This document shows positions 1 to 64,000 of a DNA stretch of 64,000 nucleotides, piece after piece (within the stretch, counting starts at the first letter, position 1; every line of letters starts with the position of its first letter). The position numbers and the translations under genes were made by a program. The notes under the pieces were generated by a model. The model was not told the DNA's origin. It saw nothing but the letters and a program-made list of their open reading frames with translations, and searched no databases. Origin of the DNA: Beijerinckiaceae bacterium (GTDB lineage: Bacteria; Pseudomonadota; Alphaproteobacteria; Rhizobiales; Beijerinckiaceae); assembly GCA_947476075.1 (NCBI GenBank), contig CANJPM010000001.1, forward strand, positions 1-64,000. Direction: 5' to 3'.

Positions 1-574
1 AGGGCAGCGGTCCTGCAAGGCAGGACGCAAGCTGCAACAGCAGCAATTCCCGGTGGGTCGCCAGAAAAAGCTCCGTCTTTGGTATGCCGTCGCCCAGAGC
101 CCGCATGGTCTTGCCCCATTGAGCGCGAAAATCACCCAGTCCGGGAAGCCGATTTTGCATGCGCTCCCTCCAAAGCTTTTCAAGCGCCACGTCGCAGTCC
201 AGCGCGCGCAGCGCCTCGGTCAGCGCGTCTTGCGTGACGTTGAAGAACAGAGACGCGCTGCCCTCAGGATAGCTGCTGCGAAATCCCTCCACCGGAGCCA
301 TGAAGGCGGTGCTTGGGTGGACCGTTCGCTTGAGGCTGGGCGTTTCGATGGTGATCGGCTTGTTGAGCGGGATGAAGATCCGGCAATACGCATCTCCCCG
401 ATTGGAGATGGATAAGGCTGAAACCTGCGCCACGATGATTCGCGCCGAGCCCATGTCCATCACGCGGGTCGCGGCAGACCAGTTCTTTTTACAGTTGGGT
501 CGCGGCTCGAAACCAAAGGCGCCGGGATGGCGTTGCTGGTAAGCGTGAAAGTATTCTTCAGGCTCGTCGCTCAC
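1..574 (-). CDS. AraC-family regulator, N-terminal AraC_binding_2-like part (partial, runs off left edge)
   Basis: Open minus-strand frame, not in ORF track because it has no stop in the window: (V)SDEPEEYFHAYQQRHPGAFGFEPRPNCKKNWSAATRVMDMGSARIIVAQVSALSISNRGDAYCRIFIPLNKPITIET...; resembles N-terminal domain of AndR/AraC-like activators. GTG start at 574 is a guess; a TTG lies further upstream. Confidence 0.55.
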   Translation of the reverse strand, partial: MSDEPEEYFHAYQQRHPGAFGFEPRPNCKKNWSAATRVMDMGSARIIVAQVSALSISNRGDAYCRIFIPLNKPITIETPSLKRTVHPSTAFMAPVEGFRSSYPEGSASLFFNVTQDALTEALRALDCDVALEKLWRERMQNRLPGLGDFRAQWGKTMRALGDGIPKTELFLATHRELLLLQLASCLAGPLP

Positions 575-742
575 CAGAGCGCTTTGCGACTCAGTGGATT
601 CTATCAAGGACGTGCCTGCTTCGTTTATTTATCATGCGACGATATAACTGGTATAATTATTTGTCATCCTGATTTTTGTCAGATGTTAGCGGCGAAGAGG
701 CGCCCCGCCCGCCGCCGCGCGGACGAAGGTGTGGGGAATTGA

Positions 743-844
743 TCAATTCCCGCTCATGAGAACGAAAGCGATGGCGATCACGATCATTGCGCCTGCAATA
801 ACTCCTATGATGCCGATATAGCCACCCGGTTCGCGTTCAATCAT
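743..844 (-). CDS. possible 33-aa single-TM small protein
   Basis: Translation MIEREPGGYIGIIGVIAGAMIVIAIAFVLMSGN; one hydrophobic helix; below ORF-track length cutoff. Confidence 0.3.
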   Translation of the reverse strand: MIEREPGGYIGIIGVIAGAMIVIAIAFVLMSGN

Positions 845-1025
845 GCGGTCCGGCACACGCTTGTCTATGAGTATATTTTCGCTGGTAGAAGTCTGGTGCG
901 CGTTCCGGTTCCGTCTTGGGCCGGGGGAAGGTTGAGGCTTGCGGTTGAGACTTCTCGCTGCATGGTGCTAGTTAGATGGAGAGGGCGGCCAAAGCCGCGC
1001 CCAAAAGAAAACCGGGGAGGGGCAC

Positions 1026-2063
1026 GTGAATCGCATCCTGACGCTCTTGGTCGCAGGCCCGCTGGCTGCAGTGCTGATCGCAAATGTAGCCACGGGCGCA
1101 GCGCGCGCCGATGCAATCGCTGATTTCTACAAGGGCAAGACGGTCAGCGTCGTGGTGGGCCACGAAGCGGGCACGGGCTTTGACATCTATTCGCGCGTGA
1201 TGATTCGCCACATGGGCAAGTACATCCCCGGCAATCCCACGATGATCGTGCAGAACATGGTCGGCGCCAGCGGCGTGGTCGCCGGCAATTGGCTGCAATC
1301 GGTTGCCCCGCGCGACGGTACGGTGATGGCGACCTTTGCCCAGACCGTGCCTCTGGAGCCGTTGTTTGGCAATCAGCAGGCGCGTTACGACGCCGCCAAG
1401 TTTCTCTGGATCGGCAATATGGAATCAAGCCTCGCGGTGTGCGGGGTCACGCGCGCGTCAGGCATCGAATCGTTCGCCGATTTGCAGCAGCGCGAGACTT
1501 TGATGGGCTCGACGGGGCCAACGGGTCCGCTCGTCAAATCGTCGCTGGCGGTGAAGAACGTGCTTGGCGCAAAATTGAAAGTCATCTCCGGCTACAAGGG
1601 CTCGGCGGATGTGAAGCTGGCTATGTCGCGCGGCGAAGTCGCCGGCATCTGCGGCTTGCCGTGGTCGACCGTCAAGTCGTTCTGGCGTCAGGAACTGGAA
1701 TCTGGCGAGTTCCGCCCCCTGATCCAGCTCTCGGGCGAAAAGACGCCTGAATTGGCCAACATTCCCCATTACACCGATTTCATCAAGACGGCCGAAGACA
1801 GGCAATTGTTCGGCCTCCTGTTTGGCGTGCAGGCCTTGGGGCGCGTCTATGCCTCGCCGCCCGAAACGCCCGCCGATCGCATCGCCGCTTTGCGCAAGGC
1901 GTTTATTGAAACGATGAGGGACAAGGACTTTTTGGCCGACGCTGAAAAAACCGGCATCGACATCATTCCGATGGAAGGCGAGCCTGTCGCCAAAATGTGG
2001 ACGGAATTCGCCAGCACGCCGCCCGACATTGTGGCGCGCGCCAAGGCCGTCACGACGCCCTGA
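1026..2063 (+). CDS. tripartite tricarboxylate transporter (TctC/Bug family) substrate-binding protein
   Basis: Signal peptide, then DFYKGKTVSVVVGHEAGTGFDIYSRVMIRHMGKYIPGNPTMIVQNMVGASG typical of Bug/TctC. Confidence 0.85.
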   Translation: MNRILTLLVAGPLAAVLIANVATGAARADAIADFYKGKTVSVVVGHEAGTGFDIYSRVMIRHMGKYIPGNPTMIVQNMVGASGVVAGNWLQSVAPRDGTVMATFAQTVPLEPLFGNQQARYDAAKFLWIGNMESSLAVCGVTRASGIESFADLQQRETLMGSTGPTGPLVKSSLAVKNVLGAKLKVISGYKGSADVKLAMSRGEVAGICGLPWSTVKSFWRQELESGEFRPLIQLSGEKTPELANIPHYTDFIKTAEDRQLFGLLFGVQALGRVYASPPETPADRIAALRKAFIETMRDKDFLADAEKTGIDIIPMEGEPVAKMWTEFASTPPDIVARAKAVTTP

Positions 2064-2079
2064 TTTAAAGGCGTCGCGC

Positions 2080-3153
2080 TCAGCCCGCCGGGTTCAGCGC
2101 GACGCTTTTGACGATTGCAAACACCAAGGCGCCGGGGGCCAGCTTCAAAGCGTCCGCCGAGCGGCGCGTCACATGCGCCCAAAGTCGAGACTCCCCGCAT
2201 GCAAGTTCGACGTCTGCAATCGCGGCGCTGCGGGGGCGGACGCACACTACGCGCGCCTCGATCACGTTGAGCGCGCTCAAGCCCTGCGGTTTTTCAGTGG
2301 CGATCAGCACGTCGCGGGCCAAGATCTGGATGCGCAGGCGCGCGCCCGGCGCCAGACCTTGCGCTGGCGCAAGGATGCGGCCCAAAGCACAATCCAGCGC
2401 CGCCAGACCATCAGCCTCCACATGCGCCACCACAGCGTCAAACGGAGCTGCGGTCGCGCTCGCCTCAGCCGCGTCCAGCAAATCGGCGCGATGCAGAACG
2501 TCTTGCGGCGCGCCTGCCGCTGCGATCTTGCCTTCGCGCAACAGCACGATGCGGTCAGCCAGCCGCGTTACTTCCGCCATCGAATGGGTGACGTAGATCA
2601 TCGGCGCCTGCGCCTGCGTTCGCAGCCGCTCAAGATAAGGCATGATCTCGTCCTTGCGCTCCTGATCGAGGGAGGCGAGGGGCTCGTCGAGCAGCAGCAG
2701 GCGCGGGTTTGACAACAAGGCCCGGCCGATGGCGACGCGCTGTTTCTCGCCGCCCGACAAATTGGCGGGTCGTCGCTCCAGCAAGTCGCCGATTCCCAGC
2801 ATTTCTACGATCCGTTCAAAGCTGCGCGGATCGGCGGCCGCACTGGAAAACCTGCGTCCGAAATCGAGATTGGCGCGCACGTTCATATGCGGAAACAGCA
2901 GGGCGTCCTGAAATACGGTTCCAAAGCGCCGGCGGTGGGGCGGGGTAAACGCCCCGGTGCGCGAATCGCTTATGGTTTGCTCGTCGAAGGCGATGCTGCC
3001 CTCGTTCGGACGCAGAAGGCCTGCGATCATATTGAGCAGCGAGGTTTTGCCGCTGCCCGAGCGCCCGAATAAAATCGTGACGCCGGGCCCAGCCTCGAAC
3101 GTGCAATCCAGATCGAGCGCGCCAAGACGCTTGCGCACGTCAACCTTGAGCAT
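2080..3153 (-). CDS. modC: molybdenum ABC transporter ATP-binding protein
   Basis: Walker A GRSGSGKTS, LSGGEKQRVAIGRALL, LLLLDEPL, C-terminal TOBE-like region; adjacent to modB. Start chosen at MLKVDV. Confidence 0.88.
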   Translation of the reverse strand: MLKVDVRKRLGALDLDCTFEAGPGVTILFGRSGSGKTSLLNMIAGLLRPNEGSIAFDEQTISDSRTGAFTPPHRRRFGTVFQDALLFPHMNVRANLDFGRRFSSAAADPRSFERIVEMLGIGDLLERRPANLSGGEKQRVAIGRALLSNPRLLLLDEPLASLDQERKDEIMPYLERLRTQAQAPMIYVTHSMAEVTRLADRIVLLREGKIAAAGAPQDVLHRADLLDAAEASATAAPFDAVVAHVEADGLAALDCALGRILAPAQGLAPGARLRIQILARDVLIATEKPQGLSALNVIEARVVCVRPRSAAIADVELACGESRLWAHVTRRSADALKLAPGALVFAIVKSVALNPAG

Positions 3154-3856
3154 CGCCCGCCTCCAGTCTGCGCGCGGCCCGGCGCACCAGAAGCTCCGAT
3201 ACAAGCACAGCGCCCAGCGACACGATGATGGAGACCAGCGTCAGCCGCATCGCCGCTGCATCTCCGCCCGGCGTCTGGGTGAGAGAATAGATCGCCGACG
3301 GCAGGGTCTGGGTCTCCCCCGGTATATTGGCCACAAAGGTGATCGTGGCGCCAAATTCGCCCATCGCCTTGGCGAATCCCAGCACGAAACCTGCGAGCAT
3401 TCCCGGCCAGATCAGCGGCAGGGTGACACAGAAGAACGTCTGCGCAGGATTGGCCCCAAGCGTGGCCGCGGCCGCTTCCAGCCTGCGGTCCACGCCTTCA
3501 ATAGCCAGCCGCATGGTGCGCACCATCAGCGGCAGGCCCATGACAGCGCAGGCGAGCGCCGCCCCGGTCCAGCGGAAAGCGAACACGATTCCAAAGGTCT
3601 GGTCTAGAAATGCCCCGATGGGGCCGCGCCGGCCCAGCAGAATCAGCAACACATAGCCGGTGACGACCGGCGGCAGCACGAGGGGTAGCAGAACCAGCCC
3701 GTCGAGAAGCGCCTTGCCCCGAAAACGGCCGCGGGCGAGCGCAAACGCCAGCCCGAGCGCGACCGGCAGCGTGACGAGGGCGGCCACCAGCGACACCTTC
3801 AGGCTGAGCCTGAGGGCGCTCCATTCGTCAGGAGAAAGTCCCGAGAACCAGTCCAC
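3140..3856 (-). CDS. modB: molybdate ABC transporter permease
   Basis: GEFGATITFVANIPGETQTLPSAIY motif typical of ModB. Confidence 0.9.
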   Translation of the reverse strand: MDWFSGLSPDEWSALRLSLKVSLVAALVTLPVALGLAFALARGRFRGKALLDGLVLLPLVLPPVVTGYVLLILLGRRGPIGAFLDQTFGIVFAFRWTGAALACAVMGLPLMVRTMRLAIEGVDRRLEAAAATLGANPAQTFFCVTLPLIWPGMLAGFVLGFAKAMGEFGATITFVANIPGETQTLPSAIYSLTQTPGGDAAAMRLTLVSIIVSLGAVLVSELLVRRAARRLEAGDAQG

Positions 3857-4165
3857 GCGTCGCTCGCAAATGCCCGCCGCCTATCGGCGACCAATCTATG
3901 GCACGGCCGGAGGGCAAGGACCAAGGGTTGAGCCAAGGGTTAGGCCCAGACCGGGTTTTAGAAAGCGGAGATGCAGGGGCCAGACCGCTCATAAGCATGA
4001 CCGTAAATCTGGACCGGTCGCGAAATGTTCAGCTCGTGCTCATTTTAGACGTGCTTTCGTCACAAGGCAGGGGCTATGAATAGGATGGCTATGAGGTCCC
4101 CTCTAAGGTTTTCATGGCCCGGCGGGGGCGGGAATTCAGGCGCCCGCCCTCGCCACACGCGCTTC

Positions 4166-4645
4166 CTAAAGCCCCAGCGCCGAGAGGCCGGGATGGTCGA
4201 CAGGTCGCGGACCCTGCGGCCAGAAAAACTTCCGATCGGCTTCGCCAATCGCCATGTCGTTGATGCTTGCAAAGCGCAGGCGCATCAGGCCGTGGGCGTC
4301 GAACTCCCAGTTCTCGTTGCCATAAGAGCGAAACCATTGGCCGGCCTCGTCGCGCCATTCATACGCGAAGCGCACGGCGATGCGATCGGCTTCGAACGCC
4401 CACAATTCCTTGATGAGGCGATAGTCGATCTCGCGCGCCCATTTGCGCGTCAGGAAAGCTTCGATCTCTGCGCGCCCGACAGGAAATTCGGTGCGATTGC
4501 GCCATTTTGAATCCAATGTATAGGCGAGCGCGACGCGGCCGGGCTCTTTTGTGTTCCATGCGTCTTCGGCCATGCGCACTTTCTGCGTGGCGGTTTCGCG
4601 TGTGAAGGGAGGGAAGGGCGGTTTGGTTTCCATTTTGCTTTCCAT
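4166..4645 (-). CDS. DUF1348-family (NTF2-like) protein
   Basis: [46 protein letters not shown]...[25 protein letters not shown]. Confidence 0.85.
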
Positions 4646-4723
4646 GGCGTTCTCCTGTGATGCGTGCAAACATCAAGCACAGATGGTGCCATTGCGTCAC
4701 GAGGGGTCAGCAAGGGAACCGGC

Positions 4724-5206
4724 ATGCGCGACGAATCGAGGGATTCGCATTTCATCAAACGCGCCGCGCAATTGGCGCATGCGCATATGGAATCGGGCGC
4801 GGGCGGGCCGTTTGGCGCCGTGATCGTGCGCGATGGTCAGGTGATTGCGGAAGGCTGGAACGAGGTCACGTCAAGCCTTGATCCCACCGCGCACGCCGAA
4901 GTCGTCGCCATTCGCCGCGCCTGCGAGGCCGTCGGCGATTACAAGCTCGAAGGCGCGACGCTTTATTCGAGCTGCGAGCCGTGCCCGATGTGCCTTGCCG
5001 CGATTTATTGGGCGCGCATCGACAGGCTGGTGTTCGCCAGCACCCGCGACGAGGCCGCGGCCGTTGGCTTCGACGATGCGCTCATTTACGCCGAAGTGCC
5101 CAAGGCCCCGCACGAGCGTCTGCTGCCCACGCGCCAGATGCAATGCGCAGAGGCCGACGCCGTTTTTGCGGCGTGGGACGTCAAGCAGGACAAGATTCCG
5201 TATTGA
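4724..5206 (+). CDS. nucleoside deaminase (guanine/cytidine deaminase superfamily)
   Basis: Zn motifs HAEVVAIRRAC and PCPMCLAAIYWA; ATG at 4724 preceded by AAGGGAA. Confidence 0.88.
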   Translation: MRDESRDSHFIKRAAQLAHAHMESGAGGPFGAVIVRDGQVIAEGWNEVTSSLDPTAHAEVVAIRRACEAVGDYKLEGATLYSSCEPCPMCLAAIYWARIDRLVFASTRDEAAAVGFDDALIYAEVPKAPHERLLPTRQMQCAEADAVFAAWDVKQDKIPY

Positions 5207-5310
5207 GCCATTGAAAGCCCCCGTCTTGACAGGGCGCTCGCACCCGCTTCTATGGCCTCCAACAGGCTGGCCCTTTTAAGGGGCCGCGCAGCAGGGGAAA
5301 CCGCAAGGCC

Positions 5311-6294
5311 ATGGGCAAACTTAAACTCACGCTCGCGTGCGGCGATTATGAAATCGTCCGCGCCCTGAAAGAAGGCGCCGTTGCGCCGGACGGGATCGAC
5401 CTCACCATCCTCACCGACATGGATTCCACGACCCGTCATTGGCGCTTCCTGCGCAATCGCGAGTTCGACGTCGCCGAAGTCTCATGCTCTTCCTATCTGG
5501 TGGCGCGCGATCAGGACATGGCGCTGGACGCTATCCCCGTGTTCCTGCATCGCCGCTTCCGGCACGGCTTCGCCTTTGTGAACGCGAACGCTGGCATCCA
5601 CACGCCAAAGGATCTCATCGGCAAGCGCATCGGCGTTAAATCCTATCAGGTGACGGCGGTGTTGTGGCTGCGCGGCATGCTCGAACATGAATATGGCGTG
5701 CCGCATAAATCCGTACACTGGTTCGCCGAATATGACGAAGACGTTGAGTTCGATCCGCCCGCAGGCCTGAGCCTGACGCGGCTGCGCGACGACCAGAATT
5801 GCGAAGACATGCTGGTGTCGGGCGAACTCGACGCCGTGCTGCATGCGGATTTGATCTGGCCCATCGTTGATAAACACCCCGCCGTCGCGCGTCTGTGGCC
5901 CGATTACAAGAGCGAAGAAAAGAGCTATTATAAAAAGACCTCCATCTTCCCCATCATGCACGTCATGGGCATGAAGCGCGAGATCGTCGAAAAATATCCG
6001 TGGGCGCCGATCGAACTCTACAAGGCGTTTGACGCCGCCAAAGAGCTTGGCATGCAGCGTATGGAAAACCCGCGCGTGGCCCCCATCGTCTGGTATCGCG
6101 AAGCCTGGGAAGAGCAGGAAGATCTTTTGGGGAAAGATCCGTGGGAATACGGCTTGAGCGAGCGCAATCGCCATACGCTGGAAACATTGGTCGGCTATTC
6201 GCACGAGCAGGGCCTGATGAAGCGCAAGATGTCGCTCGATGAATTGTTTCTCGACGTAGGGCAGGGCCGCAAGCGCGGCGGGCATCGGATATAA
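5311..6294 (+). CDS. 4,5-dihydroxyphthalate decarboxylase-like / periplasmic-binding-fold protein
   Basis: LTLACGDYEIVRALKEGAVAPDGIDLT...FDVAEVSCSSYLVARD; Pht5-like. Confidence 0.75.
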   Translation: MGKLKLTLACGDYEIVRALKEGAVAPDGIDLTILTDMDSTTRHWRFLRNREFDVAEVSCSSYLVARDQDMALDAIPVFLHRRFRHGFAFVNANAGIHTPKDLIGKRIGVKSYQVTAVLWLRGMLEHEYGVPHKSVHWFAEYDEDVEFDPPAGLSLTRLRDDQNCEDMLVSGELDAVLHADLIWPIVDKHPAVARLWPDYKSEEKSYYKKTSIFPIMHVMGMKREIVEKYPWAPIELYKAFDAAKELGMQRMENPRVAPIVWYREAWEEQEDLLGKDPWEYGLSERNRHTLETLVGYSHEQGLMKRKMSLDELFLDVGQGRKRGGHRI

Positions 6295-6297
6295 GCG

Positions 6298-6327
6298 GCG
6301 AACTGGACCGCGCGCGGTCCAGTTCGC
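6298..6327. repeat. perfect 30-bp palindrome GCGAACTGGACCGCGCGCGGTCCAGTTCGC
   Basis: Read directly: each half is the exact reverse complement; 3 bp after the stop of the upstream CDS. Confidence 0.9.
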
Positions 6328-6411
6328 GTCCTATTTGACACGACGCTCGCTATTGGTGACGATCCAGCCCAGAATAAATCTTGATAAGTAAAAAACCGGG
6401 GAAGAGACATC

Positions 6412-7443
6412 ATGGCGATTTCACGCAATCTCGCCGTCCTTGCGGCGGCGGTGATGACAGGTCTGGGAGCCGCGCCCGCGCAGGCGCAAACGGCTGTCGA
6501 CGCCAATCCGTTCAGAGACGGCAAGCAGCTCACCATGCTGATCGGTTTTGGTCCGGGCGGCGGCTATGATCGCTGGGGCCGCACTGTTGCGCGCCACATC
6601 GGCCGCCATTTGCCGGGCAAGCCCAATGGCGTGCCGCAGAACCTGCCGGGAGCTGGCAGCTACAACGCCGCCAATACGCTGTTCTCGGTGTCCCCCAAGG
6701 ACGGCACGGTCATGGGCATCATCGCCCGTGACGCCCCGCTTGGCCGCCTGACCGGCCAGACCGGCGCCCGCTTCGATCCGCTCACCATTTCCTGGATCGG
6801 CACGCCGACTACGGAAACCAACGTCTGCATCTCTAATGCAAAGGCGGCGGTGAAGAGCGTAGCGGACCTGCAAACCACTGAGTTGATTCTTGGTGAAACC
6901 GGGGCTGGCACCGGAACGCGCTCCTATCCCAAGGCGCTGTCGTCGATCCTTGGCATGAAGTTCAAGCTGATTGCCGGTTTCCCGTCCTCCTCGGATGTGT
7001 TTCTGGCGATGGAGCGCGGCGAGGTCGACGGCATTTGCGAAAGCCTCGACAGCGTGCACGGCAAGAAGCCGGACTGGATCCCCAAAAAGATCGTCAACGT
7101 GCTCTTCCAGGGCGGCGACGAGATCAATCCAGAGATCAAGGACGTACCCTCGATTCTGCAATTCGCCAAGACCGAGCAGCAGAAGGCGGAAATCCGCTTT
7201 CTCTATGCAGGCCAGGGGATAGGGCGCCCGTTCGTAGCCCCGCCGGATCTGCCGCCGGCGCGCCTGAAAATGCTGCGCGACGCCTTCAACGCGACGATGA
7301 AGGATCCCGAATTCATCGCTGAAGTCACAAAGCAAAACCTCGATCTGGATCCGCGCACCGGCGAGCAATTGGAAAAGCTGATCCGCGAGATTTACGCCAC
7401 GCCCAAGGAGATCGTGGAGAAGATCGGCGAGCTGATCAAATAG
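6412..7443 (+). CDS. TctC/Bug-family substrate-binding protein
   Basis: Signal peptide; LTMLIGFGPGGGYDRWGRTVARHIGRHLPGKPNGVPQNLPGAGS. Confidence 0.85.
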   Translation: MAISRNLAVLAAAVMTGLGAAPAQAQTAVDANPFRDGKQLTMLIGFGPGGGYDRWGRTVARHIGRHLPGKPNGVPQNLPGAGSYNAANTLFSVSPKDGTVMGIIARDAPLGRLTGQTGARFDPLTISWIGTPTTETNVCISNAKAAVKSVADLQTTELILGETGAGTGTRSYPKALSSILGMKFKLIAGFPSSSDVFLAMERGEVDGICESLDSVHGKKPDWIPKKIVNVLFQGGDEINPEIKDVPSILQFAKTEQQKAEIRFLYAGQGIGRPFVAPPDLPPARLKMLRDAFNATMKDPEFIAEVTKQNLDLDPRTGEQLEKLIREIYATPKEIVEKIGELIK

Positions 7444-7446
7444 GTT

Positions 7447-7480
7447 TTCTGGACCGCTCGCGGCCTCGCGCGGTCCAGAA
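7447..7480. repeat. inverted repeat TTCTGGACCGC-N12-GCGGTCCAGAA
   Basis: 11-bp perfect arms, 3 bp after the tctC-like stop; shares CTGGACCGC/GCGGTCCAG core with 6298-6327. Confidence 0.8.
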
Positions 7481-7542
7481 GGTCGCTGTGTGACGTCGAC
7501 GCCAAGCGCATTTTTTGACGCGGTCCCCGCATCCCAATGTCG

Positions 7543-7569
7543 GGATGGACGGGCTTGTCCCGTCCATCC
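7543..7569. repeat. REP-like hairpin GGATGGACGGG-N5-CCCGTCCATCC
   Basis: 11-bp perfect arms in intergenic space. Confidence 0.7.
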
Positions 7570-7757
7570 ACGCAAACGCCGCCAGCATTGGCTTTAAATA
7601 TTGCCCGCGAGGCTCGGCCCGGCGTGGGTGGCCGGTGCAAGCCTGACCATGATGCGTTTGGGCATAGTGGATGAGGCCGCAGCTCTTGCGCGCGGTCCAG
7701 GCGGGACTCTCCCTTCCTTCGCCAGCCCAAAACCTCTAGCGTGCCGACGGGCGCGCC

Positions 7758-9023
7758 ATGTGCGCCGGGATGCGCGGCCGAACCGCGTGCGGGATCGCCG
7801 TCATTTCCTCCTCAGCCTCCACCCGTTTCGTCGCCTTTCAGCATAGCGATTATCGTCTGTTCTTCTGCTCGCGCCTGCTCAACGGGCTTGCTGTGCAAAT
7901 GGTGGACGTGGCGGTGGCGTGGCTGATCTACGACATCACCGGCAGCGCGCTTGCACTGGGCATGATCGGGCTGGTGATCTTCTTACCCAATATCTTGTTC
8001 CTGCTGCTGGCCGGCCATGTCGCTGATCGCTTCGACCGGCGTCTTGTGCTGGCGATTGCTTACGCCGTCACTGCCTGCGCCTCGTCGGGCCTGCTGCTGG
8101 CGGTTTATCTTGACGCCCTGACGCCGCCATTGATCTTTGCGCTGGTGGCCTTGATTGGCACGGCGCGCGCGTTCGCAAGCCCTGCGTCTTCGGCGATTGC
8201 GCCGACGCTGGTGCCGCGTGAACATTTCGCCAATGCGGTGGCCATGAACTCCTCCGCCAATCAGGTGGCGACCATTGCTGGCCCTGCAGTCGGCGGCCTC
8301 GTCTATATGTTTGGGCCGGGCGCTGTGTTTACGATCACGACGCTGTGCTTTGCCTCTTGCGTTTTACTGCTGCTCGCCATCCGCACGCGGCGGGCGAAAA
8401 GCGAACGCGAGCCTGTGAGCTGGGAATATCTGACGGCGGGCATTCGTTTCATTCGCGGCAATAAAACGGTGCTTGGGCTGATCTCGCTCGATCTCTTCGC
8501 CGTGCTGCTCGGCGGCGCCACGGCGCTGATGCCGATCTTCGCGAAAGATATTTTTGAGACAGGCCCCGTGGGCCTTGGCCTGCTGCGCAGCGCGCCTGCA
8601 ATAGGCGCCTTGCTGACGGCTATCGGGTTGGCGTGGTTCGCGCTCAACAGCAAGGTCGGCTTGCGGATGTTTCAATCAGTGGCCGCGTTCGGACTGGCCA
8701 CTATCGGCTTTGGTCTGTCGACCAATATGTATTTTGCGATGCTCTGCCTTGCCCTGATCGGCGCCGCCGACATGGTGAGCGTCTACATCCGCTCGACTTT
8801 GGTGCAATTGGAGACGCCGGACGCGATGCGCGGGCGCGTGTCGGCGGTCAACAGCATGTTCATCGGCGCCTCAAACGAGCTGGGGCAATTTGAATCCGGC
8901 GTTTTGGCGAGCTTTTTTGGCCCCGTCACCGCCGCCCTCATCGGCGGCTTTGGCGCGCTGGGTGTGACGGGCCTGTGGATGCGCCTGTTCCCCGACCTGG
9001 CGGCGCGCGACAAATTGACGTGA
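7758..9023 (+). CDS. MFS transporter (MFS_3/EntS-like)
   Basis: FQHSDYRLFFCSRLLNGLAVQMVDVAVAWLIYDITGSALALGMIGL; about 12 hydrophobic segments. Start uncertain. Confidence 0.85.
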   Translation: MCAGMRGRTACGIAVISSSASTRFVAFQHSDYRLFFCSRLLNGLAVQMVDVAVAWLIYDITGSALALGMIGLVIFLPNILFLLLAGHVADRFDRRLVLAIAYAVTACASSGLLLAVYLDALTPPLIFALVALIGTARAFASPASSAIAPTLVPREHFANAVAMNSSANQVATIAGPAVGGLVYMFGPGAVFTITTLCFASCVLLLLAIRTRRAKSEREPVSWEYLTAGIRFIRGNKTVLGLISLDLFAVLLGGATALMPIFAKDIFETGPVGLGLLRSAPAIGALLTAIGLAWFALNSKVGLRMFQSVAAFGLATIGFGLSTNMYFAMLCLALIGAADMVSVYIRSTLVQLETPDAMRGRVSAVNSMFIGASNELGQFESGVLASFFGPVTAALIGGFGALGVTGLWMRLFPDLAARDKLT

Positions 9024-9169
9024 AGCGCACAAGACTTGCTTGCCTGCCCTGCTGACCTGAACTGATCGCATAAACCAGCGGTTAACCCTGTGCGCGCATA
9101 GTCATGGTCTAGTTCATGCGTGCTTGTGTCCTATCAGTTTTGTTCAGTTTGTTAGTAAAGGCTTTGCGT

Positions 9170-9604
9170 ATGCGCGTTTCTCCTGTTGAGGGCGGATCTG
9201 AATCTGCCCATTCTGAATTTGCCCATTCTGAAGTTGCCAAGTCAGATTTGGCCGAGTGGACAGCCCCCGTCGTGATCGACGTCATCAGCGGCGCCTATGG
9301 CCGCCATCTGACGCAGCGTCCGGACTTCGCCCGGCCATTGTCCCAGGCCCATTTCAAAATCTGGCGCCACCTCCTCTCCGGGCAAATTGAAGACGCGATG
9401 GAAAGCCGCGAGCGCCTCAACGAAATCGCCGCCGAGGCTGGCGTCGACGAGGAGGCGATGCTGGAGGCTGACCGCGAGGTCCTGCTTGAGGTGTTGCAAT
9501 GCGTGCTGACGCGCTTTCAGCGGTCGCCCAATGTGGCTTGCGGCTACACGATGACGCTGGTGGATGCGGCCTCGTCGCTGGCCGTCGCCCGCGCCGCCGC
9601 CTGA
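9170..9604 (+). CDS. hypothetical protein
   Basis: ORF with AAAGG upstream of ATG 9170; short AHSEF/AHSEV/AKSDL repeats near N-terminus. Confidence 0.55.
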   Translation: MRVSPVEGGSESAHSEFAHSEVAKSDLAEWTAPVVIDVISGAYGRHLTQRPDFARPLSQAHFKIWRHLLSGQIEDAMESRERLNEIAAEAGVDEEAMLEADREVLLEVLQCVLTRFQRSPNVACGYTMTLVDAASSLAVARAAA

Positions 9605-9668
9605 AGGCTCGCGCCGCGGGGCGGTTTCCTGTACGACGGTTCAGGTTTCAACATGCAGGATAATCGCC

Positions 9669-10769
9669 TTGAGCACAGATTGGTCGCCCGACCAGACGCG
9701 CGCGCTTGATCAGGTTGGCCGCTGGCTCAATGGACGCGGCGGCAAGGATCAGGTGTTTCGCCTGTTTGGCTTTGCCGGCACCGGTAAAACGACGCTCGCC
9801 CGCCATGTTGCGGAGGGCGTGGAGGGCGACGTGCTGTTTGCCGCCTATACAGGCAAAGCCGCTTTGGTCATGCGCTCGCGCGGTTGCCCGGATGCGCGCA
9901 CAATACACTCGCTGATCTATCGCCCCAGAGAACTGGAGAGCGAAGAGCCTTCATTCGAACTCAATGGCGACAGCGACGCGGCCAAAGCCAAACTCATCGT
10001 CATCGACGAATGCTCGATGGTGGACGATGAATTGGGCCGCGATTTGTTGTCGTTCGGGCGCCCTGTGCTTGTGCTGGGCGATCCGGCGCAATTGCCGCCG
10101 GTCAAAGGCGGCGGCTTCTTCACCGAGTCCGAGCCCGACGCAATGTTGACGCAGGTTCATCGTCAGGCTGCGGGCGATCCCATCGTGCGCCTTTCGATGA
10201 TCGTGCGCGAAGGCGGGCGCCTGGAGCCGGGCGAATATGGGCAGACGCGCATCATCCGCCGTGACCAGATCGACGCGGAGGCTGTTACGCAGGCCGATCA
10301 GGTGCTGGTCGGACTCAATCGCACGCGCCGTCTTTACAACAAGCGCATGCGCGATTTGCTGGGCCGCACCAGCTCGACGCCCGAGCCCGGCGACAAGCTG
10401 GTGTGTCTGCGCAATGATCGCAAGAAAGGTCTTCTGAATGGCGGCGTCTGGCGTGTGCAAACGGCGACCGGCTTGCGCAACGGGCGCTTGCGGATGTCTG
10501 TGACGCCGGAGGAAGATCCCTCCGCCAAGCCCCAGCGCATCGGCGTTGTGCCGGCGTTTTTTGAAGGCGAGGACGAAGTGCCGTTCTCCTTGCGCCGCAA
10601 TTCAGACGAGTTTGATTTTGGCTACGCGCTCACCGTCCACAAGGCGCAAGGCTCGCAATGGGACGATGTGGTTTTGTTCGACGAATCCTTTGCCTTCCGC
10701 GAGCATCGTAATCGCTGGCTCTATACGGGCGTGACGCGCGCGGCCAAGCGCCTCACGATTGTGGTGTAA
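9669..10769 (+). CDS. ATP-dependent RecD-like DNA helicase (AAA family)
   Basis: GFAGTGKTTLARH, VIDECSMVDDELGRDLLSFGRPVLVLGDPAQLPPVKGGGFF, C-terminal ALTVHKAQGSQWDDVVLFDES. TTG start inferred. Confidence 0.85.
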   Translation: MSTDWSPDQTRALDQVGRWLNGRGGKDQVFRLFGFAGTGKTTLARHVAEGVEGDVLFAAYTGKAALVMRSRGCPDARTIHSLIYRPRELESEEPSFELNGDSDAAKAKLIVIDECSMVDDELGRDLLSFGRPVLVLGDPAQLPPVKGGGFFTESEPDAMLTQVHRQAAGDPIVRLSMIVREGGRLEPGEYGQTRIIRRDQIDAEAVTQADQVLVGLNRTRRLYNKRMRDLLGRTSSTPEPGDKLVCLRNDRKKGLLNGGVWRVQTATGLRNGRLRMSVTPEEDPSAKPQRIGVVPAFFEGEDEVPFSLRRNSDEFDFGYALTVHKAQGSQWDDVVLFDESFAFREHRNRWLYTGVTRAAKRLTIVV

Positions 10770-10772
10770 TCC

Positions 10773-11297
10773 ATGGCTGATTATGCGCAGGCGGTTCTCG
10801 AATTCATCAAGACGCATCAGGAATGGGCGCCGCCGATCGTCTTCCTGCTGGCGTTCGCCGAATCCCTGGCCTTCCTTGCTTTGCTTGTGCCCGCGACCGT
10901 CATTTTGTGGGGCGTGGGCGCACTGATAGGCGCAGCGGGTCTTGATTTCTGGCCGATCTGGCTGGCGGCCGCCATTGGCGCAGGCTTGGGCGACTGGCTG
11001 TCATATTGGCTCGGGGTTCACTTTCACGAACAGATCGCGCGCATGTGGCCGATCCGCAATTATCCAGATCTGTTGCCGCGTGGACGCAGGTTCTTTGAAA
11101 AATGGGGCGCGTTCGGCGTGTTTGGCGGACGTTTTTTCGGGCCGCTGCGCGCCGCCGTGCCGCTGGCGGCGGGCGCTTGCCAAATGCCGCGCCTGACCTT
11201 CCAGTTCGCCAACTGGACATCGGCTTTTGCATGGGCGACGACGACGCTGACGCCCGGCATTCTGGGCGCGGAATGGCTGATTGGGAAAATCTGGTAG
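10773..11297 (+). CDS. DedA-family membrane protein
   Basis: GAGLGDWLSYWLGVHF...KWGAFGVFGGRFFGPLRAAVPLAAG typical of DedA/VTT domain. Confidence 0.88.
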   Translation: MADYAQAVLEFIKTHQEWAPPIVFLLAFAESLAFLALLVPATVILWGVGALIGAAGLDFWPIWLAAAIGAGLGDWLSYWLGVHFHEQIARMWPIRNYPDLLPRGRRFFEKWGAFGVFGGRFFGPLRAAVPLAAGACQMPRLTFQFANWTSAFAWATTTLTPGILGAEWLIGKIW

Positions 11298-11389
11298 CGC
11301 GCGAACCGATTTACCCCTGTTTTGCCTTCTGCTAGTCTTTCCCAAAATGGCTGTTCGATCCAGAGAACGCCTTGATAACGGGGAGGGGC

Positions 11390-11884
11390 ATGATCACATT
11401 TCTCCTGATCTTGCATGGTTTGGCCGCTGTGGTTTTACTTGGCGGGCTGACGCATCAGGCTGTCGCCGCGATCTGGCCGGCCCGCAAAGGCGCTGGCAAA
11501 CACGCGAACGCGGCGATTGCGAATTCGTTTCGCGCGGTTAATGCGCGGCTCTACACGAACACAAACGTCGTTTTATATGTCGTCACCTTCGTGCTCGGCG
11601 GGCTGATTTATCCTGCCTATCGCGTGGCTGTGCGGACATGGATCGAGAACGCGCGGCTGTGGTCGATCAGCGGGATGTTTGAGATCAAGGAGCAGTTTCT
11701 CGCCATCGGACTTGGCATGTTGCCGCTCTATTGGTTGCTCTGGCGCCATCAGCCCGATCAGCCGCCCGATCCGCAATTTGCCAGCGCCCGCGCTTGGGTC
11801 ACGGGCATTTTATGCGTCGTCGTCTGGTATTCATTTCTTGCGGGCCATATCGTCAACAACGTGCGGGGGCTGTTTGGACAATGA
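11390..11884 (+). CDS. small polytopic membrane protein, hypothetical
   Basis: MITFLLILHGLAAVVLLGGLTHQAVAAIWPARKG...; 4 hydrophobic segments. Confidence 0.7.
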   Translation: MITFLLILHGLAAVVLLGGLTHQAVAAIWPARKGAGKHANAAIANSFRAVNARLYTNTNVVLYVVTFVLGGLIYPAYRVAVRTWIENARLWSISGMFEIKEQFLAIGLGMLPLYWLLWRHQPDQPPDPQFASARAWVTGILCVVVWYSFLAGHIVNNVRGLFGQ

Positions 11885-12204
11885 CCACTCAAATGCGCGC
11901 CTTCACGCTGTTCTCGGCTTTGTTCGCTGTTGTCTATGTCGTTTGCGTCGAGATGAATCTGGCGCTTGTCACGTATCATCCCCGTCTTGGACAATGGGAC
12001 ATTGGAACCGTTCCCGCCCGCACCGGGCCGGCCATGTACTGGTTTGGCTGGCTTGCTTCTGCTGGATTGGCCGCCGCGCTGGCGACGCTGCTCGCCACGC
12101 CATTGCTGCGCCGCATCGGGCCGCCGGTCTGGATCGGCTGGGCGGTTCCGCTGGCCTCCATGCTGGCGTTCTTCTGGTTCCTGCGTTCGTTTTTTCTGCG
12201 TTGA
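11881..12204 (+). CDS. small polytopic membrane protein, hypothetical
   Basis: ATGA overlap with upstream CDS; about 3 hydrophobic segments. Confidence 0.7.
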   Translation: MTTQMRAFTLFSALFAVVYVVCVEMNLALVTYHPRLGQWDIGTVPARTGPAMYWFGWLASAGLAAALATLLATPLLRRIGPPVWIGWAVPLASMLAFFWFLRSFFLR

Positions 12205-12215
12205 GGGTGCAAAAC

Positions 12216-12617
12216 ATGCATGCGTCCTGCTTGTCCTTGCGTTTGGCTCTCCTGGCTGCCTTCGTAGCCTTTGCCTCGCCATTTGCGCATGCAGGCGACG
12301 CCGACTTGCAAGCCATTGAGGGCGACAAGGAGAACGGCCCGCCGTTTTTTGGCGAGGCGATGGACGTAAAGGGCATGCGCCCGCTGGAGGGCGTGCGTAT
12401 TCGCGCGCAGGTGAAGGGGCAGCCTTTACCGGTGTTCGTGAATACGAGCGACGAGGGGCGCTTCAGCCTGCGCGGCTTTGGCAAGAGCGTCGATCCTGAA
12501 AACGTCGATGTGCAATGCTCCATGGACGGCTATCGTCTGCTCGATCTGACGCGCCGGCGCGTCTCGAAGGCGGCGGATGCAGCGACGGTCGTCGAGTGTC
12601 TGTTCGAAAAGCGATGA
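12216..12617 (+). CDS. secreted protein with carboxypeptidase-regulatory-like (Ig-like) domain
   Basis: Signal peptide ending AHA; GMRPLEGVRIRAQVKGQPLPVFVNTSDEGRFSLRGFGK. Confidence 0.6.
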   Translation: MHASCLSLRLALLAAFVAFASPFAHAGDADLQAIEGDKENGPPFFGEAMDVKGMRPLEGVRIRAQVKGQPLPVFVNTSDEGRFSLRGFGKSVDPENVDVQCSMDGYRLLDLTRRRVSKAADAATVVECLFEKR

Positions 12618-14248
12618 AGGGGCCGCGCTGCGCTCTGGCGTTTGCGCTTTTTGCATTCACGCCTGCGCTCGCTGTCGATCTCATCGTGCATAATGCGCGC
12701 ATCGTCACGCTCGATCAGGCGCAGCCGTTCGCGCAGGCGCTCGCAATCGATCATGAGCGGATCGCCTCCATCGGCGCCGATGCAGACGTTCTCGCGCTGG
12801 CCGGCGGCGGAACCCGCATGATTGACGCAGGCGGGCGCACAATTATTCCCGGCCTCATCGATTCCCACATCCACGCCATTCGCGCCGGGCTCACCTTCGC
12901 TCAGGAGGCGAGCTTTGAGGGTGCGCGCACGATTGGCGAGGCGATGGAGCGGCTGCGCATGGCTGGCGCGCGCGATGGCGGCGACAGCTGGATTGTGGTT
13001 GGCGGCGGGTGGACGGCGCAGCAATTTGCCGAGGACCGCCGTCCCACGGGTGCGGAGATAGAGGCGGCGGCGCCGGGGCGGCGTGTTTACGTGCAGGCGT
13101 TCTACCGCGCGGCGTTTCTCTCTCTGGCCGCGCAGCAGACGCTGGGCGTCGACGCTGAAAACCCTCCGCCGGGAACCATTTTTGAACGCGACGACAACGG
13201 CGCCTCCACGGGCTGGCTTACCGGCGACGTCGCTGCGATCACGGCGCTGTGGGAGCGTTTGCCCAAGCCTGGATTGCAGGAGGCGATGAGCAGCACGCGC
13301 GTTTTCTTCGCCCGGCTCAACGCCTATGGGGTGACGGGCGTCATCGATCCTGGCGGCCACAACCTTGCGCGCTCAGATTATGCGGCGCTCTTTGCCCTGT
13401 GGCGCCAGCGCGAGTTGAATTTGCGCGTCGCTTTTTTCGTGAGCGCCCAGACAAAGGGCGCCGAGCGCGCCGATTTCGAGCGCGATCTGCGTTTTGCGCC
13501 CATGGGTTTTGGAGATCGCTGGCTGCGCTTCAACGGCATCGGCGAGCGCGTGACGTTTGGCATGTACAATAACGACAAGCCTGACGCCGCAGACATCGCC
13601 GCTTTTGAAGACATCGCCCATTGGGCTGCGCGCAGCGGACTTGCGATGACGGTTCACTGGAACAATCAGCGCTCCATTGGCCCGCTGCTCGACCTCTTCG
13701 CGCGCGTCGGGCGCAAGTTTGATCTGGCGTCTTTGCGCTGGTCGGTCGCCCACATTCACGACGCCGAGCCGGAAACCCTTGCGCGCCTGCATCAACTCGG
13801 GCTGGGATGGCTGACGCAGAATGCGCCTTATTTTGCAGCGCCCGCTTTCATTCGCTCCATGTCGGCCTCGCGCAGGGCTTTGGTTCCGGCCATATCCAGC
13901 GCGCTGGAGATGGGGATGAAGGTGGGGGCTGGCACCGACGCCACCCGCGTCATGTCCTATAATCCTTTCATCGCGCTGCAATGGCTGGTCGATGGACGCA
14001 CCATCGATGGACAGGAGACGCGCGCGCAAAACCAGCGTCCCTCGCGTGAAGAAGCGCTGCGGCTTTGGACTCAGGGCGGTGCATGGTTTGCTTTTGCCGA
14101 GAGCGAGCGCGGAACTCTGTCACGCGGCATGCTGGCTGATTTTGCGGTTCTCACGGACGATTATTTTTCCGTGCCGACGGGCCAGATCGGCTCTATCGGT
14201 TCATGGCTCACGGTCGTTGGGGGGCGCGTGGTTCACGCGTCCCCCTGA
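12614..14248 (+). CDS. amidohydrolase family protein (YtcJ-like), with signal peptide
   Basis: VDLIVHNARIVTLDQ...GRTIIPGLIDSHIHAI...TDATRVMSYNPFIAL; ATGA overlap with upstream gene. Confidence 0.88.
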   Translation: MKGPRCALAFALFAFTPALAVDLIVHNARIVTLDQAQPFAQALAIDHERIASIGADADVLALAGGGTRMIDAGGRTIIPGLIDSHIHAIRAGLTFAQEASFEGARTIGEAMERLRMAGARDGGDSWIVVGGGWTAQQFAEDRRPTGAEIEAAAPGRRVYVQAFYRAAFLSLAAQQTLGVDAENPPPGTIFERDDNGASTGWLTGDVAAITALWERLPKPGLQEAMSSTRVFFARLNAYGVTGVIDPGGHNLARSDYAALFALWRQRELNLRVAFFVSAQTKGAERADFERDLRFAPMGFGDRWLRFNGIGERVTFGMYNNDKPDAADIAAFEDIAHWAARSGLAMTVHWNNQRSIGPLLDLFARVGRKFDLASLRWSVAHIHDAEPETLARLHQLGLGWLTQNAPYFAAPAFIRSMSASRRALVPAISSALEMGMKVGAGTDATRVMSYNPFIALQWLVDGRTIDGQETRAQNQRPSREEALRLWTQGGAWFAFAESERGTLSRGMLADFAVLTDDYFSVPTGQIGSIGSWLTVVGGRVVHASP

Positions 14249-14263
14249 CGTTTTTCGCGTTCG

Positions 14264-16441
14264 CTATTTTGCGAGCGGGTTGGGGCGCAGCTGGAAGTGC
14301 GCGGCCAGGGGCTTCGTGCCTTTGCCGCCTTCGATCAGCCACGGGGTGCGGTCGCCATTGGCGGCCCACAGGCCGCGACCTTTCCAGCCAGCTTTTGCAT
14401 CGTCGATACGGCCGTCAAACCCCTTGGCGTAGAAGCCGAGCGGATAGGGCACGCGCAGGTTCAGCATCTTGCCGTCCTTGAGCGCGATCAGGCCGTCGTT
14501 GAGATTGCCGGTAGACATGGGAATGTCTTCGCCAAGCCCGAACGTATTGTGGTGGTCGACCCAGGAATAATAGCTCGACTCGGCGCTGTTATCGCCAATG
14601 CCATCAAAGCCGGGGCCGGGATATTTGTGGAACGTCCAGCCTTCCGGGCAATGGTCGCCGGTGGCCTTTGGTCCGTTGAGCGGGCCTTTGCATTTGGAGC
14701 GGTCGAAAGCGCCCATGTGTCCGCTGGCCAGCGACACCCAGACCACGCCCTTCTTGTCGATGTCGCCGCCGCGCGGACCAAAGCCGGGTAGAGGCACATT
14801 GTAGATTTCCGTCAGCGCCGTCTCTGAGGGATTGGCGCCGGGCTGGATGCGCACGACTGCGCCGGGATTGGAGCGGAACGAGCCCCAGATTGAACCGTCG
14901 GTGGGGTGCGGCATCACGGCGTAGAAGCTCGCCACGATGCGTTTGTCCTTGGCGGGATCGACCGGCTGGTTTGGCTCGACGGCTTCATCGCGGCGACCGT
15001 TGCCGTTGGTGTCGAGCACCAAAGTCGTCCAGCCTTGCGCCTTCTGGATGTCGCCGGTCTCGTCCAGCAGCTTGGTGTTGATCCAGCCGACGACGGGTCC
15101 GCCGCCGCTCATCCAGACAGTTTCGTTCTTGTCGTAGCCAAATTGCAGATGGTGGGCGCCAAAGCAGGTCTGGAGCGCGGTGTATTTCTGCGTTTTGGGA
15201 TCAAACATCGTCACGCGGCGATTGGTGCGATCCAGCGGAAACGCCTTTGCCGACGGGTGGTCCGAGCCCTTCTTGCAGAAGTCGGGGTTTTCCGGGCGAT
15301 GGCCGGTGGCCGCCATCCACAGGCGGCCTTGGGCGTCAAACATCGCGTTGTGATTGTTGGCCTTGCTGTTCCAGATTTTTTCCTCGCCCCAATAGGCGGA
15401 CGCCTGCAACGGGTCTTTCGAGGCCGCGTGCCCTGGCCCGAGCGCCTCGGGCGTATCGGCGGATACGGGCATGCGGAACGTGGACGCGACGTTCTTCACC
15501 GGGTCGAGAATCGGCATATCGTCGGACGAATATTCAGGCGACCCATAGAGCGGACCATAGGCGTTGACGGTCGGGTTGCGCCGGTCGCTGGCGATCAGAT
15601 CGTGGATGTATTGTTTCTCATTCATCCAGTCGCGCAGCGTGACGACGATGTTGCGCTCTTCGCCGCTGGGGCGCTGCGGCCTGGTCTTTGGCAATTCTCC
15701 CTTGGCGACGGCTTGTGTCCAGTCGCCGAAATATTTCGTCGGCACCGTGTTGAGCTGGCCGGCGACGATGTTGACCATGCTTTCCCCGGCCTGACCCGCC
15801 TGAATGCGGCGCAGCCAAGCCTCTTCATGGCTGGCGAATTCGCCAAACGCCTTGGGAATGGTGCGCGTCGACAATTGCCCCAATTGATGGCACCCGACGC
15901 AGCCGTTGTTCTTCATCAGGTTCAGCCAATCGGTGGCGCTGATGTTCTTGGGAATGTCGCCCGCGCCGCCAAACTGGTCGGCGCCGGGAATCTTCAGCAT
16001 CGAATACCAATAGATCGCCGGATAATATTGCGCGGCGGCCGCCTCATTGGGAGCGGTCTTTGCGGCAAGCTCGATCTGCTTGCCGGGCTCGGATTTCACC
16101 TTGTCTGAATCAACCAGTCCATAGCCGCGCACCCAGACATCGTAGCTGGCCTTGGGCAGATCGGGCAGAACAAAGCGGCCCTGATCGTCGGTGACGACAA
16201 TTTTGATGAAGCGCACCGCCAGATCGCGGGTTTCCGCGATGACCCAGACGCCGGCTTCAGGACCATTGGGTCCACGCACCACGCCGCCGATGTCGTCGGA
16301 ATCAATAGCCACTGATTGGGCGGTCGGCTGCTGGGCGAAGACCGGGCTCATCCCGATGAAGCCCATTGCCGCTGCGCCAATCACGGCGGTTAAAGTTGCC
16401 GCGCCCAAAGCCGACGCGCGCAGGTTGCTGATCGCTCCCAT
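14264..16441 (-). CDS. secreted carboxypeptidase-regulatory-like / c-heme (CXXCH) / beta-propeller-like protein
   Basis: Signal peptide to VFAQQ; GVVRGPNGPEAGVWVIAETRD...VTDDQGRFVLPDLPKASYDVWVRGYGL; single NNGCVGCHQLG; repeated W/G-rich propeller-like segments. GGAGGA upstream of ATG 16441. Confidence 0.75.
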   Translation of the reverse strand: MGAISNLRASALGAATLTAVIGAAAMGFIGMSPVFAQQPTAQSVAIDSDDIGGVVRGPNGPEAGVWVIAETRDLAVRFIKIVVTDDQGRFVLPDLPKASYDVWVRGYGLVDSDKVKSEPGKQIELAAKTAPNEAAAAQYYPAIYWYSMLKIPGADQFGGAGDIPKNISATDWLNLMKNNGCVGCHQLGQLSTRTIPKAFGEFASHEEAWLRRIQAGQAGESMVNIVAGQLNTVPTKYFGDWTQAVAKGELPKTRPQRPSGEERNIVVTLRDWMNEKQYIHDLIASDRRNPTVNAYGPLYGSPEYSSDDMPILDPVKNVASTFRMPVSADTPEALGPGHAASKDPLQASAYWGEEKIWNSKANNHNAMFDAQGRLWMAATGHRPENPDFCKKGSDHPSAKAFPLDRTNRRVTMFDPKTQKYTALQTCFGAHHLQFGYDKNETVWMSGGGPVVGWINTKLLDETGDIQKAQGWTTLVLDTNGNGRRDEAVEPNQPVDPAKDKRIVASFYAVMPHPTDGSIWGSFRSNPGAVVRIQPGANPSETALTEIYNVPLPGFGPRGGDIDKKGVVWVSLASGHMGAFDRSKCKGPLNGPKATGDHCPEGWTFHKYPGPGFDGIGDNSAESSYYSWVDHHNTFGLGEDIPMSTGNLNDGLIALKDGKMLNLRVPYPLGFYAKGFDGRIDDAKAGWKGRGLWAANGDRTPWLIEGGKGTKPLAAHFQLRPNPLAK

Positions 16442-16705
16442 GCTATCCTCCCCATTGTCCGCCGTGCTGATGCAGCGGATCATGGCGGCAGTCTATCGCC
16501 TTGGACGCAGCGCGCCAGCGCAAAATCGTGGAAATACGTAGGTTGTTCCCCAGCCAGGATCGCCGCGCTTGATGAAAGTTTTCAGGAACGCCTCAAGCAA
16601 CCGGCTCAAGGCGTTCCCTTCATTGGCGTCAGCCCCAAGCCCCCGCACAGGTGCAAAAACTGGAAAACCTGTGACTTGGCAATAAAATGGCGCGCGAGGT
16701 AAGGC

Positions 16706-16733
16706 GTCATGGCAAAGAGGTCATGGCAAAGAG
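16706..16733. repeat. 2 x 14-bp tandem repeat GTCATGGCAAAGAG
   Basis: Exact tandem copies in intergenic region upstream of hemA. Confidence 0.9.
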
Positions 16734-16983
16734 GTCGTGACCGGCCGCCTGCGCCGTTGCGAATCTCGCGGCAAACGTCCTGAAATCTGATCCAGCGTGA
16801 AGACGGGCTGCGTAAAGGCCGTACACTGTGACGATCCGCCTCTCGCGCCTCGACCTGAAAATGGATATGTGATTTTATGATCTTTCCAGACAGGCCGGGA
16901 AGCGAATGCGGTTCATTGTATCCGTTCCCCGGTCGCTGCCGTAGCCTGCAAAAGGCTCCGGTCCAGGCGGGGACGGCTTGAGT

Positions 16984-18249
16984 ATGGATTACAGGCGGCA
17001 CTTCGGTCAGGCGATCGATCGTCTTCGCGACGAACGGCGCTATCGCGTTTTTGCCGACCTTGAACGCGATTCCTCGCGCTTTCCGCACGCGCGCTGGCGC
17101 CCGGACGGACCGGACGGGCCGTCTCGCGATGTCGTAATCTGGTGCTCGAACGATTATCTGGCTATGGGCCAGCACCCTGACGTCATCGCCGCCATGAGCA
17201 AGGCGGCGCACGCCTTTGGCGCCGGCGCCGGCGGCACCCGCAATATTTCCGGCAACAGCCATCCGCTTGTGAAGCTTGAGGCTGAATTGGCCGATTTGCA
17301 CGGCAAGGCCTCCGCTCTTGCGTTCACGTCTGGCTGGGTCTCCAATCTGGCCGCGATTTCGACGATTGCGCAATTGCTGCCCGATTGCCTGATCATCTCC
17401 GACGCCCTCAACCACAATTCGATGATTGAGGGCGTGAAGCGTTCGGGTGCGCAAAAGCAGATCTTCAGGCACAATGACATGGAGCATCTGGAACAGCTGC
17501 TGAAGGCGTCCGGGCGCGGGCGCGCCAAGCTGATCGTCTTCGAGAGCCTGTACTCCATGGATGGCGACATCGCACCGGTGAAGCGCATTTGCGAGCTGGC
17601 GGAACAGTACAACGCGATGACCTATGTGGACGAAGTGCATGCGGTGGGCATGTACGGCGCCCATGGCGGCGGCATTTGCGAGCGCGAAGGCGTGATGGAT
17701 CGCATCGACGTGATCGAGGGCACGCTGGCCAAGGGCTTTGGCACGCTGGGCGGCTATATCGCCGCCGATCAGGTCATCATCGACGCTGTGCGCAGCTATG
17801 CGCCCTCGTTCATCTTCACGACTGCGTTGCCGCCAGCCGTGGCGGCAGCCGCGCACGCCGCCGTGAAATTGCTCAAGACGTCGGACGTCGAGCGCCATGG
17901 CCAGCAGCGGCAGGTGGCGCAGACCAAGGCGGCTTTGGCTGCCGCAGGCATTCCGGTGATGGAGAATCCCTCACACATTGTGCCTGTGTTCGTGGGCGAT
18001 GCGGAGCTTTGCAAGACGGCGAGCGACATGTTGCTGGAGCGCCATGACATCTACATCCAGCCGATCAATTACCCCACGGTCGCGCGCGGCGCCGAGCGTC
18101 TGCGCATTACGCCCACCCCGGCCCATACCGACGCGCATGTGGCGGCGCTGGTGGCCGCGATGAGCGACGTTTGGCAGCGGCTGGGATTGCCGCGCAAGGC
18201 GCCCCGGCACGCGAGCGCGGCCGGTTATGGCGCGGTGGCCGCCGAATAG
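16984..18249 (+). CDS. hemA: 5-aminolevulinate synthase
   Basis: [76 protein letters not shown]. Confidence 0.97.
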
Positions 18250-18726
18250 TCAGAAGGTTTTAGCCAGCTCATTGCTGTCTTCAGGGCCAAATTCAGACTC
18301 AAAGATATCGTCGTCCTGCTGTTGAACGAGATAGCCGCGCTCCAGAAAAAACCGCCGCGCCGCGCGGCTCGCGCTCACATGCAGGCTGGGCAATCGCAAC
18401 GCCCGGGCGCTGTCTTCCATATGCTTGAGCAAAGCTGCGCTGACTCCTGAAAAGCGCGCTTCCGGCGCCACATAGAGCAACAGCAAATCTCCGGCGCCGG
18501 TATAGACGCCGACGCCGACAAGTGCGCCGCCCCGCTCAGCCACAAAGGCGAATGAGCCCGGAGTCTCGATCCACGCGCGCATGTTTTTCGCGCTCTTGTT
18601 GCAGAGCCAGCCTTCCATCGTCATGAAATCGTTCTGGTGATCTTCGACGCAAAGCTGCGTGATCGAGCGCCGCACCAGGTCGATTGCGGCCTCTGCCTCA
18701 GCAGGCGATGCAGGACGAATGTTCAT
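18250..18726 (-). CDS. GNAT family N-acetyltransferase
   Basis: MNIRPASPAEAEAAIDLVRRSI...LLLLYVAPEARFSGVSAALLKHMED. Confidence 0.85.
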   Translation of the reverse strand: MNIRPASPAEAEAAIDLVRRSITQLCVEDHQNDFMTMEGWLCNKSAKNMRAWIETPGSFAFVAERGGALVGVGVYTGAGDLLLLYVAPEARFSGVSAALLKHMEDSARALRLPSLHVSASRAARRFFLERGYLVQQQDDDIFESEFGPEDSNELAKTF

Positions 18727-18770
18727 GGTCGTTTCCTTGTTTGGCGGGTTTATAACGGATGTTTGGACAA

Positions 18771-18906
18771 CGCGCTCTTCCTTCTCCCGCGCGCGGGAGA
18801 AGGAAGAGCGCGGAGCGCGACGGATGAGGGTTTTTGCGAGCTTCAAAGCGCCCTCATCCGGCATTTGCTGACGCAAACGCCACCTTCTCCCGCAGGCGGG
18901 AGAAGG
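18771..18906. repeat. multi-hairpin REP-like element (copy A) starting with a perfect 42-bp palindrome
   Basis: 42-bp palindrome 18771-18812; CGGATGAGGG/CCCTCATCCG arms 18821-18830/18851-18860; TTTGCTGACGCAAA 18864-18877; CCTTCTCCCGCAGGCGGGAGAAGG 18883-18906. Confidence 0.9.
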
Positions 18907-18918
18907 AAGAAGCGCGCC

Positions 18919-20115
18919 TTATTCGGCTTTGCACAGCGCCGCAATCTCTTTCGCATTATACCCCAATGAGCTGAGGATCATTTCAGTATCGGCGCCCAGT
19001 TCAGGCGGCGGGGCCGCTGGCGCCGGGTCGCCGCTTTGCAGGCGAAAGCCAGCGCGCACCACAGCCAGCTCCCGTTCCATGCCCGGCGCGTTGGCAAAGC
19101 GCCGCACGAGGCCCCGCCCTTCGACTTGCGGGTGAGCAAGCGCCTGCGGGACGCTTAGAACTTCTCCTGCGGGGACGCCTGCGGAATTCAACAATTCCGA
19201 CCATTCGCGTGCGTTTTTTGAGGCCAGCGTGATTTCAAGCTCCGCCTTCAATTCGAAGCGCCGCTTCTTGCGGCCTTCGCGTTCAATAAAACGGGGATCA
19301 AAAGCCAGCTCAGGCCGGCCGATCAGCGCGCACAGTTTTTCAAACTGATCCTGCTTGTTGGCGGCGATGTTGAGCACGCCGTCGGCCGTGGCGAAGGCGC
19401 CCGAGGGCGCAGCCGTCATGTTCTCGTTGCCCAGCGGCTGCGGCTCAATTCCGGCGATCAGCCAATTGGAGACCTGCCAGCCCATGGTGACGAGAACAGC
19501 CTCCAGCATTGAGACGTCGATGGTCTCGCCCGCGCCCGTTTTTCCGCGTCGCACCAGTGCGCCGCAAATGGCCAGCGCCGCCGTCAGCCCGCCAATAGAA
19601 TCGGCTACAGGATAGCCCACGCGCAGAGGCGCTGAATGCGCGTCTCCCGTGACGCTCATCACGCCGGACAGCCCCTGTACGATCTGGTCGTAGGCGGGAT
19701 TGTCGCGCAAAGGCCCGTCCTGTCCAAATCCCGATATTGCGCAATAGACGAGGCCGGGATGAAGCGCGCGCAAGGCTTTGGCCGAGAGCCCGAGACGCTC
19801 CATCACGCCGGGACGAAAATTCTCCACCAGCACGTCGGCGGTGGCGACGAGCTTGAGAAAAGCCTCTTTGCCGACCTCGCTTTTGAGGTTGAGCGCAATT
19901 GAGCGTTTGGCTGCGTTCTGGGCCAGGAATGAGGCTCCCATCAGGCGTTTGTTGAGGCCTGAATCGGCGCCCAGCTGGCGCGCGAGATCGCCTGTTCCCG
20001 GCGCCTCCACCTTGATGACGTCGGCGCCCATGAGGGCCAGCTGATAGCAACAAAAGGGGCCGGCGAGCACGTTGGTGAGATCGAGCACGCGCACGCCTGC
20101 TAAAAGATCGCTCAT
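18919..20115 (-). CDS. CaiB/BaiF CoA-transferase family protein
   Basis: LLAGVRVLDLTNVLAGPFCCYQLALMGADVIKVEAPGTGDLAR...ENFRPGVMERLGL. Confidence 0.93.
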   Translation of the reverse strand: MSDLLAGVRVLDLTNVLAGPFCCYQLALMGADVIKVEAPGTGDLARQLGADSGLNKRLMGASFLAQNAAKRSIALNLKSEVGKEAFLKLVATADVLVENFRPGVMERLGLSAKALRALHPGLVYCAISGFGQDGPLRDNPAYDQIVQGLSGVMSVTGDAHSAPLRVGYPVADSIGGLTAALAICGALVRRGKTGAGETIDVSMLEAVLVTMGWQVSNWLIAGIEPQPLGNENMTAAPSGAFATADGVLNIAANKQDQFEKLCALIGRPELAFDPRFIEREGRKKRRFELKAELEITLASKNAREWSELLNSAGVPAGEVLSVPQALAHPQVEGRGLVRRFANAPGMERELAVVRAGFRLQSGDPAPAAPPPELGADTEMILSSLGYNAKEIAALCKAE

Positions 20116-20127
20116 GTTCAGGGGCTT

Positions 20128-20826
20128 TCAATTCAGTAGGTATCGCCAGTCCGCATCGCGCCATTCTTTGTCGCGCTCTATCTTAAAGGCGTTTGGCGCG
20201 CGCAGAAAGGCGCCCGCCGCGCGCGCCAAAGCATGCGGGCGTTCGCAATCCACCTGCGCGCTGGCGTCGCGCAGAACAAGTATATGGTAGGCGGGCAGCC
20301 GCTCGCGCCACAAGCGCGCCGTGTGGGGCGTTGCGATGCGCTCAAGAGCGCCAAAAACCGCCAGCACCGGCGTGCGAACCTGGCTTAACTGCTCCATCAG
20401 CTGGGCGTCCTGAGCCGCTCCGTCGCGTGAATGCAGATCGGGCGCAATCAAAGCAATTGCCGTCACGCGCTCTCCCGCAAGCAAGCCCAGGCACAGCGCC
20501 GCATGGTCCTCGTCGCCGCGCGCCAGCACGCTGAAGCGCTTGAGCCCCAGTCTGTCGGCGCAGGCCACAGCCTCGCGGGCGAAGGCTTTGGCGTCGAGCT
20601 GTTCGCTCGCGCCCAAAAGCACGGCGGCCGGCGTCAGCGCAATCAGGCGAAAGCTTTGCGCCAGGTCGTCGAGTGTGCGCGAGGCGGCGGGATCGTCAAA
20701 GCCCAGGCATAAAACGGGCGGCGTTTCTCCTGATTGCGCCCCCGCCTCCTGCTCGATGAGCGCAAAGGCTTGCGTCTCTATTGTGCGGGCGCGCCAACGC
20801 GGCGCAGCGGATTCGTTGTGCGGCAT
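20128..20826 (-). CDS. alpha/beta-hydrolase-like protein, probably catalytically degenerate
   Basis: Fold-like pattern RFSVLARGDEDHAALCLGLLAGERVTAIALIAPD and PVLAVFGALERIATP but no GXSXG. Confidence 0.55.
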   Translation of the reverse strand: MPHNESAAPRWRARTIETQAFALIEQEAGAQSGETPPVLCLGFDDPAASRTLDDLAQSFRLIALTPAAVLLGASEQLDAKAFAREAVACADRLGLKRFSVLARGDEDHAALCLGLLAGERVTAIALIAPDLHSRDGAAQDAQLMEQLSQVRTPVLAVFGALERIATPHTARLWRERLPAYHILVLRDASAQVDCERPHALARAAGAFLRAPNAFKIERDKEWRDADWRYLLN

Positions 20827-20926
20827 GTGATGGCTTTCTTGCTTATGCATCCGAAGACACAAGAGCGAACAAAGCCATTTAGTTCGATGCCGATAGTGAG
20901 CAGCAAGCAGGGAGTATAAGAAAGCT

Positions 20927-20966
20927 CCCTCATCCGCCTCCTGCCTCAGCAAGGGGCGGATGAGGG
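20927..20966. repeat. inverted repeat CCCTCATCCGCC-N16-GGCGGATGAGGG
   Basis: 12-bp perfect arms, intergenic; shares CCCTCATCCG/CGGATGAGGG with the 18.8 kb element. Confidence 0.9.
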
Positions 20967-20975
20967 GATCTTCGC

Positions 20976-21971
20976 CTATTTGCCAAGCGCCTTATTGTAA
21001 TAAGACAGATCGTAATATTTTTCAGGCGCGCCCATCTTTTGCCTGGGCTCGCCATATTGCTCGCGCAGATCGATCACGGTCTTCAAACCTTCGATATCCA
21101 GCGCGCCCTTGGGCGCCAGTGCGCCTTGTCCCTGCGTCAATCCGTTGATGCTGGGGGCTGCGGCGGCTTCGGGAATTTTGACGGCGGCCGCCAGAATTTT
21201 CACGGCCTCGGCCTTGTTGGCAGGATCATAGATCCAGTCGGTGGCGGTGATCATCGCGCGGACATAGCCCACGGCCGCCTTTTCGTTTTCTTTCGCCCAC
21301 CAGCGATTGGCGATTTGTACGGTCGCCTGATAGCGGCCGACGCTGCTCACCGCCTCGCCGATGAAGGTGAAGCCGGCGTTCTTGGCCTGTGTGGTGAAGG
21401 GCTCGCTGATCATGCCAGCCGACATCGCGCCGCTCTTGAGCGCCTCAAGACGTTCGCGCGTGCCGCCAACGGCGACGAATTTGTAATCGGACGGCATCAA
21501 GCCGTTCTTTTCAAGCATTTTGCGCAACACGAAGGCGTAGCCCGTGGTCAACGAGTCGAGGGCGAATTCCTTGCCGCGCAATTCGCCGATCGTCTTGATC
21601 GAGGGCAGAGCCATCAGCGCCAGTTCGGTCGAGGCGCCGCCCATGATGACGATCATATCGGCCGGACGCTCGGTCTTGGGCGTGCTCTGTTCTTCCTGAT
21701 AGGCGATCAGATTATCAAGCGCGGTGCTGGCGACCTGGAATTTGCCGTTGATGAGGTTGGTCATCTGGAAGGTTGAGTTTGGCGTTGCGGTGACTTTCAC
21801 CTCAAGCCCCTCGCGCGCGAAGAAACCCTTCTCCTGCGCTACATAAATCGCAGTCGCGCTGGCGCCTGCGAAAATCACCGCTTCGATCACCTGGTTTTGC
21901 GCCATTGCGCCGGTCGTTGCGCTGAGCGTGGCCGCGACGAACGCCGCCGTAACTTTGCCTGTCCTGATCAT
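20976..21971 (-). CDS. NitT/TauT-type ABC transporter substrate-binding protein
   Basis: Signal peptide; VIFAGASATAIYVAQEKGFFAREGLEVKVTATPNSTFQMTNLINGKFQVA. Confidence 0.85.
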   Translation of the reverse strand: MIRTGKVTAAFVAATLSATTGAMAQNQVIEAVIFAGASATAIYVAQEKGFFAREGLEVKVTATPNSTFQMTNLINGKFQVASTALDNLIAYQEEQSTPKTERPADMIVIMGGASTELALMALPSIKTIGELRGKEFALDSLTTGYAFVLRKMLEKNGLMPSDYKFVAVGGTRERLEALKSGAMSAGMISEPFTTQAKNAGFTFIGEAVSSVGRYQATVQIANRWWAKENEKAAVGYVRAMITATDWIYDPANKAEAVKILAAAVKIPEAAAAPSINGLTQGQGALAPKGALDIEGLKTVIDLREQYGEPRQKMGAPEKYYDLSYYNKALGK

Positions 21972-21992
21972 GTTTTCCCCCGCTTTGGCGCT

Positions 21993-23165
21993 CTAGTCGT
22001 TGCGCCATAAAATGTCGTCGTTGATGTCTTCGATGCGTTGCAGGCCGACATAGGCCATTGTGCGCTTCATTTCGCCTTTCAAAATTGAAAGCGCCTTTTC
22101 CGCGCCCTCTTGTCCGCCAGCGGCCACGCCATAAAGCGTCGCACGGCCCGCCAGAACGGCTTTTGCGCCAAGCGCGAGGCATTTCACGATGTCGCTGCCG
22201 CGCCGCACGCCCGAATCCACAATCACGTCCACCTTGTCGCCGACATGGGCGACGATCTTCGGCAGAACGGCGATGGTGGCTGGCGCGCTGTCCATATTGC
22301 GCCCGCCATGATTGGAGACGACGATCGCGTCGGCGCCGCGCTCGGCCGCCATTTGCGCATCGTCCACGCGCATGACGCCCTTGATGATGAGCTTGCCAGG
22401 CCAGATGTCGCGCAGACGATCCACATCCTCCCATGATACTTTGTCGGCGCGCATGGCGGTGGCGTGACCTTGCGGGCGTTTGCCGCCTCCCGTCATGCGC
22501 ATCTGGTATTTCTCGGGATAGTTGACATGCTCTGGCATGCGGCCGCCCATAACGTAGCGACCCATCACGGTCGCAAGCCATTCTGGATGCTTCAGCATGT
22601 CGACGACGCTGCGGGCGTTGAGTTTGTAGGGCTGCGAAAAGCCGTTGCGCGCGTTGTGCTCGCGATTGGCGCCATGGCCGATGTCCACCGTCCACACCAA
22701 AGTCTCAAAGCCAGCTTTGGCGGCGCGGCGCACCAGCTCGTAGGACAATTCCTTCTCGCGCCACATGTAAAGCTGAAACCAGGCTCGGGCGCCCGATTCC
22801 TGCGCCACTTTCTCCATCGGCGTGTTGGAGCCGGTGGCCAGCGTGAACGGAACCCCGGCGCGCCCGGCGGCTTTCGCCAGCTCGAACTCGCCCTCATGCC
22901 AGGTGAGGCCCGCGATGCCGGTGGGCGCAATGATGAGGGGCAGGGCGGATTTGGCCCCCAATATCTGAGCGTCCAGCTGCACGTCGGAGACGTCTACAAG
23001 AATCTTGTTGAGCAATTTTGTCGCATTAAGAGTCGCGCGATTGTTGTCGAGCGAGATCTGATCCTCGGTGCCCTTGTCGATATATTCGAACACGCCCTTG
23101 GGCAGTCGACTTTTGGCGACCTCGCGCAGGTCGGCGATATTGTAGCAATGGTCCAGCCGACCCAT
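21993..23165 (-). CDS. FMN-dependent alpha-hydroxy-acid oxidizing protein (LldD-like)
   Basis: CYNIADLREVAKSRLPKGVFEYIDKGTEDQ...ADAIVVSNHGGRNMDSAPATI. Confidence 0.92.
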   Translation of the reverse strand: MGRLDHCYNIADLREVAKSRLPKGVFEYIDKGTEDQISLDNNRATLNATKLLNKILVDVSDVQLDAQILGAKSALPLIIAPTGIAGLTWHEGEFELAKAAGRAGVPFTLATGSNTPMEKVAQESGARAWFQLYMWREKELSYELVRRAAKAGFETLVWTVDIGHGANREHNARNGFSQPYKLNARSVVDMLKHPEWLATVMGRYVMGGRMPEHVNYPEKYQMRMTGGGKRPQGHATAMRADKVSWEDVDRLRDIWPGKLIIKGVMRVDDAQMAAERGADAIVVSNHGGRNMDSAPATIAVLPKIVAHVGDKVDVIVDSGVRRGSDIVKCLALGAKAVLAGRATLYGVAAGGQEGAEKALSILKGEMKRTMAYVGLQRIEDINDDILWRND

Positions 23166-23408
23166 GGACGCCTATCCTCCCGTTTATACCCCTGCGTTTG
23201 GCCGCAGAGTTTCATCGCCTGTTTCGACGCATGATTGCGACCGTAGAAGCGGGCGCAGAACCTGTCCAGCAGCTAGTATAACTTTAGATTTATGTGGAAT
23301 CAAAAAATATACATTTTAAAATCCGATAATATGCGCTAGAGTTCGAACAGAGATCTGGAGGCGCCGCTTTTTGCCTCTGGAGCCTGTATTCCGTCTGGAG
23401 CTGATTTC

Positions 23409-24443
23409 ATGTCTCTCAACCGTCGCGCTCTTGCCACCGCCGTTTTCGCCCTCGCTGCTATTGCCGCCGCGCCCGCCTTTGTCGCCCCTGCCCTGGCGCA
23501 GTCCGTTCAGGCGCGCGTGGGCTACATCCCTATTTTGGGGGCGGCCCCAATTTTCGTGGCCGACAAGGAAGGGTTCGCCAAGGCGGCGGGCGTGGACTTG
23601 CGTTTCACGACGTTCGAATCAGGTCCAAACATGATTCAGGCTTTGGCGTCCGGAACGCTTGACGTTTATGTGGCTGGCGTTGCGCCGCTGGGCGTTGCGC
23701 GCTCCAAGGGCATTGACGTGCGGGTGGTCACGGCCACTGCAGTGGAGGAAATGACGGTCGCGGTCGGCGCCGATCTGGCCGCATTCTTTACGCCGGGGGT
23801 TTCGAACGCCGATGCGTTGAAGGCGTTCCGCGCCAAGAATGGCCGCCCCGCCAAAATCGCCACGCAGCCGCCGGGCTCGGTGCCGCACACCACGCTCAAC
23901 CATTGGCTGTTTGCAGCCAGCAAGGTCGATGCAGCCGATGTGCAGATCGTCCCGATGGGCATTGACGCGACCCAGCAGGCGTTGCTTGCTGGCGCAGTCG
24001 ACGGCGCGACCATCCGCGAGCCCACAATCGCCATAGTGCAGACGCGCGATCCGCGCATCAAGCTGGTGGCTTTGGGGGGCGACATGTTCCCCAATCAGCC
24101 AGGTTCAGTGGTCGCGGTGTCTGGCGCGTTTGCGCAGAAGAACCCGCAAGCCGTGCAGGCCATTGTCGATTCAGTGGTGAAGGCGATCGAGCTGATCCAG
24201 AAAGACCCCAAGCGCGCTGCGCCGCACATTGAAGCCGCGCTCGGCAAGGGCATCATCGCTGTCTCGGTTATCGAGAAAGCGCTGGCGTCGCCCGCCACCA
24301 AGTTTGTCGCCGATCCACGCGCGATTGTTGAGGCGACGGGGAAAATGCAATCGTATCAGGTGTCTTTGGGTACGCTTGATAAAGACGTGCCGCTTGATGG
24401 GTTGTTCGACGCATCATATTTCATCAAGGCGACGGGCAAGTAA
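23409..24443 (+). CDS. NitT/TauT-type ABC transporter substrate-binding protein
   Basis: VGYIPILGAAPIFVADKEGFAKAAGVDLRFTTFESGPNMIQALASGTLDVYVAGV. Confidence 0.88.
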   Translation: MSLNRRALATAVFALAAIAAAPAFVAPALAQSVQARVGYIPILGAAPIFVADKEGFAKAAGVDLRFTTFESGPNMIQALASGTLDVYVAGVAPLGVARSKGIDVRVVTATAVEEMTVAVGADLAAFFTPGVSNADALKAFRAKNGRPAKIATQPPGSVPHTTLNHWLFAASKVDAADVQIVPMGIDATQQALLAGAVDGATIREPTIAIVQTRDPRIKLVALGGDMFPNQPGSVVAVSGAFAQKNPQAVQAIVDSVVKAIELIQKDPKRAAPHIEAALGKGIIAVSVIEKALASPATKFVADPRAIVEATGKMQSYQVSLGTLDKDVPLDGLFDASYFIKATGK

Positions 24444-24495
24444 CCCGTCACCTTCAACCTGTGACGATCTGAGAACACGAACGAAAGCGCGCCTC

Positions 24496-25254
24496 ATGAC
24501 CAAACGCAGTTTTGCGCACAGCCTGCTGCCGCTGATCGGCCTCGTCGCTTTCCTGCTGGTATGGGAGGCCGTGCCGCGTCTCGGCCTCGCCTCGCGCGTG
24601 CTTTTGCCCACCCCCAGCGATTTGCCTGCGGCGTTCATGCGCGAATTGTCGAGCGGCATGTGGCTCAAATCCGTTGGACTCAGCCTGTCGCACTACACGC
24701 TGGGCCTGCTGGCGGGGCTTGGCGCGGGCGTCGGGCTTGGCGTGCTCACCGGCATGTCGAATGTGGCGGAAGGCTTGTTCGCATGGGTGAGCCGCGTCTT
24801 GCGACCTATTCCCGGGCTCGCCTGGGTGCCGTTCGCGATCATCTGGTTTGGCGTCAGCCAATCGGGCGCAGTGTTCATTATCGCGATCGGCGTGTTCTGG
24901 ATCGTGTATTTTGCGACCCATGGCGCCATTCGCGGCGTCGACCGCGATTTCATCGAACTGGCGCAGGCGTTCGGCTTCACGGGTCCGCTGGAGCGCCTGT
25001 TCAAGGTGCTGCTGCCAGCGGCGACGCCTGGCATTCTCGTTGGCCTGCGCACGGCTTTGGGGCAGGCGTGGATGGCGGTGGTGGCGGCTGAGCTCTTTGG
25101 CGTGACCGGACTGGGCAGCCGCATGATGCAGGCCTCCAGCCTGCTCGCCACCGATATCGTCGTCGTCTACATGCTCACCATGGCCGCGCTCTATGGGTTG
25201 ATGGACGCATTCTTCATGGCCGCACAGGGAAGGCTGCTGCGATGGAAGCCGTAA
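24496..25254 (+). CDS. ABC transporter permease (SsuC/TauC-like)
   Basis: RPIPGLAWVPFAIIWFGVSQSGAVFIIAIGVFWIVYFATHGAIRGVD. Confidence 0.9.
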   Translation: MTKRSFAHSLLPLIGLVAFLLVWEAVPRLGLASRVLLPTPSDLPAAFMRELSSGMWLKSVGLSLSHYTLGLLAGLGAGVGLGVLTGMSNVAEGLFAWVSRVLRPIPGLAWVPFAIIWFGVSQSGAVFIIAIGVFWIVYFATHGAIRGVDRDFIELAQAFGFTGPLERLFKVLLPAATPGILVGLRTALGQAWMAVVAAELFGVTGLGSRMMQASSLLATDIVVVYMLTMAALYGLMDAFFMAAQGRLLRWKP

Positions 25255-26060
25255 TGAAGCCGAAATTGCCCGAGTACGTTATCGACATCGAGGGTCTTGC
25301 GCTTTCTTTCGATCAGGACGGGCGGCGCACGGATGTGCTGCGTGGGCTCGATCTGAAAGTGGCGGCGGGCGAATTCGTGGCGGTCGTCGGCGCGTCCGGG
25401 GTTGGCAAATCGACTCTGCTGCGGGTGCTGATGGGGCTGGCGCCGCATAGCGCGGGCCGGGTCGTGGTTGCTCCCGATCCCGCAGCCGAGCGGCCGATGG
25501 CGCTGGTGTTTCAGGATTCGCGCCTGCTGCCGTGGCGGCGCGTCGTCACCAACGTTTCATTCGGACTTGAGAAGGCGGGCGGTCCTGAAAAGACGAGGCT
25601 GCCTGCCGCCGCCCGGCGCGAGCGCGCCATGCAGGCTTTGGGGCTTGTCGGCCTGTCGGATCTGGCCGAGCGTTGGCCGTGGCAATTGTCGGGAGGCCAG
25701 CGCCAGCGCGTAGCTTTGGCGCGCGCGCTTGCGGTGCGACCCTCGATCCTGCTGATGGACGAGCCGTTTTCGGCGCTGGACGTGGCGACCCGCGAGGGCC
25801 TCCAGGACGAATTGCTGCGAGTGTGGCGTCAGACCGGCAAAACCATTGTCTTCGTCACCCACGACATCGACGAGGCGGTTTATCTGGCAGACCGGATCGT
25901 GGCTTTGGGCGGCAAACCCGGCGAGGTCAGGTCCGTGCGCGCGATCGACGTCGCCCGCCCGCGCCGGCGCGGGGCGCTTGCCTTGCAGGACATCGCCGCC
26001 AAGGTGAAAGCTGACATCACTGCTGACGCCGCCGCGCCGGTGGAAGACTATGTGATCTGA
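25242..26060 (+). CDS. ABC transporter ATP-binding protein (SsuB/TauB-like)
   Basis: GASGVGKSTLLRVL, LSGGQRQRVALARALAV, ILLMDEPFSALD. Confidence 0.93.
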   Translation: MEAVMKPKLPEYVIDIEGLALSFDQDGRRTDVLRGLDLKVAAGEFVAVVGASGVGKSTLLRVLMGLAPHSAGRVVVAPDPAAERPMALVFQDSRLLPWRRVVTNVSFGLEKAGGPEKTRLPAAARRERAMQALGLVGLSDLAERWPWQLSGGQRQRVALARALAVRPSILLMDEPFSALDVATREGLQDELLRVWRQTGKTIVFVTHDIDEAVYLADRIVALGGKPGEVRSVRAIDVARPRRRGALALQDIAAKVKADITADAAAPVEDYVI

Positions 26061-26132
26061 AAAAACGTCGCAGCTGCCGCCTTTCTTCATTTTTTGTTTT
26101 AAATACAAAGCGTTGCAAAACTGTACCTACGC

Positions 26133-26161
26133 TTGACAGGCTGTGGTCCCGCTCATATGTT
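26133..26161 (+). promoter_or_regulatory. candidate sigma70-type promoter of the atp operon: TTGACA-N17-TATGTT
   Basis: Near-consensus hexamers with 17-bp spacing, about 135 bp upstream of atpI start. Confidence 0.5.
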
Positions 26162-26295
26162 GTGACCGCTCGCAAGGGTAGGTCTGAATAACAATCAAAT
26201 GATTGCAGCTCGGCTTGTCCGGTGTTGATTTTCAGGCGCTTTCGGGATCAAGGGTGGCTATATGGTGCGTTATGCGTGACGCACAGGATGGCCCC

Positions 26296-26637
26296 ATGAC
26301 CGAAAATGACCGGAGCGACGACGAGGCCCTGAAAGCGCGTCTGGAGCGGCTCGCAAGCGCTCTTCAGAATAAACGCAATGAAGAGCCTCGAAAGAGCGCG
26401 TCAGACGATGCGTCGGCGAGCACCACGGGACGCGCATTGAATCTGGGCGTTCGCGTGCTATCGGAGTTTGTGGCGGGCATCATTGTCGGGTTGGTCATCG
26501 GACTGGTTCTTGACAACTGGCTCTCAACCAAGCCGTTGTTCTTGATCGTCTTTCTGGCGTTCGGGACGGCGGCCGGCTTCTACAACGTATACCGAATCGC
26601 TGCTGGGCCTCAGGCTCGAAACGGCGACTCTTCATGA
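26296..26637 (+). CDS. atpI: F0F1 ATP synthase protein I (AtpI)
   Basis: GVRVLSEFVAGIIVGLVIGLVLDNWLSTKPLFLIVFLAFGTAAGFYNVYR, upstream of atpB. Confidence 0.9.
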   Translation: MTENDRSDDEALKARLERLASALQNKRNEEPRKSASDDASASTTGRALNLGVRVLSEFVAGIIVGLVIGLVLDNWLSTKPLFLIVFLAFGTAAGFYNVYRIAAGPQARNGDSS

Positions 26638-26685
26638 GTTTTCGCGCTGCTGCGCGATGGCGAGACTAAGATTGAGGGCAAAGAC

Positions 26686-27450
26686 GTGGCTGCTTCCGCC
26701 GGAAACACAATCGATCCCATTCACCAATTCCAGGTGAACAAGATTGTTCCGATCAATTTGTTTGGTCAGGACGTGTCTTTCTCCAACGCGTCCTTGTTCA
26801 TGGCGATCGTGGTGCTCTCGATTTTGGGCCTGATGGTCTATGGCACGCGCAAGCAGGCGTTGATCCCCGGTCGCCTGCAAGCGGCGGCCGAAATGTCCTA
26901 TGAATTTGTCGCCGCCACTGTGCGCGGTTCTGCGGGGCAGGAGGGGATGCGCTTTTTCCCCCTCGTTTTTTCGCTGTTCATGTTCGTGTTGTTCTCGAAC
27001 CTCATCGGCCTTGTTCCGTACACGTTCACGGTAACCAGCCAGATTCTCGTGACTTTCGCCTTTGCCGCGCTCGTGATCCTGACCGTGCTGCTTTATGGCT
27101 TCTGGCGCCATGGGCTTCACTTCCTGCACCTGTTTGTTCCATCGGGCGTGTCGCCGGCTTTGCTCTGGTTCGTGATGCTGATTGAGGTGATTTCTTTCCT
27201 CTCGCGTCCGATTTCTTTATCTGTGCGACTGTTCGCCAATATGTTGGCCGGTCACATCACGTTGAAAGTTTTCGGTGGATTCGTCGCCATGCTGATGGGC
27301 GCCGGAGCGTGGGCTGCGCTTGCGCCGCTGCCGCTTCTCGGCGTTGTCGCTCTCACCGCGCTCGAGCTTCTCGTCGCGGTGCTGCAGGCGTACGTATTCG
27401 CCATCCTCACTTGCGTCTATCTCAACGACGCAATCCACCCGGGCCACTGA
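26686..27450 (+). CDS. atpB: F0F1 ATP synthase subunit a
   Basis: [23 protein letters not shown] and [17 protein letters not shown]. Confidence 0.97.
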
Positions 27451-27503
27451 TAAATATCAACAACAGACGGTCGCCCTCTTACAAAATCGAACAGGAGTTC
27501 GAC

Positions 27504-27731
27504 ATGGATCCCGTAGCAGCTAAGTATATCGGCGCCGGTCTGGCCGCCATCGGCATGGGCGCCGCCGCCATCGGCGTGGGCACGATTTTCGGTAACTTCC
27601 TCTCCGGCGCTCTGCGCAACCCTTCTGCGGCAGACGCCCAGTTCGGTCGCGCGTTCATCGGAGCCGCACTTGCGGAAGGTCTCGGCATTTTCGCGTTCCT
27701 TGTCGCGATTCTGCTGCTCTTCGTGGTCTAG
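27504..27731 (+). CDS. atpE: F0F1 ATP synthase subunit c
   Basis: [38 protein letters not shown]...[23 protein letters not shown]. Confidence 0.97.
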
Positions 27732-27738
27732 TTTCTTT

Positions 27739-27780
27739 CATGCGCGGTTCTCGCCTTGCGATGAGCCGCGCATGGTCTTT
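27739..27780 (+). terminator. hairpin between atpE and the b' gene (CATGCGCGG-N18-CCGCGCATG, then GTCTTTTA); possible attenuator
   Basis: 9-bp perfect arms followed by T-rich tract. Confidence 0.45.
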
Positions 27781-27827
27781 TAGTAAATCTACTTCGCCAT
27801 TTTGGCCCTGACGTTCCGGACTGCACG

Positions 27828-28376
27828 ATGTTCATCTCAGATGCCTTCGCCGCCACAGCGGCAAATTCGAGCGCTCCCGCAGCCAAGGGCGTGTTCCCGC
27901 CTTTCGACGTATCGACGTTCCCGGCCCAATTATTCTGGCTCGTGATAACGTTCGGAACGCTGTATTTTGTGATGTCGCGGATCGCGCTGCCCCGCGTTGC
28001 GAAGATCCTCGACACGCGCCGCCTGCGCATCGGTAATGATCTTGACGTCGCCGCCGCCGCCCAGAAATTGGCGGAAGAGGCAGGCGTTCACTACGAGAGG
28101 ACGCTGGCCGACGCCAAGGCGACCGTTCAGAAGAGCGTACAGGATGTACGCGATAATCTGGCCGCGGACAGCGACGCCAAGCGCAAGGCGCTGGAAACTA
28201 ACCTCAATGCACGTCTTGCAGAGGCTGAGGCCAAAATTGCCGCCGGCAAGGCGCAGGCTATGAACAATGTTTCCGCCATCGCCACGGAAGCGGCGGGCTC
28301 CATCGTTCGTCAGATCACCGGCCGCGACGCCGATCCCCAAGCGTTGGCCAAGGCCGTCGCCGGCCAGAACGTCTAA
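27828..28376 (+). CDS. F0F1 ATP synthase subunit b'
   Basis: FPPFDVSTFPAQLFWLVITFGTLYFVMSRIALPRVAKILDTR. Confidence 0.93.
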   Translation: MFISDAFAATAANSSAPAAKGVFPPFDVSTFPAQLFWLVITFGTLYFVMSRIALPRVAKILDTRRLRIGNDLDVAAAAQKLAEEAGVHYERTLADAKATVQKSVQDVRDNLAADSDAKRKALETNLNARLAEAEAKIAAGKAQAMNNVSAIATEAAGSIVRQITGRDADPQALAKAVAGQNV

Positions 28377-28386
28377 GGAGAGCGTG

Positions 28387-28875
28387 ATGCATTTTGACGA
28401 GAGTTTCTTCGTCGCGCTCGGCTTCGTGCTGTTCGTCCTGCTTCTGGGTTACCTCGGGGTTCACCGCACGCTGGCCAAAGCGCTTGATGATCGCGCCTCC
28501 CTGATCGCAGACGAATTGGCGCAAGCAGGCCGCCTGCGCACGGAAGCCGAGGCTGTGCTCGCCTCCTACCAGAAGAAGGCGGCTGAGGCCCAGTCCGAGG
28601 CTGACGCCATTCTCACCGCCGCGCGCGAAGAAGCCGAGGCGCTCGCCGCCGAGACCGCCAAGCGGATGAGCGAATTCGTCGCCCGTCGCACAGCGCAGGC
28701 GGAAGCCAAGATCGTCATCGCCGAATCGCAGGCCATGAACGAGGTCAGAGCAGCGGCTGCCGACGCAGCCGTGAAGGCCGCCGAGACGATCCTGCGCGCC
28801 CAGATGAAGGACGGCGCCAGCGTCGACATGCTGACCGCCGGCATCAAAGATGTGCGCAAGGGCTTTGCTCACTAG
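28387..28875 (+). CDS. atpF: F0F1 ATP synthase subunit b
   Basis: MHFDESFFVALGFVLFVLLLGYLGVHRTLAKALDDRASLIADELAQAGRLRTEAEAVLASYQ. Confidence 0.93.
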   Translation: MHFDESFFVALGFVLFVLLLGYLGVHRTLAKALDDRASLIADELAQAGRLRTEAEAVLASYQKKAAEAQSEADAILTAAREEAEALAAETAKRMSEFVARRTAQAEAKIVIAESQAMNEVRAAAADAAVKAAETILRAQMKDGASVDMLTAGIKDVRKGFAH

Positions 28876-28895
28876 GCTGTTTTGGATTTCCAGAT

Positions 28896-28930
28896 AAAAA
28901 AACCCCGGAGCTTGCTCCGGGGTTTTTGTT
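28896..28930. terminator. bidirectional rho-independent terminator between convergent atpF and gcvPB
   Basis: AAAAAAACCCCGGAGC-TT-GCTCCGGGGTTTTTG; 9-bp GC stem flanked by A and T tracts. Confidence 0.92.
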
Positions 28931-28945
28931 TTTCGAGGCGTCGGG

Positions 28946-30526
28946 CTATTGCGCCGCCTCGTCCTCGACGAAAGGCGCAGGCTTTGTCCAGCGCAGGATC
29001 GGCTGGCGGGCGGCGCGCGTCTCATCGAGCCTCCGGAGCGGCGCATAATATGGCGCGCCGGAGAAACGCTCCAGCTCGCCCCGGCGCACGCTGAAGGTAA
29101 GGTCGCGCAAGGTCATGATGAACAGGTCGATCGAGGCGCGCGATTCGGATTCGGTAGGCTCGATCAGCATCGCGCCATGCACCACCAGCGGGAAATACAT
29201 CGTCATCGGATGATAGCCCTCGTCAATCATCGCCTTGGCGAAATCGAGCGTGGTGATTCCGGTGTCCTTCAGCCAATTGTCGTCAAACAGGGCTTCGTGC
29301 ATGCACGGGCGGTCGCCGAAGGGCGCGCTCATCACGTCGCCCAATCCCACGCGCACGTAATTGGCGTTGAGCACGGCGTCTTCCGACGCCTGCCGCAGAC
29401 CGTCGGCGCCGTGCGACATCATGTAGGAGAGCGCGCGCACGAACATGCCCATCTGGCCGTGGAACGCGGTGAGGCGCCCGAACGCCGCGCCCTCTCCAGC
29501 CTCTTCCACGAGCGTCAGAATCTCCAAATCGGCGCCTGCGCGGCGCAGGAAGGGCGCGGGCGCGAATGGCGCCAGAGCCTCCGATAACACCACGGGGCCA
29601 GCGCCGGGTCCGCCGCCGCCGTGTGGGGTCGAGAACGTCTTGTGCAGATTGATATGCATGGCGTCGACGCCAAGATCGACGGGGCGCACCTTGCCGACGA
29701 TGGCGTTGAAGTTTGCGCCATCGCAATAGAAATAGCCGCCCGCCTCATGGATCGCAGCTGCAATCTCCACCACTTCAGGTTCGAACAGCCCGCAGGTGTT
29801 GGGGTTGGTGAGCATGATTGCGGCCACATCCGGCCCGCATGCCTCGCGCACGGCCTGCGCGCTGACAGTGCCGTCTTCGCGCGCCGGGATCGCGCGCACT
29901 TCAAAGCCGATCAGCGCGGCGGTGGCGGGATTGGTGCCGTGGGCGCTGTCGGGCACGAGCACCACTTTGCGCGTCGAGCCTTCGCCGCGCGCTGCCAGGG
30001 CTGCCTTGATCGCCATCATGCCGCAGAGTTCGCCATGGGCGCCCGCCTTGGGCGACATTGCGACCGCATGGGCGCCGGTCAGCTCCATCAGCCAGCCCGA
30101 CAAAACCTCGATCAGCTCCAGCGCGCCCTGAACGGTTGAGGTCGGCTGCAACGGATGCACGTCGGCAAAGCCGGGCAGGCGCGCCAGCTTTTCGTTGAGG
30201 CGCGGATTGTGCTTCATCGTGCACGAGCCCAGCGGATAAAGCCCGGCGTCAATGGCGTAATTCTTCTGCGACAGGCGCACGTAATGGCGCATGGTTTCAG
30301 GCTCGGACAGGCCCGGCAGATCAAGCGGCGTTTTGCGGGCAAGCGCGGCAAGGCGCGGCGTGAACGCCTCTGGCTCGTCGATGTCGATCCCGCTGACTTC
30401 CGATCGGCCGATTTCGAAAATCAGCGCCTCGCGGGTTTGCAGCGCGCGGTTTCCCGTGAACGTCTTGCGATTATAGGCGGGCGCAGAATCGCCTGCGCCA
30501 GTGGGGCGGCCTTGATTGTTGAGCAT
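28946..30526 (-). CDS. gcvPB: glycine dehydrogenase (decarboxylating) subunit 2
   Basis: SLYPLGSCTMKHNPRLNE-like YPLGSCTMKHNPRLNEKLARLPGF; DGANFNAIVG; NLHKTFSTPHGGGGPGAGP. Confidence 0.95.
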   Translation of the reverse strand: MLNNQGRPTGAGDSAPAYNRKTFTGNRALQTREALIFEIGRSEVSGIDIDEPEAFTPRLAALARKTPLDLPGLSEPETMRHYVRLSQKNYAIDAGLYPLGSCTMKHNPRLNEKLARLPGFADVHPLQPTSTVQGALELIEVLSGWLMELTGAHAVAMSPKAGAHGELCGMMAIKAALAARGEGSTRKVVLVPDSAHGTNPATAALIGFEVRAIPAREDGTVSAQAVREACGPDVAAIMLTNPNTCGLFEPEVVEIAAAIHEAGGYFYCDGANFNAIVGKVRPVDLGVDAMHINLHKTFSTPHGGGGPGAGPVVLSEALAPFAPAPFLRRAGADLEILTLVEEAGEGAAFGRLTAFHGQMGMFVRALSYMMSHGADGLRQASEDAVLNANYVRVGLGDVMSAPFGDRPCMHEALFDDNWLKDTGITTLDFAKAMIDEGYHPMTMYFPLVVHGAMLIEPTESESRASIDLFIMTLRDLTFSVRRGELERFSGAPYYAPLRRLDETRAARQPILRWTKPAPFVEDEAAQ

Positions 30527-30537
30527 GAGAAGGCCCC

Positions 30538-31884
30538 TTAATGCGCGAGCTGGGAGGAGAGCGCGGCTACAAGCGCAGCGCGGTCGTCGTCGGTGTTGGT
30601 CTCAGTCGAGGCTATAAGCAACAGATCGTCGAGCCCTGCGCGCGGCAGCAGCCGCGACACCGGCACGCCGGCAAGTATCCGCTGCGCGGCAAGCCTTTCG
30701 ACAAGTTGGCTCGCATCGCCCTTCACGCGAATCGTGAACTCGTTGAAGAAATTTTCATTCAGCACCTCGACGCCCGGCACGCGCGCCAGCATGTCGGCGA
30801 GCTTCACGGCGTTTGCATGGTTGACGCGGGCCAAAGTGCGCAAGCCGCTCTCGCCAAGCAGCGTCATGTGAATCGAGAAAGCCAACGCGCACAGGCCTGA
30901 ATTGGTGCAGATGTTGGATGTGGCCTTCTCGCGGCGGATGTGCTGCTCGCGCGTTGAGAGCGTCAGCACAAAGCCGCGCTCAAAATTGGCGTCAATAGTT
31001 TGCCCGGCAAGGCGGCCCGGCATCTGGCGCACATATTTTTGACGCGTCGCGAACAGGCCGACATAAGGCCCGCCAAAGTTCAGCGCATTGCCGATGGATT
31101 GCCCCTCTCCCACAACAATGTCTGCGCCCATGGCGCCGGGCGGCTCGATCAGGCCCAGCGAGACAGCTTCCGTAAACACTGCGATCAACAAAGCGCCGTT
31201 CTCGTGGCATTTGGCGGCGAGCGCGCTCAGATCGCGCAGATTGCCGAACACGTCGGGCGTCTGAACGACGACGCAGGAGACAGTTTTGTCGATGCAGGCC
31301 AGCATGTCTTCGCCCGCCAGCACGTCGGGCGCCATGGTCATCACGTCGTCGCCAGCCATGCGCGAGAGCGTGCGCACCACTTCCGCGTAATGGGGGTGAA
31401 GGCCGCCCGACAGCACGGCCTTCTTGCGGCGCGTGATGCGGTGGGCCATCAGCACGGCTTCCGCGCAGCCGGTGGAGCCGTCATACATGGAGGAATTGGC
31501 CACCTCCATGCCGGTGAGGTTGGCGACCTGCGTTTGAAATTCAAACAGCATTTGCAGCGTGCCCTGCGCGATTTCGGGCTGGTAGGGCGTGTAGCTGGTC
31601 AGAAATTCCGAACGCTGGATCAGGTGATCGACGCTGGCGGGAACGTGATGGCGATAGGCGCCGGCGCCGACAAAAAACGGAACTGAGCCCGCCGCCACAT
31701 TGCGCGCGGCGATGGCCGACAGGATGCGCTCCACCTCCAGCTCGCCCTTGCGGCGCGGCAGGTCCGGCAATTCTTGCAGCAGTTTATCGGCTGGAACGTC
31801 GGCGAACAGCGCGTTGATATCGGGCGCGCCGATACGGCGCAGCATGCTGGTGCGATCTTCTGGAGTCAGCGGCAAATAGCGCAT
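30538..31884 (-). CDS. gcvPA: glycine dehydrogenase (decarboxylating) subunit 1
   Basis: [19 protein letters not shown]...[42 protein letters not shown]. Confidence 0.95.
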
Positions 31885-31908
31885 GATGTGACCTTTGCGG
31901 CGGAAAAA

Positions 31909-32286
31909 TTAATCGAGCGTCTTGAGGAAATCGCGATAGGCGGCCTCGTCCATCAGGGAGTCGAGTTCCCCCTTGTCCGCCAGCTTGATCTTCAGGAACC
32001 AGCCCTGCCCAAGCGGATCTTCGTTGACGGAGGCGGGCGCGCCTTCAAGGTCTGAATTCACCTCGACGACGTCGCCGCTGACGGGCGCATAGACTTCGCT
32101 GGCGGCTTTCACGCTTTCAACGACGGCGGCCTGATCGCCCTTGCCGAAACTGGCGCCGACCTGCGGCAGTTCAACGAACACAACGTCGCCCAATTGCTTT
32201 TGCGCGTAATCGCTGATGCCGATCTGTCCAATGTCTCCATTAATGCGGATGTATTCGTGGTCTTTGGTGTAGCGAACGTCAGTCAT
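31909..32286 (-). CDS. gcvH: glycine cleavage system H protein
   Basis: YTKDHEYIRINGDIGQIGISDYAQKQLGDVVFVELP...VESVKAASEVYAPVSGDVVEVN (lipoyl-lysine context). Confidence 0.95.
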   Translation of the reverse strand: MTDVRYTKDHEYIRINGDIGQIGISDYAQKQLGDVVFVELPQVGASFGKGDQAAVVESVKAASEVYAPVSGDVVEVNSDLEGAPASVNEDPLGQGWFLKIKLADKGELDSLMDEAAYRDFLKTLD

Positions 32287-32299
32287 GGAAAGGCTCCGG

Positions 32300-33427
32300 T
32301 CAGCGGATGTAATTGTGGGGAACGAAAGGCATGGGGACGATGCGCGCAGGCAAAGCCTTGCCGCGCACGATGATATGAAGCTGCGTATCGTCGCCCGCAT
32401 GAGGGAGCGCGACATAGCCCATGGCGATGCAGCGCTCCAGCGAGGGCGCAAAGCTGCCCGAGGTGACGACGCCGACGATCTCGCCATCGGTCGTTGTGAT
32501 CTGCGCGCCCTCGCGTGCGGGCTGGCGACCCTCCAGCAGCAGGCCGATGCGCTTGCGGGCGGGGCCGTCGCGCAATTCGCGCTGAATGCGTTCTGCACCC
32601 GCAAACCCGCCCCCAATGCGGCGGCGCTTGCCGATGGACCATGCAAGGCCCGCTTCAACCGGCGATGTGCTCTCGTCGATGTCGTGGCCATAGAGGCAGA
32701 GGCCGGCTTCCAGCCGCAGCGAATCGCGGGCGCCGAGGCCTGCAAGCTTGACGCGCTCGTCGTCGAGCAAATCGTTGGCGAAGGCGTCGATTTGACTGGC
32801 GGGCAGGGAGATTTCATACCCGTCTTCGCCGGTATAGCCCGAGCGGGTAATCAGGGCGGCGCCAATCGTCATGAAGCTCATGAACGCCATGGCCTCGATT
32901 CCAGGCAGGCGGTCCTTCAGCGCCTCAACCGCGCGCGGGCCTTGCAGCGCGATCAGCGCGCGTTCGTTCAGAACCTGCATGTCGATGCCTGACCCTTGGA
33001 GGCTTTGGGCCAGATGGGCGACGTCGACTGCTTTGCGGCCTGCATTGACCACGAGAAACAGACGCTCGATCCCCGCAGCGGCGGGCAGTCGCGTGACCAT
33101 CAGATCGTCGATGATGCCGCCGTCATTGTTGAGAAATTGCGCGTAGCGGGTGCGGTTTTCGGCAAGGTCGGCAATGTCGGCGGCCACCAGACGCTCAAGG
33201 GCGGCGATGGCGCCGGCGCCCTCCAGTATGATCTGGCCCATGTGCGACACGTCGAACAGGCCCGCGTTCTGTCGTGTCCATTTATGCTCGGCGATGAGGC
33301 CGTCAGCATATTGGATCGGCATGTCCCAACCGGCAAAGCCAGCCATGCGCGCGTGCAGGCGCACATGCAAAGCATGCAATGGAGTGACGTTGAGGACAGG
33401 CGGGGAAAGCGATTCGCTTTGCGACAT
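32300..33427 (-). CDS. gcvT: glycine cleavage system T protein (aminomethyltransferase)
   Basis: PLHALHVRLHARMAGFAGWDMPIQYADGLIAEHKWTRQNAGLFDVSHMGQ; RSGYTGEDGYEISLP. Confidence 0.95.
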   Translation of the reverse strand: MSQSESLSPPVLNVTPLHALHVRLHARMAGFAGWDMPIQYADGLIAEHKWTRQNAGLFDVSHMGQIILEGAGAIAALERLVAADIADLAENRTRYAQFLNNDGGIIDDLMVTRLPAAAGIERLFLVVNAGRKAVDVAHLAQSLQGSGIDMQVLNERALIALQGPRAVEALKDRLPGIEAMAFMSFMTIGAALITRSGYTGEDGYEISLPASQIDAFANDLLDDERVKLAGLGARDSLRLEAGLCLYGHDIDESTSPVEAGLAWSIGKRRRIGGGFAGAERIQRELRDGPARKRIGLLLEGRQPAREGAQITTTDGEIVGVVTSGSFAPSLERCIAMGYVALPHAGDDTQLHIIVRGKALPARIVPMPFVPHNYIR

Positions 33428-33487
33428 TGGGCACCGGAATTCGAGACGCTGAAGCACATCCAGCTCGCGCCGGATTTGCAATTCGCG

Positions 33488-33695
33488 CCCCCTCTGTCCC
33501 GTGACCTGAGAGATTTCCCGTCCAAGCGCAGCAAGCTGCTGCTCAGAGGTTACGCCCTTCGGTGTGCGAACGCTTTGCAGCGAACGCAGCTTTCCAGAGT
33601 GTCATCCTGTCGCGGTCCATTTGCCTGAGCGTTTCCGGGGCGGTTGCGCCTTCGGCGCCGACGGGCGAACCCGCCGGACTCTTCCGCGACAGATC
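33488..33695 (-). ncRNA. tandem glycine riboswitch (gcvT motif), two aptamers
   Basis: Minus strand reads CTGTCGCGGAAGAGTCC...GGCGCCGAAGGCGCAACCGCCCCGGAAACGCTCAGGCAAATGGACCGCGACAG then GATGACACTCTGGAAAG...CACCGAAGGGCGTAAC...GGAAATCTCTCAGGTCACGGGACAGAGGGGG; two copies of the GCCGAAGG/CTCAGG(C/T)-A-GGAC signature, about 60 nt upstream of gcvT. Confidence 0.92.
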
Positions 33696-33780
33696 TTTAA
33701 CTGACGGTTGGAAACTAACGGCGGGCGCCTGCAAGTCAAGCCCGCACTCGTCCTTAACTACAGATAGTGCGATTGGCAGA

Positions 33781-34383
33781 TCAGCGCCGCGCGCCGCCGT
33801 CTATGCTGACGACGATGTCGTAATCCTCGTTCGCAGCTTCATTGATATACGGTACGGAGATTTCCTCCGTCACCACTGCAAAGCTGTTTTGCGATTGGCC
33901 CGCCGGTATCGAGGCGGGAGCCTTGTAGCTGCGTGAGGCCACCGGCTTGTCGACGCCGTCTTTCTTGATGGCGACGGTGATCGGCACGGTGAAGGACGAG
34001 GGGGCGCCGGCGGGCCCAAGCAATACCTTGCCTTCGACTCCGACTTTCAGAATCAGCTGATTTCCCACCACGCGGCATTCGCGGGCGAGTTCGCCGAGCG
34101 AGAACTGGTAGCGCACGTTGCGGCTGTCCTGCCCGCCCGCATAGACGCGCTGGGCGGCGCCGCCTTCCTTCACTTCGATGCCGGGGCAGACGAGGTTTTG
34201 CGGCGGCTCGATGGCGCCCGGCTGCACGGGCGGCGGCGCTGTGGTGGAGTTGAACGCGAGCAGATTTCCAAACGTGCCGCCAATGCCTGCGTTCTCGGGT
34301 CCGCCCGAACAGGCGGCGAGCAGAGACAGGGTCATGGTCGCGAGCAGGATGCGCGGGCCAAACGACAAATCTTGCAAACGCAT
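33781..34383 (-). CDS. hypothetical lipoprotein
   Basis: Lipobox-like LSLLAACSGG near N-terminus; start MRLQDLSFGPRIL. Confidence 0.65.
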   Translation of the reverse strand: MRLQDLSFGPRILLATMTLSLLAACSGGPENAGIGGTFGNLLAFNSTTAPPPVQPGAIEPPQNLVCPGIEVKEGGAAQRVYAGGQDSRNVRYQFSLGELARECRVVGNQLILKVGVEGKVLLGPAGAPSSFTVPITVAIKKDGVDKPVASRSYKAPASIPAGQSQNSFAVVTEEISVPYINEAANEDYDIVVSIDGGARR

Positions 34384-34492
34384 GTCAAACTCCAAACCGG
34401 GGGCCGCCGCACGCAGAAGCAGAAAGAATACGGCCCGAATGCAGGAAAAATACACCAGCCAGACCGGACGCGCCAGCCAAAGGCAAATCCGC

Positions 34493-35026
34493 TTACGGCA
34501 AGCGCTCAAAGCCTTCCCTGAAGCCGTTCAGGCTCATCGGAATGCCGGTGCCCTGTTCGGGCGTCTCAAACACGATGAACACCGCGTTCTTGCCGGTGCG
34601 AAGGTCGTCCAGCAATTTGTCGTCCATCACCACTTCGGCGACGCAGCCCGTAGGCAGGCAACGCACGAAACCGGCGCGGCCCTTGTCGGCGGCGTCAATA
34701 TTGAGACCAAGGCCAGCAGGCAGCAAAACGCCCAGCGGCGCGATGACGCGCAACAGCCGCGACTTGCCGTCGGCCGTCTTCAGCACGATGACGACAAGGT
34801 TCATATTGGGCTTGTCTTCAGCCGCAACAGATTGAATCAACGCGCATTGCTCGCGCGCGGCGCCCGGCGGCGTCTCGCAGCGCATCTCCCAATCGCCATG
34901 CTTGCCGCGCACCGCCGATTGCGCGGCGGCGGGGCTGGCGAGAGCCGCGCTCAGGACAGCGCCGACAAGGGCGCCCGCGGCGCCGATCCGCAACGCGGTG
35001 AAATTGATCCCCTGAAACCGGCCCAT
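34493..35026 (-). CDS. invasion-associated locus B (IalB) family protein
   Basis: Signal peptide; GKHGDWEMRCETPPGAAREQCALIQSVAAEDKPNMNLVVIVLKT...FVRCLPTGCVAEVVMDDKLL. Confidence 0.85.
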   Translation of the reverse strand: MGRFQGINFTALRIGAAGALVGAVLSAALASPAAAQSAVRGKHGDWEMRCETPPGAAREQCALIQSVAAEDKPNMNLVVIVLKTADGKSRLLRVIAPLGVLLPAGLGLNIDAADKGRAGFVRCLPTGCVAEVVMDDKLLDDLRTGKNAVFIVFETPEQGTGIPMSLNGFREGFERLP

Positions 35027-35194
35027 AGACGCTCCTGATAGCCGCACGCTCGATTCGCGGCGCGGCGATTATGGCGGGAGGGACGCGCCCCGACAACGTG
35101 CAGTCTCGCTGGAGACGACGATCATTTGCCCTTGGCTTCCGCCATACCTCGATCTCCTGCCTCACGATGATCAAAGACTTTGGAGGAGGTTCTG

Positions 35195-35443
35195 ATTCGT
35201 GCCGCATGGGCGCATTCTCTCCCCGTGCGCTTTCCGACGGGGAACATGCGCAGGTTAGGCCTCGCGTCGAATCAGGCGATCTCCATGGCGGGGTTGCGCC
35301 AAGGCGCTCGCAGCGCAAGTCGATGTCATTCAGGTAGGTGTCACGCAGCCCGTTGCTGGCGGCGAGGGGATTGTCCGCAGCTCTATAAAAAGGGCGACGC
35401 CCTGAATATCGCCCTCGGCTTCAGGGCGCAGGCGACACGTTAT
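35195..35443 (-). pseudogene. parE-like toxin remnant (frameshifted, ATA in place of start)
   Basis: Across frames: TCRLRPEAEGDIQGVALFIE / ADNPLAASNGLRDTYLNDIDLRCERLGATPPWRSPDSTRG / LRMFPVGKRTGRECAHAAR, matching the order of ParE landmarks. Confidence 0.6.
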
Positions 35444-35619
35444 TGCGCCGTCAGCCTGGCGTTCAGCTTCTCGCGGATGCGCTCAAAAGCCTGCGCTGCG
35501 TCAACGGCCTGCCCGCTGGCAAGGCCTTCATCCCACTGGCGGCCAAGCTTTTCTATGGCCCGCGTGCGCTGCTCGCGGCGCTGGACGACTGCGACGCTCA
35601 TTTTCTCAACATTGGCCAT
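35440..35619 (-). CDS. truncated ParD-like antitoxin (RHH core apparently deleted)
   Basis: MANVEKMSVAVV joined directly to RREQRTRAIEKLGRQWDEGLASGQAVDAAQAFERIREKLNARLTAQ. Confidence 0.6.
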   Translation of the reverse strand: MANVEKMSVAVVQRREQRTRAIEKLGRQWDEGLASGQAVDAAQAFERIREKLNARLTAQ

Positions 35620-35899
35620 AGGCGTGTGCTCCATTTGTTCCAGGGTGAGCAAGATCGCCGCCTCTGGCAAGGAGTGAAAAAGAAGGAGCGTCGCCGCCCT
35701 GACCATGCTCCCGAAAAAGTGCTGGGCGGGCGGGGGTTTTTCCCTCGCGCGCCTTTATGCCGCATCGGGCGCGCTGAAACGCCGTGTTGCGCTGGCGCGG
35801 AGTTTATGGTTGGAACAGGGGCAGCAAATTTATGCGATTATCCGTTGGTCCGGGCGTGTCACGCCCTGATCGGAAAGCCGAGCGGGAGCGACAATTCTC

Positions 35900-36799
35900 A
35901 TGATGTTTCAAGTGAAGGGCTGCAAAGCTGTTCAAAGCCTGGCCGTCGCGGCGGGCGCAGCCCTCTCGGGCGCCTTCCTTTCCGCCAGCGCCGCGTTCGC
36001 GCAGGGGGCCGATTTTCTTCTGGGCGCGCCGCGCGCAGGTCAGATGACGCTGCCGGTTCCTGTAACGCCGATCGCACGCGAGATGAACTTTTTCCACGAC
36101 GCGATCCTGTTGCCGATCATCACCGTGATCTGCCTGTTCGTGCTGGCGCTTCTGGTGATCGTCGTCGCCAAGTTCAATGAGAAGGCGAACCCGACGCCCT
36201 CGCGCACCACCCATCACACCGGCCTTGAAATCGCCTGGACGATTATTCCGGTGCTGATTCTGATTGTTATCGCTGTTCCCTCGTTTCGCTTGCTGAACCA
36301 TCAGCTCACGATGCCGAATGCGGACATGACGCTGAAGGTGACAGGCAATTCCTCATGGGCGTGGACCTGGACCTATCCCAAGGATGAGGGCGGCGGCTTT
36401 GAGTTTCAGGCTCGCCTGCTCGATCAGGACAAGCTGCCCGCAGGCAAGCTGAAGCTGCTCGACGTTGACAATGAGGCCGTCGTGCCGGTTAACAAGACTG
36501 TGCGCTTGCAGGTGACGGCGGACGTGGTCGGCATCATCCACGGCTTCGTGATCCCCTCCTTTGGCGTGCGTATCGACGCGGTTCCCGGACGTCTCAACGA
36601 GACATGGTTCAAGGCCGAGAAGGAAGGCGTCTATTACGGGCAGTGCTCTAAAATCTGCGGCAAGGACCACGCCTATATGCCGGTCGTCATTCGCGTCGTC
36701 AGCGAAGAGGCCTACAAGGTGTGGCTCGAAAAAGCCCGCAAGGAATATGCGCAAATCGAAAGCCCCGTTCGCGTCGCCGACGCGTCCGCTGCGCGCTGA
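35900..36799 (+). CDS. ctaC: cytochrome c oxidase subunit II
   Basis: CuA motif YYGQCSKICGKDHAYMPVVIRVV; TM hairpin and signal peptide. Confidence 0.96.
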   Translation: MMFQVKGCKAVQSLAVAAGAALSGAFLSASAAFAQGADFLLGAPRAGQMTLPVPVTPIAREMNFFHDAILLPIITVICLFVLALLVIVVAKFNEKANPTPSRTTHHTGLEIAWTIIPVLILIVIAVPSFRLLNHQLTMPNADMTLKVTGNSSWAWTWTYPKDEGGGFEFQARLLDQDKLPAGKLKLLDVDNEAVVPVNKTVRLQVTADVVGIIHGFVIPSFGVRIDAVPGRLNETWFKAEKEGVYYGQCSKICGKDHAYMPVVIRVVSEEAYKVWLEKARKEYAQIESPVRVADASAAR

Positions 36800-36840
36800 A
36801 CTTTCGCGCACACTGAAAATTTTTGATCGAGGATAGACAG

Positions 36841-38505
36841 ATGGCAAGTCATTCTGAGGCCCATCACGAGGATCATGCGCATGGCACGCCGACAGGCTGG
36901 CGCCGGTACATGTATTCGACCAACCACAAGGACATCGGCACGCTCTATCTGATCTTCGCCATTGGCGCGGGTTTGATCGGCGCGGCGATGTCGGTTGCGA
37001 TGCGCATGGAGCTGGCGGGAACCGGCCTTGGCGTGTTCCCCTGGATCTCGCAGATCATGGCGGGAGACGGCTCTATCGACGCCGCCAAGCACATGTACAA
37101 CGTGTTCATCACCGGGCACGGCGTCATCATGATCTTCTTCATGGTCATGCCGGCGCTGATCGGGGGCTTTGGAAACTGGTTCGTCCCGCTGATGATCGGC
37201 GCGCCGGACATGGCCTTCCCGCGCATGAACAACATCTCTTTCTGGTTGTTGCCGGCCTCGTTCCTGCTGCTCGTCACATCGATGTTCGTCGAGGGCGCGC
37301 CTGGCATGCACGGTTTTGGCGGCGGCTGGGTCATGTATCCGCCGCTCTCGTCCAACGCCGGCCATCCCGGCCCGTCGATGGACTTCGTGATCCTGTCGCT
37401 GCATCTGGCCGGCGCCTCGTCGATCCTCGGTGCGATCAATTTCATCACCACGATCTTCAACATGCGCGCGCCGGGCATGACCCTGCATCGCATGCCGTTG
37501 TTTGCGTGGTCGGTGCTCATCACCGCCTTCCTGCTCGTGCTGTCGCTGCCGGTTCTGGCGGGCGCCATCACGATGTTGTTGACGGACCGCAATTTCGGCA
37601 CGGCGTTCTTTGACCCGGCCGGGGGCGGCGATCCGATCCTGTTCCAGCATTTGTTCTGGTTCTTTGGTCATCCGGAAGTCTACATTCTCATTCTTCCCGG
37701 TTTTGGCCTGATCAGCCACATCATCTCGACTTTCTCGCGCAAGCCCATCTTCGGTTATCTGGGCATGGCTTACGCGATGGTGGCGATTGGCGCGGTTGGC
37801 TTCGTCGTGTGGGCTCACCACATGTACACGGTCGGACTGTCGCTCAACACGCAGCGCTATTTCGTGTTCGCCACGATGGTGATTGCGGTCCCGACCGGCG
37901 TGAAGATCTTCTCATGGATTGCGACGATGTGGGGCGGGTCGATCTCGTTCCGTACGCCGATGCTGTGGGCGGTCGGCTTCATCTTCCTGTTCACGGTGGG
38001 CGGCGTCACCGGCGTCGTGCTTGCGAACGCGGGCATCGATCGTCAGTTGCACGAAACCTATTACGTGGTCGCCCACTTCCATTACGTGCTGTCTCTGGGC
38101 GCCGTGTTCGCGTTATTTGCGGGCTTCTACTACTGGTTCCCGAAAATGTCGGGCTACATGTACAACGAGACGCTCGGCAAGATTCACTTCTGGATGATGT
38201 TTGTGGGCGTGAACGTCACGTTCTTCCCGCAGCATTTCCTGGGTCTGGCCGGTATGCCGCGTCGTTACGTGGATTACCCGGAAGTGTTCCTGCTCTGGAA
38301 CCAGATCTCGTCGTATGGCTCGTATCTGTCCGGCGCAGGCGCTCTCTTCTTCCTCTTCATCGTGTGGGAAGCGTTCGCGAAGAAGCGTCTGGCTGGCGAC
38401 AATCCGTGGGGCGTTGGCGCCACGACGCTGGAATGGACGTTGCCCTCGCCGCCGCCGTTCCATCAATACGAGACGCTGCCGCGCATCACCGGCTCGGATC
38501 ACTAA
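36841..38505 (+). CDS. ctaD: cytochrome c oxidase subunit I
   Basis: [28 protein letters not shown]...[20 protein letters not shown]...[14 protein letters not shown]. Confidence 0.98.
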
Positions 38506-38649
38506 GCATTCTCCGGCGGCCCTTTGGTCGCCGGAGCCTTCCCTAGAGCGGCGCGAAGAGTGCGCCGTTCCAGAGAGGGCTCCGCAACAGGACGTTTCCA
38601 CCCGTTGCAACCTTGTTGAGCGTCTCGACTGCAAACACAGGTCGGTTGA

Positions 38650-39618
38650 ATGAGCTTCGTCACGCAAAATGATGGATTGTCAGACAGCATGCGCATCGAC
38701 ATGCGCGTGTCTTGCGCGCGTCCGTCAGATTATCTGGCGCTTCTGAAGCCGCGCGTGATGTCGCTGGTCGTGCTCACCGCGCTGGCGGGCATGCTGATTG
38801 CTCCGCAGCCGCCCCACCCGGTGATCGGGTTTGCCGCGCTGCTCGCGATCGCCGTTGGCGCCGGCGCCTCGGGCGCGCTCAATATGTGGTATGATGCGGA
38901 CATTGACGCCCTGATGGCGCGCACTGCGACGCGCCCCGTCCCGTCTGGCCGCGTGACTCCCGGAGAGGCGCTCGCCTTCGGTCTGGTGCTGTCCGCATTG
39001 TCAGTTTTCACGCTTTGCGTGGTGTCGAACTGGCTGGCGGCGGGCTTGCTCGCTTTTACGATCTTCTTTTACGCCGTGATTTATACGATGTGGCTGAAGC
39101 GCTCGACGCCGCAGAACATTGTGATTGGCGGGGCGGCAGGAGCCTTTCCGCCCATCGTCGGCTTTGCTGCGGCGACTGGTTCGGTCTCGATTGAATCGGC
39201 GGTGCTGTTTGCGATCATCTTCATCTGGACGCCGCCGCATTTCTGGGCGCTGGCGCTCGTGAAGGCCGACGATTATGGCCGCGCCGGCGTGCCGATGATG
39301 CCCAACGCTTTGGGGCCGGACCGCACAAGACTTGAGATCTTGATCTATTCCATCGTCCTGGCGCCAGTTGGAGTGCTGCCCGCGCTGATGGGCTTCGCCT
39401 CGCTCGTTTATGGAGCGATCGCGACGCTCGGCGGGATCGCGATGCTGGTTTACGCATGGCGCGTTTATCGCCAGCGCGAAGGCGAGGCCGCCCGCAAGGC
39501 CTGCATGTCGTTGTTTGGCGTGTCGATCCTGTATCTGTTCGCATTGTTTTTGGTGATCGTCATCGAGAATGGCCCTGCTGCACTGGTCGTGCGCGCCTTC
39601 AACGCAGCGTTTGCCTGA
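38650..39618 (+). CDS. ctaB: heme o synthase (protoheme IX farnesyltransferase)
   Basis: [69 protein letters not shown]. Confidence 0.96.
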
Positions 39619-39639
39619 TGCGCGCACAGGAGAGGCGTC

Positions 39640-39819
39640 ATGACTGAGCCCCACGATCCTGGATTTCAGGACAGTCGCTACCGTCTCACTCCCGAGCAGG
39701 CCAGGAGCCGGCGCTCGCGCAATATCGCCATCGCTTTGTCGGTGTCGTTTATGGTTGTTCTCTTCTACGTCGTGACCGTTGCAAAGCTCGGTCTTGGCGT
39801 TTTGAACAAGGGCTGGTGA
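39640..39819 (+). CDS. 59-aa CoxF-like small membrane protein
   Basis: MTEPHDPGFQDSRYRLTPEQARSRRSRNIAIALSVSFMVVLFYVVTVAKLGLGVLNKGW; between ctaB and ctaG; missing from ORF track due to length. Confidence 0.8.
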   Translation: MTEPHDPGFQDSRYRLTPEQARSRRSRNIAIALSVSFMVVLFYVVTVAKLGLGVLNKGW

Positions 39820-39826
39820 TGTCGCC

Positions 39827-40441
39827 ATGACGCAGGATCGCGAACCTTTACAACAAAGCGAAGCCTCGAAGCGCAGCGATGCGCGGATCGCTTTTTCGGT
39901 TGCAGGCGTTGCGTTTCTCATGCTCGGCCTGTCGTTTGCCGCGGTGCCGCTTTACGACATGTTCTGCCGCGTCACCGGCTTTGGCGGGACGCCCCGGGTC
40001 GCGCTGACCGCGCCGGACCATCTTGGCGAGCGCACGCTCACAGTGCGTTTTGATTCAAACGTCGGCCCTGGCCTCAACTGGAGCTTTGAGCCGGAAGTCG
40101 CTTCGATGCGGCTGCGCACCGGGCAAACCGCGACGGTTTTCTACAAGGTCACCAACCGCTCCGATAGGGAGACCCTCGGGATTGCGACCTACAACGTCGC
40201 GCCTGACGCTTTCGGGCCATGGTTCAACAAGATTTCCTGCTTCTGCTTCACCGAGCAGACGCTGGGGCCGGGCGAGAGCATGGACATGCCGGTTGTGTTC
40301 TTCCTCGATCCCGAGCTTGAGAAAGCCGAGACCATGCGGCGGATGGAGAGCGTGACGCTGTCCTATACGTTCATGGCCGTTAAAACGAAGACGGCGCAGC
40401 TGCCGGCGCCTGCGGTTAAGGCGAATATCCCGCCTCTTTGA
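39827..40441 (+). CDS. ctaG: cytochrome c oxidase assembly protein CtaG/Cox11
   Basis: MLGLSFAAVPLYDMFCRVTGFGGTP...FNKISCFCFTEQTLGPGESMDMPVVFFLDPEL. Confidence 0.96.
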   Translation: MTQDREPLQQSEASKRSDARIAFSVAGVAFLMLGLSFAAVPLYDMFCRVTGFGGTPRVALTAPDHLGERTLTVRFDSNVGPGLNWSFEPEVASMRLRTGQTATVFYKVTNRSDRETLGIATYNVAPDAFGPWFNKISCFCFTEQTLGPGESMDMPVVFFLDPELEKAETMRRMESVTLSYTFMAVKTKTAQLPAPAVKANIPPL

Positions 40442-40559
40442 GGGGTGAAAAACATGAGCCGTCTTGACTTCGGGACGGCGAATGGCCAAACGCCCATATC
40501 GGGCAAGTTACAGGTGGCCGCTCCTTGATGGGCGGCTTGAGGACGACGAGGACATCACC

Positions 40560-41423
40560 ATGGCTGAAGGCCACGCGAAACCGAATCACGATTACCACCT
40601 TGTCGATCCCAGCCCATGGCCTTTGCTGGGTTCGGTATCCGCCTTCGTGGCGGCGGTTGGCGCCGTCGCCTGGATGAAGAGCATGCCGATCTTCGGCATC
40701 CAGATGGCCGCCTATGTGTTTGGCGCGGGCATGCTGGGCGTGCTCTACACGATGGCCGGCTGGTGGATCGACGTGGTGCGCGAGGCCGAGAGCGGCTTCC
40801 ACACCCGCGTGGTGCAGATTCATCACCGCTATGGCATGATTTTGTTCATCGCCTCGGAAATCATGTTCTTCGTCGCCTGGTTCTGGGCGTTCTTTGACGC
40901 CAGCCTGTTCTACAACGAAGTCGGGCAATACGCCCGCGTTGAGGCCACCGGTGGAATCTGGCCCCCCAAGGGTCTTGAAGTGTTTGATCCGTGGCATCTG
41001 CCGCTGCTCAACACGATCATCCTGCTGACCTCTGGCACCACGGTAACCTGGGCGCATCATGCGCTGCTGACCGGCGACCGCGAGGGCGTGAAGAAGGGGC
41101 TGATCTTCACAATCATCCTTGGCGCACTGTTCTCCTTCGTGCAGGTCTATGAATACATGCACGCGCCGTTCGCGTTCAAGAATTCGATCTATGGCGCGAC
41201 CTTCTTCATGGCGACCGGTTTCCATGGCTTCCACGTGTTCGTGGGAACCATCTTCCTGGGCGTCTGCCTGTTGCGCGTCTACAAGGGCCAGTTCACGCCC
41301 AAGCAGCATCTGGGCTTCGAATTTGCCGCCTGGTACTGGCATTTCGTGGACGTGGTGTGGCTGTTCCTGTTCGTGGCGATTTACGTCTGGGGCAATTGGG
41401 GCGCACCCATCGCCGTCCATTGA
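40560..41423 (+). CDS. ctaE: cytochrome c oxidase subunit III
   Basis: HHRYGMILFIASEIMFFVAWFWAFFDASLF...ATGFHGFHVFVGTIFL...WYWHFVDVVWLFLFVAIYVWG. Confidence 0.97.
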   Translation: MAEGHAKPNHDYHLVDPSPWPLLGSVSAFVAAVGAVAWMKSMPIFGIQMAAYVFGAGMLGVLYTMAGWWIDVVREAESGFHTRVVQIHHRYGMILFIASEIMFFVAWFWAFFDASLFYNEVGQYARVEATGGIWPPKGLEVFDPWHLPLLNTIILLTSGTTVTWAHHALLTGDREGVKKGLIFTIILGALFSFVQVYEYMHAPFAFKNSIYGATFFMATGFHGFHVFVGTIFLGVCLLRVYKGQFTPKQHLGFEFAAWYWHFVDVVWLFLFVAIYVWGNWGAPIAVH

Positions 41424-41444
41424 TCGTTTGACAGATTTCCATTC

Positions 41445-41468
41445 GGGCGGCCTTCGGGCCGCCCTTTT
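41445..41468 (+). terminator. UUCG-loop rho-independent terminator
   Basis: GGGCGGCC-TTCG-GGCCGCCC-TTTT just downstream of ctaE. Confidence 0.85.
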
Positions 41469-41519
41469 GCGTTATAAGGATGCTGACGTCGCCCGTGCGG
41501 CGCCCAACGGGATGCGCAC

Positions 41520-41897
41520 ATGAACCAGCATGATTATCCGCCGCAATCGCCCTATGCGACTGGCCTGTCGGGTCGCTGTCCGCGTTGCGGGGAGGGGCGC
41601 CTCTTCTCCGGGTTCCTCAGCATCGCCCCGCGGTGCGAGGTTTGCGAGCTGGACTTGAAATTTGCGCAGGAAACGGGCGACGGTCCGGCTGTATTCGTCA
41701 CGCTCTTTGGAGGCTTCTTCGTGCTTGGCTGCGCGTTGTGGCTGGAACTGTCCTACGAGCCGCCTTTCTGGCTCTATTTACTGATCTTCGCGCCGCTCAC
41801 GCCCATCGTGTGCCTTGGCATCTTGCGACCCCTGAAGGGTTTGCTGGTGGCGCTGCAATATTCCAACAAGGCCGAACAGGGGCGCCGTCAAGGATGA
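41520..41897 (+). CDS. DUF983 zinc-ribbon membrane protein
   Basis: GRCPRCGEGRLFSGFLSIAPRCEVCELDLKFAQETGDGPAVFVTLFGGF. Confidence 0.92.
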   Translation: MNQHDYPPQSPYATGLSGRCPRCGEGRLFSGFLSIAPRCEVCELDLKFAQETGDGPAVFVTLFGGFFVLGCALWLELSYEPPFWLYLLIFAPLTPIVCLGILRPLKGLLVALQYSNKAEQGRRQG

Positions 41898-42652
41898 GCG
41901 TCGCGCCAGTACGTCACCGCCGCCACGCGTTGCGCAGCCTGATCGCGCCGGGGCTGGTTGCAGCCCTCGCGCTGGCCGCTTTAGTCTCTCTTGGCAATTG
42001 GCAAATGGCGCGGCTGGACTGGAAGGAGGCGATCGTATCGCGGATGGCGGCGCGCATTCATTCTGCGCCCCAGCCGCTTCCGCCGGTCGGCGAGTGGGCG
42101 TCTCTGGCCCCGCTGGATTACGAATATCGGCGTGTTGCACTCGTTGGAGCCTTCGATCACGCCAAAGAGGCGCGCGTGTTTCACGCCGCTGGCGGACTCA
42201 TGCGCGAGCCGGGCTGGCTGGTGCTGACGCCATTGCAGCTCGCGTCAGGCGGGCAGGTGATCGTCAATCGCGGTTTTGTGCCGCTGGCGCTGGCTGATCA
42301 AGCGACGCGGCTTGGGGGGCAGGTCGCGGGCGAAGTTCGGTTAAGCGGATTGATGCGGGCGCCAGAACCGCGCAATCCCTTCACGCCCGCAGACCAGCCG
42401 CAGAAGCGCGAATGGCATGTGCGCGATCCCATCGCTATCGCCGCCTATTTTGAGCTCAGGGACGCGGCGCCTTTTACAATCGATGCGGACGAGGCGACTT
42501 TCCCCGGTGGCTGGCCTAAAGGCGGCTCCACGAACCTGAAGATCGCCAATAACCATTTCTCTTATGCGATGACATGGTACGGGCTGGCGCTGACGCTGCT
42601 TGGCGTTTTTGCCGTGTTTGCCTGGCGGCGGCTGCGGAGCGACGCCCGCTGA
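41894..42652 (+). CDS. SURF1 family oxidase assembly protein
   Basis: SLGNWQMARLDWKEAIVSRMAARI...YRRVALVGAFDH...NRGFVPLALAD...NNHFSYAMTWYGLAL. Confidence 0.93.
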   Translation: MSVAPVRHRRHALRSLIAPGLVAALALAALVSLGNWQMARLDWKEAIVSRMAARIHSAPQPLPPVGEWASLAPLDYEYRRVALVGAFDHAKEARVFHAAGGLMREPGWLVLTPLQLASGGQVIVNRGFVPLALADQATRLGGQVAGEVRLSGLMRAPEPRNPFTPADQPQKREWHVRDPIAIAAYFELRDAAPFTIDADEATFPGGWPKGGSTNLKIANNHFSYAMTWYGLALTLLGVFAVFAWRRLRSDAR

Positions 42653-42680
42653 TCCCTTAGGTTCCTTGTTCTTGCAGGTT

Positions 42681-42714
42681 ACTTGGTCTTCCAGGTCACT
42701 TGGTCTTCCAGGTC
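42681..42714. repeat. 2 x 17-bp tandem repeat ACTTGGTCTTCCAGGTC spanning the stop codon of the EamA gene
   Basis: Exact tandem copies read directly. Confidence 0.9.
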
Positions 42715-43589
42715 ACCATCGCCACAGCCGCGACCACAAGCGCCATGCCGACGATTGAGAGCGGGGCCAGCGTTTCGCCGAACATGAACCATGCGAGCAC
42801 GGCGGTGGTCGGCGGCACGAGGAAGAACAGGCTCGCCACTTCGGCCGCCGCTCCGCGCCGGATCAGCACGAACAGAACCGAGATCGTGCCCACTGACAGA
42901 ACAAGGCAGAGCCACGCCATCGAGGCGATGAACGAGGGCGTCCAGTCGACGCGAAAGTCTTCCCAAAAGGCCAGCGGCAGCACAATGAGCGCCGAGGCCA
43001 CAAATTGCACGACCGAGCCGGTGCGCAGATCCATGGCGCCGCCAAAACGTTTTTGCCATAGCGTTCCCGCAGTCATGCTGACGACGGACATGAAGGCGAA
43101 GAACATGCCCAGCGGCGTGCCAAGGCCCAATCCCAGCTTGTTCCATACGACAAGCGTCACGCCGACAAACCCGAGGCACAGCCCCGCCCATTGGCGTCGC
43201 GTGACGGCCTCTCCCAGAAACGGCGCGGCAAAGACCGCGGTCAGAACCGGCTGCATGCCAGCCATAAGCGAGGATACGCCCGCCTCGACGCCGACATGCA
43301 TTGCGCCGAATGTGGCGCTGAGATAGCCCGCATGCACCAGCACGCCGCCAATGGCGAGCGCTGGCAAGGCCCGCAGCGGCGGCCATGGCGCGCGCGCAGC
43401 CAGGGCCAGAAGCGTCAGCACCGCAGCCACTATCAGAAATCGGTAGAGCAGGAAGGTGAAGGGCGCAGCGTCCTGCAAGCCCTGTTTGCCTGCAATGAAG
43501 CCGGTGGACCAGAAGAAGACGAAGACAGCCGGCAGGGACGCGTAGGCAAGAGCCTTGTTGCGCGCTTCGGGTTTGCTTTCGGTATCCAT
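42696..43589 (-). CDS. DMT (EamA) family transporter
   Basis: YASLPAVFVFFWSTGFIAGKQGLQDAAPFTFLLYRFLIVAAVL; about 10 TM segments. Confidence 0.88.
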   Translation of the reverse strand: MDTESKPEARNKALAYASLPAVFVFFWSTGFIAGKQGLQDAAPFTFLLYRFLIVAAVLTLLALAARAPWPPLRALPALAIGGVLVHAGYLSATFGAMHVGVEAGVSSLMAGMQPVLTAVFAAPFLGEAVTRRQWAGLCLGFVGVTLVVWNKLGLGLGTPLGMFFAFMSVVSMTAGTLWQKRFGGAMDLRTGSVVQFVASALIVLPLAFWEDFRVDWTPSFIASMAWLCLVLSVGTISVLFVLIRRGAAAEVASLFFLVPPTTAVLAWFMFGETLAPLSIVGMALVVAAVAMVTWKTK

Positions 43590-43601
43590 TGCGCGTCCGG
43601 T

Positions 43602-44402
43602 TCAGAGGAAGTTATTGGGCCAGATAATGCTGCGCCACATATGCGCCGACGGGCTCGTATCAAAGCCCAAACCTTCTTCGGGCTGACGGAAACAGCGGCC
43701 GATCACGTCTTCGAATTCGCGCACGTCGACAATTGCGTTGGGGTCAAACGCGTAGAGATCGTTGGCCGTGACCAGGCGCGCCGCCATGTAGAATTTGTGG
43801 CTGCGGGCGTAATCGGCAGCCTGTGCGATATAGGGCGGGGGCGTGTAGTTTTCGCCAAACGCGCGCAGGTAGAGATCGGGATATTCATAGCCCGTGTCGG
43901 GATCGGGGTAGAAGCGCAGCGCCTGATGATAGCGCACGGCGAACGCCACTTCTTCGTCCACGTAAGGCTCAATCAACTGCGCTCCGTAATAGCCGTGGTC
44001 GGAGCGCACATGGCAGACGACGGCTATGTCGTGAAGCAGGCAGGCGAGCACGATTTTGTCGGGCAGGCCGCCGCGCATGGCAAGCGCCGCGCTCTGCAAC
44101 AAATGCGTGCCGCCGCGCCGGTTGAGGAGAATGCGGCGCTCGAAATAATCGAGCAATGTCGGCCTGGCGGGCATGGCCGGCAGGCGCGGCTCCTCGTGCA
44201 TCAGGTAGAGCCCCTCGGGAGGGCTGAAGCCGCCGGCCGCCGTCAGCCCCACTTTGGCGAAATAGGGTGTCATGGCCTTGCGGTCGATGAGCGAGAGCAT
44301 GGCCTTCTCGATCAGCTCGTCCTTGTCCTCGACGCTCATGCCGGGAACCGCCTGACCGCGGGCTATGGCCAGAGCCTGCGTTACAAGTTCTTCCTGAGTC
44401 AT
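43602..44402 (-). CDS. HD-domain protein, hypothetical
   Basis: GGTHLLQSAALAMRGGLPDKIVLACLLHDIAVVCHVRSDHGYYGAQLI; HD pair plus downstream H residues. Confidence 0.7.
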   Translation of the reverse strand: MTQEELVTQALAIARGQAVPGMSVEDKDELIEKAMLSLIDRKAMTPYFAKVGLTAAGGFSPPEGLYLMHEEPRLPAMPARPTLLDYFERRILLNRRGGTHLLQSAALAMRGGLPDKIVLACLLHDIAVVCHVRSDHGYYGAQLIEPYVDEEVAFAVRYHQALRFYPDPDTGYEYPDLYLRAFGENYTPPPYIAQAADYARSHKFYMAARLVTANDLYAFDPNAIVDVREFEDVIGRCFRQPEEGLGFDTSPSAHMWRSIIWPNNFL

Positions 44403-44521
44403 GGCGTTTCTCCGCAGGACAGCTGCGCGTGACAGTCGCGCGTTACGATTGATCCAGCTATACAGCGACAGCGGATGCGCAGGCCAGTCTATTGAAGGCG
44501 GCGCCAAAGGCGGAGCGACTT

Positions 44522-45637
44522 ATGCCTGATCTGGTGCAGCTGGGCGAAGACCTGCGGAAGATTGATCGGCTGATCATGGATCTGGTCAAGCGGCGGATGG
44601 ACGTCGCCCATCTCGTCGCGCAGGAAAAGCAGCGCACCGGCGGGGTGATGTATCGCCCCGACATCGAGGACCAGCGCATCGCCCAAATCGGGCAGCACGC
44701 GCAGCGGATCGGGCTTAATCCGCATATGGCGCGGGCGCTTTTGTATTTTCTCATCGCCGAATCCTGCAAGGAGCAGACGATCCTGCTCGAATCGCAGGCC
44801 GGCGCAGCCACAACGCCCGAGGCCGAACGGCTGAAGGACAATCTCCTGATCCTGACGCAAACGGTCGCCAGCTCCTATGACGAGCGCGATGAAGGGACGA
44901 AATTGGCCAGCCAGGCCTTCGCCGCCTATGAGCTCGATCTGATTCGCACCGAAGCCGCAGCGCTCCCCATGCGTGGGCTCGCGCTCGATCTGGGCTGCGC
45001 GACCGGGCGAATTGCGCTTGAGCTGGGAGCCTCGTTCGCGCAAGCGGCGGGCTATGATTTAAGCCCCCACATGGTCGAGGCCGCCCGCGCCAACGCCCGC
45101 ACGCTTGGCGCCACCAACATCGCCTTCGCGCAGCTCGATCTTGACATGCAGGCGCTGCCCCATGCCGATTCCAGCGCGTCGTTTGTCGTGATGAATCTGG
45201 GCACGGCCAGCGACGTCAGCAATTTGCCGAAGGTGTTAGCAGAGATCGCCCGCGTGCTGGCGCCGGGCGGACGCTTTCTGCTGACGTTCTACAATGCCGA
45301 CGCTCTGCTTTATAAGATGGGCTTCCTGCCATGGGTGGCGAGCCTGGAGGCGGTGGTCAACCCATACACGAATTGTCTCGACGTAAAGATTGGCGGCACG
45401 CCGATGCCGGTGCATGCCCAGCTCTATTCAGAGGCGCAGGCCCGCGCTTTGATGCCGGAAGCTCTGTGCGTGGACAATGTGACCAGCTTCCCGCAGATCG
45501 CAGCCATCATGCCAGACGAAGTGCTGGGCGACGTCAAAGTGCGCGCCACCATCGACAGGCTGGATCGCGAATTGGCCAAAGGCGCGGATGGTTCGCACGC
45601 CGGCGCCTATCTGGTGGTGCGCGGCGCGAAGCAATAG
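44522..45637 (+). CDS. chorismate-mutase-like (AroQ type) domain fused to class I SAM-dependent methyltransferase
   Basis: N-term LRKIDRLIMDLVKRRMDVAHLVAQEKQRTGGVMYRPDIEDQRIAQIGQHAQRIGL...AESCKEQ; C-term LALDLGCATGRIALELGASFAQAAGYDLSPHMVEAARANA...EIARVLAPGGRFLLTFYN. Confidence 0.75.
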   Translation: MPDLVQLGEDLRKIDRLIMDLVKRRMDVAHLVAQEKQRTGGVMYRPDIEDQRIAQIGQHAQRIGLNPHMARALLYFLIAESCKEQTILLESQAGAATTPEAERLKDNLLILTQTVASSYDERDEGTKLASQAFAAYELDLIRTEAAALPMRGLALDLGCATGRIALELGASFAQAAGYDLSPHMVEAARANARTLGATNIAFAQLDLDMQALPHADSSASFVVMNLGTASDVSNLPKVLAEIARVLAPGGRFLLTFYNADALLYKMGFLPWVASLEAVVNPYTNCLDVKIGGTPMPVHAQLYSEAQARALMPEALCVDNVTSFPQIAAIMPDEVLGDVKVRATIDRLDRELAKGADGSHAGAYLVVRGAKQ

Positions 45638-45650
45638 CGCCTCTTTCTTT

Positions 45651-45705
45651 CCCTCTCCCGTCTCGACGCGAAAGGGTGAACCCGCAAAGCGGGGTCGGGT
45701 GAGGG
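45651..45705. repeat. REP-like hairpin CCCTCTCCCG...ACCCGCAAAGCGGGGT...CGGGTGAGGG
   Basis: Outer arms with one mismatch plus inner ACCCGC/GCGGGGT stem, between two convergent genes. Confidence 0.7.
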
Positions 45706-45730
45706 CGCTCTTAAAATCGCACGACCAACG

Positions 45731-48700
45731 CTATTCCGCCGCTTCCACCAATTGTTCCGCAGCGCCCAGATCGACGCTCACCAGCTGCGAGACGCCGCGC
45801 TCCGCCATGGTTACGCCGAACAGGCGGTCCATGCGGGCCATGGTGATCGGGTTGTGGGTGATGGTGACAAAGCGCGTGTCGGTCTTTTTCGCCATCTCGT
45901 CGAGCAAATTGCAGAAGCGCTCCACGTTGGCGTCGTCGAGCGGCGCGTCCACTTCGTCGAGCACGCAGATCGGGGAAGGATTGGTGAGGAACACCGCGAA
46001 GATCAGCGACATTGCGGTCAGCGCCTGTTCCCCGCCTGACAGCAGCGTCATCGTCTGCGGCTTTTTGCCGGGCGGGCGGGCGAGAATTTCGAGCCCGGCC
46101 TCCAGCGGATCGTCAGATTCCACCAGCTGCAATTCAGCCGCGCCGCCGCCAAATAAAGTGGTGAACAGCTCTTTGAAATGCCCGTTCACAACATCGAACG
46201 CCGCCGTCAGGCGCTCGCGGCCTTCCTTGTTGAGGTTCTGGATCGCCATCCGCAGCTTGCGGATCGCTTCCACCAGATCGTCGCGTTCGGCCACCATTTT
46301 GTCGCGGCGGGTCTCTATCTCGATGAGCTCGTCGTCGGCGCGCAAATTGACGGCGCCAAGGCGTTCACGGTCGCCCTTCAGCTCCTCCAGCTTGCGCGTG
46401 ATAGCGTCCAGCTCGGGCAGCTTTTCGCCGGGCGAGATCCCCGCCATGGCTGGCAAGCCTTCGGGCGCGCATTCGAGATCGTTGGCGATGGTGCGCACCA
46501 CGTCTTCGTGGCGCTGGTGCAGACCTTCGACGCGCGATTCGGAGCGGGCGCGCTCTTCGCGCACATGGGCCATGGAATCGAGCGCCAGGCGGGCGATGCG
46601 GTCGGATTCGGCCAATTGCGTTTCGGCCTGCGCGCGATTGTCGGAAGCGAGCTTGCGGCCTTCCTCGGCCTGGTCGATTTCGTTGATAAGCGCGCGGCGC
46701 CGCTCCAGAAACAGCTCCGGGGCTTCCGCCAATTCCATCTGCTCCTCGCGAGCTTCCGCGATGCGCTCCTCGAAATCGGCGATCTGCTTGTTGGCTCCGC
46801 TGCGGCGCCCGTCCCAGGATTGACGCTCGGTTGCAATGGCCTGACGGCGCTGGGCGCGAATTTGCGCCTCTCGGGCCAGCCCCTGCACGGCTGCGCGGGC
46901 CTCGGACGTTTCGGCGCGCGCATGGGCTGCGGACGCGCGGGCCTTTTCGAGTTTGGACTGCAAGGCCTGCGTGGCGGCCAGAGTCTGCAAGGCTTCTTCA
47001 GCCTCCATGCGGGCGGCTGCGGCCTCGTCGCGGCTTTGTGACAGGCGGCTGGAGCCTTCCTCCAAAGCCGACATGCGGGCGGCGACCTGACCGCGCTTGC
47101 GCTCGACGGCGGCGGAGGCCTCGCGCGCTTCGGCCAGCGCCTTCTGGCGATCACGCACGTCGGCGCGGGCCTGCGCTTCGGTCTGTCCCGCCAGCCTCAA
47201 GGCGTCCTGCGCGGCGATATGTCTGGCCTTGAGGGTCTCTGCCTCAACGCGGGCGGCTTCAGCCTGTACAATCAACTCGCCAAGGCGGTTCTTCTCCACG
47301 AGGCGGCGCGCGGCGGGCGTGGGGGCCTCGGCGGCGGCCACAAAGCCGTCCCAGCGCCACAGATCGCCCTCTTTGGAGACAAGGCGCTGGCCGGGCTTCA
47401 GCAGACGCTGAAACTGGGCGCCGTCGGCGCGCACAACGACGCCGATCTGGTTGAGGCGGCGCGCCAGCTGGGCGGGCGCCTGAACGAGGCTCGACAAGGG
47501 CGCCACGCCGGGCGGCAAAGCGGGATCGTCGGCGGGCGGAGACTGGCCCCAATGGGCGGGTGCAGAGGCGTTTGTGGAGGCGTCGAGATCGTCCCCCAGA
47601 GCGGCGCCAAGCGCAGCCTCATAGCCTTTCTCGACCTTGATTTCATCGACGACGGGCGGCCAGAGGTCGCTCTCGGCGGTCGCCAGCAATTTGGAGAGGG
47701 TGCGGGTTTCCGTCTCAAGGCGCTGTGCCTTGCGCTCGGCGTCGCTGAAGGGCTCGCGCGCGGCGGCCTCCTGCTCGCGGGCCTGCCCATGCGCATCCTC
47801 GGCGGCCATGGCTGCTTCTTCGGCCATGTCGAGGCCAGCCTGCGCTGATTCCAGACGCTCGGCGGCGGCCTCAAAATCTTCCGCGCTGCCGCCCTGTTCG
47901 CGCAAGGCTTCGAGCTCGCGCACGACATTGGCGAGTTCGCCCTCAAAGCGGCGCAGGCGCTGGTCTTCGGCGGCGAGCGCCTGCTCCAGCGCGCTGCGGC
48001 GGGCGTTCAAATCAGCCAGGGCTGCTTGCGCCTGCGCCAAAGCGGCCTCGCAATCGCTCAGGCGTCCCTCGGCGTCGGCGAGTTTTTCCTTGGCCTCCCA
48101 GTCAGTCTCTTCGGAGGCCTCTGCTGCTGCCTGTAAATCTTCTTCTTCGGCGTCGAGGCGCGCGAGCACGCTGGCGGCGTCCTCGATCAGCGCGCGTTCG
48201 CGCGCAAGGTCGCGGTCCAGCTGCACAAGGCGGCGCTCGATCTCCAGCCCGCGCTGTTTGGCGCGTTCTTCCTCTCCCTCCAGCTGTTCACGCGCCAGAA
48301 CAAGGCGCTGCAGGGTCGCCCCGGCCTTGGCCTCGGCGTCGCGCAGGGGCGGCAATTGATAGGCGGCGATGGCTTGCAGCTTGGCCGCTTCCGCCTGTTG
48401 CAGCGTGCGGTCTTCAACCTCGCGCACGTCGGCGACAAGCTTTGCCTCCGCCTCGGCGAGCTGCTGGCCGATCTCGCGGTGCGATAGATAGAGCACTAGC
48501 GCTTCGTTCCGGCGGATGTCGGTCGCCAGATTCTTGTAGCGCCCTGCCTGACGAGCCTGCCGCTTCAGGCTCTCGCATTGCGAATCGAGCTGCTTGATAA
48601 CGTCTTCAAGCCGGTTGAGGTTGTCCTCGGCGCCCTTCAGGCGCAATTCGGCCTCGTGGCGGCGCGAGTGCAGACCGGCCACGCCTGCCGCCTCTTCCAG

Positions 48701-49189
48701 AATGCGGCGGCGCTGCTGCGGCTTGGCGGAAATGATCTCGCCGATCATGCCCTGACGCACCATGGCCGGGGAGCGCGCGCCGGTGGACGCGTCGGCGAAC
48801 AGCAATTGCACGTCGCGGGCGCGCACTTCCTTGCCGTTGATGCGATAGACCGAGCCCTGTTCGCGCTCGATGCGCCGCGTCACGTCCAGTACGTCGGAAT
48901 CGTTGAAAGCGGCAGGCGCGGTGCGGTCGGAATTGTCGAGCTGCAAGCCAACTTCCGCGATATTGCGCGAGGGACGGTTGCCCGAGCCCGAAAAGATCAC
49001 GTCGTCCATGCCCGAGGCGCGCATCGACTTGTAGGAATTCTCGCCCATCACCCAGCGCATGGCTTCGACAAGGTTCGATTTTCCGCAGCCGTTCGGACCC
49101 ACCACGCCGGTGAGGCCGGGCTCGATCTGGAAATCTGTCGCCTCGCAGAAGCTTTTAAAGCCAACGAGCCGCAAGCGGTTGAACTTCAT
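45731..49189 (-). CDS. smc: chromosome segregation protein SMC
   Basis: MKFNRLRLVGFKSFCEATDFQIEPGLTGVVGPNGCGKSNLVEAMRWVMGE, coiled coils, hinge, TLLSGGEQALTAMSLIFAVFLTNPSPICVLDEVDAPLDDANV. Confidence 0.98.
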   Translation of the reverse strand: MKFNRLRLVGFKSFCEATDFQIEPGLTGVVGPNGCGKSNLVEAMRWVMGENSYKSMRASGMDDVIFSGSGNRPSRNIAEVGLQLDNSDRTAPAAFNDSDVLDVTRRIEREQGSVYRINGKEVRARDVQLLFADASTGARSPAMVRQGMIGEIISAKPQQRRRILEEAAGVAGLHSRRHEAELRLKGAEDNLNRLEDVIKQLDSQCESLKRQARQAGRYKNLATDIRRNEALVLYLSHREIGQQLAEAEAKLVADVREVEDRTLQQAEAAKLQAIAAYQLPPLRDAEAKAGATLQRLVLAREQLEGEEERAKQRGLEIERRLVQLDRDLARERALIEDAASVLARLDAEEEDLQAAAEASEETDWEAKEKLADAEGRLSDCEAALAQAQAALADLNARRSALEQALAAEDQRLRRFEGELANVVRELEALREQGGSAEDFEAAAERLESAQAGLDMAEEAAMAAEDAHGQAREQEAAAREPFSDAERKAQRLETETRTLSKLLATAESDLWPPVVDEIKVEKGYEAALGAALGDDLDASTNASAPAHWGQSPPADDPALPPGVAPLSSLVQAPAQLARRLNQIGVVVRADGAQFQRLLKPGQRLVSKEGDLWRWDGFVAAAEAPTPAARRLVEKNRLGELIVQAEAARVEAETLKARHIAAQDALRLAGQTEAQARADVRDRQKALAEAREASAAVERKRGQVAARMSALEEGSSRLSQSRDEAAAARMEAEEALQTLAATQALQSKLEKARASAAHARAETSEARAAVQGLAREAQIRAQRRQAIATERQSWDGRRSGANKQIADFEERIAEAREEQMELAEAPELFLERRRALINEIDQAEEGRKLASDNRAQAETQLAESDRIARLALDSMAHVREERARSESRVEGLHQRHEDVVRTIANDLECAPEGLPAMAGISPGEKLPELDAITRKLEELKGDRERLGAVNLRADDELIEIETRRDKMVAERDDLVEAIRKLRMAIQNLNKEGRERLTAAFDVVNGHFKELFTTLFGGGAAELQLVESDDPLEAGLEILARPPGKKPQTMTLLSGGEQALTAMSLIFAVFLTNPSPICVLDEVDAPLDDANVERFCNLLDEMAKKTDTRFVTITHNPITMARMDRLFGVTMAERGVSQLVSVDLGAAEQLVEAAE

Positions 49190-49414
49190 GCCTAATTCCC
49201 TAACGCCATCAACGCGTCGAGCCAGCGCGGACCAAAGGCCGCTGCGCCGACGTCACCTTGAACGAGGCTTTTGAGCGCTTGTGCTCTCAATGCAGCAGAG
49301 CCGCCTGGGCGGCCGGCTGAACAATATAAACCCCGTGGTTTCTCGCCCCTCTAAGCCGTCATAAACGTGAGCGGGAAGCAAGCCGGGCCGCGCAGAATCC
49401 TGTGCGAAACGGCA

Positions 49415-50068
49415 TCAGCCCTTCAGGAAGGGCAGGATCGCCTTTTCCATTTCTTCAATCGACAGCGATCCAACCTGACGCTGGCCGTTGATAAAGAACG
49501 TCGGCGTCGAGTTTACGGCAAATTTGTCCGTCGCCAGATCCCTCGCCTTGGTCATCTTGTCGTAGAGCTCTGAATCCTTGAGGCAGGCTTCGAACTTCTC
49601 CTGCGACAGGCCGGTCTGACGCAGCAGGCTTGAGAGGCTGGCGACAGGCGTGTCGTTCATCCACGCCTTTTGTTGGGCAAACAACAGGTCGACCACAGGA
49701 TAGCGTTTGTCGTCGCCCGAGCAGCGGGCGAGCATATAGGCTGCAAGATCGACGTTGTTGAGCGGGAATTCCCGCAAGACAAAGCGCACCTTGCCGGTGT
49801 CTATATACTTTGTTTTCAGCTCTTTGAACGTCGTGTTGTGGAAGTTGGCGCAATGCGAGCAGGTGGTGGAGGCGTATTCGACGATGGTGACGGGGGCGGC
49901 CTTGTCGCCAAGCCACAGGTCCGGCAGCGGGCCTTCCAGCAACAGCGCTTCCGGCGAGACGTTGGCCCCCTGCGCTAGGGCGTTCAGCGGCGCCAATGCA
50001 GCAAGGGCGATTGCGGAGCCGGCCAGTTCCAGAGCGCGGCGCCGGGTGGGCAGGAAATTCGTCGCCAT
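49415..50068 (-). CDS. DsbA-family thioredoxin-like protein
   Basis: Signal peptide; VTIVEYASTTCSHCANFHNTTFKELKTKYIDTGKVRFVLREFPL; STPTFFINGQRQVG. Confidence 0.92.
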   Translation of the reverse strand: MATNFLPTRRRALELAGSAIALAALAPLNALAQGANVSPEALLLEGPLPDLWLGDKAAPVTIVEYASTTCSHCANFHNTTFKELKTKYIDTGKVRFVLREFPLNNVDLAAYMLARCSGDDKRYPVVDLLFAQQKAWMNDTPVASLSSLLRQTGLSQEKFEACLKDSELYDKMTKARDLATDKFAVNSTPTFFINGQRQVGSLSIEEMEKAILPFLKG

Positions 50069-50206
50069 CAATCAATCCGATCTGCTGGGCGCCCGGTCGG
50101 GCGCCGTTGAAATGAACATCCACAATGTGGCGAGTCGAGGGACAGGCGCAAGGGGCTGTTTGGAACGCGGCCCTGAACCGCGCGCCAGCGGGACGATGGC
50201 CCGCAG

Positions 50207-50716
50207 CTAAAGCTGTTTCTTGTCCGACAACGCGGCTGCGCCAAGGCGGGTCAGCGCGGCCCGCAAGGCGTCGTCCTCAATCGGGGCGGCTGCAGCTTGC
50301 GCCAGCTCCATAGATTTCTGGTCAATCGCCAGCAGCGCACGGCGAGGGCGCGCCTGCCCAATTGGCCCCTGTCGCAGGCCGATTCGGCCCACGCAGCGCC
50401 AGCCGAGCCGGGCGTTGACGCGATCGATGACAATAGGAGCAAGGTGCTGAAATTCGAGTGCAAACGCACTCTCCACCCGCACCAGCAGGGTGGACGGCTC
50501 AATCGGCGCGTCCGGCGGACGTTGCGGCGCGCGGGGAACCCATTGCAGGCGCAGGGGCTCGCTGGCGGCCGCCAGCCGGGCGCCGACGATGTCGGGCCAG
50601 TGCAGGATGATGTCGCTCTCCCCAAACCCCTGCTTGGCCGCGACCGGCCCCATGGCCTTGCCCACGAAGTCAGCCAGCGGCTTGGCCCAGAATTTTTTGC
50701 GGGGGGGCGAGGCCAT
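50207..50716 (-). CDS. DUF721 (DciA-like) protein
   Basis: KPLADFVGKAMGPVAAKQGFGESDIILHWPDIVGARLAAASEPLRLQWV. Confidence 0.88.
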   Translation of the reverse strand: MASPPRKKFWAKPLADFVGKAMGPVAAKQGFGESDIILHWPDIVGARLAAASEPLRLQWVPRAPQRPPDAPIEPSTLLVRVESAFALEFQHLAPIVIDRVNARLGWRCVGRIGLRQGPIGQARPRRALLAIDQKSMELAQAAAAPIEDDALRAALTRLGAAALSDKKQL

Positions 50717-50723
50717 AAGCTTT

Positions 50724-52025
50724 TTAGAACCCCTCCGGCCGGCCCGCCGCCGCCACCAGCAGCGACTTGCCGTCGAACAGGCGCTTGGCGATGCTTTTGA
50801 CGTCGGTCATGGTCACAGTCGCCACCATGCCGTTGCGGGCGTCCAGAAACTCCACCGGATAGCCGTCCGTTTGCATGGCCACCAGATGTCCGGCGATCTT
50901 GGTTGAGGTGTCAAAGCGCAGCGCATAGGAGCCGATGAGATATTTCTTGGCCTTCTCCAGCTCGTCCTCGCTGGGGCCGTCGGTCAGCAGCTTGTCGATT
51001 TCTTCCTGGATCACGGCAAGCGATTCGGCGGCGCGTTCGTTTTTGGTTGAGGTGCCGCCGGTGAATTGCGCGCAATGGTCGCGATTCATCAATTGCGAAT
51101 GCACCGAATAGGCGAGGCCCCGCTTCTCGCGCACTTCCTTGAACAGGCGCGCCGAGAAGGAGCCGCCGCCCAGAATGTGGTTCAACACCACGCCCGCCAT
51201 GTAATCGGGATCGTGGCGGGGAATACCCGGCAGGCCGAAGCGGATCGTGGTCTGCGGCACGTCGACGTCTATGATCCGGGGCTTGCCGCCAAAGTTGGGC
51301 GTGATCTCGGTGGCGTCGACCACGACTGATTTTGCGGGCAAAGCCCCGAATGTTTTGTCGATGAGCGCGGCCAGACGGGCGGCGTCGATTGCGCCGACAG
51401 CCGCGATCTTCAGATTGTCGCGCGCGAGCGCGGCGCGATGGAAGTTCACCAAATCGTCGCGCGTGATTGCGGGAATGGAATCAAGATCGCCCTTGGTGGG
51501 GCGCCCATAAGGATGATCGCCGAAGGCTGCGATGCGGAAGGCTTTCGCCGCCAGAGAATTGGGATCCTGCGCATCATGCTTGTGGCCGGCGACGATCTGC
51601 GAGCGCACGCGCTCAATCGATTCGTCCTCAAGGCGCGGTTCGCAAATCGACACGCGGGCCAGCTCAAACGCCGCATCCATATGGCGCGAAAGCGTCTTCA
51701 TTTGGCCTGAAAAATTATCGTGGCTCTCGTGAAAGGAAATCTCCACCGCCTTGTCGTCGAGCGCGCGATGGAAAGCGTCTGAATCATAAGGCCCGGCGCC
51801 TTCGTCCAGCAGGCCCGACAACATGTGCGCCACGCCAGCCTTGCCCTTGGGATCCTGACTCGCGCCGCCCTTGAAAGCAAAATCAAACGCCAGCATCGGC
51901 ACCGCGTAATCTTCCACCAGCCAGGCCTCAAGGCCCAATGGCGTGATGATTTTTTGCACGCGCGCTGCGTAAGCTGAGGCAGGTTGAGCTGGTGCTTTCG
52001 TGTTTGTGTCTTGCAGAGCGGTCAT
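50724..52025 (-). CDS. M16 family peptidase-like protein lacking HXXEH (probable non-catalytic partner)
   Basis: M16 organisation, but zinc motif position reads KAGVAHMLSGLLDEGAG. Confidence 0.88.
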   Translation of the reverse strand: MTALQDTNTKAPAQPASAYAARVQKIITPLGLEAWLVEDYAVPMLAFDFAFKGGASQDPKGKAGVAHMLSGLLDEGAGPYDSDAFHRALDDKAVEISFHESHDNFSGQMKTLSRHMDAAFELARVSICEPRLEDESIERVRSQIVAGHKHDAQDPNSLAAKAFRIAAFGDHPYGRPTKGDLDSIPAITRDDLVNFHRAALARDNLKIAAVGAIDAARLAALIDKTFGALPAKSVVVDATEITPNFGGKPRIIDVDVPQTTIRFGLPGIPRHDPDYMAGVVLNHILGGGSFSARLFKEVREKRGLAYSVHSQLMNRDHCAQFTGGTSTKNERAAESLAVIQEEIDKLLTDGPSEDELEKAKKYLIGSYALRFDTSTKIAGHLVAMQTDGYPVEFLDARNGMVATVTMTDVKSIAKRLFDGKSLLVAAAGRPEGF

Positions 52026-52102
52026 GAATGCGTCCGGATTGCGCGTGCGCAAGACGCGCAGGCGGGAGGTGCAGGCAAGTTGCGCAGTTTCGTGAGGCGG
52101 CG

Positions 52103-53479
52103 TCAGCCCGCCTCAACCGGCGCCCCGTTCTCTTCGGGCATCAGATAAGCGGTGACGCAACGCTTGCGCGTCAGCCATTTTGCGCTCGTCGCGCGCACGT
52201 CTTCAGCCGTTACTGCATCGATACGATCAGGCCAGGTCTGCACCGCCTCCACCGTTTCGCCGGTGGTGAGCGCCGCGCCATACCAGCGCGCCAGCATGGA
52301 TTGATTGTCCTGTGCGTAGACGGCATCGGCGATCAGGCGCGTCTTGGCGCGGGCGAGATCTTCCTGCGCCACAGGCTCGCGCGACATTTGGCCGATCAGG
52401 GCTTCAACCGCCGCATCCAATTGCTCCAGAGTCGTCCCGGGGGATGGTACTGTCCAGACGTAGAAGCCTGAATCGTCGAGCGCGGTGCCGTAATAGTAAG
52501 AGCCGGCGGACACTGCGACCCGATCCTCCATCACCAGCTTGCGATAGAGCAGGCTGGTGGGGCCGCCGCCGATGAGATGGGCGGCGATCTCCATCGCCTC
52601 GGCATCGCCGGCGCTCGCCGTGCGATAGGAGGGAACGAGATAAACGCGCTGATGCGTGGGCTGCTCGACCTTTGCATCGCTCAACGTCACCGTGCGATGG
52701 GCCAGCGGGGCCGGCTCGCGCGGACGCGAACGCTCCGGCGCTTTGCCGCGTGCGGGCAGTTTGCCATACGTGGCTTTGGCCAGGCTCATCACCTCTTGAG
52801 CGTCTACGTCGCCGGCGACGATCAGGATCGCGTTTTCGGGCGTGTAGAAACGCTCGTAATAGGCGAGCGCGTCCTCGCGGTTCAGCGATTCAATCTCGTG
52901 CCGCCAGCCGATGATCGGCTTGCCATAGGGGTGGTGCGTGTAAAGCGCGGCGTGCATGGCCTCGCCCAATTGCGCGCCCGGATCGCCGTCGGTGCGCATG
53001 CGGCGCTCTTCCAGCACCACGTCGCGCTCTGGCGCCACGATCTCGTCGGTGAGGACGAGATTGGTCATGCGATCCGATTCAAAATCCATCAGCACGCGCA
53101 GGTGCTCTTTGGGCACGCGCTGGAAATAGGCGGTGTAATCGTTCGAGGTGAAGGCGTTCTCCTGGCCGCCGAGCTCGGCCACCACTTCGGAGAATTCGCC
53201 CACCGGATGGGTCTTTGTGCCCTTGAACATCAGATGTTCAAGAAAATGCGCGATGCCTGATTTACCCAATGGGTCGTCTGCCGAGCCGTTCCGGTACCAG
53301 ACCATATGCGTGACCACGGGGGCGCGATGGTCGGGGATGACCACGACTTCCATTCCGTTATCGAGCCGGAAATTGCCGATTTTGGGACCAGCGGCGGGAG
53401 TCGCAGCGCCGCTTTGGGCGCCTGCGATCAGCGAGGCGGATGAGGAAGAAGAGCCGAGACTGGAACCGGGACTATGCAT
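52103..53479 (-). CDS. M16 family zinc metallopeptidase
   Basis: GKSGIAHFLEHLMFKGTKTHPVGEFSEVVAELGGQENAFTSNDYTAYFQ (HXXEH). Confidence 0.93.
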   Translation of the reverse strand: MHSPGSSLGSSSSSASLIAGAQSGAATPAAGPKIGNFRLDNGMEVVVIPDHRAPVVTHMVWYRNGSADDPLGKSGIAHFLEHLMFKGTKTHPVGEFSEVVAELGGQENAFTSNDYTAYFQRVPKEHLRVLMDFESDRMTNLVLTDEIVAPERDVVLEERRMRTDGDPGAQLGEAMHAALYTHHPYGKPIIGWRHEIESLNREDALAYYERFYTPENAILIVAGDVDAQEVMSLAKATYGKLPARGKAPERSRPREPAPLAHRTVTLSDAKVEQPTHQRVYLVPSYRTASAGDAEAMEIAAHLIGGGPTSLLYRKLVMEDRVAVSAGSYYYGTALDDSGFYVWTVPSPGTTLEQLDAAVEALIGQMSREPVAQEDLARAKTRLIADAVYAQDNQSMLARWYGAALTTGETVEAVQTWPDRIDAVTAEDVRATSAKWLTRKRCVTAYLMPEENGAPVEAG

Positions 53480-53596
53480 CAGGGGCGAACCTCCGAACCT
53501 GGACGCGCCCTGCAGCGCGCCTCGCCCCTATATAAGCACGAAGTGCGCCCGCGTCAGGCGCCGCTTTTGCGCCTGACGTTATAATGATCAAAAAAA

Positions 53597-54340
53597 CTAA
53601 TCGATATTGTCGCCGCGCTGGGCGGCGTCGCGACGGCGCGCCTCTTCACGCTGCTGGGCGCGCGGGTCCATCGGATCTACCTCGCGACGCGCGTCGAAGG
53701 TGTATTTCACGGCTGTCGTCGGCTTGCGCAGACCGGCGGGCGGCTCGGTGAGGTTGCGTCGCGCCGGCTCCTGACCAGCCACCAGATCCTTTGAGGTGTC
53801 GGCGGTGGCGCGAACGGATTTCAGCTTGCCCCAGAAGTCGCCGGGGTTGCACAGGCGCTCAAGGCCGCCCTCATCGCAATTTTCCGCGCCCGGATTACGC
53901 TGCTGGCCGCCAGCGATGCGGCCCTTGCGCATTTCCTCGACCGACATCGGTTTGTCGGCGTCGTCGCGCGACCGGCGGATGCGCTCCTGCGCCTGCTTCT
54001 GGCTGCGGGTCTTGTCAAAGTCCTGCGGCCACGCCTGATTGCGCTCCCCAACCTGAGCGGAGGGCGGGGGTAATTGCGACAGGTTGGGCGGCAGCACCAG
54101 AGGCGGGCGCTCGCGATACTGGATCACCGGCTTGTCGTCCGGCTTGTCGATGGAGAACAGGCCAAACCCGATTACATTGGTCAGCGTGTTGAAAATGTTT
54201 TCGTCGCCATCGTCGAGCGCAATGGCGCTCTGGCTCGGGCCAAAGCCAAGCAACAGGGCGGCGCAGGCGGCCGCCAGAGCGGAGCGGCGCAAGCGCGGGC
54301 TCAAGAGATTCGGGCTCAAAAGGGAAGGACGAAGCGGCAT
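53597..54340 (-). CDS. hypothetical secreted protein
   Basis: Signal-like N-terminus then DDGDENIFNTLTNVIGFGLFSIDKPDDKPVIQYRERPPLVLPPN; between lspA and the M16 genes. Confidence 0.65.
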   Translation of the reverse strand: MPLRPSLLSPNLLSPRLRRSALAAACAALLLGFGPSQSAIALDDGDENIFNTLTNVIGFGLFSIDKPDDKPVIQYRERPPLVLPPNLSQLPPPSAQVGERNQAWPQDFDKTRSQKQAQERIRRSRDDADKPMSVEEMRKGRIAGGQQRNPGAENCDEGGLERLCNPGDFWGKLKSVRATADTSKDLVAGQEPARRNLTEPPAGLRKPTTAVKYTFDARREVDPMDPRAQQREEARRRDAAQRGDNID

Positions 54341-54411
54341 GTAAACATCCCCTGATCGCGACTGGATCCTGAGCGCCCAAATGTCCGCTATTCGCGGCTA
54401 TTTGGAGGCGT

Positions 54412-54951
54412 TCAGGCCTTGGCCTTGTTCGGCCCGGCTATTTCCTCGCTTTTGTCGCGAGACGGTAGCACGCTTTCATACAGGAGAAGGGCCACACCGG
54501 CAACGATGGCTACGTCAGCGATGTTGAAAACATACCAGGAAAGACGTCCAAACCGTTCAGTATCAAGGAAAAAATAGAAGAAATCGGCGACTGCGCCATA
54601 AGCGTAGCGATCATAGGCGTTGCCAAGTGCGCCGCCGACGATCAGCCCCAGCGCGCTCGCGCTCAGCCTGTCGGGGGCGCGCCACAGCCAGACGGCCAGC
54701 GCGCTGGTGGCCAGCAAAGTGAAACCCAGCAGCGTCCAGCGCCCGGTTTCGGTCTCCGCTGCAAACAGTGAATAGGAAATGCCGGGGTTCCACGCCATCA
54801 CGAGGTCGAGGAACGGCGCCACACGCACCGGCTGGCGCGCAGCGATGTCGTAGACGTTGAGCATCCAGAGCTTGTGCGCCTGATCGGCGATCAGGCAAAC
54901 GGCGGCAATGGATAACCCCAGAGCACGCGGCGAGGGGGAGCCGGCGGTCAA
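54412..54951 (-). CDS. lspA: lipoprotein signal peptidase
   Basis: [29 protein letters not shown]...[19 protein letters not shown]. Confidence 0.93.
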
Positions 54952-57900
54952 GCTGACTTCGCCTTCAGTTCCCGCAAAGCCCTGGCGTCGCGCGGGCTCA
55001 CTTCGGGGAATTCAGGGTCCGCAAATGCGGGGTCAAAATAGCGCCACGAGCGGGCGCATTTGACGCCGCTTGCACGGACCGGCGCAACGCTGATCCCCGG
55101 CGCCTCGGCATCGCGGAAAGCGTCCTCGGGTCCCTCGCCCGCTTCAAGGGTGAGACCCGACGTGATGCAGACTTCGGAAAAATCGACGCTGGCGAGAATG
55201 GCCCGCGTGGAATCGTCAGCCACGTAAACGACGGGCGCGGCCTCAAGCGAGGAGCCGATGCGCTTGCTGGCGCGCTCGATCTCCAGTGCGCCGGTGACGA
55301 TGCGGCGGGCATTGCGGATGACGCGCCATTTGGCGGCCAGTTCGTCATTGCGCCATTCCGCCGGGGTGGCGGGAAATGTTTGCAGATGCACGGAAGAATC
55401 CGCGCTGCCTGTGCGGGCGATGAACGCTTCCTCGCAGGTGAAGGCCAGAATTGGCGCAAACCATGTCGAGACGCGCTGGAAAATCTCGTCGATCACGGTG
55501 AGCGCAGCCTGCCGCACAAGGCTTGAAGGGGGATCGCAATAGAGCGAATCCTTGCGTACGTCGAAGTAAAACGCCGACAGGTCGCTGGTCATGAACGCCG
55601 ACAATGCAGCGATCACGCGCTTGTAGTCGAAGGTCAGATAAGCCTCGCGCACAAGGCTGTCCAGCTCTACCAGCCGGTGCAGCATCAGGCGCTCAAGTTC
55701 GGGCATGTCATTGAAAGCGACGCGTTCGCTTGCGTTGAAATGCGCCAGCGAGCCAAGCATCCAACGCATGGTGTTGCGCAATTTGCGATAGGTCTCGATA
55801 AACGTCTTCAAGATTTCCGGCCCGATGCGCAGGTCGTCGGAATAATCGGACGCAGCCACCCACAGGCGCAGAATGTCGGCGCCCGAATCCTTGATGACCG
55901 TTTGCGGCGCGACGACATTGCCTACCGATTTCGACATCTTCTGGCCCTTCTCGTCCAGAACGAAGCCGTGCGTCAGCACAACGTCATAGGGCGCGCGTCC
56001 ACGCGTGCCGCAGCTTTCCAGCAAGGATGAATGGAACCAGCCGCGATGCTGGTCCGAGCCTTCCAGATACATGATCTCGTCGGCGCCGCCGTCGCGCACG
56101 CGCTGGATGCCGGCAAGCCCGGGGAAGTGCTCGTCGTCCTCCAGCGTGAAGGCATGCGTGCAGCCGGAATCAAACCAGACGTCGAGCACGTCGTCGATCT
56201 TTTCGTAATCGTCGGGATCGTATTCGGGCGCCAGGAAGCGCTGCGCCGCGCCGTCTGCAAACCAGGCGTCGGCGCCCTCTTGTTCGAACGCCTGCGCAAT
56301 GCGCGCGTTGACGATCTCGTCGATCAGAATCTCATGGCCGCCCTTCTTCACGAACACGGCGATGGGCACGCCCCAGGCGCGCTGGCGCGAGACCACCCAA
56401 TCGGGACGATTGGCGATCATGCCGTTGATGCGGTTTTCGCCAAAGGCCGGCGCCCAGCGCGTTTCCTTGATCGCCTTCAACGCCAGATCGCGCAGCGATT
56501 CATTGCGCGTCTGCGGCAGCGGCTTGTCCATCGCGATGAACCATTGCGGCGTATTGCGGAAGATGACCGGCTTCTTCGAGCGCCACGAATGGGGATATTG
56601 ATGCTTCAGCTTGCCGCGCGCGATCAGATTTCCTGCTGCCAGCAATTCTGCGATCACCGCGTCGTTGGCGTCGCCCTTTTTGCCTTTGTCGTCGATCACG
56701 CGCTTGCCCGCAAAGCCTGGCGCCTCGGCGGTATAATAGCCGTCGGCGTCCACGGTGTAGGGGATATTCGTGTCGATGCCGCGCGCGATCAATTCGCGCT
56801 GGTTGCTCATCCAAACGTCAAAGTCGTCGCGGCCGTGGCTGGGCGCGGTGTGGACAAAGCCGGTTCCGGTGTCGTCGGTTACATGGTCGCCGTCAAACAG
56901 CGGCACGTCGAATTCATAACCAGCTGCGCGATGGTTGAGCGGATGCGAACAGGCAAGAATGTCGCGCGGATCGATGGCCCGCACGCGCTCGAAATTCTCG
57001 ACGCGCGCTGACTTGAACACGTCGGACGCCAGACGATCGGCGAGAATGTAAAGCCCGCCGACCTTCGCCCAATTGTCTGCGGCGGCCTCCGTCACGCGAT
57101 AGAGGCTGTAGGCGATCTTGCGCGAATAGGAGATCGCGCGATTGGCCGGAATGGTCCATGGCGTCGTCGTCCAGATGACGACGGACGCCGCGTTGATCTC
57201 GGCGAACAATTCGTCGACGCCCTCAATGTCGAGCGCGCCCTCGCCGCTTTTCTCCATCGCCGCGCGCGTGGAATCCATGCTGCGCTCGCGCAATGTGCGC
57301 ACGGGGAAGGCGGTCCAGATGGTGTCGCTGACATGGTCTTCGTATTCGACTTCTGCCTCCGCCAGAGCGGTTTTCTCAACCACGCTCCACATCACGGGCT
57401 TTGAGCCGCGATAGAGGAGGCCGTTGGCGGCAAATTTCATGATCTCGCGCGCAATCTGCGCTTCGGCGGGAAACGCCATCGTGGCGTAGGGATTTGCCCA
57501 ATCTCCGGTGACGCCAAGGCGCACGAATTCCTCGCGCTGCACGCCAAGCCAATGTGTCGCATAGGCGCGGCATTCCTGCCGGAATGCGATCATCGCGGCG
57601 GGATTGGTGAAATCGGGCTTTGGCTTGCCCTTCGAGCGGTAATTGTCCTCCTCGATCTTCCATTCGATCGGCAGGCCGTGACAATCCCAGCCCGGAACGT
57701 AATTGGAATCCTTGCCCAGCATTTGCTGGCTGCGGGTCACGATGTCCTTGAGGATCTTGTTGAGCGCGTGCCCGATGTGGATGTTGCCGTTGGCGTAGGG
57801 AGGCCCGTCGTGCAGCACGAATTTGGGCCGCCCGGCCGAGGTCGAGCGCAGCTTGCCGTAGAGGTCAATCGCCTTCCAGCGCGCCAGAATCTCCGGCTCC

Positions 57901-58004
57901 TTCTGGGGCAGGCCGCCGCGCATCGGGAAATCGGTCACCGGCAGATAAAGGGTGGGAGCGTAATCAGGGCCTTTGGCGGGCGAGTCTGCGGGCTTGTCGT
58001 TCAT
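54948..58004 (-). CDS. ileS: isoleucyl-tRNA synthetase
   Basis: [56 protein letters not shown] (KMSKS). Confidence 0.98.
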
Positions 58005-58115
58005 GGCGTGCCAATTTCCAGTCGAGGGGCGGCGCAGGGCGCAGCATGTGGCGTCAGTGATTACGGGATTTAGGCTCCAGCGCCAACATGGGCGAAGGGG
58101 GAGGGGGCGATTTGG

Positions 58116-58144
58116 TTGACGCAGGTACGGGATGCCCGTATAAA
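58116..58144 (+). promoter_or_regulatory. promoter TTGACG-N17-TATAAA with palindrome ACGGG-ATG-CCCGT in the spacer
   Basis: Hexamers at 58116-58121 and 58139-58144; palindrome 58127-58139 overlaps -10; upstream of brnT-like gene. Confidence 0.6.
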
Positions 58145-58190
58145 TGGGGCATTGAAGAACCTATTTTTATATTCGCCGGTTGGATAGCCA

Positions 58191-58484
58191 TTGACGGCAA
58201 AATTCGATTTTGAATGGGACGACGCGAAGGCTGAGAGCAATTTGCGCAAGCATGGGATCAGTTTTCAGGCGGCGACGTTAGCGTTTGAAGACAGCCACGT
58301 TGCAGAAGTCGATGCAAGCCGGGCGTCAGACGGTGAAATTCGCACCAAGGCCATCGCCTTGATCGATGGTTATTTTGTGTGCGTTGTCTTTACGCTTCGT
58401 GGCCGCACGGTAAGGCTGATCTCGGCGCGGCGCGCAAACCCAAAGGAGGAGAAGCTTTATGGCGATCGTACGCTATCAATTTGA
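58191..58484 (+). CDS. BrnT-family toxin
   Basis: FDFEWDDAKAESNLRKHGISFQAATLAFED...TVRLISARRANPKEEKLY; TTG start. Confidence 0.85.
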   Translation: MTAKFDFEWDDAKAESNLRKHGISFQAATLAFEDSHVAEVDASRASDGEIRTKAIALIDGYFVCVVFTLRGRTVRLISARRANPKEEKLYGDRTLSI

Positions 58485-58848
58485 CCCAGCGAACCCTCCC
58501 AAAATGACGGAGGCCGAGCGGCAGTTTCTGGATAACCTCACGCCAGAGCAGATCGAGCAAAATGCGCTTGATGATCCAGATAACCCGCCCTTCACGGACG
58601 AGGAACTGGAACGGCTGAGCATTGCCGCGCCCATTCAGCGCGCCCGGCGCGGGATGGGCCTCACCCAAGTCCAATTCTCCGAGCGCTTCCACATCAATCT
58701 CGCGCGCCTGCGCGACTGGGAGCAAGGCCGCTACAAGCCGGATTCCGCGTTGCTCGCCTATTTGAAAATCATCGCCGCCGAGCCTGATCTGGTGAGGCAG
58801 ATTCTGGAGCGGGGAGCAGCGGGTGAGAAAGCGGCTGCGGCTGAGTGA
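58459..58848 (+). CDS. XRE/HTH-domain antitoxin with BrnA-like N-terminus
   Basis: N-term VRYQFDPANPPKMTEAERQFLDNLTPEQIEQNALDDPDNPPFTDEEL; C-term MGLTQVQFSERFHINLARLRDWEQGRYKPDSALLAYLKII; AAGGAGGAG SD inside toxin gene. Confidence 0.8.
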   Translation: MAIVRYQFDPANPPKMTEAERQFLDNLTPEQIEQNALDDPDNPPFTDEELERLSIAAPIQRARRGMGLTQVQFSERFHINLARLRDWEQGRYKPDSALLAYLKIIAAEPDLVRQILERGAAGEKAAAAE

Positions 58849-58936
58849 TTGCGAGGATTTGCGCGGTCCGCATTGAAAGCGTAATCCTTGCGACGTCTGC
58901 GATCCACGACAGGCCACGCGTGCGTCGGCGCTTATG

Positions 58937-59896
58937 CTAACCCCCCGCCAAAATCTCCTGCGCCCTCGCGCAATCCTTCTCGATCTGCTCCGTCAGCGCC
59001 TCCAGCCCGTCGAACTGCAGCTCCGGCCTGATCCATTCCACGAACGCCACTTCGACGGTCTTGCCGTAAAGGTCGCCGGAAAAATCGAAGACATAGACCT
59101 CCAGCAGCGGTGCGCCGTTGTCGACGGTGGGCCGCCGGCCCCAGCTGGCCACCGCGTCCCATGTGCGGCCATCGACGCTCATCCGTACGGCGTAGATGCC
59201 GTGGGCTAAAGCGCAGGATTCGTGCAGGCGCAGATTGGCGGTGGGGAAGCCGATGGTGCGGCCGAGCTTGGCGCCGTGGATGATTTCTCCGCTGACGAAA
59301 TAATCGCGCCCAAGCAGCTGGCGGGCATAAGCTGCGTCGCCGCGCTCCAGCGCATCGCGCACGCCGCTGGAATGGACGGCGTCGAGGCTGCCGCGTGCGT
59401 CGAAGGCGATTTTCTCCACTACTTCAACTGCAAAGCCCAGTCGTTCGCCAGATTCCCTCAGGAAGTCGGGCGAGCCCTTGCGACCTTTGCCGAAGTGGAA
59501 ATCATAGCCCACCACCACGCCGCAGACGCCAAGGCGACGAACCAGAATGTCCTCCACGAACGCGCTCGCCTCAACGGCTGCCAGCTGCGCGTCGAAACTC
59601 AGCACGACCAGCCCGTCGAGCCCGAGGCGGGCAAGCGTTTGCGCTTTTGCCGCCTCTGGCGTCAGGCGATGGACGACGGAGCGGCCGGCGAAGAAATCAG
59701 CCGGGTGGGGCTCGAACGTCAGCACGGCGCAGGGCTTGCCAAGCTTTTGGGCAAGCGTGAGCGCGCGTTCGATCACGGCCTGATGGCCTCTGTGCACGCC
59801 GTCAAAATTGCCGATCGCCACAATGGCGCCTTCCAGCCCCATGGGCGGGCTCGGCGGGTCGCGGGCGATGATGAAGCCTTTGGCGAGGGTGGACAA
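58937..59896 (-). CDS. ribF: bifunctional riboflavin kinase/FAD synthetase
   Basis: IGNFDGVHRGHQAVIERAL, FGKGRKGSPDFL, GRTIGFPTANLRLHESCALAHGIYAV. Confidence 0.96.
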   Translation of the reverse strand: MSTLAKGFIIARDPPSPPMGLEGAIVAIGNFDGVHRGHQAVIERALTLAQKLGKPCAVLTFEPHPADFFAGRSVVHRLTPEAAKAQTLARLGLDGLVVLSFDAQLAAVEASAFVEDILVRRLGVCGVVVGYDFHFGKGRKGSPDFLRESGERLGFAVEVVEKIAFDARGSLDAVHSSGVRDALERGDAAYARQLLGRDYFVSGEIIHGAKLGRTIGFPTANLRLHESCALAHGIYAVRMSVDGRTWDAVASWGRRPTVDNGAPLLEVYVFDFSGDLYGKTVEVAFVEWIRPELQFDGLEALTEQIEKDCARAQEILAGG

Positions 59897-60097
59897 ATTC
59901 AGGCTCTTTGAGCGGGAGATTGAGCAAGGGTGAGCCCTTTACGGGCGCGCCGCCAGCCCAAGCGGCTGCGCCGCGGCAAACTGCATGGGGCGCCCGCCAG
60001 CGTCAAGTCGCGCAAGGTCCCAAGCCTTAAGTGTGATCGTCTTTCGCGCTCAGGCGACGCCTCTGTGCGCAGGGTTGGCGCGCGCTAGATTCAGGCC

Positions 60098-60922
60098 ATG
60101 AATACGAAATCAGGCTGCAATGTTGCAACGGCCAGGCGCCGGTACGCCGCTGGGGTCGTCGGCCCCGACGCATCGCTGCGGCTGGCGGCCGCTTTTGCGC
60201 ATGTCAGACGCGAGCGGTTTTTGCCGCCGCCGCCGTGGACGATCTATCGCGGCGGCGACACGCTTGTAACGTCCGATCCCGAGAGCCTGTATCAGGACGC
60301 GCTGATCGCAATCAGTATTGATAAGGGCGTCAATAACGGCCAGCCATCGCTGCATGCGCAATGGCTTTCGGCCATCGAGCCGCAGCCGGGCGAGCGGGTG
60401 CTGCACGTGGGCTGCGGCGGCGGCTATTACACCGCGATTCTCGCCGCGCTGGTGGGTCCGCGCGGGCGCGTAATGGCTTATGAGATCGAGCCTGACGTGG
60501 CGGCGCTCGCCAAAAGCGGACTTGCCGGCCTGGCCAATGTCGAAGTCCATGGCGGCAGCGGCGCGGCAGGGCCATTTCCGCCCGTCGACGTCATCTACGT
60601 CAACGCAGCCGCCCGCGCTCCGGAGCGCGCATGGGTGGGGGCGCTTGCGCCCGGCGGCAGGCTGATTTTCCCGTGGCGCTATGGCGGCGGGGGCGAAGTG
60701 GCGACGCTGATCGCCCGCTCGCAGGATCCGCAACGTCTGCGCTTTGCGGCGCTGACGATGGGCGGGGTGAATTTTATTTCCATGCGCGACGATTCGGAGC
60801 CAAAGGCGCCCGCCAGCGATTACGCCCGAGCCCTGCGGGTGCGCGAGCTGGTGTTGCGCCAGGACAGAGCGCCCGATGCTTTGTGCATCGCGGATTTTGA
60901 CTGGGCGTGGTTTTCCGCCTGA
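60098..60922 (+). CDS. protein-L-isoaspartate O-methyltransferase-like methyltransferase
   Basis: FAHVRRERFLPPPPWTIYRGGD...NNGQPSLHAQWLSAIEPQPGERVLHVGCGGGYYTAILAALVG. Confidence 0.82.
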   Translation: MNTKSGCNVATARRRYAAGVVGPDASLRLAAAFAHVRRERFLPPPPWTIYRGGDTLVTSDPESLYQDALIAISIDKGVNNGQPSLHAQWLSAIEPQPGERVLHVGCGGGYYTAILAALVGPRGRVMAYEIEPDVAALAKSGLAGLANVEVHGGSGAAGPFPPVDVIYVNAAARAPERAWVGALAPGGRLIFPWRYGGGGEVATLIARSQDPQRLRFAALTMGGVNFISMRDDSEPKAPASDYARALRVRELVLRQDRAPDALCIADFDWAWFSA

Positions 60923-60984
60923 CCTTTAACGAGGCTGTAAGCGGCAAGGATTAAAGTGCGACGATATTGAATGTGGATTTTATC

Positions 60985-61380
60985 ATGTCTTTTCCAGTCG
61001 CCACGCCGATTCTCATCGTCGAGGATTTCAAGACGATGCTGCGCATCATGCGCAATCTTCTCAAGCAATTGGGTTATGAGGACGTTGACGACGCGAGCGA
61101 CGGCGCGGCTGCGCTTGCGCGCATGGAGACCCGCGATTACGGGCTCGTGATCAGCGATTGGAACATGGCGCCGATGACCGGCTTTGAATTGCTGAAGCGG
61201 GTGCGCGCAAGCGCCCATTGTTCCGCTACGCCATTTCTGATGGTCACCGCCGAATCAGGCTCCGGCAGCATCGTTGCTGCGGGCGCTGCGGGCGTCAGCG
61301 CCTATTTGCTGAAACCGTATAATGCGCAGAGCCTGAAGGCCAAGATGGATGAAGTTTACGCGCAAACGCGCGGCGCGTGA
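60985..61380 (+). CDS. CheY-like response regulator (single REC domain)
   Basis: ILIVEDFKTMLRIMRNLLKQLGYEDVDDASDGAAALARMETRDYGLVISDWNMAPMTGFELLKRVRA...KPYNAQSLKAKM. Confidence 0.9.
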   Translation: MSFPVATPILIVEDFKTMLRIMRNLLKQLGYEDVDDASDGAAALARMETRDYGLVISDWNMAPMTGFELLKRVRASAHCSATPFLMVTAESGSGSIVAAGAAGVSAYLLKPYNAQSLKAKMDEVYAQTRGA

Positions 61381-61488
61381 TTGCGCGCTACGCGCTCGAA
61401 GTCGGCCGCGGATGGCCGCCTTCGCGACCATGACGCGTTTGTGAGATAGTGGAACCGGCGGGGGCGTTGCTGATGCAACGCCCTGCAC

Positions 61489-62388
61489 TCACCAAACCAG
61501 GGCAGGCATTGCGGCAATCGGCGTCAATCCTGATTCCGCGACAAGCGCATCCAGCGCCGCCGCGTCCAGTACGCCGCCGGGGTGGATCTCGTCGCGGTGG
61601 ATGCCTTTGGTTACGAACACGCAATCGAGCCCGCGATCGCAGGCGCCCTTCACGTCGGTGCGCAGAGCGTCGCCAATGGCGAGCACGCGCTTGAGATCGA
61701 CAGGCGCGCCGCGATGGCGCTCCGCCAGCATCAGCGCCCGATCATAGATCGGCGCGAACGGCTTGCCCGCCTGCAACACGCGCCCGCCTTCCTCTTCATA
61801 GCGCTGCGCAATAGCGCCTGCGCAATAGAGCATCGTCTCCCCGACATGGACGACGAGATCGGGATTGGCGGAAATGAAATCGAGCTTGCGCGCGCGCATA
61901 ACAGACAGCGCCTGCGCGTAATCATCTGGCGTGTGCGCATCGTCGAACAGGCCGGTGCAGAGCACGTAATCTGCCTCTTCCAGCGAGGTCAGCGGCGGAC
62001 GAAGGCCGCTCTGGTCCTCCAGAATGTCAAAGAACGTCAGATCCCGCGGAGGGCCGATGTGATGCAGCGGCGCCATGCCGCGCTCAATGAGGAAGCCAAG
62101 CGTCACGTCGCCTGACGTCACCACTGCGTCAAAGGCCGAACGCGGCGCGCCCAATCCCTCAAGCTGTTCCAGGATCGGCGGGAACGGCCGGGGCGCGTTG
62201 GTCACGAGGATCACCGTGCCGCCCCGCGCGCGAAACCGCGTCAACGCGGCGCAGGCTTCGGGAAAGGCCTCGCGGCCGTTGTGGACCACGCCCCAGATGT
62301 CGGACAGGACGACGTCGTAGGAATCGGCGATCTCGCCAAGTCCGGCGAGGATGGGCAGGCGGGCGAATGTGTGCGGAATTGATTGCAT
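61489..62388 (-). CDS. HAD-superfamily class IIA hydrolase (TIGR01459-like)
   Basis: YDVVLSDIWGVVHNGREAFPEACAALTRFRARGGTVILVTNAPRP...AIGDALRTDVKGACDRGLDCVFV. Confidence 0.9.
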   Translation of the reverse strand: MQSIPHTFARLPILAGLGEIADSYDVVLSDIWGVVHNGREAFPEACAALTRFRARGGTVILVTNAPRPFPPILEQLEGLGAPRSAFDAVVTSGDVTLGFLIERGMAPLHHIGPPRDLTFFDILEDQSGLRPPLTSLEEADYVLCTGLFDDAHTPDDYAQALSVMRARKLDFISANPDLVVHVGETMLYCAGAIAQRYEEEGGRVLQAGKPFAPIYDRALMLAERHRGAPVDLKRVLAIGDALRTDVKGACDRGLDCVFVTKGIHRDEIHPGGVLDAAALDALVAESGLTPIAAMPALVW

Positions 62389-62499
62389 GGGCTGGCGCTA
62401 AGCTGGCGGGGGGAGGGTGTCAAGCGAGCAGGCGCCCGCATCTGGCGTGCGCGCCCTGAACCGGCTAACCTGCCGCTACAAAATGACCGGGAGGAAGAA

Positions 62500-63552
62500 A
62501 TGTTTCAAGCTCAATCCCCAGCTCTGTCTGCGCTTGGCGCGATATGGGCGGGCGTGCTGATGGTTGCGCCTGCGAGCGCGCAAAACGCCAATGCCGACGT
62601 CGCCGCCTTCTACAAGGGCAAACAGGTCACGATCATCGTCGGCTCCTCGGCCGGCGGCGGTTACGACACTTACGCCCGGATGATGTCGCGTCACATGGGC
62701 AAGCACATTCCCGGCAATCCCACGATCATCGTGCAGAACATGCCTGGCGCGGGCAGCAATGTTGCGGCTAATTATATATACAATGTTGCGCCCAAGGACG
62801 GCAGCGTGATCGGGGCGTTCCAGTCGGGCGTGGTGCTGGAGCCGCTGCTGGGCAAGACGCCGATCAAGCATGATCCCTCGAAGTCGATCTATCTGGGCAG
62901 CGCCAACGACGACATCTACATCTGTCTCGCGCGGGCGGATTCGCCGGTCGCCAAGTTTTCGGACGTGTTCACGAAAGAGCTCGTGATGGCGGCCAGCCAG
63001 TCCAGTTCCACCAGCGACTACCCTGCGGTCATCAATGCCGTGCTGGGCACAAAATTCAAGGTCGTCACCGGCTATCCAGGCAGCCGCGAAATCTCGCTGG
63101 CGGTGGAGCGTGGCGAGGCGCAGGGCGCTTGCGGGCTGGCTTGGCCTTCGATCTCGGTGACGCAACCGGGCTGGTTCACCACCGGAAACGTCAAGGTGAT
63201 TGTGCAAACGCATGAGAAGGGACATCCGGATCTCAACAAGCAGGGCGTGCCGCTCGCGCATACGTTCGCCAAGAGCGACGACGAGCGGGCGATGCTGGAC
63301 CTGTTCTTCAGCCAGTCGCGCTTTGGCCGTCCTTATGTTGTGGCGCCCGAAACGCCCAGGGATCGCGTGAGCGCGCTGCGTCAGGCCTTTGACTCCACCA
63401 TCAAAGATCCCGAATTGCGCGCTGAAGCCACCCGCGCCCGGCTCGATGTGGACGCCGTGAGCGGCGAAGAGCTGCAAACCCTGGTCGCCAAGGTCTACGC
63501 TTCGCCCCCTGACATTATAGCGCGCACCAAGAAGGCTCTGCACGGGGAATAG
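62500..63552 (+). CDS. TctC/Bug-family substrate-binding protein
   Basis: FYKGKQVTIIVGSSAGGGYDTYARMMSRHMGKHIPGNPTIIVQNMPGAGSNVAANYIYNVAPKDGSVIG. Confidence 0.87.
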   Translation: MFQAQSPALSALGAIWAGVLMVAPASAQNANADVAAFYKGKQVTIIVGSSAGGGYDTYARMMSRHMGKHIPGNPTIIVQNMPGAGSNVAANYIYNVAPKDGSVIGAFQSGVVLEPLLGKTPIKHDPSKSIYLGSANDDIYICLARADSPVAKFSDVFTKELVMAASQSSSTSDYPAVINAVLGTKFKVVTGYPGSREISLAVERGEAQGACGLAWPSISVTQPGWFTTGNVKVIVQTHEKGHPDLNKQGVPLAHTFAKSDDERAMLDLFFSQSRFGRPYVVAPETPRDRVSALRQAFDSTIKDPELRAEATRARLDVDAVSGEELQTLVAKVYASPPDIIARTKKALHGE

Positions 63553-63602
63553 GCTCTTTCTTCTCTTCTCCCGCGCAAGGTAGAGGGAAGGTTGGCGCTC
63601 TT

Positions 63603-63732
63603 CCTTCTCCCGCAGGCGGGAGAAGGTGGCGAGCGAAGCGCGACGGATGAGGGGTCTTTGAGGTTGAAGCTCAAGCCCTCATCTTAGCTTTTGCTGACGC
63701 AAAACCCACCTTCTCCCGCGCGCGGGAGAAGG
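63603..63732. repeat. multi-hairpin REP-like element (copy B)
   Basis: CCTTCTCCCGCAGGCGGGAGAAGG ... GCGACGGATGAGGG ... CCCTCATC ... TTTTGCTGACGCAAAA ... CCTTCTCCCGCGCGCGGGAGAAGG; same plan as copy A. Confidence 0.9.
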
Positions 63733-63792
63733 ATAAGCGCCCTTCTTTTCTTCCATTTGAGTTATGATTGCGGTTCAGTTCAGGAGTCCCCC

Positions 63793-64000
63793 ATGCCCGT
63801 GTTCATCAATCCGCCTGAGCTTCCCAAGCCCTCGTCCAATTATGCGCAAGGGGTTTTAGTCAGCGCCGGCGCGCGCCGCCTGATCCTGTCGGGCCAGGTG
63901 GGCATGGGCGCCGACGGCGTCTTGCGTGAAGGGCTGGAGGCGCAGACCGAGCAGGTGTTCGATAACATTCTTGCGCTGCTCAAGGCCGCCGACATGGAGC
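63793..64000 (+). CDS. RidA family protein (partial, runs off right edge)
   Basis: MPVFINPPELPKPSSNYAQGVLVSAGARRLILSGQVGMGADGVLREGLEAQTEQVFDNILALLKAADME. Confidence 0.85.
   Translation, partial: MPVFINPPELPKPSSNYAQGVLVSAGARRLILSGQVGMGADGVLREGLEAQTEQVFDNILALLKAADME

Follow-up and report, generated by a model that had tools for sequence, protein, structure and literature searches.

Phenylalanine and tyrosine synthesis depends on chorismate mutase (CM) for an essential step. The enzyme is a standard textbook case in catalysis, and its pocket, rich in arginines, is considered almost invariable. In the AroQ-alpha CMs, exemplified by the N-terminal domains of E. coli PheA and TyrA (PF01817), a three-helix domain is placed N-terminal to another enzyme, and covalent joining of an AroQ domain to a second enzyme is likewise found in CM-PDT, CM-PDH, CM-DAHP synthase and an exported CM-cyclohexadienyl dehydratase (CM-CDT) (PMC10520331). 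CM-CDT fusions are very rare and lineage-restricted (PMC10520331), and the fusion described here resembles them in this respect. However, the partners in the known CM fusions belong to the same pathway as the mutase, whereas the AroQ domain considered here is joined to a methyltransferase, which is no enzyme of the aromatic pathway and for which a role in it is not obvious. Such a CM-methyltransferase fusion was not found in the open literature searched.

The fusion gene lies in the window, i.e. the whole analysed stretch of 64,000 nucleotides of a Beijerinckiaceae genome, at 44522..45637 on the + strand, where it starts with ATG and encodes 371 amino acids plus stop; orthologues are known. 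Residues 1-92 (44522..44797, +) form an AroQ-type chorismate mutase domain, as assigned by CM_2, alignments and an AF2 model of this domain, and are followed by a poorly conserved linker (residues 93-150; 44798..44971, +) and a class I SAM-dependent methyltransferase domain (residues 151-371; 44972..45634, +), delimited by Methyltransf_25 and conservation. The HMM searches against PF01817 and methyltransferase families that had been proposed in the initial annotation gave matches well over the cut-off of 27 bits for both halves: CM_2 covers residues 11-85 with 49.8 bits (E 3.9e-13) and Methyltransf_25 residues 155-250 with 66.2 bits (E 4.5e-18). Since both scores are far above the cut-offs, the two domains are genuine by homology, and the combination of a CM-like domain with a SAM methyltransferase in one conserved reading frame, already noticed in the initial annotation, is borne out. 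Invariant columns make up 83% of the CM domain, 33% of the linker, 55% of the methyltransferase core and 93% of residues 251-291, while pairwise dN/dS amounts to 0.04-0.10 for the CM domain, 0.06-0.22 for the methyltransferase core plus cap and 0.18-0.54 for the linker. Both domains are under purifying selection, and neither is decaying. In our reading, which we consider likely to be correct, the cell has no chorismate mutase other than this protein, which replaced the usual enzyme of the genus in the ancestor of the clade.

The methyltransferase domain carries motif I (LDLGCATG) and the acidic residue D179 and shares the SAM-binding Rossmann core with generic class I methyltransferases (ArsM/UbiE/YcgJ-like, Methyltransf_25/11). 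It differs from these by a distinctive, near-invariant segment following the core (residues 251-291, RFLLTFYNADALLYKMGFLPWVASLEAVVNPYTNCLDVKIG), which likely forms the substrate pocket. The best full-length match to the domain comes from Nonomuraea, a protein with 28% identity and an uninformative annotation; class-wide genome searches returned generic Rossmann cores only, and no close unfused relative was found. In NCBIfam, both halves of the fusion gave sub-threshold matches only, with the methyltransferase below every equivalog cut-off, so it belongs to no named equivalog. A PADLOC mad2 match (57 bits) overlaps the methyltransferase domain only and was judged generic. The substrate is probably a small molecule. 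Direct chemical logic for the fusion would be offered by CmoA, which uses prephenate and SAM (PMC7496830, PMC12783734) and in which a role of Arg199 has been described (PMC3663124): the CM domain would make prephenate, and the second domain would carboxylate SAM, giving a self-contained carboxy-SAM synthase. In one low-reliability alignment, an invariant Arg308 indeed falls on CmoA Arg199, yet by expected secondary structure this residue would fit a later helix. Moreover, the hhalign alignment to the CmoA profile spans the generic Rossmann core only and leaves the Arg199 region unaligned, and the NCBIfam families that matched at E below 1e-6 do not include CmoA. CmoA membership was thus not supported, and a carboxy-SAM synthase appears extremely improbable.

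Loss of the arginine encoded at EcCM position 11 severely damages the E. coli enzyme. For a comparison of the pocket, the CM domain was mapped onto E. coli CM (EcCM) using mafft (with E. coli PheA and TyrA), hhalign (E. coli PheA) and hmmsearch (M. tuberculosis CM), and all three alignments agree, ungapped through helix 1. The active-site residues of EcCM are Arg11', Arg28, Lys39, Asp48, Arg51, Glu52, Ser84 and Gln88, and the polar active-site residues of CM_2 domains have been described as highly conserved (PMC5526877). As in other AroQ-alpha CMs, Arg28, Lys39, Glu52, Ser84 and Gln88 have equivalents in the fusion (R25, K36, E49, S81 and Q85), which are invariant across the seven aligned sequences. 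KRRM (with R25), VAQEK (K36) and SCKEQ (S81, Q85), which had been pointed out as AroQ landmarks, are accordingly placed alike by the alignments. In contrast to the AroQ-alpha CMs, the inter-subunit catalytic arginine of EcCM, Arg11' (in LREKISALD), corresponds to Gly8 of LGEDLRKID, a glycine invariant in the seven aligned sequences, and Arg51 to Ile48, or Val in one orthologue (L024), so that this arginine is lost in 7/7. Neither arginine is thus retained in any orthologue, and homology to the family stands. Hence, the proposed landmark LRKID does not contain the catalytic arginine, its Arg lying four residues after Gly8 at the position of EcCM Ser15; in YRPDIE, the Glu does match EcCM Glu52, but the Arg51 position is occupied by Ile/Val. 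Residue 12, at the Ser15 position, is Arg in six rows of the alignment and Lys in one, and EcCM Asp48 is replaced by R45. Ser15 of EcCM is given as supporting inhibitor binding (PMC5526877). From these alignments, R12 (or K12) and R45 may compensate for the lost Arg11' and Arg51. Loss of active-site residues across homologues, regarded beforehand as counter-evidence to a CM assignment, therefore applies to two arginines but not to the equivalents of Arg28, Lys39, Glu52 and Gln88. With two active-site arginines lost, the sequence by itself does not guarantee mutase activity.

In the CM_2 search, the fusion was found in 8 of the 51 genomes of the genus (G000, which contains the window, and G001, G007, G021, G023, G335, G342 and G347), which gives seven orthologue copies outside the window genome, one of them cut by a contig end. 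A whole-genome protein search returned full-length matches with 75-92% identity in four members of the genus. None of the 42 other genera sampled in the family contained a fusion carrier when 397 family genomes from 43 genera were searched with the CM-domain profile; one genome of another genus gave a marginal, partial match to it (E 6e-4, residues 14-63). The fusion was also absent from the order- and class-level genome samples, and viral contigs contained no relatives of its CM domain. The fusion clade is a small group of uncultured Beijerinckiaceae in which the only recognisable CM left is a fusion lacking two catalytic arginines.

A CM_2 protein is present in 50 of the 51 genus genomes, as the fusion in 8 and as an ordinary CM in 42, the single genome without any being 77% complete. 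The ordinary CM (~286 aa) shares with the fusion its presumed reaction, its slot in the pathway and an architecture of CM_2 plus C-terminal extension, but it has the canonical Arg11 and Arg51 and a different C-terminal stretch. The two are mutually exclusive (Fisher p = 1.9e-9, a value that ignores phylogeny and, given a single origin, is to be taken as one event and not eight). In the window genome, the fusion is the sole CM_2 protein, and neither a full-length ordinary CM query nor AroH (PF07736) matched anything in the eight fusion genomes, all of them draft metagenome assemblies with a completeness of 76-100%. All eight have kept prephenate dehydratase, and none of the dehydratase frames carries a mutase domain. 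At the loci read with their surroundings, the ordinary CM gene adjoins metX and is followed by hisC and tyrA (metX><CM-hisC-tyrA); in L092 and L094, for instance, a roughly 850-bp CM gene sits between metX and hisC. Five fusion genomes have the tyrA locus assembled (L107-L111); in these, metX, hisC and tyrA retain their order and orientation and the CM gene is gone, the metX-hisC match spacing being 151-279 bp versus about 1.0-1.1 kb with CM. In a tree of metX plus hisC, these five genomes are monophyletic (98% ultrafast bootstrap), and a single replacement event therefore suffices. Because ordinary CM and AroH are absent, the operon gene is lost and a prephenate-requiring dehydratase is kept, the fusion most likely supplies the chorismate mutase. 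It represents a clean case of a multidomain protein taking over from an essential gene, whose former position in the operon is still recognisable as a gap. As separate observations, the C-terminal stretch of the ordinary CM (L094:8928-9779 and equivalents) comprises ~190 conserved residues (RFHFGFTVPY...) without Pfam match, and two genomes carry, beside the ordinary CM, an extra CM_2 match in an open frame of about 100 aa (L035, G024:C3; L036, G022:C1), and these short matches score higher (77 bits) than any other in the genus.

The initial annotation had considered either that the protein is bifunctional in handling a chorismate-derived metabolite or that its CM fold serves solely in binding or dimerisation, and the distribution of CMs together with the clean operon loss favours a housekeeping CM over both. 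A catalytically dead CM fold could serve the methyltransferase as dimerisation or ligand-binding module, e.g. as a sensor of chorismate, prephenate or an aromatic amino acid, with the real mutase going unrecognised elsewhere in the genome. Such a role would fit the finding that no orthologue has kept Arg11' or Arg51, but is rather unlikely in view of eight genomes without any other CM_2 or CM_1 protein, of which all retain the dehydratase and five tyrA, and of five invariant active-site equivalents that would be needless in a dead domain. For the housekeeping CM, doubt comes mainly from the two lost arginines, which put enzymatic activity in question, and from the completeness of the draft genomes, which may also hold an unrecognised, very divergent mutase.

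Structure prediction is compatible with the domain assignment. The AF2 model of the CM domain (pLDDT 60.7) places helices at residues 4-39, 46-62 and 67-95, i.e. in the AroQ helix order, and AroQ chorismate mutases or PchB account for all of its 13 top-ranking PDB fold matches, none of which is significant (best E 0.19); this moderate-confidence model is consistent with, and not proof of, an AroQ fold. A full-length model from seven close homologues reached a mean pLDDT of 38.7 and was kept out of the fold search. The top, non-significant match of the CM-only model is PchB, and the RRMD and IAxxxxEQ stretches of the fusion presumably resemble this enzyme too, so that an isochorismate pyruvate lyase could be envisaged whose product salicylate would subsequently be methylated by the second domain. 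However, the fusion has kept the equivalent of EcCM Glu52, which binds the hydroxyl group of chorismate and is not known to have a counterpart in PchB. The pyruvate-lyase role, also raised initially, is further made less likely because eight genomes would then be left without a chorismate mutase, and altogether it seems very improbable.

For the fusion as housekeeping CM, the following course can be proposed. The N-terminal AroQ domain would pair with that of a second copy to an all-helical dimer, which would bind chorismate and convert it into prephenate, feeding prephenate dehydratase and, where present, TyrA. R25, K36, E49, S81 and Q85 would take their AroQ roles, and the nearby charges of R12 (Lys in one orthologue) and R45 might stand in for the missing arginines. 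In the clade ancestor, the fusion would have taken over and the usual CM gene would have been lost from the metX><CM-hisC-tyrA operon. The C-terminal domain would be a SAM methyltransferase maintained by selection, tethered through a flexible linker and probably acting on a small molecule. Most likely, the protein is a relocated and altered housekeeping CM that happens to carry a methyltransferase. A more elaborate scheme, in which a rewired CM with the Arg11'/Arg51 charges moved by about one helical turn to R12/K12 and R45 displaced the housekeeping enzyme, and the methyltransferase modifies a metabolite derived from prephenate or chorismate, or else produces carboxy-SAM, thereby coupling SAM status to aromatic biosynthesis, is doubtful at present and clearly improbable as a whole. 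As the clade appears to depend on a CM without two pocket arginines, pocket requirements become directly testable.

Prephenate dehydrogenase (tyrA, PF02153) is present in five fusion genomes and was not found in the other three, namely the window genome and its two closest relatives (G021, G023). Possible reasons are that these bacteria are auxotrophic for tyrosine or make it by another route, or that their assemblies share a gap. With tyrA not found, the aromatic pathway of this subclade may be reduced.

Upstream of the fusion, a gene for a 266-aa HD-domain protein (43602..44402, - strand; PF01966 with 22.4 bits at a cut-off of 22) is oriented divergently at a distance of 119 bp, in agreement with the approximately 120 bp noted before. 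Joint conservation of both genes, for which a survey had been suggested, holds for six of the eight fusion genomes, in which they are adjacent, but not for G021 and G023, from which the HD gene is missing. Many genomes lacking the fusion have HD homologues, located at other loci; owing to this wide occurrence, the HD gene is no functional marker, and it was rejected as functional partner. A -10-like element, CAGCTATACAGC (44455..44466, + strand), was recognised by eye 5' of the fusion in the intergenic comparison and is conserved in 6/6 homologous loci compared, including those that lack the HD gene; hence, it is probably the fusion gene's own promoter. On its other flank, the fusion is neighboured by smc in G000 and G021 and by a threonine-synthase-like gene (first residues) in G007, and it has no stable operon partner. 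In two non-fusion genomes, the HD-domain gene is present in two tandem copies (G024:C1:831414-833172 and G022:C1:2112020-2113761).
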